From: a virus
DNA length: 40,531 nt
IMG/VR virus record: IMGVR_UViG_3300047497_000276
Span: 1-40,531 of that record
Reading direction: 5' to 3' (one strand)
Within the stretch, counting starts at the first letter, position 1. Every line of letters starts with the position of its first letter. The position numbers were made by a program, and so were the translations under genes. The notes under the pieces are model-generated. The model had not been told where the DNA came from, ran no database searches, and saw only the letters and a program-made list of their open reading frames with translations. This document shows, one piece after another, positions 1-40,531 of the stretch.

Positions 1-402
1 CTACCCGACAACTTGCGGGACGCGGACGGTTTGCCCTTCCGCGTTGACCTTCTCCACCCAAATCGTCCGGGGCTTCGGCTTGGAGAGCACCCGGTACTCG
101 GCGTACTTGCCGTTCTGCCTTCGTTCGACTTTGTAGAGGATGCCTTTGTACTCGTGAGGAAAGCCCAGGACACTTTCCTCGGCCAGCTCCCGCGCCCGGC
201 GTTCGCCGCTGCTGCCCACCCAGCCGTGCGCCGTCTGAACTTTGGAAAGCCGGAAGCTCGGCACCCAGTCGTTAAACTCGGCGAGCTGGAGGCAAATGAT
301 GTCGTGAAGTGTCGGTCCGGTCTTTTTCATATGAGGTAGCATTTTGAACACTTCAGAAAGGCGCCGCTCACCCGGATATTGGTCCACCCGTGCTTCGGGC
401 AT
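1..402 (-). CDS. Small winged-helix-like protein, function unknown
   Basis: The product is 133 aa and ends exactly at the window edge (TAG at 1-3). The central part, about residues 28-105, has a leading helix, then residues matching a wHTH pattern in which a GWVGSSGERRARELAEE segment resembles the recognition-helix region of small phage DNA-binding proteins, followed by a YRVL strand. The C-terminus is basic. No catalytic motif is visible. No Shine-Dalgarno precedes the ATG. It lies 28 nt downstream of the zinc-knuckle gene and is probably cotranscribed with it. A DNA-binding role is inferred from fold resemblance only. Confidence 0.6.
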   Translation of the reverse strand: MPEARVDQYPGERRLSEVFKMLPHMKKTGPTLHDIICLQLAEFNDWVPSFRLSKVQTAHGWVGSSGERRARELAEESVLGFPHEYKGILYKVERRQNGKYAEYRVLSKPKPRTIWVEKVNAEGQTVRVPQVVG

Positions 403-430
403 TTAATCGTCGCCGTGAGAACGTTGCCTT

Positions 431-997
431 TCACCATTTCAGATAATCGCTGTACGTCTCGACGGTGAACGCCTTTTCGACCTCAGCAACATCAACATCC
501 AAGTTGCGGGCGATCTCCTCAGCCGGGACTTCGTGCGATTGAGAAATCTTCACGCGACCGAAAGTCATCTGCGTTAGCTGTTGTCCAGACTTCGCAGCCG
601 GGCTGCTCGATACAGGCTCACGTCGCTCCGGACGTGAACAGTTCGCCTTGTGCTTGCTCACTGACCCGCACTCGGGACACCCAGTTTTCGTTTTAGAAAA
701 AACCTTCTGCACTTTAGAAGCACCGGGTACTCCACCGGAGCTCGTCACTTTCGGGCAAGTCTTCCGGTTGTGCCCGGACTGCCCGCAGATTTTGCAGGCG
801 TTCGTCTTTCCGGTCTTGGGGGTTGGCTTCTTCGCGGCGGTGCGCGCGCCTCGCTGCTCAGCCATTGCAGGGGGGGGTCCGGCACGCTTCGCCAAAAGTT
901 CGATTACTTCATCGGCTGTCAGCTCGCGCTCTTCAGTAATGGCGATGCTGTTGCCCTCCTCGTCAATAATGTTCGTCAGCAAAAGGTAGCTTTTCAT
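431..997 (-). CDS. Zinc-knuckle protein
   Basis: This 188-aa protein carries a canonical CCHC zinc knuckle (CKICGQSGHNRKTC, about residues 68-81). A second, irregular Cys/His cluster (CPECGSVSKHKANC) lies about 25 residues later. The N-terminal 45 residues contain an acidic helix (EERELTADEVIELLAKR). The middle is Lys/Ser/Pro-rich and probably disordered. The C-terminal 40 residues look helical. CCHC knuckles usually bind single-stranded nucleic acid, so nucleic-acid binding is inferred. A second knuckle protein is encoded at 34436-34600. Confidence 0.75.
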   Translation of the reverse strand: MKSYLLLTNIIDEEGNSIAITEERELTADEVIELLAKRAGPPPAMAEQRGARTAAKKPTPKTGKTNACKICGQSGHNRKTCPKVTSSGGVPGASKVQKVFSKTKTGCPECGSVSKHKANCSRPERREPVSSSPAAKSGQQLTQMTFGRVKISQSHEVPAEEIARNLDVDVAEVEKAFTVETYSDYLKW

Positions 998-1003
998 ATC
1001 TAC

Positions 1004-1159
1004 TTAGTAGGCGTCTATCGCACGGCGATTAATCTCTGCTTCGCTCACCTCCCGCTCCTCAAAACGAGTGGCGGCTTTCGAGAGGCGTTTGAGCTTGCTG
1101 CGCTGCTTCTTATAAAGACGCCCGCCGAACGGTAACGGCTTCTCCTTTTTCTTTCCCAT
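1004..1159 (-). CDS. Small basic protein, unknown
   Basis: This 51-aa product begins MGKKKEKPLPFGG. The frame stays open upstream for about 44 more residues, but that extension is low-quality and runs through the divergent promoter region, so the ATG at 1159 is preferred. The first 35 residues are strongly basic (KKQRSKLKRLSKAA) and the tail is acidic. It ends 6 nt before the zinc-knuckle gene starts and is probably cotranscribed with it. Nucleic-acid binding is possible from charge alone. Confidence 0.55.
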   Translation of the reverse strand: MGKKKEKPLPFGGRLYKKQRSKLKRLSKAATRFEEREVSEAEINRRAIDAY

Positions 1160-1165
1160 GCGCTC

Positions 1166-1192
1166 ATCGTAACACGGAGATAGCGCGGTCAA
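1166..1192 (-). promoter_or_regulatory. Possible leftward sigma70-like promoter
   Basis: On the minus strand TTGACC (1187-1192) is followed after a short 15-bp spacer by TACGAT (1166-1171). The predicted start would fall almost on the ATG at 1159, making a leaderless transcript. The short spacer makes this a weak call. Confidence 0.25.
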
Positions 1193-1229
1193 TGTGTGGG
1201 TGTGGATAGCGCGATAGCGCGATGGCGGG

Positions 1230-1242
1230 CGTGCTATACTTG
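1230..1242 (+). promoter_or_regulatory. Extended -10 promoter (CGTGCTATACTTG)
   Basis: TGC directly precedes TATACT (1235-1240), an extended -10 element, with no good -35. Nearly the same 13-mer (CGTGCTATCCTTG) occurs at 7446-7458, also before a tiny rightward membrane-protein gene. Upstream are short GCGATAGC direct repeats (1208-1226) and a DnaA-box-like TGTGGATAG (1201-1209). Confidence 0.5.
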
Positions 1243-1280
1243 GGTAGGTCGAGAGAAGTTTAAAAACCAAAATATTGCGT

Positions 1281-1469
1281 ATGAAAATCATTCACGGTGC
1301 GGCGTACATGGAAGCATCGGACTTCCACGCCATTAAGACGGGGTTGGTGCTCCGCAAAGTTCTTCGCAAAGTCGGACGCATACTGACAATGGCGGTGATA
1401 CAGGGAGCGATGGTGGGGGTCGGTCTGGTCGGTGTGTTGAAAGTTCTCGGTGCAATTTATTTGAAGTAG
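1281..1469 (+). CDS. Small membrane protein
   Basis: The 62-aa product has an amphipathic basic N-terminal half and a hydrophobic C-terminal segment of about 25 residues (AVIQGAMVGVGLVGVLKVLG). One membrane helix with the basic part inside is likely. The ATG at 1281 is preferred over the in-frame TTG two codons earlier. The leader is A/T-rich without a Shine-Dalgarno. The gene opens the rightward run of nuclease and SSB-like genes. The function is unknown. Holin-like or signalling roles cannot be separated by sequence. Confidence 0.55.
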   Translation: MKIIHGAAYMEASDFHAIKTGLVLRKVLRKVGRILTMAVIQGAMVGVGLVGVLKVLGAIYLK

Positions 1470-1481
1470 TCAGGCGTTCTG

Positions 1482-1518
1482 CCGCTCCCGCGGACTGACT
1501 GCGGGCGCGATAGAGCGG
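1482..1518 (+). promoter_or_regulatory. Leader hairpin before nuclease gene
   Basis: CCGCTC (1482-1487) pairs with GAGCGG (1513-1518). Inside it CCCGC can pair with GCGGG (1501-1505). An A/T-rich unpaired stretch then runs to the ATG at 1540. The same hairpin-then-A/T-leader layout recurs before many phage genes here. Confidence 0.4.
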
Positions 1519-1539
1519 TTAGTTAACAATCAAAACTTT

Positions 1540-2370
1540 ATGGAGGGATACCGATACAAAGACGAAAAGAAGGAGCATTTGCACACGTTCAACGGAAAGC
1601 CGCTCATTGGAACATCAACCGCGTGCGGCATTATCGGAAAAGACGGCGCACTCGCATGGTGGGCCGCTGAGCTTGCCGCGGTCGAAGCACTTTCAACCGA
1701 CCAGTTTTATCCGAGCTTGCGGGAGGAGTTTCAAGCAGTCAAAACGATTGCAGACGCTAAAGAGCGCAAGTCGGCGATGGACGCCCTGCAGAAGAAGTAC
1801 CCGGCGTTCAAAGCGGCGCGGTTCGCTCATTACAACGCTAAGAATGAAGCGGCTGACAAGGGCGTGGATATGCACGCGGAGCTGGAGAAGTACGTCCAGT
1901 CGTGCATTGAAACGAACGCAGGTATTCCACTGGCCCACACTGTCAATGAACACAAAGCGGTGTCGTCGTTCGTAGACTGGGCTTTGGAGCACGTCGAGAA
2001 GTTCTTGTTGAGCGAGGCCAACGTATATAGCGAACGCCTATGGGTCGGCGGCATAACGGACTGCGTAGCAAAGACCAAAGACGGCCGGTACGCGGTTATC
2101 GACTTTAAGTCGAGCAAAGACGCTTATTACGGTCAATTCGTCCAAGCGGCGGGTTACGCAATACAGCTTGAGGAGCATGGGGCGTTCGATGCCGACGGCA
2201 ATTCTCGCATCACCTCATTCTCGCCAGTCGATAAAATCACGGCGTTATATATCGTGCCGTTCGGATCACCGGACCCGACCCCACGCGAGCAGTTCGACGT
2301 AACGGGGTTCAAACTCGACTTCGAGGCTGCGACGAGATTGTACAAGAGCAGTCAATTGTTCGGGGCGTAG
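1540..2370 (+). CDS. PD-(D/E)XK nuclease, Cas4/RecB-like
   Basis: This 276-aa protein has the RecB-nuclease motifs in order: GVDMHAELE (108-116, early His), SERLWVGGITD (164-174, with Asp174), VIDFKSSK (186-193, catalytic Asp188 and Lys190) and GQFVQAAGYA (198-207, the QxxxY motif). Such phage enzymes resect or trim DNA ends for recombination. No four-Cys iron-sulfur signature of true Cas4 is visible. The adjacent SSB-like gene fits a recombination or replication pair. The start follows an A-rich leader with no Shine-Dalgarno. Confidence 0.85.
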   Translation: MEGYRYKDEKKEHLHTFNGKPLIGTSTACGIIGKDGALAWWAAELAAVEALSTDQFYPSLREEFQAVKTIADAKERKSAMDALQKKYPAFKAARFAHYNAKNEAADKGVDMHAELEKYVQSCIETNAGIPLAHTVNEHKAVSSFVDWALEHVEKFLLSEANVYSERLWVGGITDCVAKTKDGRYAVIDFKSSKDAYYGQFVQAAGYAIQLEEHGAFDADGNSRITSFSPVDKITALYIVPFGSPDPTPREQFDVTGFKLDFEAATRLYKSSQLFGA

Positions 2371-2423
2371 TAGTGCTGGCGGAGCGCATTAGCTCGTAAG
2401 ACCAGAATAATAAAAATCGTACT

Positions 2424-2876
2424 ATGGAGTACAACAAAGGCCAGGGCGGTGCGTGGGTTGATGTCGAGAAGCTGAAGGACGGCGGCAAGGTAAAGCTTGT
2501 TTCCGAGTGCACCAAGCAGGAGAGCCGTTTTAAGAATAAGGACGGTGAGCCAAAGACGGAAAATGTCGCAAAGGTGCGCGTCCAGGGCGACCAACAGACC
2601 TATAACATGCGTCTGAACTGGGCCACAGTGTTCGGCTTGGTAGACGCCTTCGGAAAAGAATCGAAGGAGTGGATAGACAAAGTGCTGACAGTTAAACTGG
2701 TCGAGGCACTGGTTGGCGATACCATGCGCACCATCGTCTATCTCATTCCGGAAGGCTTCGAGCTCGCCAAAAACGAAGAGAAGAAATTGGAGATACGCAA
2801 GATAGGCGGCACCCCCGAAAAGGAGGACGTTATTGAGTATCCGGAAGGACCGGAGCCGGAGGACATTCCGTTCTAA
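2424..2876 (+). CDS. SSB-like single-stranded DNA-binding protein
   Basis: This 150-aa protein has a strand-rich first 110 residues compatible with an OB fold, an acidic linker, and a C-terminus ending EPEDIPF. That tip closely mimics the DDDIPF tail bacterial SSBs use to recruit partner enzymes. The body does not closely resemble E. coli SSB. Binding single-stranded DNA during phage replication or recombination is inferred from the tail, the size, and the neighbouring nuclease gene. A strong terminator follows 50 nt later, so it ends the rightward operon. Confidence 0.65.
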   Translation: MEYNKGQGGAWVDVEKLKDGGKVKLVSECTKQESRFKNKDGEPKTENVAKVRVQGDQQTYNMRLNWATVFGLVDAFGKESKEWIDKVLTVKLVEALVGDTMRTIVYLIPEGFELAKNEEKKLEIRKIGGTPEKEDVIEYPEGPEPEDIPF

Positions 2877-2925
2877 AGCGCACTTAGGCAAATCTCCCGG
2901 TCTGGTAATCCGGGTGAGAGAAAGG

Positions 2926-2956
2926 AAAGCCCCGCGGGCGAACGGCGGGGCTTTTT
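2926..2956 (+). terminator. Intrinsic terminator of the early rightward operon
   Basis: A perfect 10-bp stem AAAGCCCCGC/GCGGGGCTTT with a 9-nt loop runs into a T-tract. Confidence 0.9.
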
Positions 2957-2971
2957 CGTTTGTGCGCGCCC

Positions 2972-3008
2972 GCCAAAAATAAAACCCTCTCTCGTAATGA
3001 GGAGGGTT
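2972..3008 (-). terminator. Leftward terminator
   Basis: AACCCTC (2983-2989) pairs with GAGGGTT (3002-3008). On the minus strand the stem is followed by TTTTATTTTT. No protein gene lies immediately to its right, so it may end a noncoding leftward transcript from 3010-3500 or antisense transcription. Confidence 0.7.
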
Positions 3009-3143
3009 CAAGACAGTAAGCTCTACGGTTCTAAAAACTTATTCGATAGATTGTGAAGATGCACCCCCTTTCCCCCGCAGCCTGTTTTAAAAGGCGAACG
3101 TGGAAAAGAGAACGCGGGCACTCATTCGATGAGTTGTTGGCCT

Positions 3144-3213
3144 GTGTGTCGGCATGGCCTAGCCTGCGCAAGAACGGCTGTTTAACGTCTGCCGTTTTAA
3201 CCCCCAGACACAC
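3144..3213. ncRNA. Possible structured element with GTGTGTC/GACACAC closing stem
   Basis: GTGTGTC (3144-3150) pairs with GACACAC (3207-3213). Inside, AACGGC (3173-3178) pairs with GCCGTT (3191-3196). The strand is undetermined. This is inferred from pairing only. Confidence 0.3.
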
Positions 3214-3252
3214 TTAAGGCCGCAACAGCATTACCTGTACGCGGCCCGTAGT

Positions 3253-3347
3253 GTGAATATGACGCCAGAATTGGCGGCCGAAAGTCCGAACGAAGTCGGG
3301 CACTCAACCGCGAGCACTGTATGTGCCAGTTCTGTGTGCATATTCAC
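3253..3347. ncRNA. Candidate four-helix structured RNA upstream of the methyltransferase
   Basis: A perfect 9-bp closing stem GTGAATATG (3253-3261)/CATATTCAC (3339-3347) encloses three hairpins: CGCCA-GAAT-TGGCG (3263-3276), GTCCGA/TCGGGC (3284-3301) and GCAC-TGTAT-GTGC (3314-3326). It is 95 nt long, with no tRNA T-loop or anticodon geometry. On the plus strand it would be the distal leader of the methyltransferase gene. It resembles no riboswitch class I recognise. Confidence 0.45.
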
Positions 3348-3386
3348 CCTAAGAGTAGCACCTGAATTTCGGGTGAAGGCGGGTGG

Positions 3387-3395
3387 TGTGGATAA
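3387..3395 (+). promoter_or_regulatory. DnaA box
   Basis: TGTGGATAA is the exact complement of the TTATCCACA consensus. Near matches with the same orientation lie in or beside other gene starts and gaps, at 1201-1209, 26060-26068, 33969-33977 and 34035-34043. Confidence 0.4.
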
Positions 3396-3517
3396 GCGGG
3401 GGGCCTCGGTCTATCGCCCCTTGGCTCCCGACGTTAATTTTTGCTTAATGAATATCGACTTCTCCTGCTAACAGGAGTCTTGTGCGCGGCTCTGATTCGG
3501 TAGGGGTACGGAAAGTC

Positions 3518-4489
3518 ATGGGCCTCAGCTCCCTGGAACTATGCGCGGGCGCGGGCGGTCAAGCGATTGGCTTGGAAGCGGCCGGGTACAGCCATGAAGG
3601 CGTCGTGGAGATTGACCGCGACTGCTGCAACACGCTTAGGCTGAACCGCCCCGACTGGAACGTCATCGAAGGCGACATGAAGAAGCTGAAGGGGGCGCCG
3701 TTCAAGGGCATTGACCTCCTGGCTGGCGGCCTTCCGTGTCCCCCGTTCTCCATCGCCGGAAAGCAGCTCGGCGAGAAGGACGAGCGCAACCTGTTCCCTG
3801 CGGCCCTCCGTCTTATCGATGAAACGCGCCCTCGGGCCATCATGATCGAGAATGTGCGCGGGTTCCTTGAAACGGGCTTCCTGGACTATCGGGAGAAGCT
3901 CCGCGACCGCCTTTATAAGATGGGCTATCTGGCTGCTTGGCGCATCCTGAATGCCCCGGATTTCGGGGTTCCGCAGTTGCGGCCCCGGGTCATCATCGTG
4001 GCCCTCAAGCGAGACATTTGGGATCGCTTCGACTGGCCCCAGGTGCTTCCCCGCAACCCCGTAACGGTGGGGGAAGCCCTCTATCCGTACATGGCCTCTC
4101 GGGGCTGGACCGGCGCTGAGAAGTGGCGCGACCACGCGGACGATATTGCCCCCACGCTGGTTGGCGGCTCCAAGAAGCACGGCGGCCCGGACCTTGGGCC
4201 TACGCGGGCCAAAAGGGCCTGGGCGGCACTCGGCGTTGACGGGATGGGCATTGCAGACATGGCCCCCGGTCCTGACGCCCCCCGCGACCATATTCCACGC
4301 CTGACGGTCCCGATGGTGGCGAAGCTCCAGGGCTTCCCCGAGGACTGGAAGATTTCCGGCCGTAAGACTGCGGCCTACCGGCAGATCGGCAATGCTTTCC
4401 CGCCGCCGGTCGCCCAAGCCGTTGCGATGAAGATTCAGGCCGCGCTCACGACCCGGCACGTCTTCCGCGTCGTCACCAAGGCCGCTTAG
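3518..4489 (+). CDS. DNA (cytosine-5) methyltransferase
   Basis: This 323-aa enzyme transfers methyl from AdoMet to C5 of cytosine. The motifs are: I (LELCAGAGGQAIGLEAAGY, 6-24, cofactor site), IV (PCPPFS, 73-78, nucleophile Cys74), VI (ENVRG, 111-115), VIII (QLRPRVIIVAL), IX (LTVPMVAKLQGFPEDW) and X (RQIGNAFPPPVAQAVA). All are intact and of normal length. The ATG at 3518 is chosen over a GTG at 3482 because motif I then sits at the usual distance. It ends in a 4-nt tail-to-tail overlap with the HNH gene, and Vsr follows. The region is more GC-rich than its flanks, suggesting transfer as a unit. The target sequence cannot be read from the protein. Confidence 0.95.
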   Translation: MGLSSLELCAGAGGQAIGLEAAGYSHEGVVEIDRDCCNTLRLNRPDWNVIEGDMKKLKGAPFKGIDLLAGGLPCPPFSIAGKQLGEKDERNLFPAALRLIDETRPRAIMIENVRGFLETGFLDYREKLRDRLYKMGYLAAWRILNAPDFGVPQLRPRVIIVALKRDIWDRFDWPQVLPRNPVTVGEALYPYMASRGWTGAEKWRDHADDIAPTLVGGSKKHGGPDLGPTRAKRAWAALGVDGMGIADMAPGPDAPRDHIPRLTVPMVAKLQGFPEDWKISGRKTAAYRQIGNAFPPPVAQAVAMKIQAALTTRHVFRVVTKAA

Positions 4490-5268
4490 TCTTCTTCCGC
4501 TTTGCGCTTGGCTTTGTTTTTCCGCTCGAAGTCTTTGATGAGGAATTGATGGTTGTCCGGTAGGGGCTTCCATTCCTCCAGCATGTAGGCGGCCTGCCAC
4601 TTACCCGACGGCGTCTTCGAGCGCGTGGCCTTTATCTTCATGCCTATGACCGGGTAGCGCAGCTCGCGGAGCCGCTTTTGCCAGTCCTCCTGGAAGTCGT
4701 TCACGTTGGCGACGAACTCCAGGAGCCATGAAGGCACGGGCTCGCCTTCGTGCATGTGGAGAATCTCCGCGATGCGCGCGTACACGCTGTCGAGCTTCAC
4801 GATTTTCTGCATCTCGCTGTCGTTGAACGACGCAAAGAAATCCTTCTTGCCACCGTTGCAGAGCTGGCAAAGCGCCCAAAGGTTATCGAGCGTTGTCTCT
4901 CCGCCCCATGTCTGCGGAACCTTGTGGTCGGCCTGGAGCTTCACACCGTCTTCGGCGACGGTCAGCCCGCACATCTGGCAGCGCCCGTGCGCGGCGTTGA
5001 GCACCGCGGCGCGGAGCTTGGCGTTGATGACACCGCTATCTTTGGCGGGCTCGGCCTTCTCGCCCTTCAGGACGTAACGGCCACCTTTCTCCAAGGGAAC
5101 GTCGTAATATTTCCGGAGGTCGCGGACGCGCCGGTCAAGATGCTGTTGAATGCCAGGATCGTTCGGGAATTTCTCCCGGATTTGGTAGATTGTGAGTCCT
5201 TCGGGGTGGCTTCTGAGAAGCTCTAAAATCTGCTCGTGTAGGGCTGAGAGGCCCTCGTGCTGAGCCAT
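4486..5268 (-). CDS. HNH endonuclease, probable restriction partner of the methyltransferase
   Basis: This 260-aa protein has an N-terminal winged-helix-like region (about 5-70) and an HNH nuclease: CQMC (97-100), ADHKVPQTWGG (113-123, catalytic His115), LDNLW (127-131) and CQLCNGGK (134-141). The paired CxxC motifs hold the structural zinc. It converges on the methyltransferase with a 4-nt overlap and diverges from Vsr, the arrangement of a type II restriction enzyme. The start MAQHEG at 5268 avoids a basic 18-residue extension into the divergent promoter. The role as cognate restriction enzyme is inferred from context. A stand-alone nicking HNH is the alternative. Confidence 0.85.
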   Translation of the reverse strand: MAQHEGLSALHEQILELLRSHPEGLTIYQIREKFPNDPGIQQHLDRRVRDLRKYYDVPLEKGGRYVLKGEKAEPAKDSGVINAKLRAAVLNAAHGRCQMCGLTVAEDGVKLQADHKVPQTWGGETTLDNLWALCQLCNGGKKDFFASFNDSEMQKIVKLDSVYARIAEILHMHEGEPVPSWLLEFVANVNDFQEDWQKRLRELRYPVIGMKIKATRSKTPSGKWQAAYMLEEWKPLPDNHQFLIKDFERKNKAKRKAEED

Positions 5269-5293
5269 TGGCCGCCCGAATCTTCCCGAAAAG

Positions 5294-5315
5294 GTGCGGT
5301 ACCGTGACTCCGCAC
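5294..5315. promoter_or_regulatory. Inverted repeat between HNH and Vsr genes
   Basis: GTGCGG (5294-5299) and CCGCAC (5310-5315) flank 10 nt containing GGTACC overlap. They lie in the 65-bp gap between the divergent genes, so an operator or methylation-sensitive control site is possible. Confidence 0.3.
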
Positions 5316-5333
5316 GCCGCAAGAGTCGAGTCG

Positions 5334-5753
5334 ATGGATAAGCTGACGCCCGAACGCCGCTCCGAAAATATGCGGCGCATCAAGAGCAAGGATATGAAAC
5401 CAGAGCTGGCGGTCCGGCGGCTGGTGCATAAACTCGGCTATCGCTACCGGCTGCATCGCAAAGATTTGCCGGGCAAGCCGGACCTGGTGTTCGGCCCCAA
5501 GCGCAAAGTAATCTTCGTGCACGGTTGCTTCTGGCACGGTCATGAACTTGAAGGCTGTCTCGATGCCCGGCGGCCGAAATCCAACACGGGCTACTGGAAT
5601 CCGAAACTGGCCCGAAATAAAGAGCGCGACGCTGAGCGCGTGGCGGTTCTCGAAGCTGATGGATGGAAGGTGCTGACGGTGTGGGAGTGCGAAACGAAGG
5701 ACTTGGGCAAAGTAGGCAAACGGGTCAAACACTTCCTCGCAAAGAAGCGGTGA
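5334..5753 (+). CDS. vsr: Vsr-type very-short-patch repair endonuclease
   Basis: This 139-aa enzyme nicks next to T:G mismatches left by deamination of 5-methylcytosine. Visible motifs are SENMRRIKSKDMKPE (10-24), GKPDLVF (47-53, metal-binding Asp50), the diagnostic FVHGCFWHGH (61-70) and WKVLTVWECE (111-120). Its length matches E. coli Vsr. The ATG at 5334 gives the standard N-terminus. Upstream in-frame sequence belongs to the divergent promoter. It protects the genome from mutations caused by the neighbouring methyltransferase, which supports a true 5mC system. Confidence 0.95.
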   Translation: MDKLTPERRSENMRRIKSKDMKPELAVRRLVHKLGYRYRLHRKDLPGKPDLVFGPKRKVIFVHGCFWHGHELEGCLDARRPKSNTGYWNPKLARNKERDAERVAVLEADGWKVLTVWECETKDLGKVGKRVKHFLAKKR

Positions 5754-5778
5754 GCTATACTATCGGAGGAAAGGAGGT
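5754..5778 (+). promoter_or_regulatory. TATACT -10 element and strong Shine-Dalgarno
   Basis: TATACT (5756-5761) lies just after the Vsr stop, with only a weak -35 match upstream. AAGGAGGT (5771-5778) sits 4 nt before the ATG at 5783. This is a far stronger ribosome site than those of the virion genes. Confidence 0.5.
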
Positions 5779-5782
5779 ACCG

Positions 5783-6265
5783 ATGACGCTAGAGCAGTTT
5801 GTAGCGACCAAAACGTGGTGTGACGACCTCGGCACTAAACTCAGTGACGCACGCTGGGAAGGCGAGCCGAATGCCCGTGGCTGGCTGTACCTCGACTCGC
5901 TGTACATCGAAGAGGTGCAAGACCACTGGCCCGCGGAGTCGAAGAAACGGGGCAAGTGGCATCTGCTTATCGGCCGTGACGAGCAAATCACGAACGACTT
6001 GCCTGTCTTGGAAAAGCAGCTCTGGGAGTTCGCCAAATCAGAAGGCTACTTCCCGAGTGTCGCGTCGGTGACGGACAAAAACATCGCGGAAGCCGCCGCG
6101 ATGGACGATGTGGACCGCGCCGCGAAGCACTTGCAGGATATTGCAGGCATCACGACTGGCGATGTGGCGTCCCACCACCTCAACGAGGAAAAATGGGCGG
6201 ACAAAACGTCCAGGACAAAGTTGCTTAAAGAGTGGCTCAAGGCCGAAGTTCTGTATGAAGAGTAG
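5783..6265 (+). CDS. Conserved hypothetical protein
   Basis: The 160-aa product has a mixed alpha/beta N-terminal region up to about residue 95 (WLYLDSLYIEEV, WHLLIGRDE) and a mainly helical, acidic C-terminal part. No catalytic motif, signal peptide or membrane segment is seen. The start is fixed by AAGGAGGT. A terminator begins at its stop codon, so it forms a single-gene unit after Vsr. It may be cargo of the modification island. No function is proposed. Confidence 0.75.
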   Translation: MTLEQFVATKTWCDDLGTKLSDARWEGEPNARGWLYLDSLYIEEVQDHWPAESKKRGKWHLLIGRDEQITNDLPVLEKQLWEFAKSEGYFPSVASVTDKNIAEAAAMDDVDRAAKHLQDIAGITTGDVASHHLNEEKWADKTSRTKLLKEWLKAEVLYEE

Positions 6266-6288
6266 GCTCCGAATATCGGGGCCTTTTT
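6265..6288 (+). terminator. Intrinsic terminator starting at the stop codon
   Basis: GGCTCCGA (6265-6272) pairs with TCGGGGCC (6276-6283, one G-T pair), with a 3-nt loop and then TTTTT. Confidence 0.85.
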
Positions 6289-6340
6289 ATATGGCCTCTG
6301 CAAGCTACGTGGCCCTACCTGAAGAGTACGATACGGAAAC

Positions 6341-6367
6341 GAAGAAACCCCCAGGTCGGGGGTTTTC
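6341..6367. terminator. Bidirectional terminator between converging units
   Basis: GAAGAAACCCCC pairs with GGGGGTTTTCTTC. It gives T-rich tails on both strands and ends the leftward late operon after the holin-like gene. Confidence 0.75.
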
Positions 6368-6383
6368 TTCTTCCTGGGCGATT

Positions 6384-6686
6384 TTACGGGGTCAGGTCCA
6401 GGGTGCCGGGAGCTGCTGCCGCTTTCTGCCAAAACAGCACGTAGGAGCCGTGTGCCATCAGGAAGGCGGCAAGCGCCTGCATGGCAACCGTTACCAAGTT
6501 CGATATGGAGTTGGTGTCCACAGGCGTGCCGTTAAGCGAGCTGTACGCCAGTACGCCGATAATCGAGAACAGCGCCAGCAGAAACCGCTTGCCTGCGGTT
6601 GTCTGCAAATTGCCGAACCATTTTGCGAGACCCATGACCGCGTTGAGCACAAACGGCGAGAGCGCGACGATAATTGCTTCAAGCAT
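6384..6686 (-). CDS. Holin-like small membrane protein
   Basis: This 100-aa protein has three hydrophobic segments: residues 1-24 (EAIIVALSPFVLNAVMGLA), 35-51 (FLLALFSIIGVLAYSSL) and 65-87. Size, topology and position directly after the M23 lysin gene fit a holin, which would permeabilise the inner membrane. No signature residue proves this. It is the last gene of the leftward late block. The leader holds three hairpins and no Shine-Dalgarno. Confidence 0.6.
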   Translation of the reverse strand: MLEAIIVALSPFVLNAVMGLAKWFGNLQTTAGKRFLLALFSIIGVLAYSSLNGTPVDTNSISNLVTVAMQALAAFLMAHGSYVLFWQKAAAAPGTLDLTP

Positions 6687-6709
6687 AATACTGTGAGTTA
6701 CGAATAAGT

Positions 6710-6779
6710 GGTGGTTCTGCCCACCGTCCCGGCGGCGAAATGACAGGGATGAAACATTTCGCGATAGCCGGAACGCTAT
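6710..6779 (-). promoter_or_regulatory. Triple-hairpin intercistronic leader
   Basis: Three hairpins lie between lysin and holin genes: GGTGG/CCACC (6710-6725), GCGAAATG/CATTTCGC (6735-6762) and ATAGC/GCTAT (6764-6779). An A/T-rich leader then runs to the holin-like ATG. RNase III processing or RNA stabilisation is possible. Confidence 0.45.
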
Positions 6780-6785
6780 GCAGAA

Positions 6786-7418
6786 CTAATCGCCGGAGCC
6801 TTTAAGGAAGCTGACGAGCCACTGCAAGATGCCCTTTTGCTTCGGGTCGGTCGCGGCGTCGGCAAGAATGGCAATGCTGTCACTGTCTTTGGGAAAGAAT
6901 TGAGTAGGGTCGAAGGAATTGTTCGCGTCGTTTGTATCGACCGTCGTGTAATTGGTCCCACCAGACCAATTGATGCGCCTCCATTGCGTGTGGCAATGCG
7001 GTCCCGTGGATTTACCCGTATTATCGCATATGACGACCTGTTGGCCCGCTACGACACTGTCGCCTTCTTTCACAACTATACTTTCGCAATGAAGGAGGTC
7101 TATGAGGATGCGGTAGTTTCCTGCTGCGAAGTTCACCACCAAACCGTCCGGCGTGGTGTTGGTGAAAGCGGGAAAGTCCATCGGTTCCGATACGATGCCG
7201 ACAAATATGCCGCCGCCATTTGGTTGCCACAACCCGTTCACGGGCGTTCCAACTCGCACAACCGTTCCGTTGAACGGAGAGTTGCCCCGCTTGTCAGGTG
7301 CAAGTTTTAAATCAATCCCGTTGTGGCGGGTAAATCCGAACTGAGAATAAGTGGCAGGATCGTAAACGCCCCAGGGTTGATTGACGATGTACGGAAGGAT
7401 CGGCTTTTCCAAGTTCAT
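6786..7418 (-). CDS. M23 family peptidase, phage endolysin
   Basis: This 210-aa LytM-type zinc metallopeptidase would cut peptidoglycan cross-bridges for lysis. The zinc ligands are in RHNGIDL (His32, Asp36) and HCH (His143). The second active-site set is LLH (His110) and GPHCH (His141). Between them KEGDSVVAGQQVV matches the M23 beta core. The C-terminal 50 residues are acidic, with a short hydrophobic amphipathic end (ILQWLVSFLKG). There is no signal peptide, so release through the adjacent holin-like protein is inferred. It could instead be a virion-associated lysin. Confidence 0.88.
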   Translation of the reverse strand: MNLEKPILPYIVNQPWGVYDPATYSQFGFTRHNGIDLKLAPDKRGNSPFNGTVVRVGTPVNGLWQPNGGGIFVGIVSEPMDFPAFTNTTPDGLVVNFAAGNYRILIDLLHCESIVVKEGDSVVAGQQVVICDNTGKSTGPHCHTQWRRINWSGGTNYTTVDTNDANNSFDPTQFFPKDSDSIAILADAATDPKQKGILQWLVSFLKGSGD

Positions 7419-7429
7419 ATCTCGTAATT

Positions 7430-7441
7430 ATTACATGTAAT
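7430..7441. promoter_or_regulatory. Perfect 12-bp palindrome ATTACATGTAAT
   Basis: It lies in the gap between the leftward lysin start and the tiny rightward gene at 7463. It could be an operator controlling either gene. It is seen once only. Confidence 0.3.
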
Positions 7442-7445
7442 TTTC

Positions 7446-7458
7446 CGTGCTATCCTTG
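7446..7458 (+). promoter_or_regulatory. Extended -10 promoter (CGTGCTATCCTTG)
   Basis: TGC plus TATCCT (7451-7456) predicts a start at about 7463, exactly the ATG of the tiny gene, giving a leaderless mRNA. It matches 12 of 13 bases of the element at 1230-1242. Confidence 0.4.
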
Positions 7459-7462
7459 CGGC

Positions 7463-7582
7463 ATGGTCCTACTGGGAATACTCGCGTTCGCATCATGGGG
7501 ATTTTGGTCAGCGCTCGCATACCTATTGCGAAAGGGCAGAGTTGGTAATCAAAGCGGCTGGACGCGGCCCGAGGGTTTTTAA
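7463..7582 (+). CDS. Tiny membrane peptide (39 aa)
   Basis: The translation reads MVLLGILAFASWGFWSALAY, then LLRKGRVGNQ and a short polar tail. It has one membrane helix, then a basic stop-transfer patch. It runs opposite to, and overlaps by 60 nt, the end of the 7523-9088 gene. An extended -10 element sits at leaderless distance. A lysis or signalling peptide is possible. Evidence is promoter plus composition only. Confidence 0.35.
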   Translation: MVLLGILAFASWGFWSALAYLLRKGRVGNQSGWTRPEGF

Positions 7583-9088
7583 TTTCTGTCCTCCGCGTTG
7601 AAGCATATCGCCGACAGGCTTGGACAAACTTCCAAGCGCTTGCGGCACTGCGGACATGACATCGTGCTTTGCCCCGGCCGCTCCTATCTGCGTTGCAGGG
7701 TTGTTGAGAAACTCAGCGGCTTTGGAGCCGAAGTAATCTCCGGCGAGAACACCGAGCGGCCCGGCGTGCGCACCTGCCATTGCTCCGACCATTCCTCCCG
7801 CCATGTTGCCGAGGCGTCCTCCTTTCACCACCTTAACGTCGTCCAGCTTCTTGAGCCGGGTAATGGCATCAATTAGATCGCCACGCTGCGCGTTCAAAGG
7901 TTTCATATCGGGAGCCACACCTTCAATGGCGGTCTTGGCTGCTTGACCGAGCTGGTAGGTGGCGCTCTCGCGAAGCGCGGTGTCGCGCTCAAAGCCTTTG
8001 CCTATTGTCTTCCAGAAGCCGGTTTTTATTTGGTCCAAAATGGAAGGCGGCACTTCATTGCCCCATTTCTTTATCTCTGCCTGGATTGCAGCATTGGCTT
8101 TTTGAATAATTGCGCCTTCGTCTTCGGCCGACGCTCCGAGATTGCGGATTTTCTCAATGGCGGGCTTGAGAACCTGGTCGGTCAGGTTGATTGAATGGCT
8201 CGTGTCGAGTTGAGATAGACGCGATTGCGCCTGCTGGTCGAGAGGAGCGAGTTTGTCCTGCAAAATTGGAATGGTTTTCGAAGTGTCCAGAGTGCCATGG
8301 TCGTATCTGCCGAGTGGCGCGCGATTGTCGAGCAACACTTGCGCCAGGTCTTTACCGGAACGATTTTCGTACGCACGCTGCGAAGCATTGAGATTGAGCG
8401 CACTGCTGTAAGCGTCTTTGATACCGGCGTAGGTTTTCGCGGCCTGTTGTCCGTTGAGCAGCTCTCCGACTTTTCCGATGCCCATGCCTGCAAGCTTCGT
8501 CGCTCCAGCAACACCTCCGCCGACCGCCGCGCCCAAGCCTGCATTTACGGCCACATCCGACAGACTGCCTCCTTTGGACATACTCATACCGGCGCCTTGA
8601 GCCGCGCCAGCTCCAATGGCGCCCAGTACACCTTCGCCGGGAATGGCGTAACTTCCAACTTGAAGGGCGTCTCCGGCTTTGTTCTCCACTCCAAGCGGCG
8701 ATACCGGCGTCGGGGTATTGCCGGGGCCAGCGGGTGAAGGAATGCCTCCGGCGAACGGATCGGGCTTGCCCATCGCCTTAGCGAGAAGCTGTACGGGCGT
8801 AGCTGCAAGTCCAATGAAGGGAGAGGCAACCGCGTTGTAGAGGCCGCTCAGTCCACTCGGCTTACTTCCTGAAGTGAGGGAATTGAAGGAATCAGAAGAC
8901 TTTGACGCCGTTGTGTTGGTCTGCGTTTCTCCAATCGGCTTCGCACCCATTTTTTGCAAGTCCTCGAACGACACGGTGCCATCGCTGGACGCAGGAGCAG
9001 ACGAACCGTTCGGTGCGGAAGGTGCTTGAGCCGTAATCGGCTTCGCGCCCATTGCTTGCAGTTGGTCGAATGAGATGGTGTCGTTCAT
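7523..9088 (-). CDS. Probable internal virion or DNA-ejection protein
   Basis: This 521-aa protein has two N-terminal copies of a short motif: TISFDQLQAMGAKPI at 4-18 and TVSFEDLQKMGAKPI at 39-53. A Ser/Thr-rich linker and several Gly/Ala-rich hydrophobic stretches follow (GAVGAIGAGAAQG-like near 155-205, MAGGMVGAMAGAHAG near 425), around a helical middle. Such sequences are typical of podovirus internal or ejection proteins that enter membranes. It lies at the far end of the virion block next to lysis genes. The role is inferred, with no direct homologue recalled. No Shine-Dalgarno is seen. Confidence 0.6.
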   Translation of the reverse strand: MNDTISFDQLQAMGAKPITAQAPSAPNGSSAPASSDGTVSFEDLQKMGAKPIGETQTNTTASKSSDSFNSLTSGSKPSGLSGLYNAVASPFIGLAATPVQLLAKAMGKPDPFAGGIPSPAGPGNTPTPVSPLGVENKAGDALQVGSYAIPGEGVLGAIGAGAAQGAGMSMSKGGSLSDVAVNAGLGAAVGGGVAGATKLAGMGIGKVGELLNGQQAAKTYAGIKDAYSSALNLNASQRAYENRSGKDLAQVLLDNRAPLGRYDHGTLDTSKTIPILQDKLAPLDQQAQSRLSQLDTSHSINLTDQVLKPAIEKIRNLGASAEDEGAIIQKANAAIQAEIKKWGNEVPPSILDQIKTGFWKTIGKGFERDTALRESATYQLGQAAKTAIEGVAPDMKPLNAQRGDLIDAITRLKKLDDVKVVKGGRLGNMAGGMVGAMAGAHAGPLGVLAGDYFGSKAAEFLNNPATQIGAAGAKHDVMSAVPQALGSLSKPVGDMLQRGGQKLKTLGPRPAALITNSALSQ

Positions 9089-9091
9089 AGA

Positions 9092-10846
9092 TTATTGGAG
9101 CTTCTGGTACGCTCCTTTTGGATTTGACGGGTCAACCGGGATGTAGATGGTGCCATCCGGTCCGGCGTGAGCATTGTCGATGAGGGAGCTTGCGGTTTTA
9201 GACGGAGCAAGTCCCGGAACGAGTCCTTTCACGTTGAGGCCCAACGATGCGAGCTTGACCTGGTTGACCGGGCTGATGAACGTATCGAGCGATGTCGGGT
9301 TCTGTCCCATCGCCGTGCGATACGACTGGATGTTGGCGGCGATTTTTGAGGACAAGAAAGTAGCGACGGTCTGGACGTAGCCCTGGTGCTGGTCCGGACT
9401 GTCAATCGCGCTTCCGTAATGCTTTTGCGCTTCGCGGTCGCCAAGAGCTCCAGCTCCATAAGCGTTCGCTATCTCGTTGGAGAGAAGGTCTTGCGCCTGC
9501 CCGTAGTTGTTTGCTTCGGCGCTTCCCGTCTGCGTCCCGATGAAGTTTTTGAGGCTGTTGCCGCTCTGCACTGCCCCGTTGTTGAGGGCGGTGAAGAGAT
9601 TGTTTGCGTCGAAGAGGTGACCGACGGCGGTATTGAGCGCGTTGATCTGCTTGCCAGTTGCGCCGGTAGTGAGGTCTTTCTGATAACCGAGCTGAATCTT
9701 GTTTTGCGGAGTGGGGAGCGGTGCGGTCGCGTAAAGGTTGGCGCCCTGCGCTGCGGAAGTACCACCGCCTGCCTGAGAGCCGCTTGCCGCTGGCGCTCCG
9801 GCCGGTGCATTGCCTGATGTGCCGCCGGGAAGAGTCGGCTGTGCTGGCAGTCCGCTCGGGCTGGTCGGCGCAGAAGCACCGCTCGGCGCCGGTCCCTTTG
9901 TTTGATAGGTAACTGGCTGGCCGGTGAGCGGGTCGTATTTGAGCTGGGTCGAGGTCTGAATGCCGCGTTCGTATCCGGTGTGCGATGCGTTGAAGTCGAA
10001 GTTCGGGTTCTGCTGAAGCGTGTTGAGAACGTAGGGAAGTCCGTAGCGAGTGAGCAACGTAGGATCGAGACGCCCTTGCGACATCGCATTTGATACGAGG
10101 TCGTTCGTCGCGCCGCTGGAATTGAAGCCGCCAGCCGTTTGACCCGTACCCGGATAGTAAACCGAGCCGCCGTAGGACAACGGTATGGGCTTGTACTGCA
10201 AGTCGAGCAGATTGGACTGATACTGCGCGCGGGCCTGCGCGGAGTTGGTGTCGGCCGTGCGGTATCCGGTCAGTGCGTCAAGACTGCGCGACGCGGCGTC
10301 GATCGCGAGAGAGTCGGTGCGGTTCTGTCTGTCGCCTTCCGCGTTGGCGTAGTTTACCGGCTGGCCGAGATTAAGATTTTTTTCTTGGTTCTGCTGTTGC
10401 TGCCCGAGCAACGTGTTGAGATATGCACGCTGATTTTTTTCTTCCGGCGATACCTGGAGGGACTGCGCATAGGCACTGTAGGCATCTTTGTATGGCTGAT
10501 ACGGGTCGGTCGGTGCGGCAGACAACATTTTGCCGTTGGCGTCAACATTTGCCCCATTCGGGGTCGTAAATGACGAAGGGGTAGGTCCTGTCGGGGCTTG
10601 GGGAGTTGTACTCCCAGAGGGGCTTGTAGGAGACGCAGCGGGCACTCCAAGCGGCCCATATGCCTGCGTGGGGCCTTGATAACTGGATGCGCCAGGCGAT
10701 GTGTTGCCGCCTACATTCGCAGAAGTAAGATTTGCCTTGAGTGTCGGGTCTGTCGCGCCGGAGGAAGTCAGACTTTGGATAAATTGATTTTTTGCAGGGG
10801 ATTGCAGATTGCCGCCGGTCCCGATGCTGTAGCCTGAGAGATTCAT
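9092..10846 (-). CDS. Large low-complexity virion protein
   Basis: The 584-aa product has Pro/Ser/Gly/Ala-rich disordered regions at about 1-115 and 310-370. These flank helical segments rich in Gln and Asn (for example LLGQQQQNQEKN) and a C-terminal helical domain (about 375-540). It starts 12 nt after the head-tail adaptor gene and ends 3 nt before the ejection-like gene, so it is in the same operon. An internal virion or tail-assembly role is inferred from location and composition. Confidence 0.6.
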   Translation of the reverse strand: MNLSGYSIGTGGNLQSPAKNQFIQSLTSSGATDPTLKANLTSANVGGNTSPGASSYQGPTQAYGPLGVPAASPTSPSGSTTPQAPTGPTPSSFTTPNGANVDANGKMLSAAPTDPYQPYKDAYSAYAQSLQVSPEEKNQRAYLNTLLGQQQQNQEKNLNLGQPVNYANAEGDRQNRTDSLAIDAASRSLDALTGYRTADTNSAQARAQYQSNLLDLQYKPIPLSYGGSVYYPGTGQTAGGFNSSGATNDLVSNAMSQGRLDPTLLTRYGLPYVLNTLQQNPNFDFNASHTGYERGIQTSTQLKYDPLTGQPVTYQTKGPAPSGASAPTSPSGLPAQPTLPGGTSGNAPAGAPAASGSQAGGGTSAAQGANLYATAPLPTPQNKIQLGYQKDLTTGATGKQINALNTAVGHLFDANNLFTALNNGAVQSGNSLKNFIGTQTGSAEANNYGQAQDLLSNEIANAYGAGALGDREAQKHYGSAIDSPDQHQGYVQTVATFLSSKIAANIQSYRTAMGQNPTSLDTFISPVNQVKLASLGLNVKGLVPGLAPSKTASSLIDNAHAGPDGTIYIPVDPSNPKGAYQKLQ

Positions 10847-10858
10847 ATCATTGTGAAA

Positions 10859-11818
10859 TTAGAAACCTGTTAAATTTTGCGGCGGCACGTTCGGGTCGAT
10901 CATGCGCACTTGTCCCGGCGCAATATATGCACCTTCTATCGTTTCGGCCGCTTCTTCGAGCATTTGACCGATAAGGCCGCCAATCGTGTCGGAGAAACCC
11001 GCTTCCTTGCCGCCGTCGTAGAGGCGCCAGTAATGCTCAGCGAGTGTCTCGTTTTCTTTATATGACCAGTAGAGCGCGACGGCACGATAGACCGGCGCAA
11101 CGTCGTAACTCTCCGGTATCGGCGACATTTCTCCGATGACGTATGAGGCGCTCCCTGCGGTAATGGAGGTGCCTTCGTACGGCGCTGTGAGAACCAGGTG
11201 AGTGTTGTCGGTGACGGAGGCAATTTTGTACCAGTAGTGATCGCCGTTGTTGTCAGCGTTGTTGTCAGTGATTCGGATATAGCGCCCGGTCATTGCAACG
11301 GTCCAAGACGTCCCGCTTCCGACGATAGCGGTTGAAGCGTTCGTGGCCGTCGTAATGTTGCCAGTTGAGTAGTCGGCAATCGAAAGGTCACGAAGATTGA
11401 GGCGTCCGCGCATGATGACGGTGTTGGCCGTGGTTGCGGGCGTTGGCGCAATATTCACTTGGCGGTCTTGCACATACAGGAAAAGCGGCACGTCGCTTGA
11501 AGCAAGTCGCGACGCGATAATGATGTTCCACTGTGCGGGGTCGTAGATCGGTGTGACCGGGTAGTAGATGTTGGTGCCACTGAAGAGAATGCTGGTCAGT
11601 TTGCGGATGCGCTGAGGCACCATGACGTAGCTCTGCCCCGCTACGGTCGGAACGCTCTCGGTAGTCTCAAGCCATGACCACTTACCCCCGCGCATGGTAG
11701 CGATAGTACGGACGCTGTCGTTGAGGTACTGGTCGAGCAGCGCAAGGGTCGTGGTGTCGGTAGCGGCCACATTGGTCCAGGTCGCAGCAAGGTTTCGTAG
11801 TGTGGTGTAACTTTTCAT
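10859..11818 (-). CDS. Head-tail adaptor or tail tubular-like protein
   Basis: The 319-aa protein opens with a helical region containing LLDQYLNDSVRTIATMRGGKWSWLETT, shortened in databases to this adaptor-like start (about 25-50). A beta-rich middle with a variable domain (residues 150-220) follows, then a helical end containing YWRLYDGGKEAGF. This order fits gp6/gp11-type connector proteins of short-tailed phages. Its ATG lies 18 nt after a perfect AAGGAGGT, which is too far for normal ribosome binding. The family call is moderate. Confidence 0.6.
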   Translation of the reverse strand: MKSYTTLRNLAATWTNVAATDTTTLALLDQYLNDSVRTIATMRGGKWSWLETTESVPTVAGQSYVMVPQRIRKLTSILFSGTNIYYPVTPIYDPAQWNIIIASRLASSDVPLFLYVQDRQVNIAPTPATTANTVIMRGRLNLRDLSIADYSTGNITTATNASTAIVGSGTSWTVAMTGRYIRITDNNADNNGDHYWYKIASVTDNTHLVLTAPYEGTSITAGSASYVIGEMSPIPESYDVAPVYRAVALYWSYKENETLAEHYWRLYDGGKEAGFSDTIGGLIGQMLEEAAETIEGAYIAPGQVRMIDPNVPPQNLTGF

Positions 11819-11844
11819 AGAATGGGTGGATTAATTGTACCTCC

Positions 11845-13236
11845 TTACATGTTGGCCGGGTCAAAGCGCACCACAATCTTGCGGATACCCGCTATCGTAG
11901 TGTCGAGGTTGAGCCGGAGCTTGGTGGAAGAGAGCTTTTTATCCAGGCCGGTAATCTTGTGGATGGATTCGGATGCACCGGATTTATTTTGCAACGAATA
12001 AGGAGTGTTGAAACCGGAATCGCTCTCAGTGTTGAAGTACACGTTGCCAGGCGACGCATTGTTGGATACTGCGCTTTTGTAATAGAGCCAGATTTCCCGA
12101 ACCCATATCTCGCTGTCGAACTCATAGAAGCGGGAGTAAAACGCCTGGGTGTTGGTCGAGGCGATGCTGTTGGTGTCGAAGGTGTAAAATTTGTTTGACG
12201 AGAACGCGATACCAAGCAGTCCGCTGCCCATGTTGCAGACATGCGTAATGCTGTTTGAGTTGACGTTGTTTTTGTAGGCGTAATAGAAAACCTTGGCGAC
12301 GCCCGCGGTAATCGGCCCATAGGCCAAAATCTGCGTCTTTTCGACGAGATACATGGTGCTCCCAATGTTGGTGAAGTGCTGGCGGTACGGGAGTTCGTTC
12401 GACGAGTTGGACACATTGAGCGAGCGAAGCTGCTGCACGCCGGAGCCGGTCCAGTAGCCCAAGTTTTTACCGAAACCGGCGAAGACGGTTGTAGCGGTCG
12501 GGTACAAGCCGCACACCATATCATCAACGTAAGGCGCGCGGGTCGTATTGCCGCTGGCGCCGTCGTAGACGTGTATCTGGTTGATGGTCGGCACGCTGTC
12601 GCTGATGTTGAGCTGGGTCGTGGTGCTGATGAGCATTTGCCCGCTGGCAGGATCGAAGCCGAGCGCGACAATGCAGAGCTCCGAAGAGAGAGTCAGAATG
12701 GTTGTGGGCGTTCCGGCAACACCCTGCTGGCGCAAAAGTAGATTCTTGTCGCCGTAATAGAGGTTGCCCGCGAAAGGGAGGACCGGATGCGGGACGTTGG
12801 TGTTGGTGAACGAGAAGAATGAAGCATTAAATGAGCTATCGACGGTCCATTTGGTGATTTTCTCTTTGGCCGTGACAAACACGGAACCCGCATACCCTGC
12901 GGCATGGGTAAATCCGGCCGCGTAGGTGTTGGTGTTGTCAGTCCGCGCGAGGGTGAGGTCTCCCGCAGAGTTTGACGTGTAAAACGTCCCGTTTGTAGCA
13001 ACGAACACGCGCTGTACGCCCGAGAACTGCGGATCTTCACAACTCGCAATAATGTCGCCGGTAAGGTTGGTACTTTTATCTGTGGGCGCCGCAGGGGCAT
13101 TGAGCACGCCGGGCTGCGCAACAAGGTTTACCGCATCCGTTTCGGGCGAGAAGCCGCCGTCGGTAGAGTCCGCCGCGGTGGTCATACCTGCGAGGAAGTC
13201 TTGCGAGCCTATGGTGAATGTTTTTGAGCCAATCAT
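11845..13236 (-). CDS. Tail/virion protein, probable beta-propeller
   Basis: The 463-aa product is almost entirely beta-strand, with repeated hydrophobic blades (RVFVATNGTFYTS, SVFVTAKEKITKWT, LPFAGNLYYGDKN, TVFAGFGKNLGYWTG). This is the look of a beta-propeller tail-hub or tubular protein. The ATG at 13236 (MIGSKTFTIG) is preferred because the upstream extension overlaps the end of the preceding gene. It lies between the coiled-coil membrane protein and the adaptor gene. The role is inferred from fold and place. Confidence 0.6.
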   Translation of the reverse strand: MIGSKTFTIGSQDFLAGMTTAADSTDGGFSPETDAVNLVAQPGVLNAPAAPTDKSTNLTGDIIASCEDPQFSGVQRVFVATNGTFYTSNSAGDLTLARTDNTNTYAAGFTHAAGYAGSVFVTAKEKITKWTVDSSFNASFFSFTNTNVPHPVLPFAGNLYYGDKNLLLRQQGVAGTPTTILTLSSELCIVALGFDPASGQMLISTTTQLNISDSVPTINQIHVYDGASGNTTRAPYVDDMVCGLYPTATTVFAGFGKNLGYWTGSGVQQLRSLNVSNSSNELPYRQHFTNIGSTMYLVEKTQILAYGPITAGVAKVFYYAYKNNVNSNSITHVCNMGSGLLGIAFSSNKFYTFDTNSIASTNTQAFYSRFYEFDSEIWVREIWLYYKSAVSNNASPGNVYFNTESDSGFNTPYSLQNKSGASESIHKITGLDKKLSSTKLRLNLDTTIAGIRKIVVRFDPANM

Positions 13237-13237
13237 G

Positions 13238-13570
13238 TTAGTGGTAGTGGAAGTAGATTCCGAGTGCGAGCTGTAAAGCTCCGTAAAGAATGCCACCAAA
13301 CAAAAGCCAATTTCGCAACTGCGCGCGGTACTCGGTGCGGCTTTCTTTCAGTCCTTCAACGTCGTCGGCCAACGCATTAAAGGCAGTCTTAGAAACGCTG
13401 TTGGCTTCAAGGTTGAGGACGCGGGTCGTGAGGCCGGTATTGATTTCCTTTATCTCGACCCGCGCGGCGGCAATTTCGTCCCGCACACCTGACATTTGCG
13501 TGCGCAACTCCACTAGAAGGTCCCGGTCGTCTCTATTCCACGTTGCTGTCTGAGGCTTGGTAGGTGTCAT
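13238..13570 (-). CDS. Coiled-coil membrane protein, XhlA/holin-like
   Basis: This 110-aa protein has a long charged coiled coil (about 12-80) and one C-terminal membrane helix (WLLFGGILYGALQLALGIYF, 87-106). That architecture matches XhlA-type haemolysin/holin accessory proteins. It lies inside the tail block, between a fibre-like protein and the propeller protein, so a virion anchoring role is the alternative. Gaps to both neighbours are under 6 nt. Confidence 0.6.
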   Translation of the reverse strand: MTPTKPQTATWNRDDRDLLVELRTQMSGVRDEIAAARVEIKEINTGLTTRVLNLEANSVSKTAFNALADDVEGLKESRTEYRAQLRNWLLFGGILYGALQLALGIYFHYH

Positions 13571-13575
13571 AAAGT

Positions 13576-14208
13576 TTATATGCCGACGCCCATAAGAGCG
13601 CGTCGGGGAGTGAAGGTTGATGCGGTTGCTACTGGTGCGAGTGAAGCGACAACGTAGGAAATGGCCTGCGTACCAGTGAAGGTAACTTGGAGCGATTGGC
13701 TCCCGGTTCCCACTGTCCCGTTGCTGTCGAAAAGGTCGGTCTGACGTTTGGTCGTCCCCGTTCCTGCGCTCGTCAGAACGCTCGTCTCATTTGTTCCACC
13801 GATGAGCCAAGCGTTTGATACTCCGACGGTCACGGTCATGTTGACAGGAGAAGCTGTACTAGCTCCAAGCGCGACGTTGGTATGTGCGTCTATCGGATTT
13901 GTTTGGTCTACTCCGTTGTAGCTCGCAATCGAAACATCTGCGTTGCCGGATGAGAGGGTGACGGCGAATGTCTGTGCGCCTGCGGGCGGCGCAACGAGCC
14001 GATACATATAGACCTTTTGTGCGGAGGTCGTTTCGGCATCTATCAACGTCATGGTGTTACCGCCGTAAGTTGGCGCCGCCGTAACGGTTGCGCCCCCAGT
14101 GTTTGGATAGATGCGTGCAACAATTGCGCCGTTAGTGAGCGTACCGGGAGTGTAGGTAAAACTAGTGGTCGCTCCATTGTGCAGGCTGGTGTCGAATGAA
14201 ATCGCCAT
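13576..14208 (-). CDS. Beta-sandwich appendage protein
   Basis: The 210-aa protein is nearly all beta, rich in Thr, Gly and Ala with few charges. It resembles the jelly-roll domains of receptor-binding or capsid decoration proteins. An internal SIASYNGVDQTNPID segment is typical of such phage sandwiches. It sits 6 nt after the long fibre-like gene. Receptor or surface binding is inferred. Confidence 0.55.
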   Translation of the reverse strand: MAISFDTSLHNGATTSFTYTPGTLTNGAIVARIYPNTGGATVTAAPTYGGNTMTLIDAETTSAQKVYMYRLVAPPAGAQTFAVTLSSGNADVSIASYNGVDQTNPIDAHTNVALGASTASPVNMTVTVGVSNAWLIGGTNETSVLTSAGTGTTKRQTDLFDSNGTVGTGSQSLQVTFTGTQAISYVVASLAPVATASTFTPRRALMGVGI

Positions 14209-14214
14209 ACATTT

Positions 14215-15849
14215 TTATGCGCCCTTGTAGCCGGACACCGACGCGATGACGTTCGCGCCCGTGGTGACGCAAATTGCGTTGACCGCGGTGTTTGCGGTCC
14301 CTCGAAGTGGTGTAGGAAAGCTGGCTGTTGCTCCGCCGCCTGCTGCTGCTGCGTAGCCTTCCCAAAGGATGGTCGAAGCGCCGTCCGTTATTTTCACGAA
14401 GGTGCCAACTGTTGCGTGCGAGTTGGTGACGGTTATTTGGGTGATGTAAGTGCGAACACCTGCGCCTTGAGCAGCGATGACGGAGGTGGTGGTGGTATCA
14501 ACGATGGCTGCGGTCGTGCCGTTCGTGAAGTTCTCGGGGTTGGCGTACGGCAGGACAATGAGCTTGCCGACAAGGTCTGCGACGAGTTGCACCATGCGGC
14601 CGGTCGTGACCGCCGAGTTTTCAGAAGAGACACCCTGCGCCCCGTTGTTGATGGGGTTGGTGCCGATGGCGACGTTGGTGGCGACGTTACCTCCGACTGC
14701 CAGCGTGCCGTTAACGCCGCCCGTTACGACGGTCGTAGAGCCGATTTGAGCCAATGAAACGGCGTTGGTGGTGCCTGGCGTCGTCTGGTCAATTCCAACT
14801 TTGCCGATGATTGCTGAGCCAGCGACGAGGACCGGAGCAGTTGCGATAGACACGGGTTGGGTAACAGCCGAGCCGTCCACCTTCCACGCGGTTGTGTTGG
14901 CGGTGTTGCCGGGCTGCACGGTCCAAGTGCCGGACTGAGTGGCCGCTACCGTTCCGGTAATGGTCGTTGAAGTCAGCGAGACGGGCTGCGTTACGGCTGA
15001 GCCGTCCACTTTGAGCGCTGTCGTATTTGCCGGAGTGTCTGCCAGCGAGACGCGAAGAAGTCCGTTTACGTCCAGAGAGAGGGCGTCGCTTTTGCCAGTT
15101 ACATAAGTCGGTTTTGCGGTAGTGACGGCGCCAAAGACGGTAATGCCTTTTACCCCGGAGGTTGTTGCCTCCTGGGCGATGTGTGCAGCGGCGATGGTGG
15201 CAAGATTGCCGCCCGTCTCAAGCGCGAGTGCTGAGGTGTTGAGGTTGGTGCCCGCGTTGGCGGTTACAGTGCCGGAAACAGGCTGCGTAACTGCGGAGCC
15301 ATCCACCTTAATAGCAGTAGCGTTCGCGCCAGTATTTGCGAGCGTGACCTGAAGCGGGGTCACGCTCGTGCCAACTTCCGTGCCGGAAGCATTTTGCAGG
15401 TTGACCATCATCGCGCGCTTACTGGTGATGGCGATTGTTGCGGCCCGGCCGTCCGTTACCGTGTCTATGGTGGAGTGATAGAAGCCGAGTGCGGGAGTGC
15501 CAGTGGAGGAACCTGCGGTGAAAGCAGAGTTGTCCGTGGTGCCTCCGACCGATATTGAGCCGCTTACCCGAAGAGCGCCCGAGAGGTCTGTCGAGAGCAG
15601 CACTTGGTTGCCTTCGGTGTAGGAAGGCGCGGCGGCGTTTGCTATCGCGGGGAGGACGCCAAGGTTGGTCGCGCCCGGTGCGCCACCGTTGTTTGATTTA
15701 TTCCCCAGTACCGTGGCGTTGCTGATGGAAACATCCGCATACATTCGATGCGTCGTGGGATCGACGTAGATAGCGGTCGGGGTGAGACCGTCTATGCTCG
15801 AAACTCCGAAGAGTGCTATGGCGTGATTTTCGTCTCGTTGGGCTTGCAT
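14215..15849 (-). CDS. Tail-fibre-like repeat protein
   Basis: The 544-aa protein is dominated by Thr/Ala/Gly/Val beta sequence. It has three copies of KVDGSAVTQPVS (beginning at residues 181, 280 and 323) spaced by fibre-like segments, and a C-terminal domain of about 110 residues (TYITQITVTNSHA onward) that is probably the globular tip. The repeat is common in phage and environmental fibre proteins. It would form an elongated appendage for host attachment. No enzymatic motif is seen. Confidence 0.65.
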   Translation of the reverse strand: MQAQRDENHAIALFGVSSIDGLTPTAIYVDPTTHRMYADVSISNATVLGNKSNNGGAPGATNLGVLPAIANAAAPSYTEGNQVLLSTDLSGALRVSGSISVGGTTDNSAFTAGSSTGTPALGFYHSTIDTVTDGRAATIAITSKRAMMVNLQNASGTEVGTSVTPLQVTLANTGANATAIKVDGSAVTQPVSGTVTANAGTNLNTSALALETGGNLATIAAAHIAQEATTSGVKGITVFGAVTTAKPTYVTGKSDALSLDVNGLLRVSLADTPANTTALKVDGSAVTQPVSLTSTTITGTVAATQSGTWTVQPGNTANTTAWKVDGSAVTQPVSIATAPVLVAGSAIIGKVGIDQTTPGTTNAVSLAQIGSTTVVTGGVNGTLAVGGNVATNVAIGTNPINNGAQGVSSENSAVTTGRMVQLVADLVGKLIVLPYANPENFTNGTTAAIVDTTTTSVIAAQGAGVRTYITQITVTNSHATVGTFVKITDGASTILWEGYAAAAGGGATASFPTPLRGTANTAVNAICVTTGANVIASVSGYKGA

Positions 15850-15852
15850 AAA

Positions 15853-16383
15853 TTAGTTGGGTAACTGCTTAGCTTTTAATTCGGACCATGCCCGTGCAAA
15901 TGCCTCCCGCTTATCTTTGAGGAGTCGTATTTGCTCTGCTGTTTCGCGGCGTTCGCGTTCAAGCTGTTTGCGGTCTTCGATGATGTCACTGTGTAGGATT
16001 TTGAGCTCACGCGTGGCGTCTCTAATTTCAGCCAACTTGGCTTCAAGAGCCGCATCAGCCGTTGCCATACGCTCCCGGAGGAGTGCAGAAAAACTGGAGA
16101 GGTCGGTGTTGAGGGCAGAGAGAAGCTCTGCGTAGCCGCGGAGTTCCGCGCCGTACTTGGTGAGTGCTTCGTGATTGGCGGCAACTTCGTCCAGGGCGGT
16201 CCGGCTTTCGGCGAGGATTTTGGCGATGCGCTCAACAGCTTCCTTTTCGCGGCCGGTGAGATACTCCTCCGTGGTCGCTTTGAGGGTTTCGAGCGCGGCC
16301 CTCCCTTCCACGATGTCCGTGTGGATTTTCGAGAGTTCCTGGACTGCGTTGAATTTTTCATGGTCTAGTGTGGTGATTTCCAT
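15853..16383 (-). CDS. Coiled-coil protein of the virion block
   Basis: The 176-aa product is almost wholly helical and highly charged (ERIAKILAESRTALDEVAA, EDRKQLERERRETAEQIRLL), predicting an extended coiled coil. The ATG at 16383 (MEITTLDHEKF) is preferred, since the open frame upstream is low-quality arginine-rich sequence inside a hairpin-bearing gap. It could be a fibre chaperone or assembly factor. It ends 3 nt before the fibre gene begins. Confidence 0.6.
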   Translation of the reverse strand: MEITTLDHEKFNAVQELSKIHTDIVEGRAALETLKATTEEYLTGREKEAVERIAKILAESRTALDEVAANHEALTKYGAELRGYAELLSALNTDLSSFSALLRERMATADAALEAKLAEIRDATRELKILHSDIIEDRKQLERERRETAEQIRLLKDKREAFARAWSELKAKQLPN

Positions 16384-16385
16384 AT

Positions 16386-16438
16386 GCCGGGTGAGATTTC
16401 GAGGTCCCGTGTGGCGTGCACTGTCAAGACAACCCGGC
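16386..16438 (-). promoter_or_regulatory. Intercistronic inverted repeat
   Basis: GCCGGGT (16386-16392) pairs with ACCCGGC (16432-16438), directly before the coiled-coil gene. It is one of a series of hairpins in gaps of the capsid region. Confidence 0.4.
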
Positions 16439-16444
16439 TGAGCG

Positions 16445-16951
16445 CTACTTAAGCAGCGTCTCCAAGTCGGCCTTGCTCTTACGCGCGTCAAACTTGACGC
16501 CACGCTTTTGGAGCTCGGCGATTACTTCCGCCTTGTCCTTGTATCCAGTGGTGGATACCGGCGGGTTGTCTGTTACGTCTACGGTGACCTTGTTGAGGTC
16601 TTCAACTTTCTTGACCACTGCGTCGGCCGGAGAATGGACGGGAGGCTTCTCCTCCTCGTACACCTCCGCCATAATCTTCTTCTTCAGCTCCTCAATGGTC
16701 GTCTCGTTCCACAAGGGAAGGTCCTTGCCGCGACCGTCGGTTTCGCTGGCGTCGCGTATCGGCGCCTTCTTGATAAGAATCTGGCGCGCAAGATGCGTCG
16801 CAAGGTGGTCTCCGACTGTTAATGGGAACAGCTTGCTTTCACCCGCGCGAAGAGGAAAGTGGCGGCCATCATACATGGCGCCCATTTCTGGGATGAAATC
16901 AAAGCTCGCGATATTTGTGATCCGAACTATTTTTGTGTCGTTCTCGTTCAT
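16445..16951 (-). CDS. Virion-block protein with C-terminal HeH/LEM-like motif
   Basis: The 168-aa protein has a beta-rich first 70 residues (IVRITNIASFDFIPEMGA, MYDGRHFPLRAGESKLFPL). A helical middle follows, then a C-terminal helix-extended loop-helix (YKDKAEVIAELQKRGVKFD plus ARKSKADLETLLK) like HeH/LEM or SAP domains that often bind DNA. The start at 16951 follows a three-hairpin gap. It may be a capsid-associated or head-completion protein. The HeH call is from pattern only. Confidence 0.55.
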   Translation of the reverse strand: MNENDTKIVRITNIASFDFIPEMGAMYDGRHFPLRAGESKLFPLTVGDHLATHLARQILIKKAPIRDASETDGRGKDLPLWNETTIEELKKKIMAEVYEEEKPPVHSPADAVVKKVEDLNKVTVDVTDNPPVSTTGYKDKAEVIAELQKRGVKFDARKSKADLETLLK

Positions 16952-17045
16952 GGTGATTGAGTGACTTGATAATGCCGGGCTTCGCCGTTCCCGGTGCAGT
17001 TCGACACTGCATTCTGCCTCCCGCATTGAGAGGCAGAGGCAATAA
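16952..17045 (-). promoter_or_regulatory. Three-hairpin intercistronic region
   Basis: The 94-nt gap folds as CCGGG/CCCGG, GCAGT/ACTGC and CTGCCTC/GAGGCAG hairpins, then an A/C-rich leader to the ATG at 16951. There is no T-tract, so it is not a terminator. RNase III or stability element is possible. Confidence 0.45.
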
Positions 17046-17747
17046 CTAACTGAGCGTGACAAACGCCTGCTGCGCTTTGTCCACGTTGGTGCTGGCCGAT
17101 ATGACGACTGCGACGATTTGTTCGTCAAAGCCGCCCTTGGCGGTAGTGCCGATAGTCGCTTCACCCGCGGTCGAGCCGCCGGTTACGAGAGACTTGCCTA
17201 CGGTGCCTGCGGTGTCAGAAATGACAGCGCCGATGCCGCGCGTAAGCGCCCAGCCGTAATCGCCGGATGCGAACGCGACCTGAACTACGCCGACGGCGTT
17301 CTGGACCTTAGTGGAGGTCAGAGACTTGCGGACGAGGTTATTGGTCCAAATCTTCATCGTGGAGTCGGTGGAGAGCGCTGTTGCGAGCGCATCCTCCGGG
17401 TAGAGCTCCAGGGTGTCGGCGGTGTTGGTCTTGATCTTGGCGACCTGGCCTTCACCAGTGCCGTTGTCGATGTGGACCGTGCCGTCATCGAACGCGCCTA
17501 CCGTCCATCCGGCCGAAGCCTTGGTGATGAAGACGGTGCGGCTCTGCGAGTCGGTCGAAGACGAGATAGTCGTTCCGACCGAAGTAACCGCTGCGGGAAC
17601 AACCACCATGCCTGCGGTGCCGACTGCGGCGCTCGCTTTGACATAGACCCACTCGCGGCCGTCCGGAGTGACGGCGCGCTGGCCGAGTTTGAACTCGCCC
17701 TGGTTCTGCGTGGTTTGTTTAACGCTGCGGAATGTAATCTGGTTCAT
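17046..17747 (-). CDS. Capsid-region structural protein, possible decoration protein
   Basis: This 233-aa beta-rich protein is low in Cys and rich in Thr, Ser, Ala and Val. Its N-terminal QRAVTPDGREWVYVKASAAV segment is of a type often seen in phage proteins encoded just after the major capsid gene. A capsid decoration or stabilising role is inferred from place and composition. Hairpin-rich gaps lie on both sides. Confidence 0.55.
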   Translation of the reverse strand: MNQITFRSVKQTTQNQGEFKLGQRAVTPDGREWVYVKASAAVGTAGMVVVPAAVTSVGTTISSSTDSQSRTVFITKASAGWTVGAFDDGTVHIDNGTGEGQVAKIKTNTADTLELYPEDALATALSTDSTMKIWTNNLVRKSLTSTKVQNAVGVVQVAFASGDYGWALTRGIGAVISDTAGTVGKSLVTGGSTAGEATIGTTAKGGFDEQIVAVVISASTNVDKAQQAFVTLS

Positions 17748-17816
17748 AATGTTATTTTCAGCCTTTGGCTCTTAACCTCCGGCCATTCGGGAGCAGCGCT
17801 CCCTTAATTAAGTAAT
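17748..17816 (-). promoter_or_regulatory. Hairpin-bearing intercistronic gap
   Basis: GGGAGC-GCT-GCTCCC and AGCC-AAA-GGCT hairpins precede an A-rich leader (GAAAATAACATT) to the ATG at 17747. No T-tract follows. Confidence 0.45.
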
Positions 17817-18416
17817 TTAGCTGAGGCGTTGCAGAACAACCGTGATCGTCGCGTTGGCGAGACTGGTGACCGTGCCGCCGAAGATGAGGTTGATGCGATT
17901 ACCTGCGGCGATGGTCGTCGGGCTGCCGATAACGGTGCCGTTGACCGTCGTGTTGGCCGTGCCCGCGAGCGATATGGTGCCCGTGAGCTGGTTGGTGCCT
18001 CCGGCAATTGCCTGCGTGCCGGTCGCCACTTCAACCTGAAGCGTACCTGAGACCGAAGCGGTGCCAAATGAAGCGGAGACTGCGGCGACCTTGTACGTTC
18101 CCGAGACGTTGTCGTTCACGAATATCGTGTGTGACACCGCGTAAGAGGCTGCGGCAACCTGATTTTGGTTGTCGTTAAGAATCTCGTAGGCAGGAATGAT
18201 GACTGAGTTGGCGGTAATGCCTGCACTATCGGTTGCGGCGAGTGTCTTGCCGGTCGGTACCGTGACGCCTCCCGTAGCGGTAAGCAGTCCCGTAACGCCG
18301 AGCGTGGAGCTGAGGGTTACGGCACCTGTGTAGGTGAGCGCGCCGGATGTATCGAGTTCGGTAGCTGCATCGAGCTTGTTGCCGTACTTGAGGGCTGGGA
18401 TATATTGGCTAAGCAT
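17817..18416 (-). CDS. Capsid-region structural protein, head fibre/decoration-like
   Basis: The 199-aa protein begins MLSQYIPALKYGNKL and continues as Thr/Ala/Gly/Val-rich beta sequence with a SNATITVVLQ-like end. Its position immediately downstream of the major capsid gene suggests a decoration or head-fibre protein. There is no enzymatic motif. It starts after a strong hairpin and an A-rich leader without a Shine-Dalgarno. Confidence 0.55.
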   Translation of the reverse strand: MLSQYIPALKYGNKLDAATELDTSGALTYTGAVTLSSTLGVTGLLTATGGVTVPTGKTLAATDSAGITANSVIIPAYEILNDNQNQVAAASYAVSHTIFVNDNVSGTYKVAAVSASFGTASVSGTLQVEVATGTQAIAGGTNQLTGTISLAGTANTTVNGTVIGSPTTIAAGNRINLIFGGTVTSLANATITVVLQRLS

Positions 18417-18428
18417 AATTCTTTTGGT

Positions 18429-18460
18429 GCCTTCCCCAGCTATTGAGCGGGGTCAAAGGC
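18429..18460 (-). promoter_or_regulatory. Hairpin after the major capsid gene
   Basis: GCCTT pairs with AAGGC, enclosing CCCC/GGGG and AGC/GCT. ACCAAAAGAATT then leads to the next ATG. It could protect the capsid mRNA 3' end or attenuate downstream genes. Confidence 0.45.
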
Positions 18461-18469
18461 GATTATTTT

Positions 18470-19528
18470 TTAGGATGCGCCGGTGAGCTGTCCCAAGAGG
18501 CGCGGATTCTCGCCGATGAAGTTACCGGCATAGATGAGGTGACCGACCTCTGCGAGCTGATCGACCGGAGTCATCAAGTCGCGGAAGTTGAAGCCGAGTG
18601 TGGACGGTACACGGCCGGGAACACCCGCCGGTACGCTGTCGCTCTTCTTCTTGAAGTTCAACTGCTTGAGATTAGCGCCCTTAAGGTTGATGCCCTTAAA
18701 GCCGAAACCATTGGTGTTGATGAAGAAGATTTTGCCTGACGGAATCTGCTCGTCGCGGACGACCGGGGTGCCGCGGAAGAAGAGAACGCCGAAGCCCTGC
18801 TGGCCTGCGAGCGCGTTGGCGCCCGAAACCATGCCGAAGGCGTTCATCTGCGGGTAGCCGTTCTGCGTGTAACCCGCGCGCACCGTCGGCGTAAGGAGCG
18901 ACTCATAGGTGCTCCAAATGCTCTTGGTGGTCGCAATCATGTCGGGCTGCTCGTTGCCGACGATTACCGAGTCGTAGGCGGTCGCAAGCTTGGCGAGAGT
19001 CGTGGACCCTGCGGAAGCGAGGTAGTAGCCCTTGATGGAGGTGTAGGTCGAACGCGAGAGGCCGCCATAGGTAGCGTAGTTGGTGCTGTCGTCTGCGGCG
19101 TTGGCGAGGCTGTCCCAGTTGTTGCCTGAACCGGAGCCCGTGTAGAGGTTTCCGGCCATGAGGTTCATAAGGGACTGCGCTTGAGAGTCGAACTCGGTCT
19201 CAAGCAGGTCGATAACCTGTTCGTCGCCCTGGTTGAGGGTGGTCTCGATGTTGGCGAGGACGATAGGCTTGTAGACCATCTTCGGATTGAACTTCATCGT
19301 CGTGCGGACGTTCTGGCGGTCCGTGTCCAGGCGGTCAGCGATGCCGGTGTTGCCGCCGTTCGTGCTGTCCTGGTACTTGATGATTACGTCGTACTCCGTA
19401 CCGGTCCTCCAGGGCTTTGCGTTTTGCAAGAGCTTCATGAGGACGGGGGAGCCTTTGGTCACGGTGTCGTACACCTTGGGAACGATGTACGCCCTGGTGA
19501 CTGAGGTGACTGCTTCAGAGAATTGCAT
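18470..19528 (-). CDS. Major capsid protein, HK97-fold type
   Basis: This 352-aa protein has features of phage major capsid proteins. A helical start (VTRAYIVPKVYDTVTKGSPVL) leads to a long E-loop-like region, a spine-helix segment (QVIDLLETEFDSQAQSLMNL), and a C-terminal domain with PDMIATTKSIWSTYESLL and a late GVLFFRGTPVVRDEQIP strand pair. It sits directly after the scaffold-like gene and before decoration-like genes, the standard head order. The length fits unprocessed capsid proteins. It should be the most abundant virion protein. Confidence 0.85.
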   Translation of the reverse strand: MQFSEAVTSVTRAYIVPKVYDTVTKGSPVLMKLLQNAKPWRTGTEYDVIIKYQDSTNGGNTGIADRLDTDRQNVRTTMKFNPKMVYKPIVLANIETTLNQGDEQVIDLLETEFDSQAQSLMNLMAGNLYTGSGSGNNWDSLANAADDSTNYATYGGLSRSTYTSIKGYYLASAGSTTLAKLATAYDSVIVGNEQPDMIATTKSIWSTYESLLTPTVRAGYTQNGYPQMNAFGMVSGANALAGQQGFGVLFFRGTPVVRDEQIPSGKIFFINTNGFGFKGINLKGANLKQLNFKKKSDSVPAGVPGRVPSTLGFNFRDLMTPVDQLAEVGHLIYAGNFIGENPRLLGQLTGAS

Positions 19529-19540
19529 AATGGGTAATTA

Positions 19541-20293
19541 TTATTTCCGGAAACGAGCTTGGAAGAACTCAAGTGCGCTGGAGAACTGGCCTGCGTCGTT
19601 GGGGTCGTACCCCTCGTCGGTTGTCGGCGCTCCTGATGCTCCGGTAGAAACGGGGTCCGCTTCTCGGGTCTTCAGGTTTTTGATGACGCGCTGTTCAGTG
19701 TCAGCGACTGTGCGCCGCATGTCGGCCATGTTGGCGTATGCGGCTTTGAGGTCTTGGAAGCCGTACTTGTTCGCGTGGAGGAAGAGAGTGTTTGCGTCCA
19801 GTTGCGGGTCAGCTTTCTTTAGCTCGGCAATCTGGTCATCAACGTGTTTTGTGATGGCCGCTACTCGTGCTTGCTCCTGCTGTGCGGATGTCTGAATGTC
19901 GCGCATGGCTTCCGCCTTGGCGATTTCGATAACTTCTGCGTAGGTCTTCGGAACGAAGTCCGGTTTTTTCCATTCCGGCTCGTCTGGTTTGTTAATGTCC
20001 TTTGGTCCGGTGAGCGCTGCGAGCGCCTGGGACTTGCGGGTGTATTCGGGGTAGAAGTTTTCCTTCCACTCCTTCTGCAAGGTGACCGCGTCCACCTTCC
20101 TGCCGTCGGGGAGCTCGAAGAGCGTCTCGGGGGCTGGCGTTTCAGCGGGCTTATCTGCGGGAGCGTCTGCGGGCTTGTCCGCGGCCGGAGCTGCGGGTGC
20201 CGGGTCTGCTGAGGGAGCTGCTGGCGTTTCAGGACTTGGTGCTGCCGCCGGAGCGGAAACACTGTCGCTTAACTCCAATACTGGTTCAGGCAT
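19541..20293 (-). CDS. Capsid scaffold protein
   Basis: The 250-aa protein has an Ala/Pro/Asp-rich disordered N-terminus (about 1-55). A helical, charged middle includes KTYAEVIEIAKAEAMRDIQ and HVDDQIAELKKADPQLD. The C-terminus is basic and aromatic (ALEFFQARFRK), fitting a capsid-binding tail. Order portal-scaffold-capsid and composition are classic for scaffolding proteins. No protease motif is visible, so the scaffold may exit intact. Confidence 0.75.
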   Translation of the reverse strand: MPEPVLELSDSVSAPAAAPSPETPAAPSADPAPAAPAADKPADAPADKPAETPAPETLFELPDGRKVDAVTLQKEWKENFYPEYTRKSQALAALTGPKDINKPDEPEWKKPDFVPKTYAEVIEIAKAEAMRDIQTSAQQEQARVAAITKHVDDQIAELKKADPQLDANTLFLHANKYGFQDLKAAYANMADMRRTVADTEQRVIKNLKTREADPVSTGASGAPTTDEGYDPNDAGQFSSALEFFQARFRK

Positions 20294-20323
20294 TGTGTTG
20301 TGACTGCCCTCGCGCTTTGCTTG

Positions 20324-20333
20324 GCCTTTCGGC
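20324..20333 (-). promoter_or_regulatory. GNRA-type hairpin before the scaffold gene
   Basis: On the minus strand GCC-GAAA-GGC forms a GAAA tetraloop in the 78-nt gap. An A/C-rich leader (CAGTCACAACACA) reaches the scaffold ATG. Confidence 0.35.
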
Positions 20334-20371
20334 TGCGGCGCGCTGCTTGGTCAAACTAGTCTGTTAAAGGG

Positions 20372-20500
20372 CTACTCTGCGGAAACCTCCGGAACGACTT
20401 CGGTGACCGGCTCTGCGGAGACTTCTGCGGTCGGCTCGGGCGCTGCTTCGGGAGCAACCTGCTCCTCTGCGGCCGGAGTGACTGTTTCTTCGTCCATCAT
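20372..20500 (-). CDS. Tiny acidic Ala/Glu/Pro/Val protein
   Basis: A 42-aa reading frame begins MMDEETVTPAAEEQVAPE, continues with AEVSAEP-type low complexity, and ends VVPEVSAE. Net charge is strongly negative. It sits between the portal and scaffold genes with gaps of 57 and 78 nt. The composition resembles the disordered scaffold N-terminus, so it may be a related scaffold-like peptide. No function is known. Confidence 0.4.
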   Translation of the reverse strand: MMDEETVTPAAEEQVAPEAAPEPTAEVSAEPVTEVVPEVSAE

Positions 20501-20557
20501 GTCGTTGTGTGGTTACTTATAATGTGAGCCGTTTACCGTCGTGCTCGGGACACGCAC

Positions 20558-22612
20558 TTACACCTGGGTGGGTGACTTGACCGGCGCCTTATTGAGGGCC
20601 GCAGTCTTCGCATCCGTTGCTGCCTTTGCGTCTGCGTGCTCTTTCATTTTCTCGCCGACGACAATATGGGGGTCGAGCTTCACGCCAATCTGCTGTGCAA
20701 GTTGCACCTGGCCATCAGGCGGAAGGTCTTTGTAGGCGACCACGACGGAAATCTTGTCGTGCGGTTGAGCAGGAACAAGCTGCTGCATCTCGTCCGCAGA
20801 GAGGCCAACTGCAAGGCCCGGATTAAGTTTGAATTTGACAGCGTTCTTGGCTTTCTCCTGCGGCATGTCATACCCGGCCACTTCGAGATAATCGCTCGGG
20901 GCGATAAGTCCGTTCTCAACGTCCTGCTGTGCGAGCTGGAAGCGGAACTGGCGGTCTTCGGGGAGCGTCTTGCCAGGAATCACACGCACCTCTTCTCCAT
21001 CCTCGAAGTCGTCCTGCGTGAGCGTAATCATCTGCGCGGCCATGTCTTTGCCCATCGTCTTCGCATAGTGATGCTCGGTGTAGCGCACCTTTGCGAGCTG
21101 ATAGAACCAATTGAAAAGCTCATAGCTGACGTAGTCGGTCACCTGCACAAGCTCGTTGAGGCGCAAGTAGGACTGGTCTACCAGGGCGAGGCGTCCACCC
21201 TTCGTTTCCGCTCCCTCGCGCTCGCCACGGAACGCGGACGACGCGGCCATAATGTTGTCTATCTCGCTGCGGCTGTCCTGCATGTCCTCAACCACAAATG
21301 CGGGAAGTGCCGGACCGGTCTCGCGCTTAACTCCCGCGGCAACTCCTTTGCCCCAAATCTTGCCGTCGGCATCAGCATTAAGCTTCTGCGCGTCGGCCTT
21401 ATCCATCACGGTGCTGTCGATGAGCCAAACGCCGTTGACGACGCGTGCATTCGTGGAAATATCTCGTTTGCGTTCGTCCACGCTTTCCTGGAGCGGAGCG
21501 GCCTGCGTAATCATGTCGGTCTGGCCGATAGGCGAGTTCTCGTTGTTGAAAACGGTTGCGATGATGTACGGCTTACGCGGCTGGTCGAAGTGATTGAAGT
21601 AGTAGCTGTTGAAGGATATGGGTTCGTCTACATTTTCAAGCGCGGGCGCGGTGTCGCCTTCTTGCTGGCCTGGCGCGGGCTTGGGGAGCGGTGACGGCTG
21701 TCCTGTTTGGCCTTGCGGTTGAGCCGTATTTTCCGGCGTTGGTTGTCCCTGTTGTGCTTTCGCAGCGGCTACGCGGGCTTGTAGCGCGGATTTACGGGTT
21801 CCTTGCTGTTGCTTAATCCCCTGCATCACCGTGCGGCGCGCGTCGGATGTATCGGCAGCGGCAAGCTGCTGCTCTTCCTCGGGAGTAATAAGCAAACCTT
21901 CCCAATCCCAGTACGGGTTGCGGATTTTTCCGAGAATGATGGTGTCGAGCTTGAAGACGACTGTATCGCGTATCCATGCTTCCTTGTAGGTGATGTCCCG
22001 GTTCTCAATGAGTATGTCGGCTTCATTGGTGTAACCGTATTTATCCATCAACTCCTTTTTCTTGGTCGGGAAGCGCCTCAGCACTGACGAGAGGCTGTCG
22101 TCTATCTCTTCAATGGCAAACTCGCTGTCGTCCTCTTTGGTGGCCTTCTTGCCCAGACGGACCTTGCGCGGATCGAGGGCGCGCACGTTGAAGTCGTTTA
22201 TCTTCGGGTCCCAGAACGGCTTGAGCACCAGCAAGCGGCTGAAATAAAGGTTGCGGAGGCCTTTGCGGACGACCTCCTTGACGTTGCGCTCGTCGTATTT
22301 GAGCTGGAAATATTTCTCCTTCTGCGTAGCGAGAAGCTTGGCCTGCGGTGTATCGCGTGCCGGAAGCATGGTCGGCTTCGGCGGATTGGCGATGAGCGTA
22401 TTAATAACCGCCTCAGTGTCCACAAATATGCGGTTGGCCCGCACCTTGGACTTCTTGCGCGGCAGGTCTTTGAGCCACTCCGGCTCATTCTTGTAAATCT
22501 TAAGGTTGGCTTCGTAGGTCTTGGTAACAATATCCCAAACGCTCTCGCTGGATGACCAGCGGTTATCGACGAGCTTGGCGAGCTGTTGGTCGTTGAGTTC
22601 GGAGATTTTCAT
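20558..22612 (-). CDS. Portal protein
   Basis: This 684-aa protein forms the dodecameric DNA gateway at one capsid vertex. It has the long portal layout: helical clip/wing start, PFWDPKINDFNVRALDPRKV (a common portal motif), a Gln/Pro-rich insert (about 290-330), RDISTNARVVNGVWLID, and a C-terminal helical crown region. The length is typical of podovirus-like portals. The ATG at 22612 is preferred over a TTG two codons upstream. A terminator-like hairpin with its T-tract lies immediately before the ATG. Confidence 0.85.
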   Translation of the reverse strand: MKISELNDQQLAKLVDNRWSSSESVWDIVTKTYEANLKIYKNEPEWLKDLPRKKSKVRANRIFVDTEAVINTLIANPPKPTMLPARDTPQAKLLATQKEKYFQLKYDERNVKEVVRKGLRNLYFSRLLVLKPFWDPKINDFNVRALDPRKVRLGKKATKEDDSEFAIEEIDDSLSSVLRRFPTKKKELMDKYGYTNEADILIENRDITYKEAWIRDTVVFKLDTIILGKIRNPYWDWEGLLITPEEEQQLAAADTSDARRTVMQGIKQQQGTRKSALQARVAAAKAQQGQPTPENTAQPQGQTGQPSPLPKPAPGQQEGDTAPALENVDEPISFNSYYFNHFDQPRKPYIIATVFNNENSPIGQTDMITQAAPLQESVDERKRDISTNARVVNGVWLIDSTVMDKADAQKLNADADGKIWGKGVAAGVKRETGPALPAFVVEDMQDSRSEIDNIMAASSAFRGEREGAETKGGRLALVDQSYLRLNELVQVTDYVSYELFNWFYQLAKVRYTEHHYAKTMGKDMAAQMITLTQDDFEDGEEVRVIPGKTLPEDRQFRFQLAQQDVENGLIAPSDYLEVAGYDMPQEKAKNAVKFKLNPGLAVGLSADEMQQLVPAQPHDKISVVVAYKDLPPDGQVQLAQQIGVKLDPHIVVGEKMKEHADAKAATDAKTAALNKAPVKSPTQV

Positions 22613-22614
22613 AA

Positions 22615-22665
22615 GCAAAAAAGGCGCGCAGAAGCGGGGACAATTTCCCTGCTCCTACTCGCCTT
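22615..22665 (-). terminator. Terminator or attenuator directly before the portal ATG
   Basis: AAGGCG (22621-22626) pairs with CGCCTT (22660-22665), with an inner GCGGGGA/TCCCTGC-type stem. On the minus strand T6 follows, ending about 5 nt before the portal start. It would let packaging and head genes be expressed at different levels. Confidence 0.65.
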
Positions 22666-22692
22666 GTAATCGGTGAGAGTGGAACGTCTCTA

Positions 22693-22935
22693 TTATGCGG
22701 GGTCGGTCTCAGTCTTGAAAGGAGTGCGCTGGGGATAACTGCCTTGCTTTTCAACCACGAGCACCACGGGACGGACGCGCAGCAAATTGACGTTGGCCTT
22801 TACCGCACTGATGCCACCTTGCAAGTCGAAGTGAATTTCGGCGCTCCCGCCTTTGATGCCGAAGACACCACAGTCCAGGAGCAACTGAATCGCCTCGGCT
22901 TCCTGCTTTGAAACTGTGAGAGTTACTGATTCCAT
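22693..22935 (-). CDS. Small protein between terminase and portal
   Basis: The 80-aa product begins with SVTLTVSKQEAEAIQLLLDC, then a GGSAEIHFDLQGG beta segment. The start overlaps the terminase stop by 13 nt, implying coupled translation. A tight position between terminase and portal genes is common for small phage proteins of unknown role. Confidence 0.6.
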   Translation of the reverse strand: MESVTLTVSKQEAEAIQLLLDCGVFGIKGGSAEIHFDLQGGISAVKANVNLLRVRPVVLVVEKQGSYPQRTPFKTETDPA

Positions 22936-24506
22936 CCGTTTGCATCGGCTATCGCGTCCGAAAGGTCGTCGAGCGAGCCAACGACGTTGTCATGTCCAAT
23001 AAAGGGCTTGTCGCCGCTCTTGCGCTCGGGCAGCACCACGCCGCTTCCGGCTCCCAGCGTCGCAAGGTAATAGTACAACGTGGCAAAGACGAAGTGATCC
23101 TCGCCGGTCGTTGAATCCCACTCATAGCTCTCAATTCCCTTGGTATCCGTCACCTTGATGCGCCTGAGCGTCTCCCAGTGTTTGAGGTAGCGCTTCAACT
23201 CCTGGTCGGATGGCAGGCCGAATAGAATCTTGGCGTTGAGTATCTGGTCGATGAGCTGGTCGAGTATGCGGTTGCGGTTGCTGTAGACGATGCCCTGCTT
23301 GTCATTCTCACCCCACCACACAATCGTTTTCGGGTTGTTCTTATTCTCCTGGAAGAAGGACATGAGCGCCGTGCGGTAGTGCTCAACGTAGTACTTGGAC
23401 ATGGTGTTGTCCGGCATGGCGTCGATAACGAGCATGGGCTTGTGCAGCTTCATGAGGTCATCCAGCTCCTCCCATTTGGTGAAGCGGCCTACCTGCGTAA
23501 CGCCCAGTTCGGTCCCGAGGACGAAGTGCTTGATGTTGCCCACGTCCACGCCAAGGAACCACTGCTTGCCCTTGCTGAGGTCTTTCGGCGTCCAGTTGTC
23601 GAGGATCGTTGAGGCGGACACCCGCAAGTCGCCGGGGTTGTACGGCTCGCCCAGGACGAAGTTAAAGAAATACTCCTGGTCGCCCTCGCTGTCGGCGATA
23701 ATTTCGGCCGCGGTAATCCACGGGGCCATGAGGTGCGAGATATGGTAGCCGCTGATGGTGGCGCCTGGGTTCTGCGCGACCCATTTTCCCTTACGGCGTT
23801 CCTCGGTCGTCAGCTCCTTCTTGCACGCAACGCACTGGAAGCATTTGCGCACGAGGTCGATGCTCTCGGGCCAGCGCAATATCTGCTCCTGGCCGCAACC
23901 GGCGCAGGCAATCGTCCATTCCTTTTGGTCGGACTTCTTCCACGCCTGGTCGATGGCGTCCTTCTCAGTAGTGGGGTTGCTGAACAGCCAACGGCCCTTA
24001 AACCGCGATGCCTTGGTGCGGCTCTTATAGGTCTCCAACATCGACTGATTGGAGCGCGATGCCTCGTCGTGAATGTTCACGTCCGATGAGGTCATGATGG
24101 CGGCCGTCTTGCTAACGGTGCCTTTGAAGAAGAGGAAGCGGCCGTTCAGCTCCTTCCGCTCGATGTTGTCGGTCGGAAGCCCGGCGAACTCTTCGTGGTT
24201 GGCCGATATGAGCTTGTTGGTCTTGGACGATACGAACTCGCTCACGTCGCTGTCGGTCGGGAACGTGTAGATGATGTTCCAGCCGAAGGTCTTGAGGGCA
24301 AACAGTGCTTTGAGATTGAAGACGACGCTACCGCCGACCTGAGAGCATTTTTTGATGACAATCTCCTGGCTCCAGTCCGTGAGGATGTCCAACAGGAACA
24401 GCCGGTCATGGAACGAGAGCGGTTCGCCTTTCTCGCTCTTTATCCCCTTCTTGACTATCCAGCCAAGGATGGAGAGCTCGGCTATGTCAGGGTGTTTGTT
24501 CTCCAT
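22923..24506 (-). CDS. Terminase large subunit, GpA-like
   Basis: This 527-aa packaging motor cuts and pumps DNA into the prohead. The ATPase has a deviant Walker A (KKCSQVGGS, 52-60) and Walker B (VNIHDEAS, 143-150). A zinc ribbon (CAGC at 201-204, CVAC at 225-228) is typical of GpA-type terminases. The C-terminal nuclease has FLGVDVG, LVIDAMPDN and EDHFVFATLYY acidic positions. The ATG at 24506 gives a normal N-terminus. Upstream in-frame sequence overlaps the preceding gene. Confidence 0.9.
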   Translation of the reverse strand: MENKHPDIAELSILGWIVKKGIKSEKGEPLSFHDRLFLLDILTDWSQEIVIKKCSQVGGSVVFNLKALFALKTFGWNIIYTFPTDSDVSEFVSSKTNKLISANHEEFAGLPTDNIERKELNGRFLFFKGTVSKTAAIMTSSDVNIHDEASRSNQSMLETYKSRTKASRFKGRWLFSNPTTEKDAIDQAWKKSDQKEWTIACAGCGQEQILRWPESIDLVRKCFQCVACKKELTTEERRKGKWVAQNPGATISGYHISHLMAPWITAAEIIADSEGDQEYFFNFVLGEPYNPGDLRVSASTILDNWTPKDLSKGKQWFLGVDVGNIKHFVLGTELGVTQVGRFTKWEELDDLMKLHKPMLVIDAMPDNTMSKYYVEHYRTALMSFFQENKNNPKTIVWWGENDKQGIVYSNRNRILDQLIDQILNAKILFGLPSDQELKRYLKHWETLRRIKVTDTKGIESYEWDSTTGEDHFVFATLYYYLATLGAGSGVVLPERKSGDKPFIGHDNVVGSLDDLSDAIADANGWNQ

Positions 24507-24975
24507 TGAGTAATGCTTGCTCTGCGTGCTCCTTGTCCTCCTGCATCGCACGCCACTGTTGCGGGTATTTGATGCGGAAGCGCGGGTCGTCAGGCTGTAG
24601 CAGGTCGTCGGCAAGCGCTAACCGTTGCTGCTTGAGCATTGCGGATTCCATGTAGTACGGGTCAGTGTGTTTGTCGCTGATATGCCGTATGGCCTTGTGT
24701 CCCTTCGGACAATGACCGACGAAGAACGCAAACAAGGGCAGTATCGCATAGGCCCAGCCCTTATCTACATCGAACCCCATTGCGAACGTCTTGAGCGCCG
24801 GGGCGTCGAAGTCAGCTTTGCAGGCTCGGCACCAAAAACCCATTTGCATTTGCTCGGGCGCGTCCTGATATTCCTTATAGCGCAACTGCTCGCGTTCAAT
24901 GCGCCGTTTATCAGCGTCGCGCTCTTCGCGATTGCGCTTTACGCGTCTGCGTAATGACTCCGAGTGGTTGTCCAT
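24487..24975 (-). CDS. Zinc-binding protein next to terminase
   Basis: The 162-aa protein has a very basic helical N-terminus (about 8-35), then FWCRACKADFDAP (CxxC) and, about 40 residues on, GHCPKGHKAIRHISD. These probably complete a zinc site. The C-terminal 60 residues are helical. It overlaps the terminase start by 20 nt, so translation is likely coupled. A DNA-packaging accessory role is inferred only from position. Confidence 0.6.
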   Translation of the reverse strand: MDNHSESLRRRVKRNREERDADKRRIEREQLRYKEYQDAPEQMQMGFWCRACKADFDAPALKTFAMGFDVDKGWAYAILPLFAFFVGHCPKGHKAIRHISDKHTDPYYMESAMLKQQRLALADDLLQPDDPRFRIKYPQQWRAMQEDKEHAEQALLNGEQTP

Positions 24976-24980
24976 TAAGT

Positions 24981-25211
24981 TTACTGCTGTCCTGCATCCT
25001 TGCCGAAGTAGCGCTTGTAAAACTTGCCCCAGCCTCGCTCTTCCTGATGCACATAGTCCTCATGTTCCTCTTCGGTCATGTCAGAAAGAAACACGGCTTT
25101 GCCGTCGCCTTGAATCTCGTGCGACTTGCCCCACGCATCTTCCCAGCGATGCACCACAGGCCGGGTCTCGTAGTTACTCAGCGCCCACAGACGCTTCAGT
25201 CGTTGAAACAT
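24981..25211 (-). CDS. Hypothetical protein of the packaging operon
   Basis: The 76-aa product contains a VVHRWEDAWGKSHEIQGDG segment and an acidic EEEHEDYVHQEERGW stretch. No motif is recognised. Its start overlaps the end of the terminase-small-like gene by 38 nt, and it ends 5 nt before the next gene. Confidence 0.5.
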   Translation of the reverse strand: MFQRLKRLWALSNYETRPVVHRWEDAWGKSHEIQGDGKAVFLSDMTEEEHEDYVHQEERGWGKFYKRYFGKDAGQQ

Positions 25212-25680
25212 GCTCGTTGGTTATTAGGCTTTTAATATCCTGTTCGAACGCCTTCACACTCTGCTGGAATTTGGGCAGGAAGAATATGTTGTAGGTGTTG
25301 CCAGTCGCTGGAGGAACAACCTCGGGCGTAATCTTTCCTTTGACGGTGTAAGCGAGCTTGAGAAACTTCTCACGGGTCGGATGGTCCGGCACTTCGATAA
25401 AGTCGTTGGTTTTCTCGTCGGCGTCGCCGTAGGTGATGTTGGCAGAAATAATCTTGTTCGCTTCCAATCCTTCAGCATGCACCTGCGCGAGCTTAGTGTC
25501 CGGCAGATATTCCTCCATCAGCTCTTTGAAGCCTTTGCTCTCAGTTACTATCTCGGGATTCTTCGCAACGGCAGGCGCATAACCTGCATCAAGCAAAATG
25601 CGTTTCTTGGATTTTGGCTTTGCCCGGCCAAGGTTCGCCAAGGTATCTTTGGCAGCGCGTTCTTGCTTGAGAGTACGCAT
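25174..25680 (-). CDS. Terminase small subunit-like protein
   Basis: The 168-aa product has a basic start and a helix-turn-helix-like segment typical of small terminases: KKRILLDAGYAPAVAKNP (26-43), then VTESKGFKELMEEYLPD and HAEGLEA. Small subunits bind pac or cos DNA and present it to the large subunit. It lies upstream of the large subunit gene in the same operon, which supports the call. Confidence 0.65.
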   Translation of the reverse strand: MRTLKQERAAKDTLANLGRAKPKSKKRILLDAGYAPAVAKNPEIVTESKGFKELMEEYLPDTKLAQVHAEGLEANKIISANITYGDADEKTNDFIEVPDHPTREKFLKLAYTVKGKITPEVVPPATGNTYNIFFLPKFQQSVKAFEQDIKSLITNEHVSTTEASVGAE

Positions 25681-25689
25681 GGCAATTGG

Positions 25690-25995
25690 TTACGGCGTCA
25701 GTATCTCGGTGACAACCTTGGGTGCGACCGCTTGCGCTGCATCAACCACCACAGGGCGTGCAAGTGTCTTACCGTCTGCAATAAACGGCTCGGCAAGGAG
25801 CTTGAGCTGATACGTCTCCAGGAGCGGTTGTAGAGCCTCGTTAAAGGCGGCTACGCGGGTGTCGAGCGGATCAACAGGTGTCGGCTCAACCGCGGGCGCT
25901 TCACTCGTTGTAGGAGCTAGTACGGCCGTTTCCGGTGACGTTGCACTCTCGGCTCCGGCTTCCTCTTTGTAATCTTCCGCGATTTTCTTTTCCAT
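25690..25995 (-). CDS. Hypothetical acidic protein
   Basis: This 101-aa protein has an acidic, Ala/Pro/Thr-rich disordered first half. A helical second half follows (AAFNEALQPLLETYQLKLLAEPF). The ATG at 25995 is preferred over TTG two codons before. The composition resembles the scaffold and the tiny acidic protein. The function is unknown. Confidence 0.5.
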   Translation of the reverse strand: MEKKIAEDYKEEAGAESATSPETAVLAPTTSEAPAVEPTPVDPLDTRVAAFNEALQPLLETYQLKLLAEPFIADGKTLARPVVVDAAQAVAPKVVTEILTP

Positions 25996-26035
25996 ACTCA
26001 AAATAGCTAGTGACTAATGCTTCGATGATACCACG

Positions 26036-26068
26036 AGGGTAGACACACCCTAACTATCGTGTGGATAG
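26036..26068. promoter_or_regulatory. Hairpin and DnaA-box-like site in gap
   Basis: AGGGT-AGACAC-ACCCT (26036-26051) is followed by CTATC-GTGTG-GATAG (26054-26068). The latter contains TGTGGATAG. GGTAGACACA here also occurs at 35681-35690 and 38979-38988. Confidence 0.3.
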
Positions 26069-26422
26069 AGCTGCGGGGGAAATAATATCTGCCTTCACCG
26101 GCACAATGTCCTTCAGCATACCTTTCTCCTCTGCACAGGACTGATGGTAGAGCGCTATCCGTCCGCCGACTGCGAAGTACTCAAGCGTTTGCTCTCGGTA
26201 TCTCTTATGAAAACACCATCCACACACACCCCTGTAGAGTGCACGCTTCAGGTCTCTGTCCTGCTGTTGGTATTCTTGATGCCGGTAGCTGTTCGCCTGG
26301 GAGAGTAGCTTCAGCTCCTTGCGGCACGTTTTGCAGATAGCGAGAAAGAGCCAGGGCCGATCAGCTCTGCGGTAGAAGCAGTCTTCGCTCTTACTGTTTC
26401 CGCATTTGCTGCACGTTCGCAT
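26054..26422 (-). CDS. Zinc-finger protein, HNH-like remnant
   Basis: The 122-aa product opens MRTCSKCGNSKSEDCFYRR, with CKTC about 28 residues later. This is the zinc ribbon typical of the front of phage HNH proteins. A second CGWC lies at about 70-73, and a lone YHQSC follows. No full HNH catalytic motif is present. It lies 6 nt after a true HNH gene. It could be a DNA-binding accessory or a degenerate nuclease. Confidence 0.6.
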   Translation of the reverse strand: MRTCSKCGNSKSEDCFYRRADRPWLFLAICKTCRKELKLLSQANSYRHQEYQQQDRDLKRALYRGVCGWCFHKRYREQTLEYFAVGGRIALYHQSCAEEKGMLKDIVPVKADIISPAALSTR

Positions 26423-26428
26423 ATGCCT

Positions 26429-26974
26429 TTAGTGTACCGCAATTTCTATCCTCGGCCGGGCCTTGTCGCTGTCCCGGTATAGGTGCAGCTCGCATATCTG
26501 GCTGTCGTGTAGCAACCGCGCTTTGTAGCCGTAATTTGGTGTTTGGCGGTGACAACCTCGGCAGAGGGTTCGCCCATTCGATACTTGAAAGCGTTGAGTG
26601 GGATGAAATGCAAAAGATTTAATATGGTCGGCCTGTAGAATCCCACCGCGGACACCACAATTTTGGCAGGTGTAGTCGTCCCGTTTAAAAACAGCCTCTC
26701 GCCACAGCCGATACGCAAGAGATTGTCTAGCCCGCTCTCTCTCTAAATATTCTTCCTTACAGACACCACGGTACAGATTGTGAGTGCCGGTAGCGATGCG
26801 TGTACTCTGAAGAGCTTTGCTGTTGCGGACGATATAGTCCGACCGCCAATAACAAGTTCTTGAACAAAAGCGACGTTCTTTGTCGGAGTGTATGTTCGGA
26901 AAGCTATGCTTGCATACGACGCAAATAAAGTGGGTAGGATGCTTTCTTGCGTTACTGTTTGGTATGCATTTCAT
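26429..26974 (-). CDS. HNH endonuclease
   Basis: This 181-aa protein has an N-terminal zinc-binding region (CVVCKHSFPN, then RRFCSRTCYW). The C-terminal HNH domain reads WREAVFKRDDYTCQNCG, then LQADHIKSFAFHP (catalytic His), GRTLCRGCHR. All core residues are present. It resembles free-standing homing-type HNH genes. The ATG at 26974 overlaps the RusA gene by 23 nt. It may be a selfish homing gene or serve packaging; context does not decide. Confidence 0.85.
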   Translation of the reverse strand: MKCIPNSNARKHPTHFICVVCKHSFPNIHSDKERRFCSRTCYWRSDYIVRNSKALQSTRIATGTHNLYRGVCKEEYLERERARQSLAYRLWREAVFKRDDYTCQNCGVRGGILQADHIKSFAFHPTQRFQVSNGRTLCRGCHRQTPNYGYKARLLHDSQICELHLYRDSDKARPRIEIAVH

Positions 26975-27320
26975 ACACCTCGATTTCAATTCGTGGATTC
27001 ATTTTATCATATGCTCTGATGAGAGTCAGCTCGCTGATTTGTGAGTCATCCGCGTACACAATGCCAGTCAAAGAATCTGCCCACAACTTTGAAAAATTAT
27101 CCAGGTCTGCCCTGCGCTTGGTGCCGAAGAAGAAGCGGACTGAGAGCTTTACGTCTCCGGTGAGTGCGGGTCCGCGCCACTGCGATTTAGCTTCGTAGTA
27201 ATATTGCTCCTTCAGCGTCTTACCTTCGTCCGTCATGTACCGCGTTGGAAAGCGGCCGTTGCAGGCGCTTCGGTAGATATGCTGAGTGCTCTTCGGCTCG
27301 CCGAGGAGAGTGAGCGTCAT
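26952..27320 (-). CDS. rusA: RusA-family Holliday junction resolvase
   Basis: This 122-aa enzyme would cut four-way DNA junctions before packaging. The RusA active-site pattern KRRADLDNFSKLWADSL gives Asp72 and Asp74, and GIVYADDSQI gives Asp91. These match the three catalytic aspartates of E. coli RusA. Length is normal. The ATG at 27320 overlaps the stop of the preceding gene as ATGA, which fixes the start. Confidence 0.88.
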   Translation of the reverse strand: MTLTLLGEPKSTQHIYRSACNGRFPTRYMTDEGKTLKEQYYYEAKSQWRGPALTGDVKLSVRFFFGTKRRADLDNFSKLWADSLTGIVYADDSQISELTLIRAYDKMNPRIEIEVYEMHTKQ

Positions 27321-27574
27321 GCCCTCCAAAACGGCTTACGAATAAACCAAACATACTGCTGCTCGGCTTGAACGAAACGGCGCACGGCTATCAGTACGCA
27401 ACTAGGCAATTCGGATTGCAGGTCTAAGTTATTTGAGTAACAGAAAGGCCAGTCGGCAACGTGGGGGTTTAGAACAACGTCGATGAGAGCGAGGCAATAA
27501 TCCAGAAGCGTCCAGTTGTAGGTTGCACCGTCCGTAAAGAGTGAACGGATATTTTTCCGCGTCCGTTGTTTCAC
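27317..27574 (-). CDS. Hypothetical protein leading the RusA operon
   Basis: The 85-aa product starts at GTG (27574) because an in-frame stop lies four codons upstream and no ATG is near. It is rich in aromatic and hydrophobic residues (TLLDYCLALIDVVLN). An ATGA overlap couples it to RusA. An extended -10 element places transcription start at the GTG, suggesting a leaderless mRNA. The function is unknown. Confidence 0.55.
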   Translation of the reverse strand: MKQRTRKNIRSLFTDGATYNWTLLDYCLALIDVVLNPHVADWPFCYSNNLDLQSELPSCVLIAVRRFVQAEQQYVWFIRKPFWRA

Positions 27575-27580
27575 TCCCCC

Positions 27581-27589
27581 ATTTTACCA
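27581..27589 (-). promoter_or_regulatory. Extended -10 promoter for the RusA-terminase operon
   Basis: On the minus strand TGG plus TAAAAT (27581-27586) gives TGnTAAAAT. It lies just beyond the ArdC terminator and about 6 nt before the GTG start. Confidence 0.5.
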
Positions 27590-27593
27590 TGCA

Positions 27594-27618
27594 AATAAAA
27601 AGCCCTCCGGAGAGGGCT
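27594..27618 (-). terminator. Intrinsic terminator of ardC
   Basis: AGCCCTC and GAGGGCT form a 7-bp stem with a 4-nt loop, then TTTTTATTT. The stem overlaps the ArdC stop codon. Confidence 0.88.
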
Positions 27619-28477
27619 ACGCTGCTTCTGCAACCTTCTCCGAAAATGCCCGGAGATAGTCTGCTGCCTGTGATGCTTTCGACGCGGCCGTAAATATGGC
27701 CCGGTCGTCTTCCTTTAGGAGCTTTATCCAGCTCGCAATGTACTCGGCGTGCCGGAGCTTGCCTTCCACCTGGAGGTGAGCGCAGAGGAACGCGGCCCCG
27801 AGCTCGGCTACCAATTCCTCCGCAGCGTATGCCTTGGTGCGAAACCGGCCGGTCATGTCACGGTCCAGGCGATGCTTGGCGCCGGACCAGTGCGTCAGCT
27901 CATGCAGCGAAGTGGCAAGGTAGTGCGCTCGGCTCTCGAAGCTCTCCGGTGTTGGCAGAGAGATTAGGTCGCCATTGCCCTGGTAGTACGCTCGGTCGCC
28001 ACCATGCCGGATGTACGCGCCGGTCGCTTCAATGAAGCGTTGGGCGTTGTCCTGGAGAACCGGGAGCGCTTGCTCGATGGTGATGGCGGCTTTCGGCAAG
28101 CCTTCCATCTGCCACTCATTGAAGACATTGAACGTGCGGAGCATGCCGATTTGCTTCTCCACGTCCTCGTCTTCCTTGATGGTGAGTTTCTTGGTGAACA
28201 CGACTGTGGTGCTCTTTTCACCGGCCCGGACTTGCGCTCCTGCCGCCTGGGCCTGCTTGTAGGTAAGCCAGCCGTGCGTTGGGTAGCCACGAGCGTGCGC
28301 GGCGGCCCACAGTATCGGAATGTTTATTCCGGAGTACGACCGATTGCTTGCCGCGTTGAACGGCAACAATCCGCCACGGGCGCCGCATTTCCACGGTTTT
28401 GTCCAAGGTGCAACTCCTGCCTCTAGGTCTGCGATGATGGTGTTTGTGACTTGCTCGTAGAGAGCATCGACGCGCAT
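27617..28477 (-). CDS. ardC: ArdC-like antirestriction protein
   Basis: This 286-aa protein has the two ArdC domains. The N-terminal DUF1738-type ssDNA-binding domain (1-125) includes GVAPWTKPWK and NRSYSGINIPIL. The C-terminal zincin-like metallopeptidase has HELTHWSGAKHRLDR (192-206) and EELVAELGAAF (220-230). Plasmid and phage ArdC proteins protect incoming DNA from host restriction. A perfect AGGAGG (28483-28488) lies 5 nt before the ATG, unlike the virion genes. That suggests independent origin. It has its own terminator. Confidence 0.93.
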   Translation of the reverse strand: MRVDALYEQVTNTIIADLEAGVAPWTKPWKCGARGGLLPFNAASNRSYSGINIPILWAAAHARGYPTHGWLTYKQAQAAGAQVRAGEKSTTVVFTKKLTIKEDEDVEKQIGMLRTFNVFNEWQMEGLPKAAITIEQALPVLQDNAQRFIEATGAYIRHGGDRAYYQGNGDLISLPTPESFESRAHYLATSLHELTHWSGAKHRLDRDMTGRFRTKAYAAEELVAELGAAFLCAHLQVEGKLRHAEYIASWIKLLKEDDRAIFTAASKASQAADYLRAFSEKVAEAA

Positions 28478-28518
28478 GCGAACCTCCTGTTGAGAACGTC
28501 CGCTCCTAATTGTGAGGC

Positions 28519-28549
28519 AAAGAAATTCCCCGCCGGTTGAAGGTGGGGA
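28519..28549 (-). terminator. Weak terminator-like hairpin upstream of ardC
   Basis: TCCCC (28527-28531) pairs with GGGGA (28545-28549). The minus strand then reads ATTTCTTTG. The short T-run makes the call weak. Confidence 0.3.
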
Positions 28550-28552
28550 TAG

Positions 28553-28729
28553 CTACTGAAAGCCCGCGGCGATTTCGGCGTGGCGCAAAATCATTGCGGC
28601 GTATCGCTCCTGCAAATGCTCGAAGCACGTCCGACCGCACGCTCTACTGCGCAACGGCAACACCACCACTTTCGGGTCTTCCGCCTTACAAACGTCGCAA
28701 CGGAGCACGTCGGGGAGCTGCTTACTCAT
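28553..28729 (-). CDS. Mini zinc-ribbon protein (58 aa)
   Basis: The reading frame starts MSKQLPDVLRCDVCKAED and contains CDVC (11-14) and CGRTCFEH (31-38), enough for one zinc site. The ATG overlaps the previous stop as ATGA, and GGAAGGG precedes it at good distance. This coupling supports a real gene despite its size. It lies before ArdC. Nucleic-acid or protein binding is likely, but unproven. Confidence 0.65.
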   Translation of the reverse strand: MSKQLPDVLRCDVCKAEDPKVVVLPLRSRACGRTCFEHLQERYAAMILRHAEIAAGFQ

Positions 28730-29052
28730 GACCCTTCCTCCTGCGTTGAAGAACTCTCTCGTAATCTTCTCACGCTTTCTTGGAGCAACAGGTCACCAGT
28801 CAGGTAGACGGTGAGTATCCGTTCCCCGCGCTCCATCGTGATTTCAAAAAAGAAAATGTATCCGGCGAATAAGAACTCGCCTTCGCTGTGGTCACTGCCT
28901 TCCTCGAAGCGGCTGTACAGGTTGAGGCGGTGAAGCATCCGGCCGCGCATATGCGTCTCCATCTCCCACACGGCCCGCGACATGACGATGCGCCCGCCGG
29001 TGAACTTCTCCCGGAGCAAATCGTTTGCGCGTCTGGTCTCTTCGAGGGTCAT
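28726..29052 (-). CDS. Hypothetical protein with leader terminator
   Basis: The 108-aa product from the ATG at 29052 (MTLEETRRANDLLREKF) has two charged helices around an aromatic beta segment (EGEFLFAGYIFFFEITM). A GTG 23 codons upstream would put a strong terminator inside the coding region and is rejected. The ATG sits 6 nt after the terminator T-tract, so expression may be controlled by readthrough. It couples to the mini zinc-ribbon gene by ATGA. Confidence 0.55.
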   Translation of the reverse strand: MTLEETRRANDLLREKFTGGRIVMSRAVWEMETHMRGRMLHRLNLYSRFEEGSDHSEGEFLFAGYIFFFEITMERGERILTVYLTGDLLLQESVRRLRESSSTQEEGS

Positions 29053-29057
29053 GGGCC

Positions 29058-29104
29058 AAAAAAAAGAGGCCCGGAGCGTTTTTGATAAGTGCCCACTCCG
29101 GGCC
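29058..29104 (-). terminator. Strong leftward terminator or attenuator
   Basis: GGCCCGGAG (29068-29076) and CTCCGGGCC (29096-29104) form a perfect 9-bp stem, then T8 after two bases on the minus strand. It can end the small-gene operon from 33222. Confidence 0.88.
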
Positions 29105-29261
29105 AGTTGGTGCAACTGCACAACAACGGAGAGGCATTCTGCTTAGGAAAAATATTTGGCCGTGTAACCGTTTGCCCTACAACGCGGCGGGGAGCGTGGA
29201 GGAACCAGGAGGAACCACGCACTGACTCGATTCCTGCAAATTATTTTTCTATCTGTCGGAT
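29105..29261. other. Intergenic region before 29262 gene
   Basis: This 157-nt gap holds AGTTG-GTG-CAACT, a GCGTGG/CCACGC hairpin around AGGAACC repeats (29194-29220), and the shared motif at 29205-29220. No clear promoter was found. Confidence 0.4.
29205..29220. repeat. Intergenic motif CCAGGAGGAACCACGC, copy 1
   Basis: It matches 15 of 16 bases of CCAGGAGGAACTACGC at 35628-35643, the only other copy seen. Both lie in gene-free gaps and each is followed at a distance by CAAA(A)TTATTTT. On the plus strand it contains AGGAGG, but no start codon follows. Confidence 0.5.
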
Positions 29262-29849
29262 ATGGCTTTCATCCGCACCCGCATCATCAAAGGCAAGCCC
29301 TACACTTACCTCGAAGAGCGATGGAGGGAGAACGGCAAGGTGCGTTCGCGTTCCACCATCATCAGCTCCAAGGCATCCACGCCGCGGCAGGACGCGATGG
29401 AGCGATACCGGCAAGTGCTCCGGGACAACGTGTACCTTTACGGCAAAGGCCGGAGTGGCGACCGATACGCTGCGGTTGCGCAAGCGCGTGAGGAATATCA
29501 GCGGTTCCTTACGGCAGAGAAGCAAGGCAAGGCGCCGGACTGGAAAGGGCATGCAAGCCGCTTGGCTACCGGCGACCCGTACAGCGTTGACTCACGGGAA
29601 CGCATGTACCGCACCGGCCATGCCACGCCCGAGCATCGAGCACTCAACCGATATGCAGAGCTGCGGGATACGGTGCGCGCGGAAGATGCTGCGAAAGGAA
29701 ACCGGCCCGACCAGGCACCCGCTCGCGTCGGCCCTACCGAAGAACAGGAAGCGCAGCACCAAGAAAGGGTGGATGCGGCGCGGGACGCGGCGGATCGAGC
29801 GGCTGATGAGTATGCAGAAAGCGCGCCCGGAGAGGACGCGCAATCATAA
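29262..29849 (+). CDS. Hypothetical protein with transposase-like N-terminal strand motif
   Basis: This 195-aa protein begins MAFIRTRIIKGKPYTYLEER and continues WRENGKVRSRS, a beta-hairpin start shared with the N-termini of some IS1634/IS4-like transposases and small mobile-element proteins. No DDE catalytic region follows. The rest is helical, charged and increasingly disordered, ending acidic. It runs against the surrounding leftward operon, and no Shine-Dalgarno is seen. Possibly a DNA-binding mobile-element protein. Confidence 0.6.
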   Translation: MAFIRTRIIKGKPYTYLEERWRENGKVRSRSTIISSKASTPRQDAMERYRQVLRDNVYLYGKGRSGDRYAAVAQAREEYQRFLTAEKQGKAPDWKGHASRLATGDPYSVDSRERMYRTGHATPEHRALNRYAELRDTVRAEDAAKGNRPDQAPARVGPTEEQEAQHQERVDAARDAADRAADEYAESAPGEDAQS

Positions 29850-29863
29850 GTCCGACAATATGC

Positions 29864-29878
29864 ATTGTGCGACGTTAG
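29864..29878. repeat. ATTGTGCGACGTTAG repeat
   Basis: It matches 14 of 15 bases at 30608-30622 (ATTGTGCGGCGTTAG). Both lie at or just after the 3' end of a leftward gene and form short hairpins with neighbouring ACAAT or TTGTGC. It may be an RNA processing site. Confidence 0.35.
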
Positions 29879-30069
29879 CGGCTGCGCCACTGCTCGCGAT
29901 TGCGCAGGGTGTTCTCGTAGACGTTAAGTACGCCAAGCATAAATTCCGCGAGCATGAAGTCGGGCGTGTTGCTGCGATTCTCAACGGAGTGGCGATTAAG
30001 GACGGCGGCAATCTCTTTCACCAGCTGGTCATATTTTTTGTCGTCTTCGGTCTTTTCGTATTCGGGCAT
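29875..30069 (-). CDS. Small conserved phage protein
   Basis: The 64-aa product has an acidic N-terminus and a C-terminal NTPDFMLAEFMLGVLNVYE segment. This pattern, followed by a charged tail, recurs widely in small phage proteins. No activity is known to me. It is the last gene of the 11-gene leftward operon, 1 nt after the neighbour. Confidence 0.65.
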   Translation of the reverse strand: MPEYEKTEDDKKYDQLVKEIAAVLNRHSVENRSNTPDFMLAEFMLGVLNVYENTLRNREQWRSR

Positions 30070-30070
30070 A

Positions 30071-30286
30071 CTATTTCATCATAAAGTTACGGCACTTGCA
30101 CTTGTGGCACATGCCGCCTGTAAAATTGATACTGTAGGACACCGAATGAAATAAGCGAGCGTGCTTGCAGACACATTTGTTCTGGGCGTATTTCGTTTTC
30201 TGTAGCTCTCTTTGCTCCTCCGTGACTTCCCAAAGCAGCCGCCGCGCTTCAGTGATGCGGGGGTCTTCCGTTTGTTGAAGGTTCAT
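30071..30286 (-). CDS. Small zinc-binding protein
   Basis: The 71-aa product from ATG 30286 has a helical charged start. It ends with CVCKHARLFH and CHKCKCRNFM, the CxCxH...CxxCxCxxF pattern of a small phage zinc ribbon. The upstream open frame is rejected because the ATG gives a 4-nt gap to the previous gene. The role is unknown. Confidence 0.65.
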   Translation of the reverse strand: MNLQQTEDPRITEARRLLWEVTEEQRELQKTKYAQNKCVCKHARLFHSVSYSINFTGGMCHKCKCRNFMMK

Positions 30287-30290
30287 ACGA

Positions 30291-30584
30291 TTACGGGGTA
30301 GTGAGCTTGTCATCGTTCATCAGGTGGGCGGTGTATTTACAATTGGTGCTTCCGTTGCAGCAATAGTGGAACGAGGCGGGCTCCTTGAATAATCTTAGAT
30401 AAACGATTTTGCTTACTATCCAGCGATAGAGCGCGGCGGGCATCCACCACGGCCTTGGCTTTAAGTGCATCAGGACATACTCGTTTTGAAGACGCGCAAA
30501 CTCACCCGCTACCGCATAGGCCATTGCGTCAACAAAGTGCGAGTGGTGGCCGTCCAGCTCCGTAAGTCTTGTTCTTAATTCCAT
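30291..30584 (-). CDS. Hypothetical protein, possible membrane association
   Basis: This 97-aa protein has DGHHSHFVDAMAYAVAGEF near the start and an aromatic hydrophobic stretch (PWWMPAALYRWIVSKIVYL, about 45-63). Two Cys pairs lie near the end (CC, then C). Interfacial membrane binding is possible. The leader contains a CGCACAA/TTGTGCG hairpin, then ACATCAAAACT before the ATG. Confidence 0.55.
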   Translation of the reverse strand: MELRTRLTELDGHHSHFVDAMAYAVAGEFARLQNEYVLMHLKPRPWWMPAALYRWIVSKIVYLRLFKEPASFHYCCNGSTNCKYTAHLMNDDKLTTP

Positions 30585-30607
30585 AGTTTTGATGTCGCAC
30601 AACACAG

Positions 30608-30622
30608 ATTGTGCGGCGTTAG
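30608..30622. repeat. ATTGTGCGGCGTTAG repeat, second copy
   Basis: This is the partner of 29864-29878. It lies in the 48-nt gap before the 30291 gene, as part of the leader hairpin there. Confidence 0.35.
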
Positions 30623-30632
30623 TTTTTAATCT

Positions 30633-30980
30633 TCAGGCGTCGGCCGTCTCCGGCAACAGGCTTGCAATGAACGCCACGCACTCGTCGGACTGGAGATAGA
30701 GGTCTTTGCCTATCTGCCACACTCTAGGCATCCCCGCGCAGTCGTAAGCAGACGTGCCGAACTGTCGCTCAAGCAACATGCCGGTGCCGTCGAATGCGTA
30801 CTTTTCTCCTAGAGCCAAAAGAACATCCTCAAGGCGCATCACCGCGTCGTTGCTTCCGTCCCTCGGCTGTGTCGGCCGCTGTCGTATCTCCGGCATTACT
30901 GCGGCGATTGCCAGAAATATGTGGCCTTCCTGCTCTCTGCGCGTCATGTCTTTTGTCCCCGTGGGTTTGCTGAGGGTCAT
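30633..30980 (-). CDS. Hypothetical protein
   Basis: The 115-aa protein has a helical REQEGHIFLAIAAVMPEIR segment, a helix around 50-60 and a C-terminal DECVAFIASLLPE. No known motif is recognised. Its ATG overlaps the stop of the basic mini-protein gene (ATGA). Confidence 0.6.
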   Translation of the reverse strand: MTLSKPTGTKDMTRREQEGHIFLAIAAVMPEIRQRPTQPRDGSNDAVMRLEDVLLALGEKYAFDGTGMLLERQFGTSAYDCAGMPRVWQIGKDLYLQSDECVAFIASLLPETADA

Positions 30981-31138
30981 ATAGAATCTGACTTCTTTTT
31001 AGCAAGTCGCTTTGCTTCTCGTGCCTTAAGCATCTTCTTGGCATGGGCGGTGAGTGCTTTCGGCCCCAACTTCTCCGCGCGGGCGCGTCCTCCGGCGGCG
31101 CGCATCTGCTTTAGTGTCTTGAATTTGGGTGCGCTCAT
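30977..31138 (-). CDS. Small basic protein (53 aa)
   Basis: The frame starts MSAPKFKTLKQMRAAGGRAR and continues with a Lys/Arg/Ala-rich helical tail (KKMLKAREAKRLAKKK). Nearly one third of residues are basic. It resembles the GGRAR-type small nucleic-acid-binding proteins of plasmids and phages. ATGA overlap with the following gene and a 6-nt gap to the previous one support it. RNA or DNA binding is inferred from charge. Confidence 0.6.
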   Translation of the reverse strand: MSAPKFKTLKQMRAAGGRARAEKLGPKALTAHAKKMLKAREAKRLAKKKSDSI

Positions 31139-31144
31139 ACCTGG

Positions 31145-31309
31145 TTATCGCTTAATTGTGCTTCTAATCATGCGGCATCCAAAACAAAGCTGTGTTAGCG
31201 CGTCATGGAAGGTTGAATACATGGCCTGCTGCGTGTGGCGTCCCTCGCAGTTTTGAATGTGTGTCCGTACATCCTCCATCGCGGGTATGTGTTCGTAGGT
31301 GAATTGCAT
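31145..31309 (-). CDS. Mini Cys/His protein (54 aa)
   Basis: It begins MQFTYEHIPAMEDVRTHIQN and has C-GRH and CFGC motifs (about residues 21-24 and 47-50), compatible with a zinc site. The start at 31309 lies 1 nt after the stop of the repeat-protein gene. The function is unknown. Confidence 0.55.
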   Translation of the reverse strand: MQFTYEHIPAMEDVRTHIQNCEGRHTQQAMYSTFHDALTQLCFGCRMIRSTIKR

Positions 31310-31310
31310 A

Positions 31311-32258
31311 TTAGATTTTCTTGCCGAACCGATTAACTTCGTAGAGCACTGTGCCTTTGCGAAAGGCAATCTTGTGCGGGTAGCTCGGATTCTTCCAGGT
31401 GTGGGTATCCGTCAAGGCAACCTCTATCGCCACATAGCGGTCTCCGATGTTGCTGCGGAACTCGTCGCAGAAGTAGGTACGCGAGCAAGCGTGAAATTTA
31501 CCCGGCCCACACTCTCCACTTTTCGGCTCCCAATGCGGGTGCTCGACGGTAGAGCCAACGGCCCAAAGTGTTTCGTTCGATGTGCCTTCCTGTGTTTTGA
31601 AGTCGGTAGAGACGCGCTTGTAGAGAATTATGGTCTTGGTCTTTTCAACTGCGTTCGCGTCGAACCAGTCAGTCGGCTTAGGCTTGATGATAGTCGCGGT
31701 CTTGGCGTTCTTTTTAATTTTGCCCTTACCGATTTGCCAGCACACCGCAAACATAAAGAGGGCCACAGTGGCGTAGTCCGAGAAGAGGTGAACGCCGACG
31801 TTTTCCCACGCCTCGACGGATGAGTTTTCCCACGCCTCGACGGATGAGTTTTCCCGCGCCACGACGGATGAGTTTCCCCGCGCCACGACGGATGAGTTTA
31901 CCCGCGCCACGACGGATGAGTTTACCCACGCCTCGACGGATGAGTTTTCCCGCGCCACGACGGATGAGTTTTCCCGCGCCACGACGGATGAGTTTCCCCG
32001 CGCCACGACGGATGAGTTTTCCCGCGCCACGACGGATGAGTTTCCCCGCGCCACGACGGATGAGTTTCCCCACGCCACGACGGATGAGTTTTCCCACGCC
32101 TCGACGGATGAGTTTCCCCGCGCCACGACGGATGAGTTTTGAATTTTTCGCGCGACCACAATGAGCGTCGTCGCCTGAATATAAATGCGGGTGTACTCGT
32201 CGAACTTCTCCGGCAGAGCGTCAAAATCGCTCTGCTTCGTCACAATGATTTCGTTCAT
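31311..32258 (-). CDS. Octapeptide-repeat (NSSVVARG) beta-solenoid protein
   Basis: This 315-aa protein starts with a 40-residue segment (MNEIIVTKQSDFDALPEKF) and then 14 octapeptides, residues 41-152. They alternate NSSVVARG, NSSVVARE and NSSVEAWE with variation only at positions 5, 7 and 8. A regular 8-residue turn repeat of this kind predicts a right-handed beta-solenoid. The C-terminal 150 residues form a separate mixed domain (KTIILYKRVSTDF, YVAIEVALTD, GTVLYEVNRFG). Similar repeats occur in phage and bacterial proteins of unknown role. It sits mid-operon among tiny genes. Confidence 0.8.
   Translation of the reverse strand: MNEIIVTKQSDFDALPEKFDEYTRIYIQATTLIVVARKIQNSSVVARGNSSVEAWENSSVVAWGNSSVVARGNSSVVARENSSVVARGNSSVVARENSSVVARENSSVEAWVNSSVVARVNSSVVARGNSSVVARENSSVEAWENSSVEAWENVGVHLFSDYATVALFMFAVCWQIGKGKIKKNAKTATIIKPKPTDWFDANAVEKTKTIILYKRVSTDFKTQEGTSNETLWAVGSTVEHPHWEPKSGECGPGKFHACSRTYFCDEFRSNIGDRYVAIEVALTDTHTWKNPSYPHKIAFRKGTVLYEVNRFGKKI
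31803..32138. repeat. Fourteen tandem 24-bp repeats
   Basis: The repeat encodes the octapeptides. Unit changes are concentrated in a few bases (CGC/CAC, CCTC/CCAC). Because 24 is divisible by 3, extra reading frames stay open through it on both strands; these are not genes. There are no spacers, so it is not a CRISPR array. Confidence 0.95.
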
Positions 32259-32261
32259 ACC

Positions 32262-32384
32262 TTAAAGCTGAAAGAGAACCGAATAATCTATCCCGTAGGT
32301 CGCCACTCCCCACACAACTGCGGCGATAGCGAACAGAGAGGCCATCGCACCTGCTACACCGACAATCCAGAATGCGAGTTTCAT
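32262..32384 (-). CDS. Tiny membrane protein (40 aa)
   Basis: It reads MKLAFWIVGVAGAMASLFAI, then AAVVWGVATYGIDYSVLFQL. One long or two short membrane helices are predicted. Its ATG overlaps the preceding stop (ATGA) and its stop lies 3 nt before the repeat-protein start. That coupling supports reality despite its size. Confidence 0.65.
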   Translation of the reverse strand: MKLAFWIVGVAGAMASLFAIAAVVWGVATYGIDYSVLFQL

Positions 32385-32566
32385 ATATTCTTTGCGCCTT
32401 TTTGAGCGCGTCGGACGTGTCCGTAAGCTAGTAATTCGTCAAGCGTCCAACCCTCAAAAAACTTTGCCTGTTGCGCTATCGCCCATCCGCACTCGCACGA
32501 TTTTGATGCGCCACCGCCGAGAGAAATGTATCCGCGCTCGTCGCATGTATCGCATTTAGGTTTCAT
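32381..32566 (-). CDS. Small zinc-finger protein
   Basis: The 61-aa product begins MKPKCDTCDERGYISLGG and contains CDTC and SCECGWA, giving a DnaJ-like or rubredoxin-like four-Cys cluster in the first 30 residues. A helical tail follows (LDELLAYGHVRRAQKG). It starts 4 nt after the upstream stop. Protein or nucleic-acid binding is likely. Confidence 0.65.
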   Translation of the reverse strand: MKPKCDTCDERGYISLGGGASKSCECGWAIAQQAKFFEGWTLDELLAYGHVRRAQKGAKNI

Positions 32567-32570
32567 ACAA

Positions 32571-33008
32571 TTACCAGCTAGACGAATAATAGAAGTCTCC
32601 GTGTGCTTCCTCCGCCAGTACCTCATCCAACATTTTCACCGTGTCGGAAATATCAGAGAAGTAATCGTCTCCGTATTCCGTGTTGCCGAAAAAGAAACCC
32701 TCCTGCGTCGGCAGTAGCTCCTTTGCTTTCGTGTGGTCGGCGAGCACTTCTTTGCACAGGTCGCGGAGTGTCACTAATTCAGGTCGGCTAACGTGATAGT
32801 CGCCACAGTTATCCACGCCATCTTGCACATGCTTAACAAACCACTGATGTATTGCGTTAGCCTTGCGCCAATACGCTACCTGCTCGGTAATTTCTTGCAC
32901 GCGCTCCTGTTTGACGCCCTCTAACCCTTCAACTTTTACCTGCTCTTCCGGCTTGCGGTACTTGTTTCCGACGAAGTGTCTCTTCTCCAAATACATATCT
33001 AGTCCCAT
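32571..33008 (-). CDS. Conserved phage protein of unknown function
   Basis: The 145-aa product matches a widespread phage family beginning MGLDMYLEKR. It has ANAIHQWFVKHVQDGVDNCG, a central helix with DLCKEVL, and LPTQEGFFFGNTEYGDDY near the end. Members are sometimes mislabelled as metabolic enzymes. No catalytic evidence supports that. The gene is second in the operon, 4 nt after its neighbour. Confidence 0.8.
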   Translation of the reverse strand: MGLDMYLEKRHFVGNKYRKPEEQVKVEGLEGVKQERVQEITEQVAYWRKANAIHQWFVKHVQDGVDNCGDYHVSRPELVTLRDLCKEVLADHTKAKELLPTQEGFFFGNTEYGDDYFSDISDTVKMLDEVLAEEAHGDFYYSSSW

Positions 33009-33012
33009 AAGC

Positions 33013-33222
33013 CTAGTAGTCGCGGAGCATAGCTTTTAATTCGGCGGTCTGCTGTTCGATACCAGCAAAGCGTTCCATGATACTCGGCTCACGATACGCT
33101 GGGTGGTGCGTTTCGCACTCGACAAGCTCTACGTCGTCTCCACCGCTGTCCTGCACTCCGACAAAACCCGAACCGTTGCACTCACACGCTACGGGAACGC
33201 GCACTACTGTTTCTTTGTCCAT
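33013..33222 (-). CDS. Small Cys/His protein, first gene of operon
   Basis: This 69-aa protein starts MDKETVVRVPVACECNGSG and has ACEC, then VECETHH about 25 residues later, a probable zinc site. The end is a helix (ERFAGIEQQTAELKAMLRD). The ATG at 33222 is preferred because it lies about 30 nt after a good promoter. The role is unknown. Confidence 0.6.
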   Translation of the reverse strand: MDKETVVRVPVACECNGSGFVGVQDSGGDDVELVECETHHPAYREPSIMERFAGIEQQTAELKAMLRDY

Positions 33223-33257
33223 ACCGCAATTATGGATTACGAACTTGATATATCTAA

Positions 33258-33285
33258 ATTGTACGCCTGATTTTCTATCGTGCAA
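33258..33285 (-). promoter_or_regulatory. Sigma70-like promoter of the small-gene operon
   Basis: On the minus strand TTGCAC (33280-33285), a 16-bp spacer and TACAAT (33258-33263). A GATATATC palindrome (33247-33254) covers the predicted start and could be an operator. A further TTGACA lies upstream without a good -10. Confidence 0.6.
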
Positions 33286-33373
33286 GCAAGATACACACTC
33301 GAAAACTTCCGCGTAGTTTTGTCAAATCGCGCCGACGCAAACGCGCACACTCTCACCCCCTCAAAGGCGAGCT

Positions 33374-33404
33374 AAATAAAAAGACCGCAGAGTTATGCGG
33401 TCTT
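33374..33404 (-). terminator. Intrinsic terminator of the primase-fragment gene
   Basis: AAGACCGCA and TGCGGTCTT form a perfect 9-bp stem with a 6-nt loop, followed by TTTTTATTT on the minus strand. The stem contains the stop codon. Confidence 0.92.
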
Positions 33405-33956
33405 GAGTTCTACTACTCCACCAACGCGGAAGGATGACGGGAGCCTCGCTTCGGTAATGCCGATGTAGCCCGTCAAGTTTCCGTTCTCGTCTCGGATAGG
33501 AACGGCGACTGTCCCGCGCATGATGCCTTTAGCGGCGTAGCCGATACCAAGTGCCTTCGCCGTGTCGGGGTCAAAGCCAACGGTAGCGACGGCCGCGTGG
33601 TCATGCTCCAGATAGTCCAGAGGCTTGAGCGTGCCTTCTTTTTCCTGGACCTTCTGGGGAACGGTGGGACTGGTCGTCTTCCCGATACGAAAGTGTTGAG
33701 CGAGTTCTTCGGCCGCATCCTTGAGCGGCACTTCCTTGATGTGCGCCACAAGGTCAATGACCGAGCCGCCCGCCGAGGAATTGAAGCAATACCAAACAGA
33801 ACGCGCGGGAGTGAGGGCAAGCGTTCTGTCGCCACCGGCATTACAACGCGGACATGCGCCGCGGAGTTGGTGTTGGGACGGTTTTAATTTCAGTCCGAGA
33901 AACTGCGCCGCTTGTTCAAGCGACACCGCTTCTTTCACTTGGTTGAAGTCTGCCAC
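33393..33956 (-). CDS. CHC2 zinc-finger primase-like fragment
   Basis: This 187-aa protein resembles the front of DnaG-type primases: SLEQAAQFLGLKL, then CPRC (35-38), SVWYCFNSSAGGSVIDLV (54-71) and a helical hairpin. A toprim-adjacent region follows (DPDTAKALGIGYAAKGI, TVAVPIRDENGN). The fourth zinc Cys (CFGC in DnaG) is replaced by Asn/Ser, and there is no Toprim catalytic motif. Similar fragments occur in conjugative elements. The GTG start is fixed by AGGAGG (33962-33967), 6 nt away. Confidence 0.8.
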   Translation of the reverse strand: MADFNQVKEAVSLEQAAQFLGLKLKPSQHQLRGACPRCNAGGDRTLALTPARSVWYCFNSSAGGSVIDLVAHIKEVPLKDAAEELAQHFRIGKTTSPTVPQKVQEKEGTLKPLDYLEHDHAAVATVGFDPDTAKALGIGYAAKGIMRGTVAVPIRDENGNLTGYIGITEARLPSSFRVGGVVELKTA

Positions 33957-34041
33957 GGTCGCCTCCTGTGTGGATATTGGAATGGACGGGTCTGCCGTAA
34001 TGGTACCATTGGTGCAGAGGGTCATCCGTTGGAGTGTGGAT

Positions 34042-34129
34042 GGGGAAAGCAATTAGATGCTCTGGTGACGCAGAGCATGGAGCGTAGTCAGCGCTATCTA
34101 CCGAAGTTGCTTTCACTTCGGCTTTCCCC
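34042..34129. ncRNA. Candidate four-helix RNA in divergent gap
   Basis: GGGGAAAG (34042-34049) pairs with CTTTCCCC (34122-34129). It encloses ATGCTCTG/CAGAGCAT (34057-34078, perfect 8 bp), AGCG/CGCT (34081-34095) and CCGAAGT/ACTTCGG (34101-34121). The layout matches the 3253-3347 element in helix number, not in sequence. It may be the leader of the 34171 gene or of the primase fragment. It has no tRNA T-loop. Confidence 0.45.
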
Positions 34130-34170
34130 GCCCGCACTTCAACAATCGAGCGGGAGAAAGAGAGCTTCCA

Positions 34171-34395
34171 ATGGCAAAGGCCAAGGAAGAAGAACGCCCG
34201 AAAGGGAACAGACCGCTGTACAACGTCCGCGCTCGGCAAGGCCCGAGTGCCGACGGTACGCCAAGCGAGTTTTTCACCACGGTGGGAGCAGTCTGGAAGT
34301 TCAACGAGGGCGACGGCTTCGTGATGAAGCTCGATTTCGTCCCACTGAACGGCGACGGCTCGTTCCTCATCGTCCCGGTGAAGGACAACGAATAA
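34171..34395 (+). CDS. Small conserved mobile-element protein
   Basis: The 74-aa protein has a disordered basic start. A compact beta domain follows (LYNVRARQGP, EFFTTVGAVWKFNEGDGF, MKLDFVPLNGDGSFLIVPV). Similar small proteins sit next to primase and antirestriction genes on plasmids and integrative elements, as here. No function is known. GAGAG lies 8 nt before the ATG as a weak ribosome site. Confidence 0.65.
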   Translation: MAKAKEEERPKGNRPLYNVRARQGPSADGTPSEFFTTVGAVWKFNEGDGFVMKLDFVPLNGDGSFLIVPVKDNE

Positions 34396-34398
34396 TAA

Positions 34399-34429
34399 AA
34401 AGGCCCCAGCGAGTTTTGCCGGGGCCTTT
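34399..34429. terminator. Bidirectional terminator
   Basis: AAAGGCCCC (34399-34407) pairs with GGGGCCTTT (34421-34429). The minus-strand tail TTTTTATTATT is strong. It ends both the 34171 gene and the leftward relaxation operon. Confidence 0.88.
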
Positions 34430-34435
34430 CACTTT

Positions 34436-34600
34436 TCATATTGTGGGCTGTGTGCAGTTACGCGCGGTATGGTCGGGTGACCCGCACTTACTACACGACT
34501 GAGCTTTCCTTTCTTTCACTTTACCGCCGACGGCGGCGGCTATGTCGGCGTCTATTTCATCACGCTTGTCCAGCAACTCACGCAGTTTTTGCGTGTCCAT
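34436..34600 (-). CDS. Mini zinc-knuckle protein (54 aa)
   Basis: The frame begins MDTQKLRELLDKRDEIDADI and contains a canonical CCHC knuckle, CSKCGSPDHTARNC (about 36-49). The start overlaps the end of the relaxation gene by 23 nt, and the terminator lies 7 nt past the stop. It is therefore part of the transfer operon. Single-stranded nucleic-acid binding is inferred. It parallels the knuckle protein at 431-997. Confidence 0.75.
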   Translation of the reverse strand: MDTQKLRELLDKRDEIDADIAAAVGGKVKERKAQSCSKCGSPDHTARNCTQPTI

Positions 34601-35585
34601 TATCGTCACCACCTTTCAGTACCGGACTGTTGAGGAAGAGGTCGGGGTGTCCGGCGCGTTCCCACCCTTTAGTGAATAACTCCGGCATCGGTTTCGGATG
34701 CTGGCTGATGTTGAGAATGGAGGGCATGACGGCGAACGCGACACACGACGCCCCTTTGCCACGCGTGAGTTCCAGAATGAGAGCTTTACGGCGGTCAACG
34801 TCATGCTGATTGATGCACACGACCAGGTGGATGAGATTCGGAAGGCCCCAGTGCTTCGTGTAGAGCTTCTGCCGCTCTATCTCCTGCATGGAGAGAAACT
34901 TCTTTAGGAAGCTCGGCCGTGAAAGTGTGGGGCGTTCAACCTCGGCTTTGTTTTCCGCTTCTAGGCTGAAGAAACGGAAGCCGCTTGCAAGCTCAACACC
35001 GAAAGCACCATGACTGTCGTTCGTGTAGTCGTAGGTGATGCTTTCGGCACCCGTCTTGTAGACGTGCGAGATAGTCACCGGGAGCGTGGTGGGTTTTTCG
35101 GACTGGAGTGTCGCGGCGGGAAAAAGGGTTGAGTGGGTGATTTCCGGCCACCACACCATCTTAGCTCCTGCTTTTTCCGCGCCGATCTGAATGGAACTGA
35201 TGGCGTCGCAGATAAGCATGGAGTGGTCGAACAGTTTTTCATCCCCGAATTGGAGCGGGTTAAACAGCCCTTCGTCTTTCATGAAGGTGACGCCACGCTC
35301 AGCCAGCTCGTAGATTTGAAAGCGGGAGTTCGGGAACGGCTGGCGGTAGAAGTCGTCGGGAATGAAGAGATAGTTGTTCGGAAGGCGGGTAAGTTCTTTC
35401 ATCCTGCGGCGCGTGGCGACCACGTTCATGCCGTTAAGGGCGGCGATGGTGTCGGGGCGCAAGCGGCGATACCGCGCGAAGTGGCGAAAAAGATTTTCCT
35501 TGTCGTGCGCCGTCGGCTCAAGCTCAAACGGCTTGCCGTCCTTGCCAAGTATCGGCGCGTTGCTGTGTCGGCTTAATCGTTCCAT
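34578..35585 (-). CDS. Replication-relaxation family protein
   Basis: The 335-aa protein begins with a winged-helix region (about 22-100): HDKENLFRHFARYRRLRP, ALNGMNVVATRRRMKELTRL, then YLFIPDDF and a YELAERGVTF helix. This pattern fits the replication-relaxation family found on plasmids and integrative elements beside TraG/VirD4-like ATPases, as here. The C-terminal part is mixed alpha/beta, without a recognised relaxase HUH motif. DNA binding at an origin of transfer or replication is inferred. The ATG at 35585 is preferred over an upstream TTG. Confidence 0.7.
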   Translation of the reverse strand: MERLSRHSNAPILGKDGKPFELEPTAHDKENLFRHFARYRRLRPDTIAALNGMNVVATRRRMKELTRLPNNYLFIPDDFYRQPFPNSRFQIYELAERGVTFMKDEGLFNPLQFGDEKLFDHSMLICDAISSIQIGAEKAGAKMVWWPEITHSTLFPAATLQSEKPTTLPVTISHVYKTGAESITYDYTNDSHGAFGVELASGFRFFSLEAENKAEVERPTLSRPSFLKKFLSMQEIERQKLYTKHWGLPNLIHLVVCINQHDVDRRKALILELTRGKGASCVAFAVMPSILNISQHPKPMPELFTKGWERAGHPDLFLNSPVLKGGDDNGHAKTA

Positions 35586-35709
35586 GTTTGGAGAAGTAGA
35601 GGGCTTGGAGTTCTCGGGCAAAGGTAGCCAGGAGGAACTACGCGGAAGCCCGGTGTACGGCGATGCGCTGTGACCACATCGGTAGACACAAAATTATTTT
35701 AGCACCTTA
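35586..35709. other. Intergenic region with shared motifs
   Basis: The 124-nt gap holds CCAGGAGGAACTACGC (35628-35643), CGGTAGACACA (35680-35690, also at 38978-38988) and ACAAAATTATTTTA. No clear sigma70 promoter was found. Shared motifs suggest a common regulator of the transfer genes. Confidence 0.4.
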
Positions 35710-35719
35710 TCAGCGGTGC
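35702..35719 (-). terminator. Weak terminator overlapping the ATPase stop
   Basis: GCACC and GGTGC form a 5-bp stem containing tandem TGA-TAA stops, then TAAAATAATTTTG. Confidence 0.45.
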
Positions 35720-37515
35720 CACTCGGTCGGCGGCTGCGGCTGGGAAGAGCTGGGCGGCGGAATATGCGTAGGCGTTTCGCGCTCCACGCTGAACGCTTCG
35801 CGCATCTGCGTGAGGATGGCCTGAAACTGCTCCTCGCTCATGCGTTCCATTTTGCCAAAATCAACGGGCGGGACACTTATCTCGACCGGCTCTTTGTTGG
35901 CGACTGAAACGTTCCATTTCGGATAGTTCACGGAAGGCCAAAACTGTATCGCCACCTTGCGGAGCGCGTTACGCACCGTTTCATCAAGGTCTTGTATTTC
36001 GTGGACGGCAATAGTGAGATTGACGTTCTGCTTGCGGGCTTTTTCGGTCAGCTCGCGTATCTTTTCATCATGCTTGATGTAGTCCTGCGCCTCGTCGATG
36101 TACGCAAAGACGGGAAGCCGCGCCCCGCGGTCCAGAAACATGCGCTCTTCGGTCGCCTGCAATAGCTTGGCGATGAAGAAGCGGCCGAACGGCTCGGTCG
36201 CGCTTTTGAGCATACCCTCCTTGGTATTTACGAGAATGACTTTCGGCTCCTGAAGAAGCTTGAAGAGATTGAACCGGTTGCGGGGGTTGGTGAACATGGA
36301 AAGAAACAAATTGTCGCTGGTGAAGGCGGTGAGCCGCGCCCGGATAGCGCCCAGGCTCGCCGCGTAGCCTCCGTCGAACATATCGGCCGTTAGAAAACGG
36401 CGGTCGGTGTCGCTCAGTGGCGCCAGATATTCTTCGTACTTCGCGAAGCCGCCCTTTTGGAGAAATTCTTTGAAGGTGAGAACGGTCGCGCCGGGGATGA
36501 GCATAACGGCACGCAATACCGTCTTGAGGATGGCATCCATAAAGCCGGAGGTATCGGCTTTAACGAGCGCCTCCATGAAGAAAAATATCATCTCCTCCGT
36601 GCCGCGCTGGAGGGTCATGCGCTGGCTGGAAGACAGAGAGGCCATCAGCTCTTTGTTGAAGTCGAAGATATTTAAGCAAAGCGGATAGTCCGGCTCGTAC
36701 TCAATGTAGACGAGCTTGCCGTGCAAGTCGCCGCCGGGGGCAAAGCGTTTCAACCGCGCTATATCGAGGACAAGCTGGTTCTGGCTGTCCATCACGAAGA
36801 CGGACGCCTCATTGCGGGCAACTTTATTCAGGTCTTCGTTGATCTGCGTGGAAAGTAGTGTGGTCTTGCCCGAGCCGGTGGGCGCGACAATAAACTGATG
36901 GCGGAGACGGTGCTCTTTGGTGAAGCCAAATGGCACTTCTTGGCGAAACAACTCTTTGAGTTCCGGCTTCCAAGTAGCGGATGCGTCCCGGACCGATTTT
37001 AACTTTGAAGCGTCGAAGTCGGCATACCCGGCGAGGTGAGTATCTTGCGCGGGCTTCAACACGCTGCCGAGTTTTGCGAGCGGCACGGCGTCGAAGTACT
37101 GCAATGAGAACGGCCCCGGTGTCGGGACAAATGTTGCCAACTTCTCTTCCACACCTGCGAGTGCGGTCCGTTCTTTCTGCTCTGCGTCTGCCTGGAGCGT
37201 CCGTATCTCGCGGTCTACCGAACTCGGGTCCCACAGTGCGCGGATGGTGTGGTCTGCTCCGCCCCAAAACATCATCGCCAAAAAGGCGGTTGAAAGAATG
37301 ATGAGCCAGAACGCTATCCAAAACGGAAAGAGGCCCCAGAGACCGACGTAGAACGAAGCGAGCGATAAGACAAAGGCGCCATACAAAATGTCGCGGGTGA
37401 GCGTGTTGCGGTTTTTCGTGTCCACCCAGTTTTGCAGGAAGTTGAACGACGCAAAGATGCCGGTCAGCCCGAAGGCTGCGAACATAATGCTGAGAATGAA
37501 GCCCCCGAACGTCAT
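35710..37515 (-). CDS. VirD4/TraG-like coupling ATPase
   Basis: This 601-aa protein is built like a type IV coupling protein. Three N-terminal membrane helices (about 3-28, 43-62, 65-86) are followed by a coiled segment and a RecA-like motor. Walker A is APTGSGKTT (211-219), FVMDSQNQ (240-247) follows, and Walker B is VFAYIDEAQD (469-478). A TIAVHEIQDLDE sensor segment follows. The Pro/Ser-rich tail is disordered. Such ATPases pump single-stranded DNA through a membrane channel. No other transfer-channel genes are here. The ATG at 37515 starts the first helix. Confidence 0.85.
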   Translation of the reverse strand: MTFGGFILSIMFAAFGLTGIFASFNFLQNWVDTKNRNTLTRDILYGAFVLSLASFYVGLWGLFPFWIAFWLIILSTAFLAMMFWGGADHTIRALWDPSSVDREIRTLQADAEQKERTALAGVEEKLATFVPTPGPFSLQYFDAVPLAKLGSVLKPAQDTHLAGYADFDASKLKSVRDASATWKPELKELFRQEVPFGFTKEHRLRHQFIVAPTGSGKTTLLSTQINEDLNKVARNEASVFVMDSQNQLVLDIARLKRFAPGGDLHGKLVYIEYEPDYPLCLNIFDFNKELMASLSSSQRMTLQRGTEEMIFFFMEALVKADTSGFMDAILKTVLRAVMLIPGATVLTFKEFLQKGGFAKYEEYLAPLSDTDRRFLTADMFDGGYAASLGAIRARLTAFTSDNLFLSMFTNPRNRFNLFKLLQEPKVILVNTKEGMLKSATEPFGRFFIAKLLQATEERMFLDRGARLPVFAYIDEAQDYIKHDEKIRELTEKARKQNVNLTIAVHEIQDLDETVRNALRKVAIQFWPSVNYPKWNVSVANKEPVEISVPPVDFGKMERMSEEQFQAILTQMREAFSVERETPTHIPPPSSSQPQPPTEWHR

Positions 37516-37551
37516 GCGGCCAAGGTGTTTGGGGCTGGGGGAATAGTCAAT

Positions 37552-37592
37552 AAAAAAGGCCCTAGAACCCCGTATACGGCCCGTAGGCGGCC
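37552..37592 (-). terminator. Terminator after the P-loop-less ATPase gene
   Basis: GGCCCTA (37558-37564) pairs with TAGG(CG)GCC (37584-37592), with an inner CCG-TATA-CGG hairpin (37570-37579) and then T6 on the minus strand. Confidence 0.75.
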
Positions 37593-37598
37593 GGAAAC

Positions 37599-38360
37599 CT
37601 ACTCCATGAGCCTCTGCACCAACTCGGTGTGCGCCGTCGTGTTGGGGACCAGGCGGGCGTACTGCGCGAGGGTCTGCGCGTCCTCCCAAGTGCATCGCTG
37701 GCCGATTTTCTCCTCTATCAAAAGTAGAGCCTGCTGAAGTTTCACGGGTAACTCCCCGAGGAAGTTGACGCCTGCCGTAAGCCTCTCCTGCCGGATGAGT
37801 GCCACATGAAACATCCGGCCATAAAAGCCAAAGTCAGGGACAATGACCTGTCCTTGAGTCTGTCCGATAAGCAAAGAGCCGAGCACGAAGGCGTCGAAGT
37901 CTCCGAGTGTTGCCCGGTCAATCTTTGCCACGACCGACCCCTTGAAGGAAAAGTTCGTGGGGTTGCACAGTACCCGTTGCAGCACTGGAGATAGCAAAAG
38001 GTCGTCTATCGTTTCGTTCGCCTCAACGGAGCCGGGATCGGATGAGCGGGGAAGTTTGTCTATCCGTTTCGCGCCCGATAGCAGAAGGCGTGTGAGCGCA
38101 CGCTTGCCATTGCGGACGGTCAACGTTTCGGAGCCTTCTGGGGAGGCCGAGTAAATCGTGGCGGCGAAGTCGCGGGCGCGTTTGTAGTCGATACCCTTCA
38201 GAGGATTAAAACAGTGAACGGCCGGGTCAAAAAGTTTGGCGTGCGGAAACTCGGCGATAAAAGCATCGGCTATAGGGCCGTCGTCAATAACCAAAAAGCC
38301 CGGCGTCGTGTCGAGAAGTTCTTCCGTTTTGTCGGCGCTGCCGATGAGTAGCGTGTTCAT
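37599..38360 (-). CDS. P-loop-less coupling-ATPase-like companion
   Basis: The 253-aa protein resembles the motor domain of VirD4/TraG proteins after the P-loop: FLVIDDGPIADAF, KLFDPAVHCFNPLKGIDYKR, ARDFAATIY, TVRNGKRALTRLLL. No Walker A is present and Walker B is not convincing. It reads as a catalytically dead paralogue or regulatory subunit of the adjacent ATPase rather than a recent fragment, because the frame is intact and the start and terminator are its own. The ATG follows a long leader hairpin. Confidence 0.65.
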   Translation of the reverse strand: MNTLLIGSADKTEELLDTTPGFLVIDDGPIADAFIAEFPHAKLFDPAVHCFNPLKGIDYKRARDFAATIYSASPEGSETLTVRNGKRALTRLLLSGAKRIDKLPRSSDPGSVEANETIDDLLLSPVLQRVLCNPTNFSFKGSVVAKIDRATLGDFDAFVLGSLLIGQTQGQVIVPDFGFYGRMFHVALIRQERLTAGVNFLGELPVKLQQALLLIEEKIGQRCTWEDAQTLAQYARLVPNTTAHTELVQRLME

Positions 38361-38362
38361 AT

Positions 38363-38407
38363 GGCTGAAGTGGTAGAGCTATCTGGTGTGTAGGTGCCAC
38401 CTCAGCC
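38363..38407 (-). promoter_or_regulatory. Leader hairpin abutting the ATPase-companion start
   Basis: GGCTGA-A-GTGG (38363-38373) pairs with CCAC-C-TCAGCC (38397-38407), 10 of 11 pairs. It ends 2 nt before the ATG on the minus strand, so it may hide or space the start. Confidence 0.5.
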
Positions 38408-38417
38408 CTAAAAAAGA

Positions 38418-38689
38418 ACGGTCCTCTGTAATTGTACCGTGAGAATGCACAAAGCCGCCCGATTGCGGCGAGCGGCTGTGCTGGATTTCTTTCGCCCCCG
38501 GCAGAGGCCGGGAATATGTTCGCGTCCCGTTACTCGGGTACGCTAGGAGCAAAGAGCGACTGTCGAAACTCTACCATGAAACGCGAAACCGCCCCACAGG
38601 GTGAGAGGCGGTTTGCGGAGAGCGTGTGGCCCCTTGCGGGGAAAAAGTGTCGGGCGATGCGGCGCCTCGACCGTGAAATTGTAGCACGG
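38418..38689. ncRNA. Serial hairpins, candidate large structured RNA (left part)
   Basis: Stems: ACGGT/ACCGT (38418-38440), GCACA..GCCGC/GCGGCTGTGC (38447-38481), CCCGGC-AGAG-GCCGGG (38497-38512), GCGTCCCG/CGGGTACGC (38522-38543), AAACCGCC/GGCGGTTT (38586-38614), CCCC-TTGC-GGGG (38630-38641), GTCGGGCG/CGCCTCGAC (38649-38671), CCGTG/CACGG (38671-38689). Neither strand shows terminator T-tracts, so these are not ordinary terminators. Confidence 0.45.
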
Positions 38690-38720
38690 TGAAACGTGAA
38701 AAGTTTTTGTGCGGTGAACT

Positions 38721-38926
38721 GTCCCGCTCAACTGTTCGTCGGTGGCCCGCGCGTTAGCGCGATTAGGCCACGACCATTCTATCTTTCCCTGAGCGTATGG
38801 TTGGCCTGTAGTGGTAACTAAAGGACATGCCTAAAGCGAGGGGTCCTCGCTGTCCTAGACCGTAAGGGATAGGCAAGAAAAGATAGAATGGTCGTGGCGT
38901 GAGCCCGACGAACAGTTGAGCGGAAC
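38721..38926. repeat. 206-bp nested inverted repeat
   Basis: Outer arms 38721-38742 and 38905-38926 pair at 21 of 22 positions. Inner arms 38768-38786 and 38879-38897 pair at 19 of 19. Between the left arms lies CGCGC-GTTA-GCGCG (38748-38761), itself flanked by GTGGCC/GGCCAC. The centre contains AGCGAGG-GGT-CCTCGCT (38835-38851) inside AGGAC/GTCCT. TGCCTA (38828-38833) can also pair with TAGGCA (38870-38875), which would form a pseudoknot. Confidence 0.85.
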
Positions 38927-38949
38927 GGTTGTAAATACAGTGTTTTGTA

Positions 38950-38988
38950 CCGAATATTTCGGAACGGTAGGTGTCAACGGTAGACACA
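38950..38988 (-). promoter_or_regulatory. Hairpins with a -35-like TTGACA
   Basis: CCGAA-TAT-TTCGG (38950-38962) and GTGTC/GACAC (38971-38987). On the minus strand TTGACA (38972-38977) could be a -35, but no good -10 is spaced correctly. CGGTAGACACA (38978-38988) repeats the 35680-35690 motif. Confidence 0.3.
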
Positions 38989-39020
38989 GGCGTAAGCACT
39001 GGAATCGTGGGGTTGTAGGC

Positions 39021-39058
39021 ATAGAAAAAGGGCTGCCGAGTGTGCACCCCGACAGCCC
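39021..39058 (-). terminator. Terminator of the AlpA-like gene
   Basis: GGGCTG (39030-39035) and CAGCCC (39053-39058) form the base of a 10-bp stem with two G-T pairs, then T5 on the minus strand. Confidence 0.85.
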
Positions 39059-39065
39059 CAACTCC

Positions 39066-39353
39066 CTATTCGGGAGCAAACCAGTCACCTGTCACCGACA
39101 GGCCGTGGGCCTCAAAGTAGGCAAGCACTTCCGAAACCTTCCACACGATAGGTGAGTTACGGTGCCAGCCGAGTTTCGTGCATTTCGGAAATGGGTCGGG
39201 GTTAGGTATAACCTTCACCTCACGACGACCATTCGCCAATTTGCGCGACACTTCAATTGTCGCCTTCATCTTCCTATCAGTATGGGCTCTCGAAATGGGC
39301 CAGCCCATTCTTTTGAGTCCACTCCAGTCCACAATCAGAGGCTTGGTAGACAT
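39066..39353 (-). CDS. AlpA-like/excisionase-type regulator
   Basis: The 95-aa protein has a pattern of AlpA and phage excisionase winged helices: LKRMGWPISRAHTDRKM (recognition start), DPFPKCTKLGWHRNSPI, and VWKVSEVLAYFEAHGL. These small proteins bind near attachment sites and steer integrase direction or activate its gene. GGAG lies 7 nt before the ATG. It is immediately downstream of the integrase gene and has its own terminator. A plain transcription regulator is the alternative. Confidence 0.7.
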   Translation of the reverse strand: MSTKPLIVDWSGLKRMGWPISRAHTDRKMKATIEVSRKLANGRREVKVIPNPDPFPKCTKLGWHRNSPIVWKVSEVLAYFEAHGLSVTGDWFAPE

Positions 39354-39421
39354 CGTTCAGCTCCGAAGTAGTGGAGCATCCGGATGTCCACGGTTACCAC
39401 CGATGGAACGGCGGAACCTTA

Positions 39422-40531
39422 TCAGGCGGCGAGGATGGTGGAAAGATGGTCCTCCCACAGTTCTACGGCTTTCCGCATTTCGGCCTGGTAGGTGTGCCGG
39501 TTATAAATGCCGACTAGCCCGCCGGTCGTGCCGGTGATGTGGTTGAGCAATTTCTCGACGACGTGGATGGGCGTGCCGAGTTTCGCCTGGTTGGTGGCAA
39601 ACGTCCGGCGGAGGTCGTGCAACGTCCAGTCGGAAGTTTCGCTTTCCTCGTCGAGTATCGCTTTCGACTTGCTCCACCCGTTGAAGGGCGTAGTCCGGCC
39701 GCGAGCCGGAAAGAGAAGTCCCGGACCGGCATTGCCGATAACTTCGGAGGCCAGTTGCCCGAGCGGGAACGTGTGCTCGTTTCCGTTTTTGCAGAGCTCG
39801 GCCGGAAGCGTGCAAAGTTTGTCCGCAAAGAACTCCCCGGCGAACGCGGCAACTTCGCTGCGGCGCTGGCCGGTCAACATCAGAAGTTTCACGATCCGCC
39901 GGAACGATGCGGGCAGTTGGTTGGTGTGGTCGTTGCACGCCGTCCAGATGCGTTTCAGCTCCGCGTCGGTGAGCACTCGTTCGCGGGTCTTGGTGCGCCG
40001 GGCGCTGATGCCCATAACCGGATTGTCGGAAATGTACCGGCGCTTCTGGCACCAGTTGAAAAAGCCCCGAACCGATGCGAGGGCGTGGTTGTACATCGCC
40101 GCGGACTTGATGCGGTCGAGCCTGCGAACAATCTCTCCGTGGGTCACGTCTGCGAGCTGGCCCTTAAAATCAAAGAAGCGGTCAAGGTAATACTCGTAGT
40201 CACTGACGGTGTTCGCCCGGCGGGCGTTCCGCTTCTCGTCCAGGAAGAGTTTGACGGCCGCGGGAAAGCTGAGGGCCTGGGGACGCAGCTTGCCCAATGT
40301 CTTCTCTGCCAGCATCCGCTTCGCTTCGGTGCGGGCTTCGGCAAGCGAGAGGACGGGATAGCGGCCGATGGTGCGGCGGGAGTTCGAAACGTTGAGGATG
40401 AACGTCTTCGAACCGCCCTGCGACACGCGCACGCCGAAACCGGGGAGCGAAGTGTCCCACACATCGCATTGCCCTTTTTCCGGAACCGGAAGTGAGCGTA
40501 CCAACGCGTCACTCAAACTTTGCTTAGGCAT
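39422..40531 (-). CDS. int: Tyrosine integrase, P4-like
   Basis: This 369-aa recombinase has an N-terminal DUF4102-type arm-binding domain (LSDALVRSLPVPEKGQ, WDTSLPGFGVRVSQGG), a core-binding domain (about 90-175), and a catalytic domain. The catalytic residues are Arg223 (LTGQRRSEV), Lys248 (CKNGNEHTF), HDLRR (305-309), His331 (LLNHI) and nucleophile Tyr343 (GIYNRHTY). All are intact. Its ATG is the last codon of the window. Integration, often into tRNA genes in this family, is expected. No attachment site is visible here. Confidence 0.95.
   Translation of the reverse strand: MPKQSLSDALVRSLPVPEKGQCDVWDTSLPGFGVRVSQGGSKTFILNVSNSRRTIGRYPVLSLAEARTEAKRMLAEKTLGKLRPQALSFPAAVKLFLDEKRNARRANTVSDYEYYLDRFFDFKGQLADVTHGEIVRRLDRIKSAAMYNHALASVRGFFNWCQKRRYISDNPVMGISARRTKTRERVLTDAELKRIWTACNDHTNQLPASFRRIVKLLMLTGQRRSEVAAFAGEFFADKLCTLPAELCKNGNEHTFPLGQLASEVIGNAGPGLLFPARGRTTPFNGWSKSKAILDEESETSDWTLHDLRRTFATNQAKLGTPIHVVEKLLNHITGTTGGLVGIYNRHTYQAEMRKAVELWEDHLSTILAA

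Follow-up and report, generated by a model that had tools for sequence, protein, structure and literature searches.

The window analyzed here (the whole stretch of 40,531 nucleotides, a virus record with recognizable terminase, major head, portal and integrase families) carries a conserved, covarying and strand-marked hairpin between the integration and MOBC-type mobilization modules of a temperate phage. Counting the window, this core element is present in 13 phages or prophages. Our preferred, though tentative, reading is that the core is an oriT or a single-strand-initiation DNA region belonging to a phage-borne MOBC module.

Structure and content of the block

The first-pass annotation had described positions 38361-39024 as a gene-free and strongly structured block, and both descriptions hold. 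Against dinucleotide shuffles of both strands the block folds far beyond chance (z -9.0 on the + strand and -10.7 on the - strand, with 0 shuffles as stable), its only ORFs are short TTG/GTG frames, and no ORF or conserved protein coding common to its homologues was seen. The nested inverted repeat that had been put at 206 bp is real and measures 214 bp. The block is made up of several parts rather than one structure (Table 1).

A large ornate RNA or an oriT/ori had been proposed for this block. The oriT side has since gained support, both from the strand-specific, DNA-like loop statistics and from the T4CP and PF13814 (MOBC) relaxase relatives of the neighboring genes described below, and a GOLLD- or ROOL-like RNA has not. 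The block is like those RNAs in size, phage context and number of stems but unlike them in Rfam, where the whole window gave 0 matches at the gathering threshold and the region 37600-39400 gave no credible match even at E<=10. The block's DNA showed no similarity to phage and plasmid collections. A tRNA-like remnant at 38361-38410 was considered and rejected, as ARAGORN finds none and the segment is the operon leader hairpin in relatives.

The best-conserved stretch between the window and the related contig L006 is 38444-38581, which has a terminator-like hairpin on the - strand and may encode a short - strand RNA. At the place in L006 that corresponds to about 38440 of the window there is an extra 73-aa ORF with an N-terminal hydrophobic stretch (L006 2681-2902, - strand); it lies on the strand opposite to the operon and is absent from the window.

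Table 1. Features of the block and its flanks (window coordinates)
Position	Strand	Feature	Basis
33393..34052	-	CHC2 zinc-finger primase-type protein	
34578..35621	-	MOBC-type (PF13814) relaxase homologue	via relatives
35710..37695	-	VirD4/HerA-like ATPase, N-terminal membrane segments	TraG-D_C in L048, L054; HerA, TrwB in PDB search
37599..38360	-	253-aa protein, first gene of the operon	family of 18 aligned members
38363..38407	-	leader hairpin abutting start codon of 253-aa gene; belongs to that operon	20 loci
38431..38436	-	TANAAT box (TACAAT), likely -10 of operon promoter	same position in relatives' leaders, by inspection
38444..38581	.	conserved segment (138 nt) with terminator-like hairpin 38447-38481	84% identical to L006
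38717..38930	+	core hairpin, 214-bp nested inverted repeat: P1, internal loop with side hairpins, P2, variable tip	inverted repeats, 13-homologue covariation
38750..38759	+	side mini-hairpin CGC(GTTA)GCG, 5' side of internal loop	
38767..38786	+	P2 5' arm	20 bp, perfect complement of 38879-38898
38879..38898	+	P2 3' arm	pairs with 38767-38786
38896..38905	+	side mini-hairpin GGC(GTGA)GCC, 3' side of internal loop	
38950..38987	+	two small hairpins 3' of core	sequence; similar ones in L006
39025..39060 (about)	-	intrinsic-terminator-like hairpin and T run after excisionase gene	by inspection
39066..39353	-	excisionase-like gene, no family match itself	AlpA in L048, L055 at same place
39422..40531	-	tyrosine integrase	Arm-DNA-bind_3 domain

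The core hairpin and its homologues

The outer arms of the core (38717-38742 and 38905-38930) are 26 nt long and 92% complementary, and the inner arms (38758-38791 and 38874-38907) are 34 nt long and 82% complementary. Folded as single-stranded DNA, the core gives z -13.2 on the + strand and -11.7 on the - strand. P1 ends in CCGC..GCGG in most homologues and usually has one bulged base, the internal loop has small hairpins on both sides in most of them, and P2 has the common form CACGACCCAATG/CATTGGGTCGTG; the tip varies among homologues in both length and sequence.

The first related contig (L006/G001) was reached through the ATPase, the integrase and a DNA motif, and in comparison with it the big helix shows compensatory changes (GACCATTCTATCTTT/AAAGATAGAATGGTC against GACCATTTCCCTTTT/AAAAGGGAAATGGTC). 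ATPase-based scans returned L006 alone or nothing, and the DNA motif GTAGTGGTAACT was abandoned as a homologue finder, L006 being its sole real match. The adjoining 253-aa gene is a better search handle and led to relatives in records of Bauldia, Sphingomonadaceae and Bradyrhizobium and in as many as 16 viral contigs; host-order scans for this family yielded 0 further genomes. Nine of the 253-aa-gene loci, the window counted, have the core. A palindrome pattern search added three more (L065, L068 and L073), the other five of its eight new matches being false (L063, L064, L067, L070 and L072), and a search for inverted repeats brought in L032, whose copy is chromosomal and stands next to an integrase.

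The covariation analysis that had been suggested at the first pass finds covariation in these 13 homologues. Of 323 helix cells, 319 remain paired, there are 36 extra Watson-Crick pair types, and 18 of the 25 helix columns switch pair type. All 154 cells of P1 are Watson-Crick, with 21 extra pair types, although its register and bulges were hand-placed to maximise pairing and so the pair counts lean towards structure; for P2 the figures are 165 of 169 cells and 15 extra pair types. Shuffled partners reach at most 110/154 in P1 and 136/169 in P2, values that are liberal because the sequences are related, and when the register is slid pairing drops to about a third.

Covariation is equally expected for RNA and for single-stranded DNA and cannot alone separate them. 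Together with the very low folding energy and the + strand mini-hairpin signature (below), it speaks for the main rival to our reading, a new class of structured non-coding RNA of about 220-300 nt, made from the + strand and acting in the lysogeny or mobilization decision.

Strand and loop signature of the core

Mini-hairpins of the form C(GNA)G or C(GNNA)G occur 30 times on the + strand of the core element and twice on the - strand, where the phages' own sequence predicts 8.4 per strand; thus the + strand looks like the structured one. Extraordinarily stable DNA mini-hairpins are known to have GNA or GNNA loops, with any N, closed by G-C pairs (PMC4686876). In the G..A tetraloops on the + strand the third base is a purine 17 times and a pyrimidine 16 times (GNRA:GNYA 17:16), as against 15:2 in a 4.5S RNA control (Fisher P=0.013; a single statistic, picked after the loops were seen, on related sequences). 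This absence of purine bias, unlike 4.5S RNA, favors single-stranded DNA over RNA, and the loop statistics lean to DNA. Two other strand tests, wobble counting and comparison of strand fold energies, were discarded because 4.5S RNA, a true RNA, failed both: among 29 true 4.5S RNAs there is no G-T excess (12 G-T vs 23 A-C), and the true strand is the more stable in 14. Applied to the core, they give 11 G-T vs 10 A-C and 12/12 for strand fold energy, and prove little.

An RNA is further disfavored by the Rfam result and by the + strand of the core itself, on which no intrinsic terminator and no shared promoter were recognized by eye. There is precedent for it in SGI1, whose transfer needs a self-encoded RNA between oriT and the mobilization genes (PMC9299015). 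The core is like this sgm-sRNA in being a non-coding element beside mobilization genes and a possible oriT on an integrative element; it differs in its loops, which look DNA-like, and in that transcription of the sgm-sRNA is proven. We consider the RNA reading unlikely. Should a transcript exist, the 13 members would form a covarying RNA family absent from Rfam. Otherwise, a structure of single-stranded DNA may account better for what looked like a giant structured RNA, and the loop statistic (GNA/GNNA vs GNRA, plus strand asymmetry) could help to sort similar findings.

The neighboring mobilization operon

Judged from its predicted products, the operon next to the block looks like a mobilization module, with a VirD4-like coupling protein, a PF13814 relaxase and a CHC2 primase-type protein. 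The true start of the ATPase gene is probably at about 37515. In relatives, the third operon gene matches PF13814 (Replic_Relax; 2.2e-8 in L048 and 3.2e-6 in L053), and five of the eight members of its family match at E<=0.1. The window protein has no direct match to the PF13814 model but aligns to the matching relatives at 99.6% probability, and D198, E221, E227 and K241 (D/E/E/K) are invariant. MOBC enzymes are PD-(D/E)XK-like (PMC9299015, PMC12857230), and PF13814 is recognized as the MobC relaxase superfamily and co-occurs with VirD4 coupling proteins (PMC5357655). A CHC2-type protein like that of the window was seen by eye in L036, L040, L048, L053 and L054. No T4SS gene was recognized among the proteins scanned, so mobilization would need a helper.

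The same genes could instead serve phage DNA replication. The core would then be the place where rolling-circle or lagging-strand synthesis begins, initiated by the relaxase-like protein and primed by the CHC2 protein. Single-strand origins typically contain hairpins, and a primase-type gene does lie in the operon. Replication has no need, however, of a coupling protein with membrane segments, and there are relatives with the operon but no core; we regard a replication origin as improbable.

The leader hairpin

A second conserved hairpin immediately precedes the operon, 0-8 nt from the start codon of its first gene in 20 of the 20 loci measured (L068 and L056 were left out of this count). Its outer stem covaries, with 116 of 120 pairs Watson-Crick and 3 G-U (shuffles at most 98); pairs were counted directly, since MAFFT + RNAalifold misaligned the arms. 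The inner motifs TCCTG and GGGCTCTAC are conserved, and in most leaders a conserved GG start follows the TANAAT box at a distance of about 6 nt. The hairpin of L037 is followed by a gene other than the 253-aa gene, and the motif lies some 500 nt upstream of the latter, as expected if it marks the 5' end of the operon. In L033 (7001-7685, a Bradyrhizobium record) several separate frames make up the broken 253-aa gene, and the leader hairpin is still recognizable.

The leader is also found in loci that have no core. This constant association with the operon makes it the stronger candidate for the oriT in the strict sense; it is equally possible that it acts as an RNA leader.

A possible oriT or single-strand initiation element

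oriTs lie near relaxase and coupling-protein genes, often with inverted repeats, and may overlap a promoter (PMC5587640). The core adjoins the predicted relaxase and coupling-protein genes and holds inverted repeats, as an oriT should. About ten loci have the operon and leader but no core, which therefore cannot be the module's only oriT; its distance of 2 kb from the operon in L032 also speaks against this reading. We propose that the block would be a non-coding control region of the mobilization module, in which the core acts as DNA, either when its + strand is single-stranded or when a cruciform is extruded. The folded core would be a long stem whose internal junction carries very stable GNA/GNNA mini-hairpins as caps, and would serve as a strand-specific recognition site. 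It could be the part of an oriT upon which the adjacent MOBC-type relaxase and VirD4-type coupling protein act to mobilize the phage. Alternatively, it could be a single-strand initiation site of the adjoining leading region, at which the entering strand would begin to be primed or transcribed.

The oriTs of MOBC elements (pAD1 TraX, CloDF13 MobC) offer a close parallel in gene content, a PF13814/MOBC relaxase and VirD4-type coupling protein beside non-coding inverted repeats (PMC5357655, PMC12857230, PMC5587640), except that the module here is on a tailed phage. In pAD1 a direct-repeat bind site lies 70-120 bp from nic, a feature known for one prototype only (PMC12857230); no such series of direct repeats, and so no counterpart of that site, was seen here. 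The Frpo/ssi elements of conjugative plasmids, which act as single-strand promoters and priming sites, are long imperfect ssDNA hairpins near transfer genes (PMC11541004), as the core would be, with a gene set different from that found here. The core helices contain no Frpo-type -35/-10 mimic (TTGACA/TATAAT): P1 varies freely, and the P2 consensus CACGACCCAATG is without such boxes. The nic sequence of CloDF13, which may resemble the P2 arm, was not used as evidence.

If the oriT or single-strand-initiation reading is correct, tailed phages can make use of conjugation, and the hairpins pinpoint the DNA sites for it. A wider proposal is that a tailed temperate phage lineage, in at least the Alphaproteobacteria, carries a MOBC relaxase/coupling module with its own strand-specific hairpin origin, spreading both as virion and by conjugative mobilization, and that the hairpin is a new type of cis-acting ssDNA element; this seems to us somewhat doubtful. 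The window also encodes an ArdC-type anti-restriction protein (27617-28477). ArdC genes are typical of conjugative elements, and this one is in a tailed phage.

The integration side

In most loci int lies on the opposite side of the core from the operon, and several have an AlpA-type gene; L040 has only the AlpA-like gene, with no int, within the stretch examined, and in L032 the core is 2 kb from the operon, beside int. This arrangement recalls λ sib, where a long duplex lies 3' of int and on its strand, and the core, itself a long and nearly perfect duplex, likewise lies downstream of int-xis on the same strand. It might then be a retroregulator or insulator of the int-xis transcript, its duplex being cut by RNase III upon read-through past the excisionase terminator. 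Unlike sib, however, the core is behind a terminator that separates it from xis, its loop signature is on the other strand, and within about 5 kb of the L043 core neither int nor xis was recognized; we think such a role very improbable.

Since attC sites recombine as folded single strands and a tyrosine integrase is nearby, the core could also be imagined as a folded attC- or attP-like recombination site. The window (at 40531), L006 and L054 all end at or near the integrase start codon, and in L032 the 5' end of the integrase faces host-type genes, so att should be on the far side of int. The core is interior to int in these contigs and in the chromosomal copy, which makes a recombination site hardly credible. 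The contig ends at the integrase start codon resemble those of proviruses trimmed at gene borders, with att outside the record.

Among core-less relatives, other long hairpins precede the same operon in L038 (5530-5622), L039 (5446-5565) and L045 (upstream of 5001), and at least one tRNA-like gene is found upstream of it. Elsewhere in the window, positions 31311-32258 encode a protein with many tandem short repeats (NSSVVARG/NSSVEAWE).
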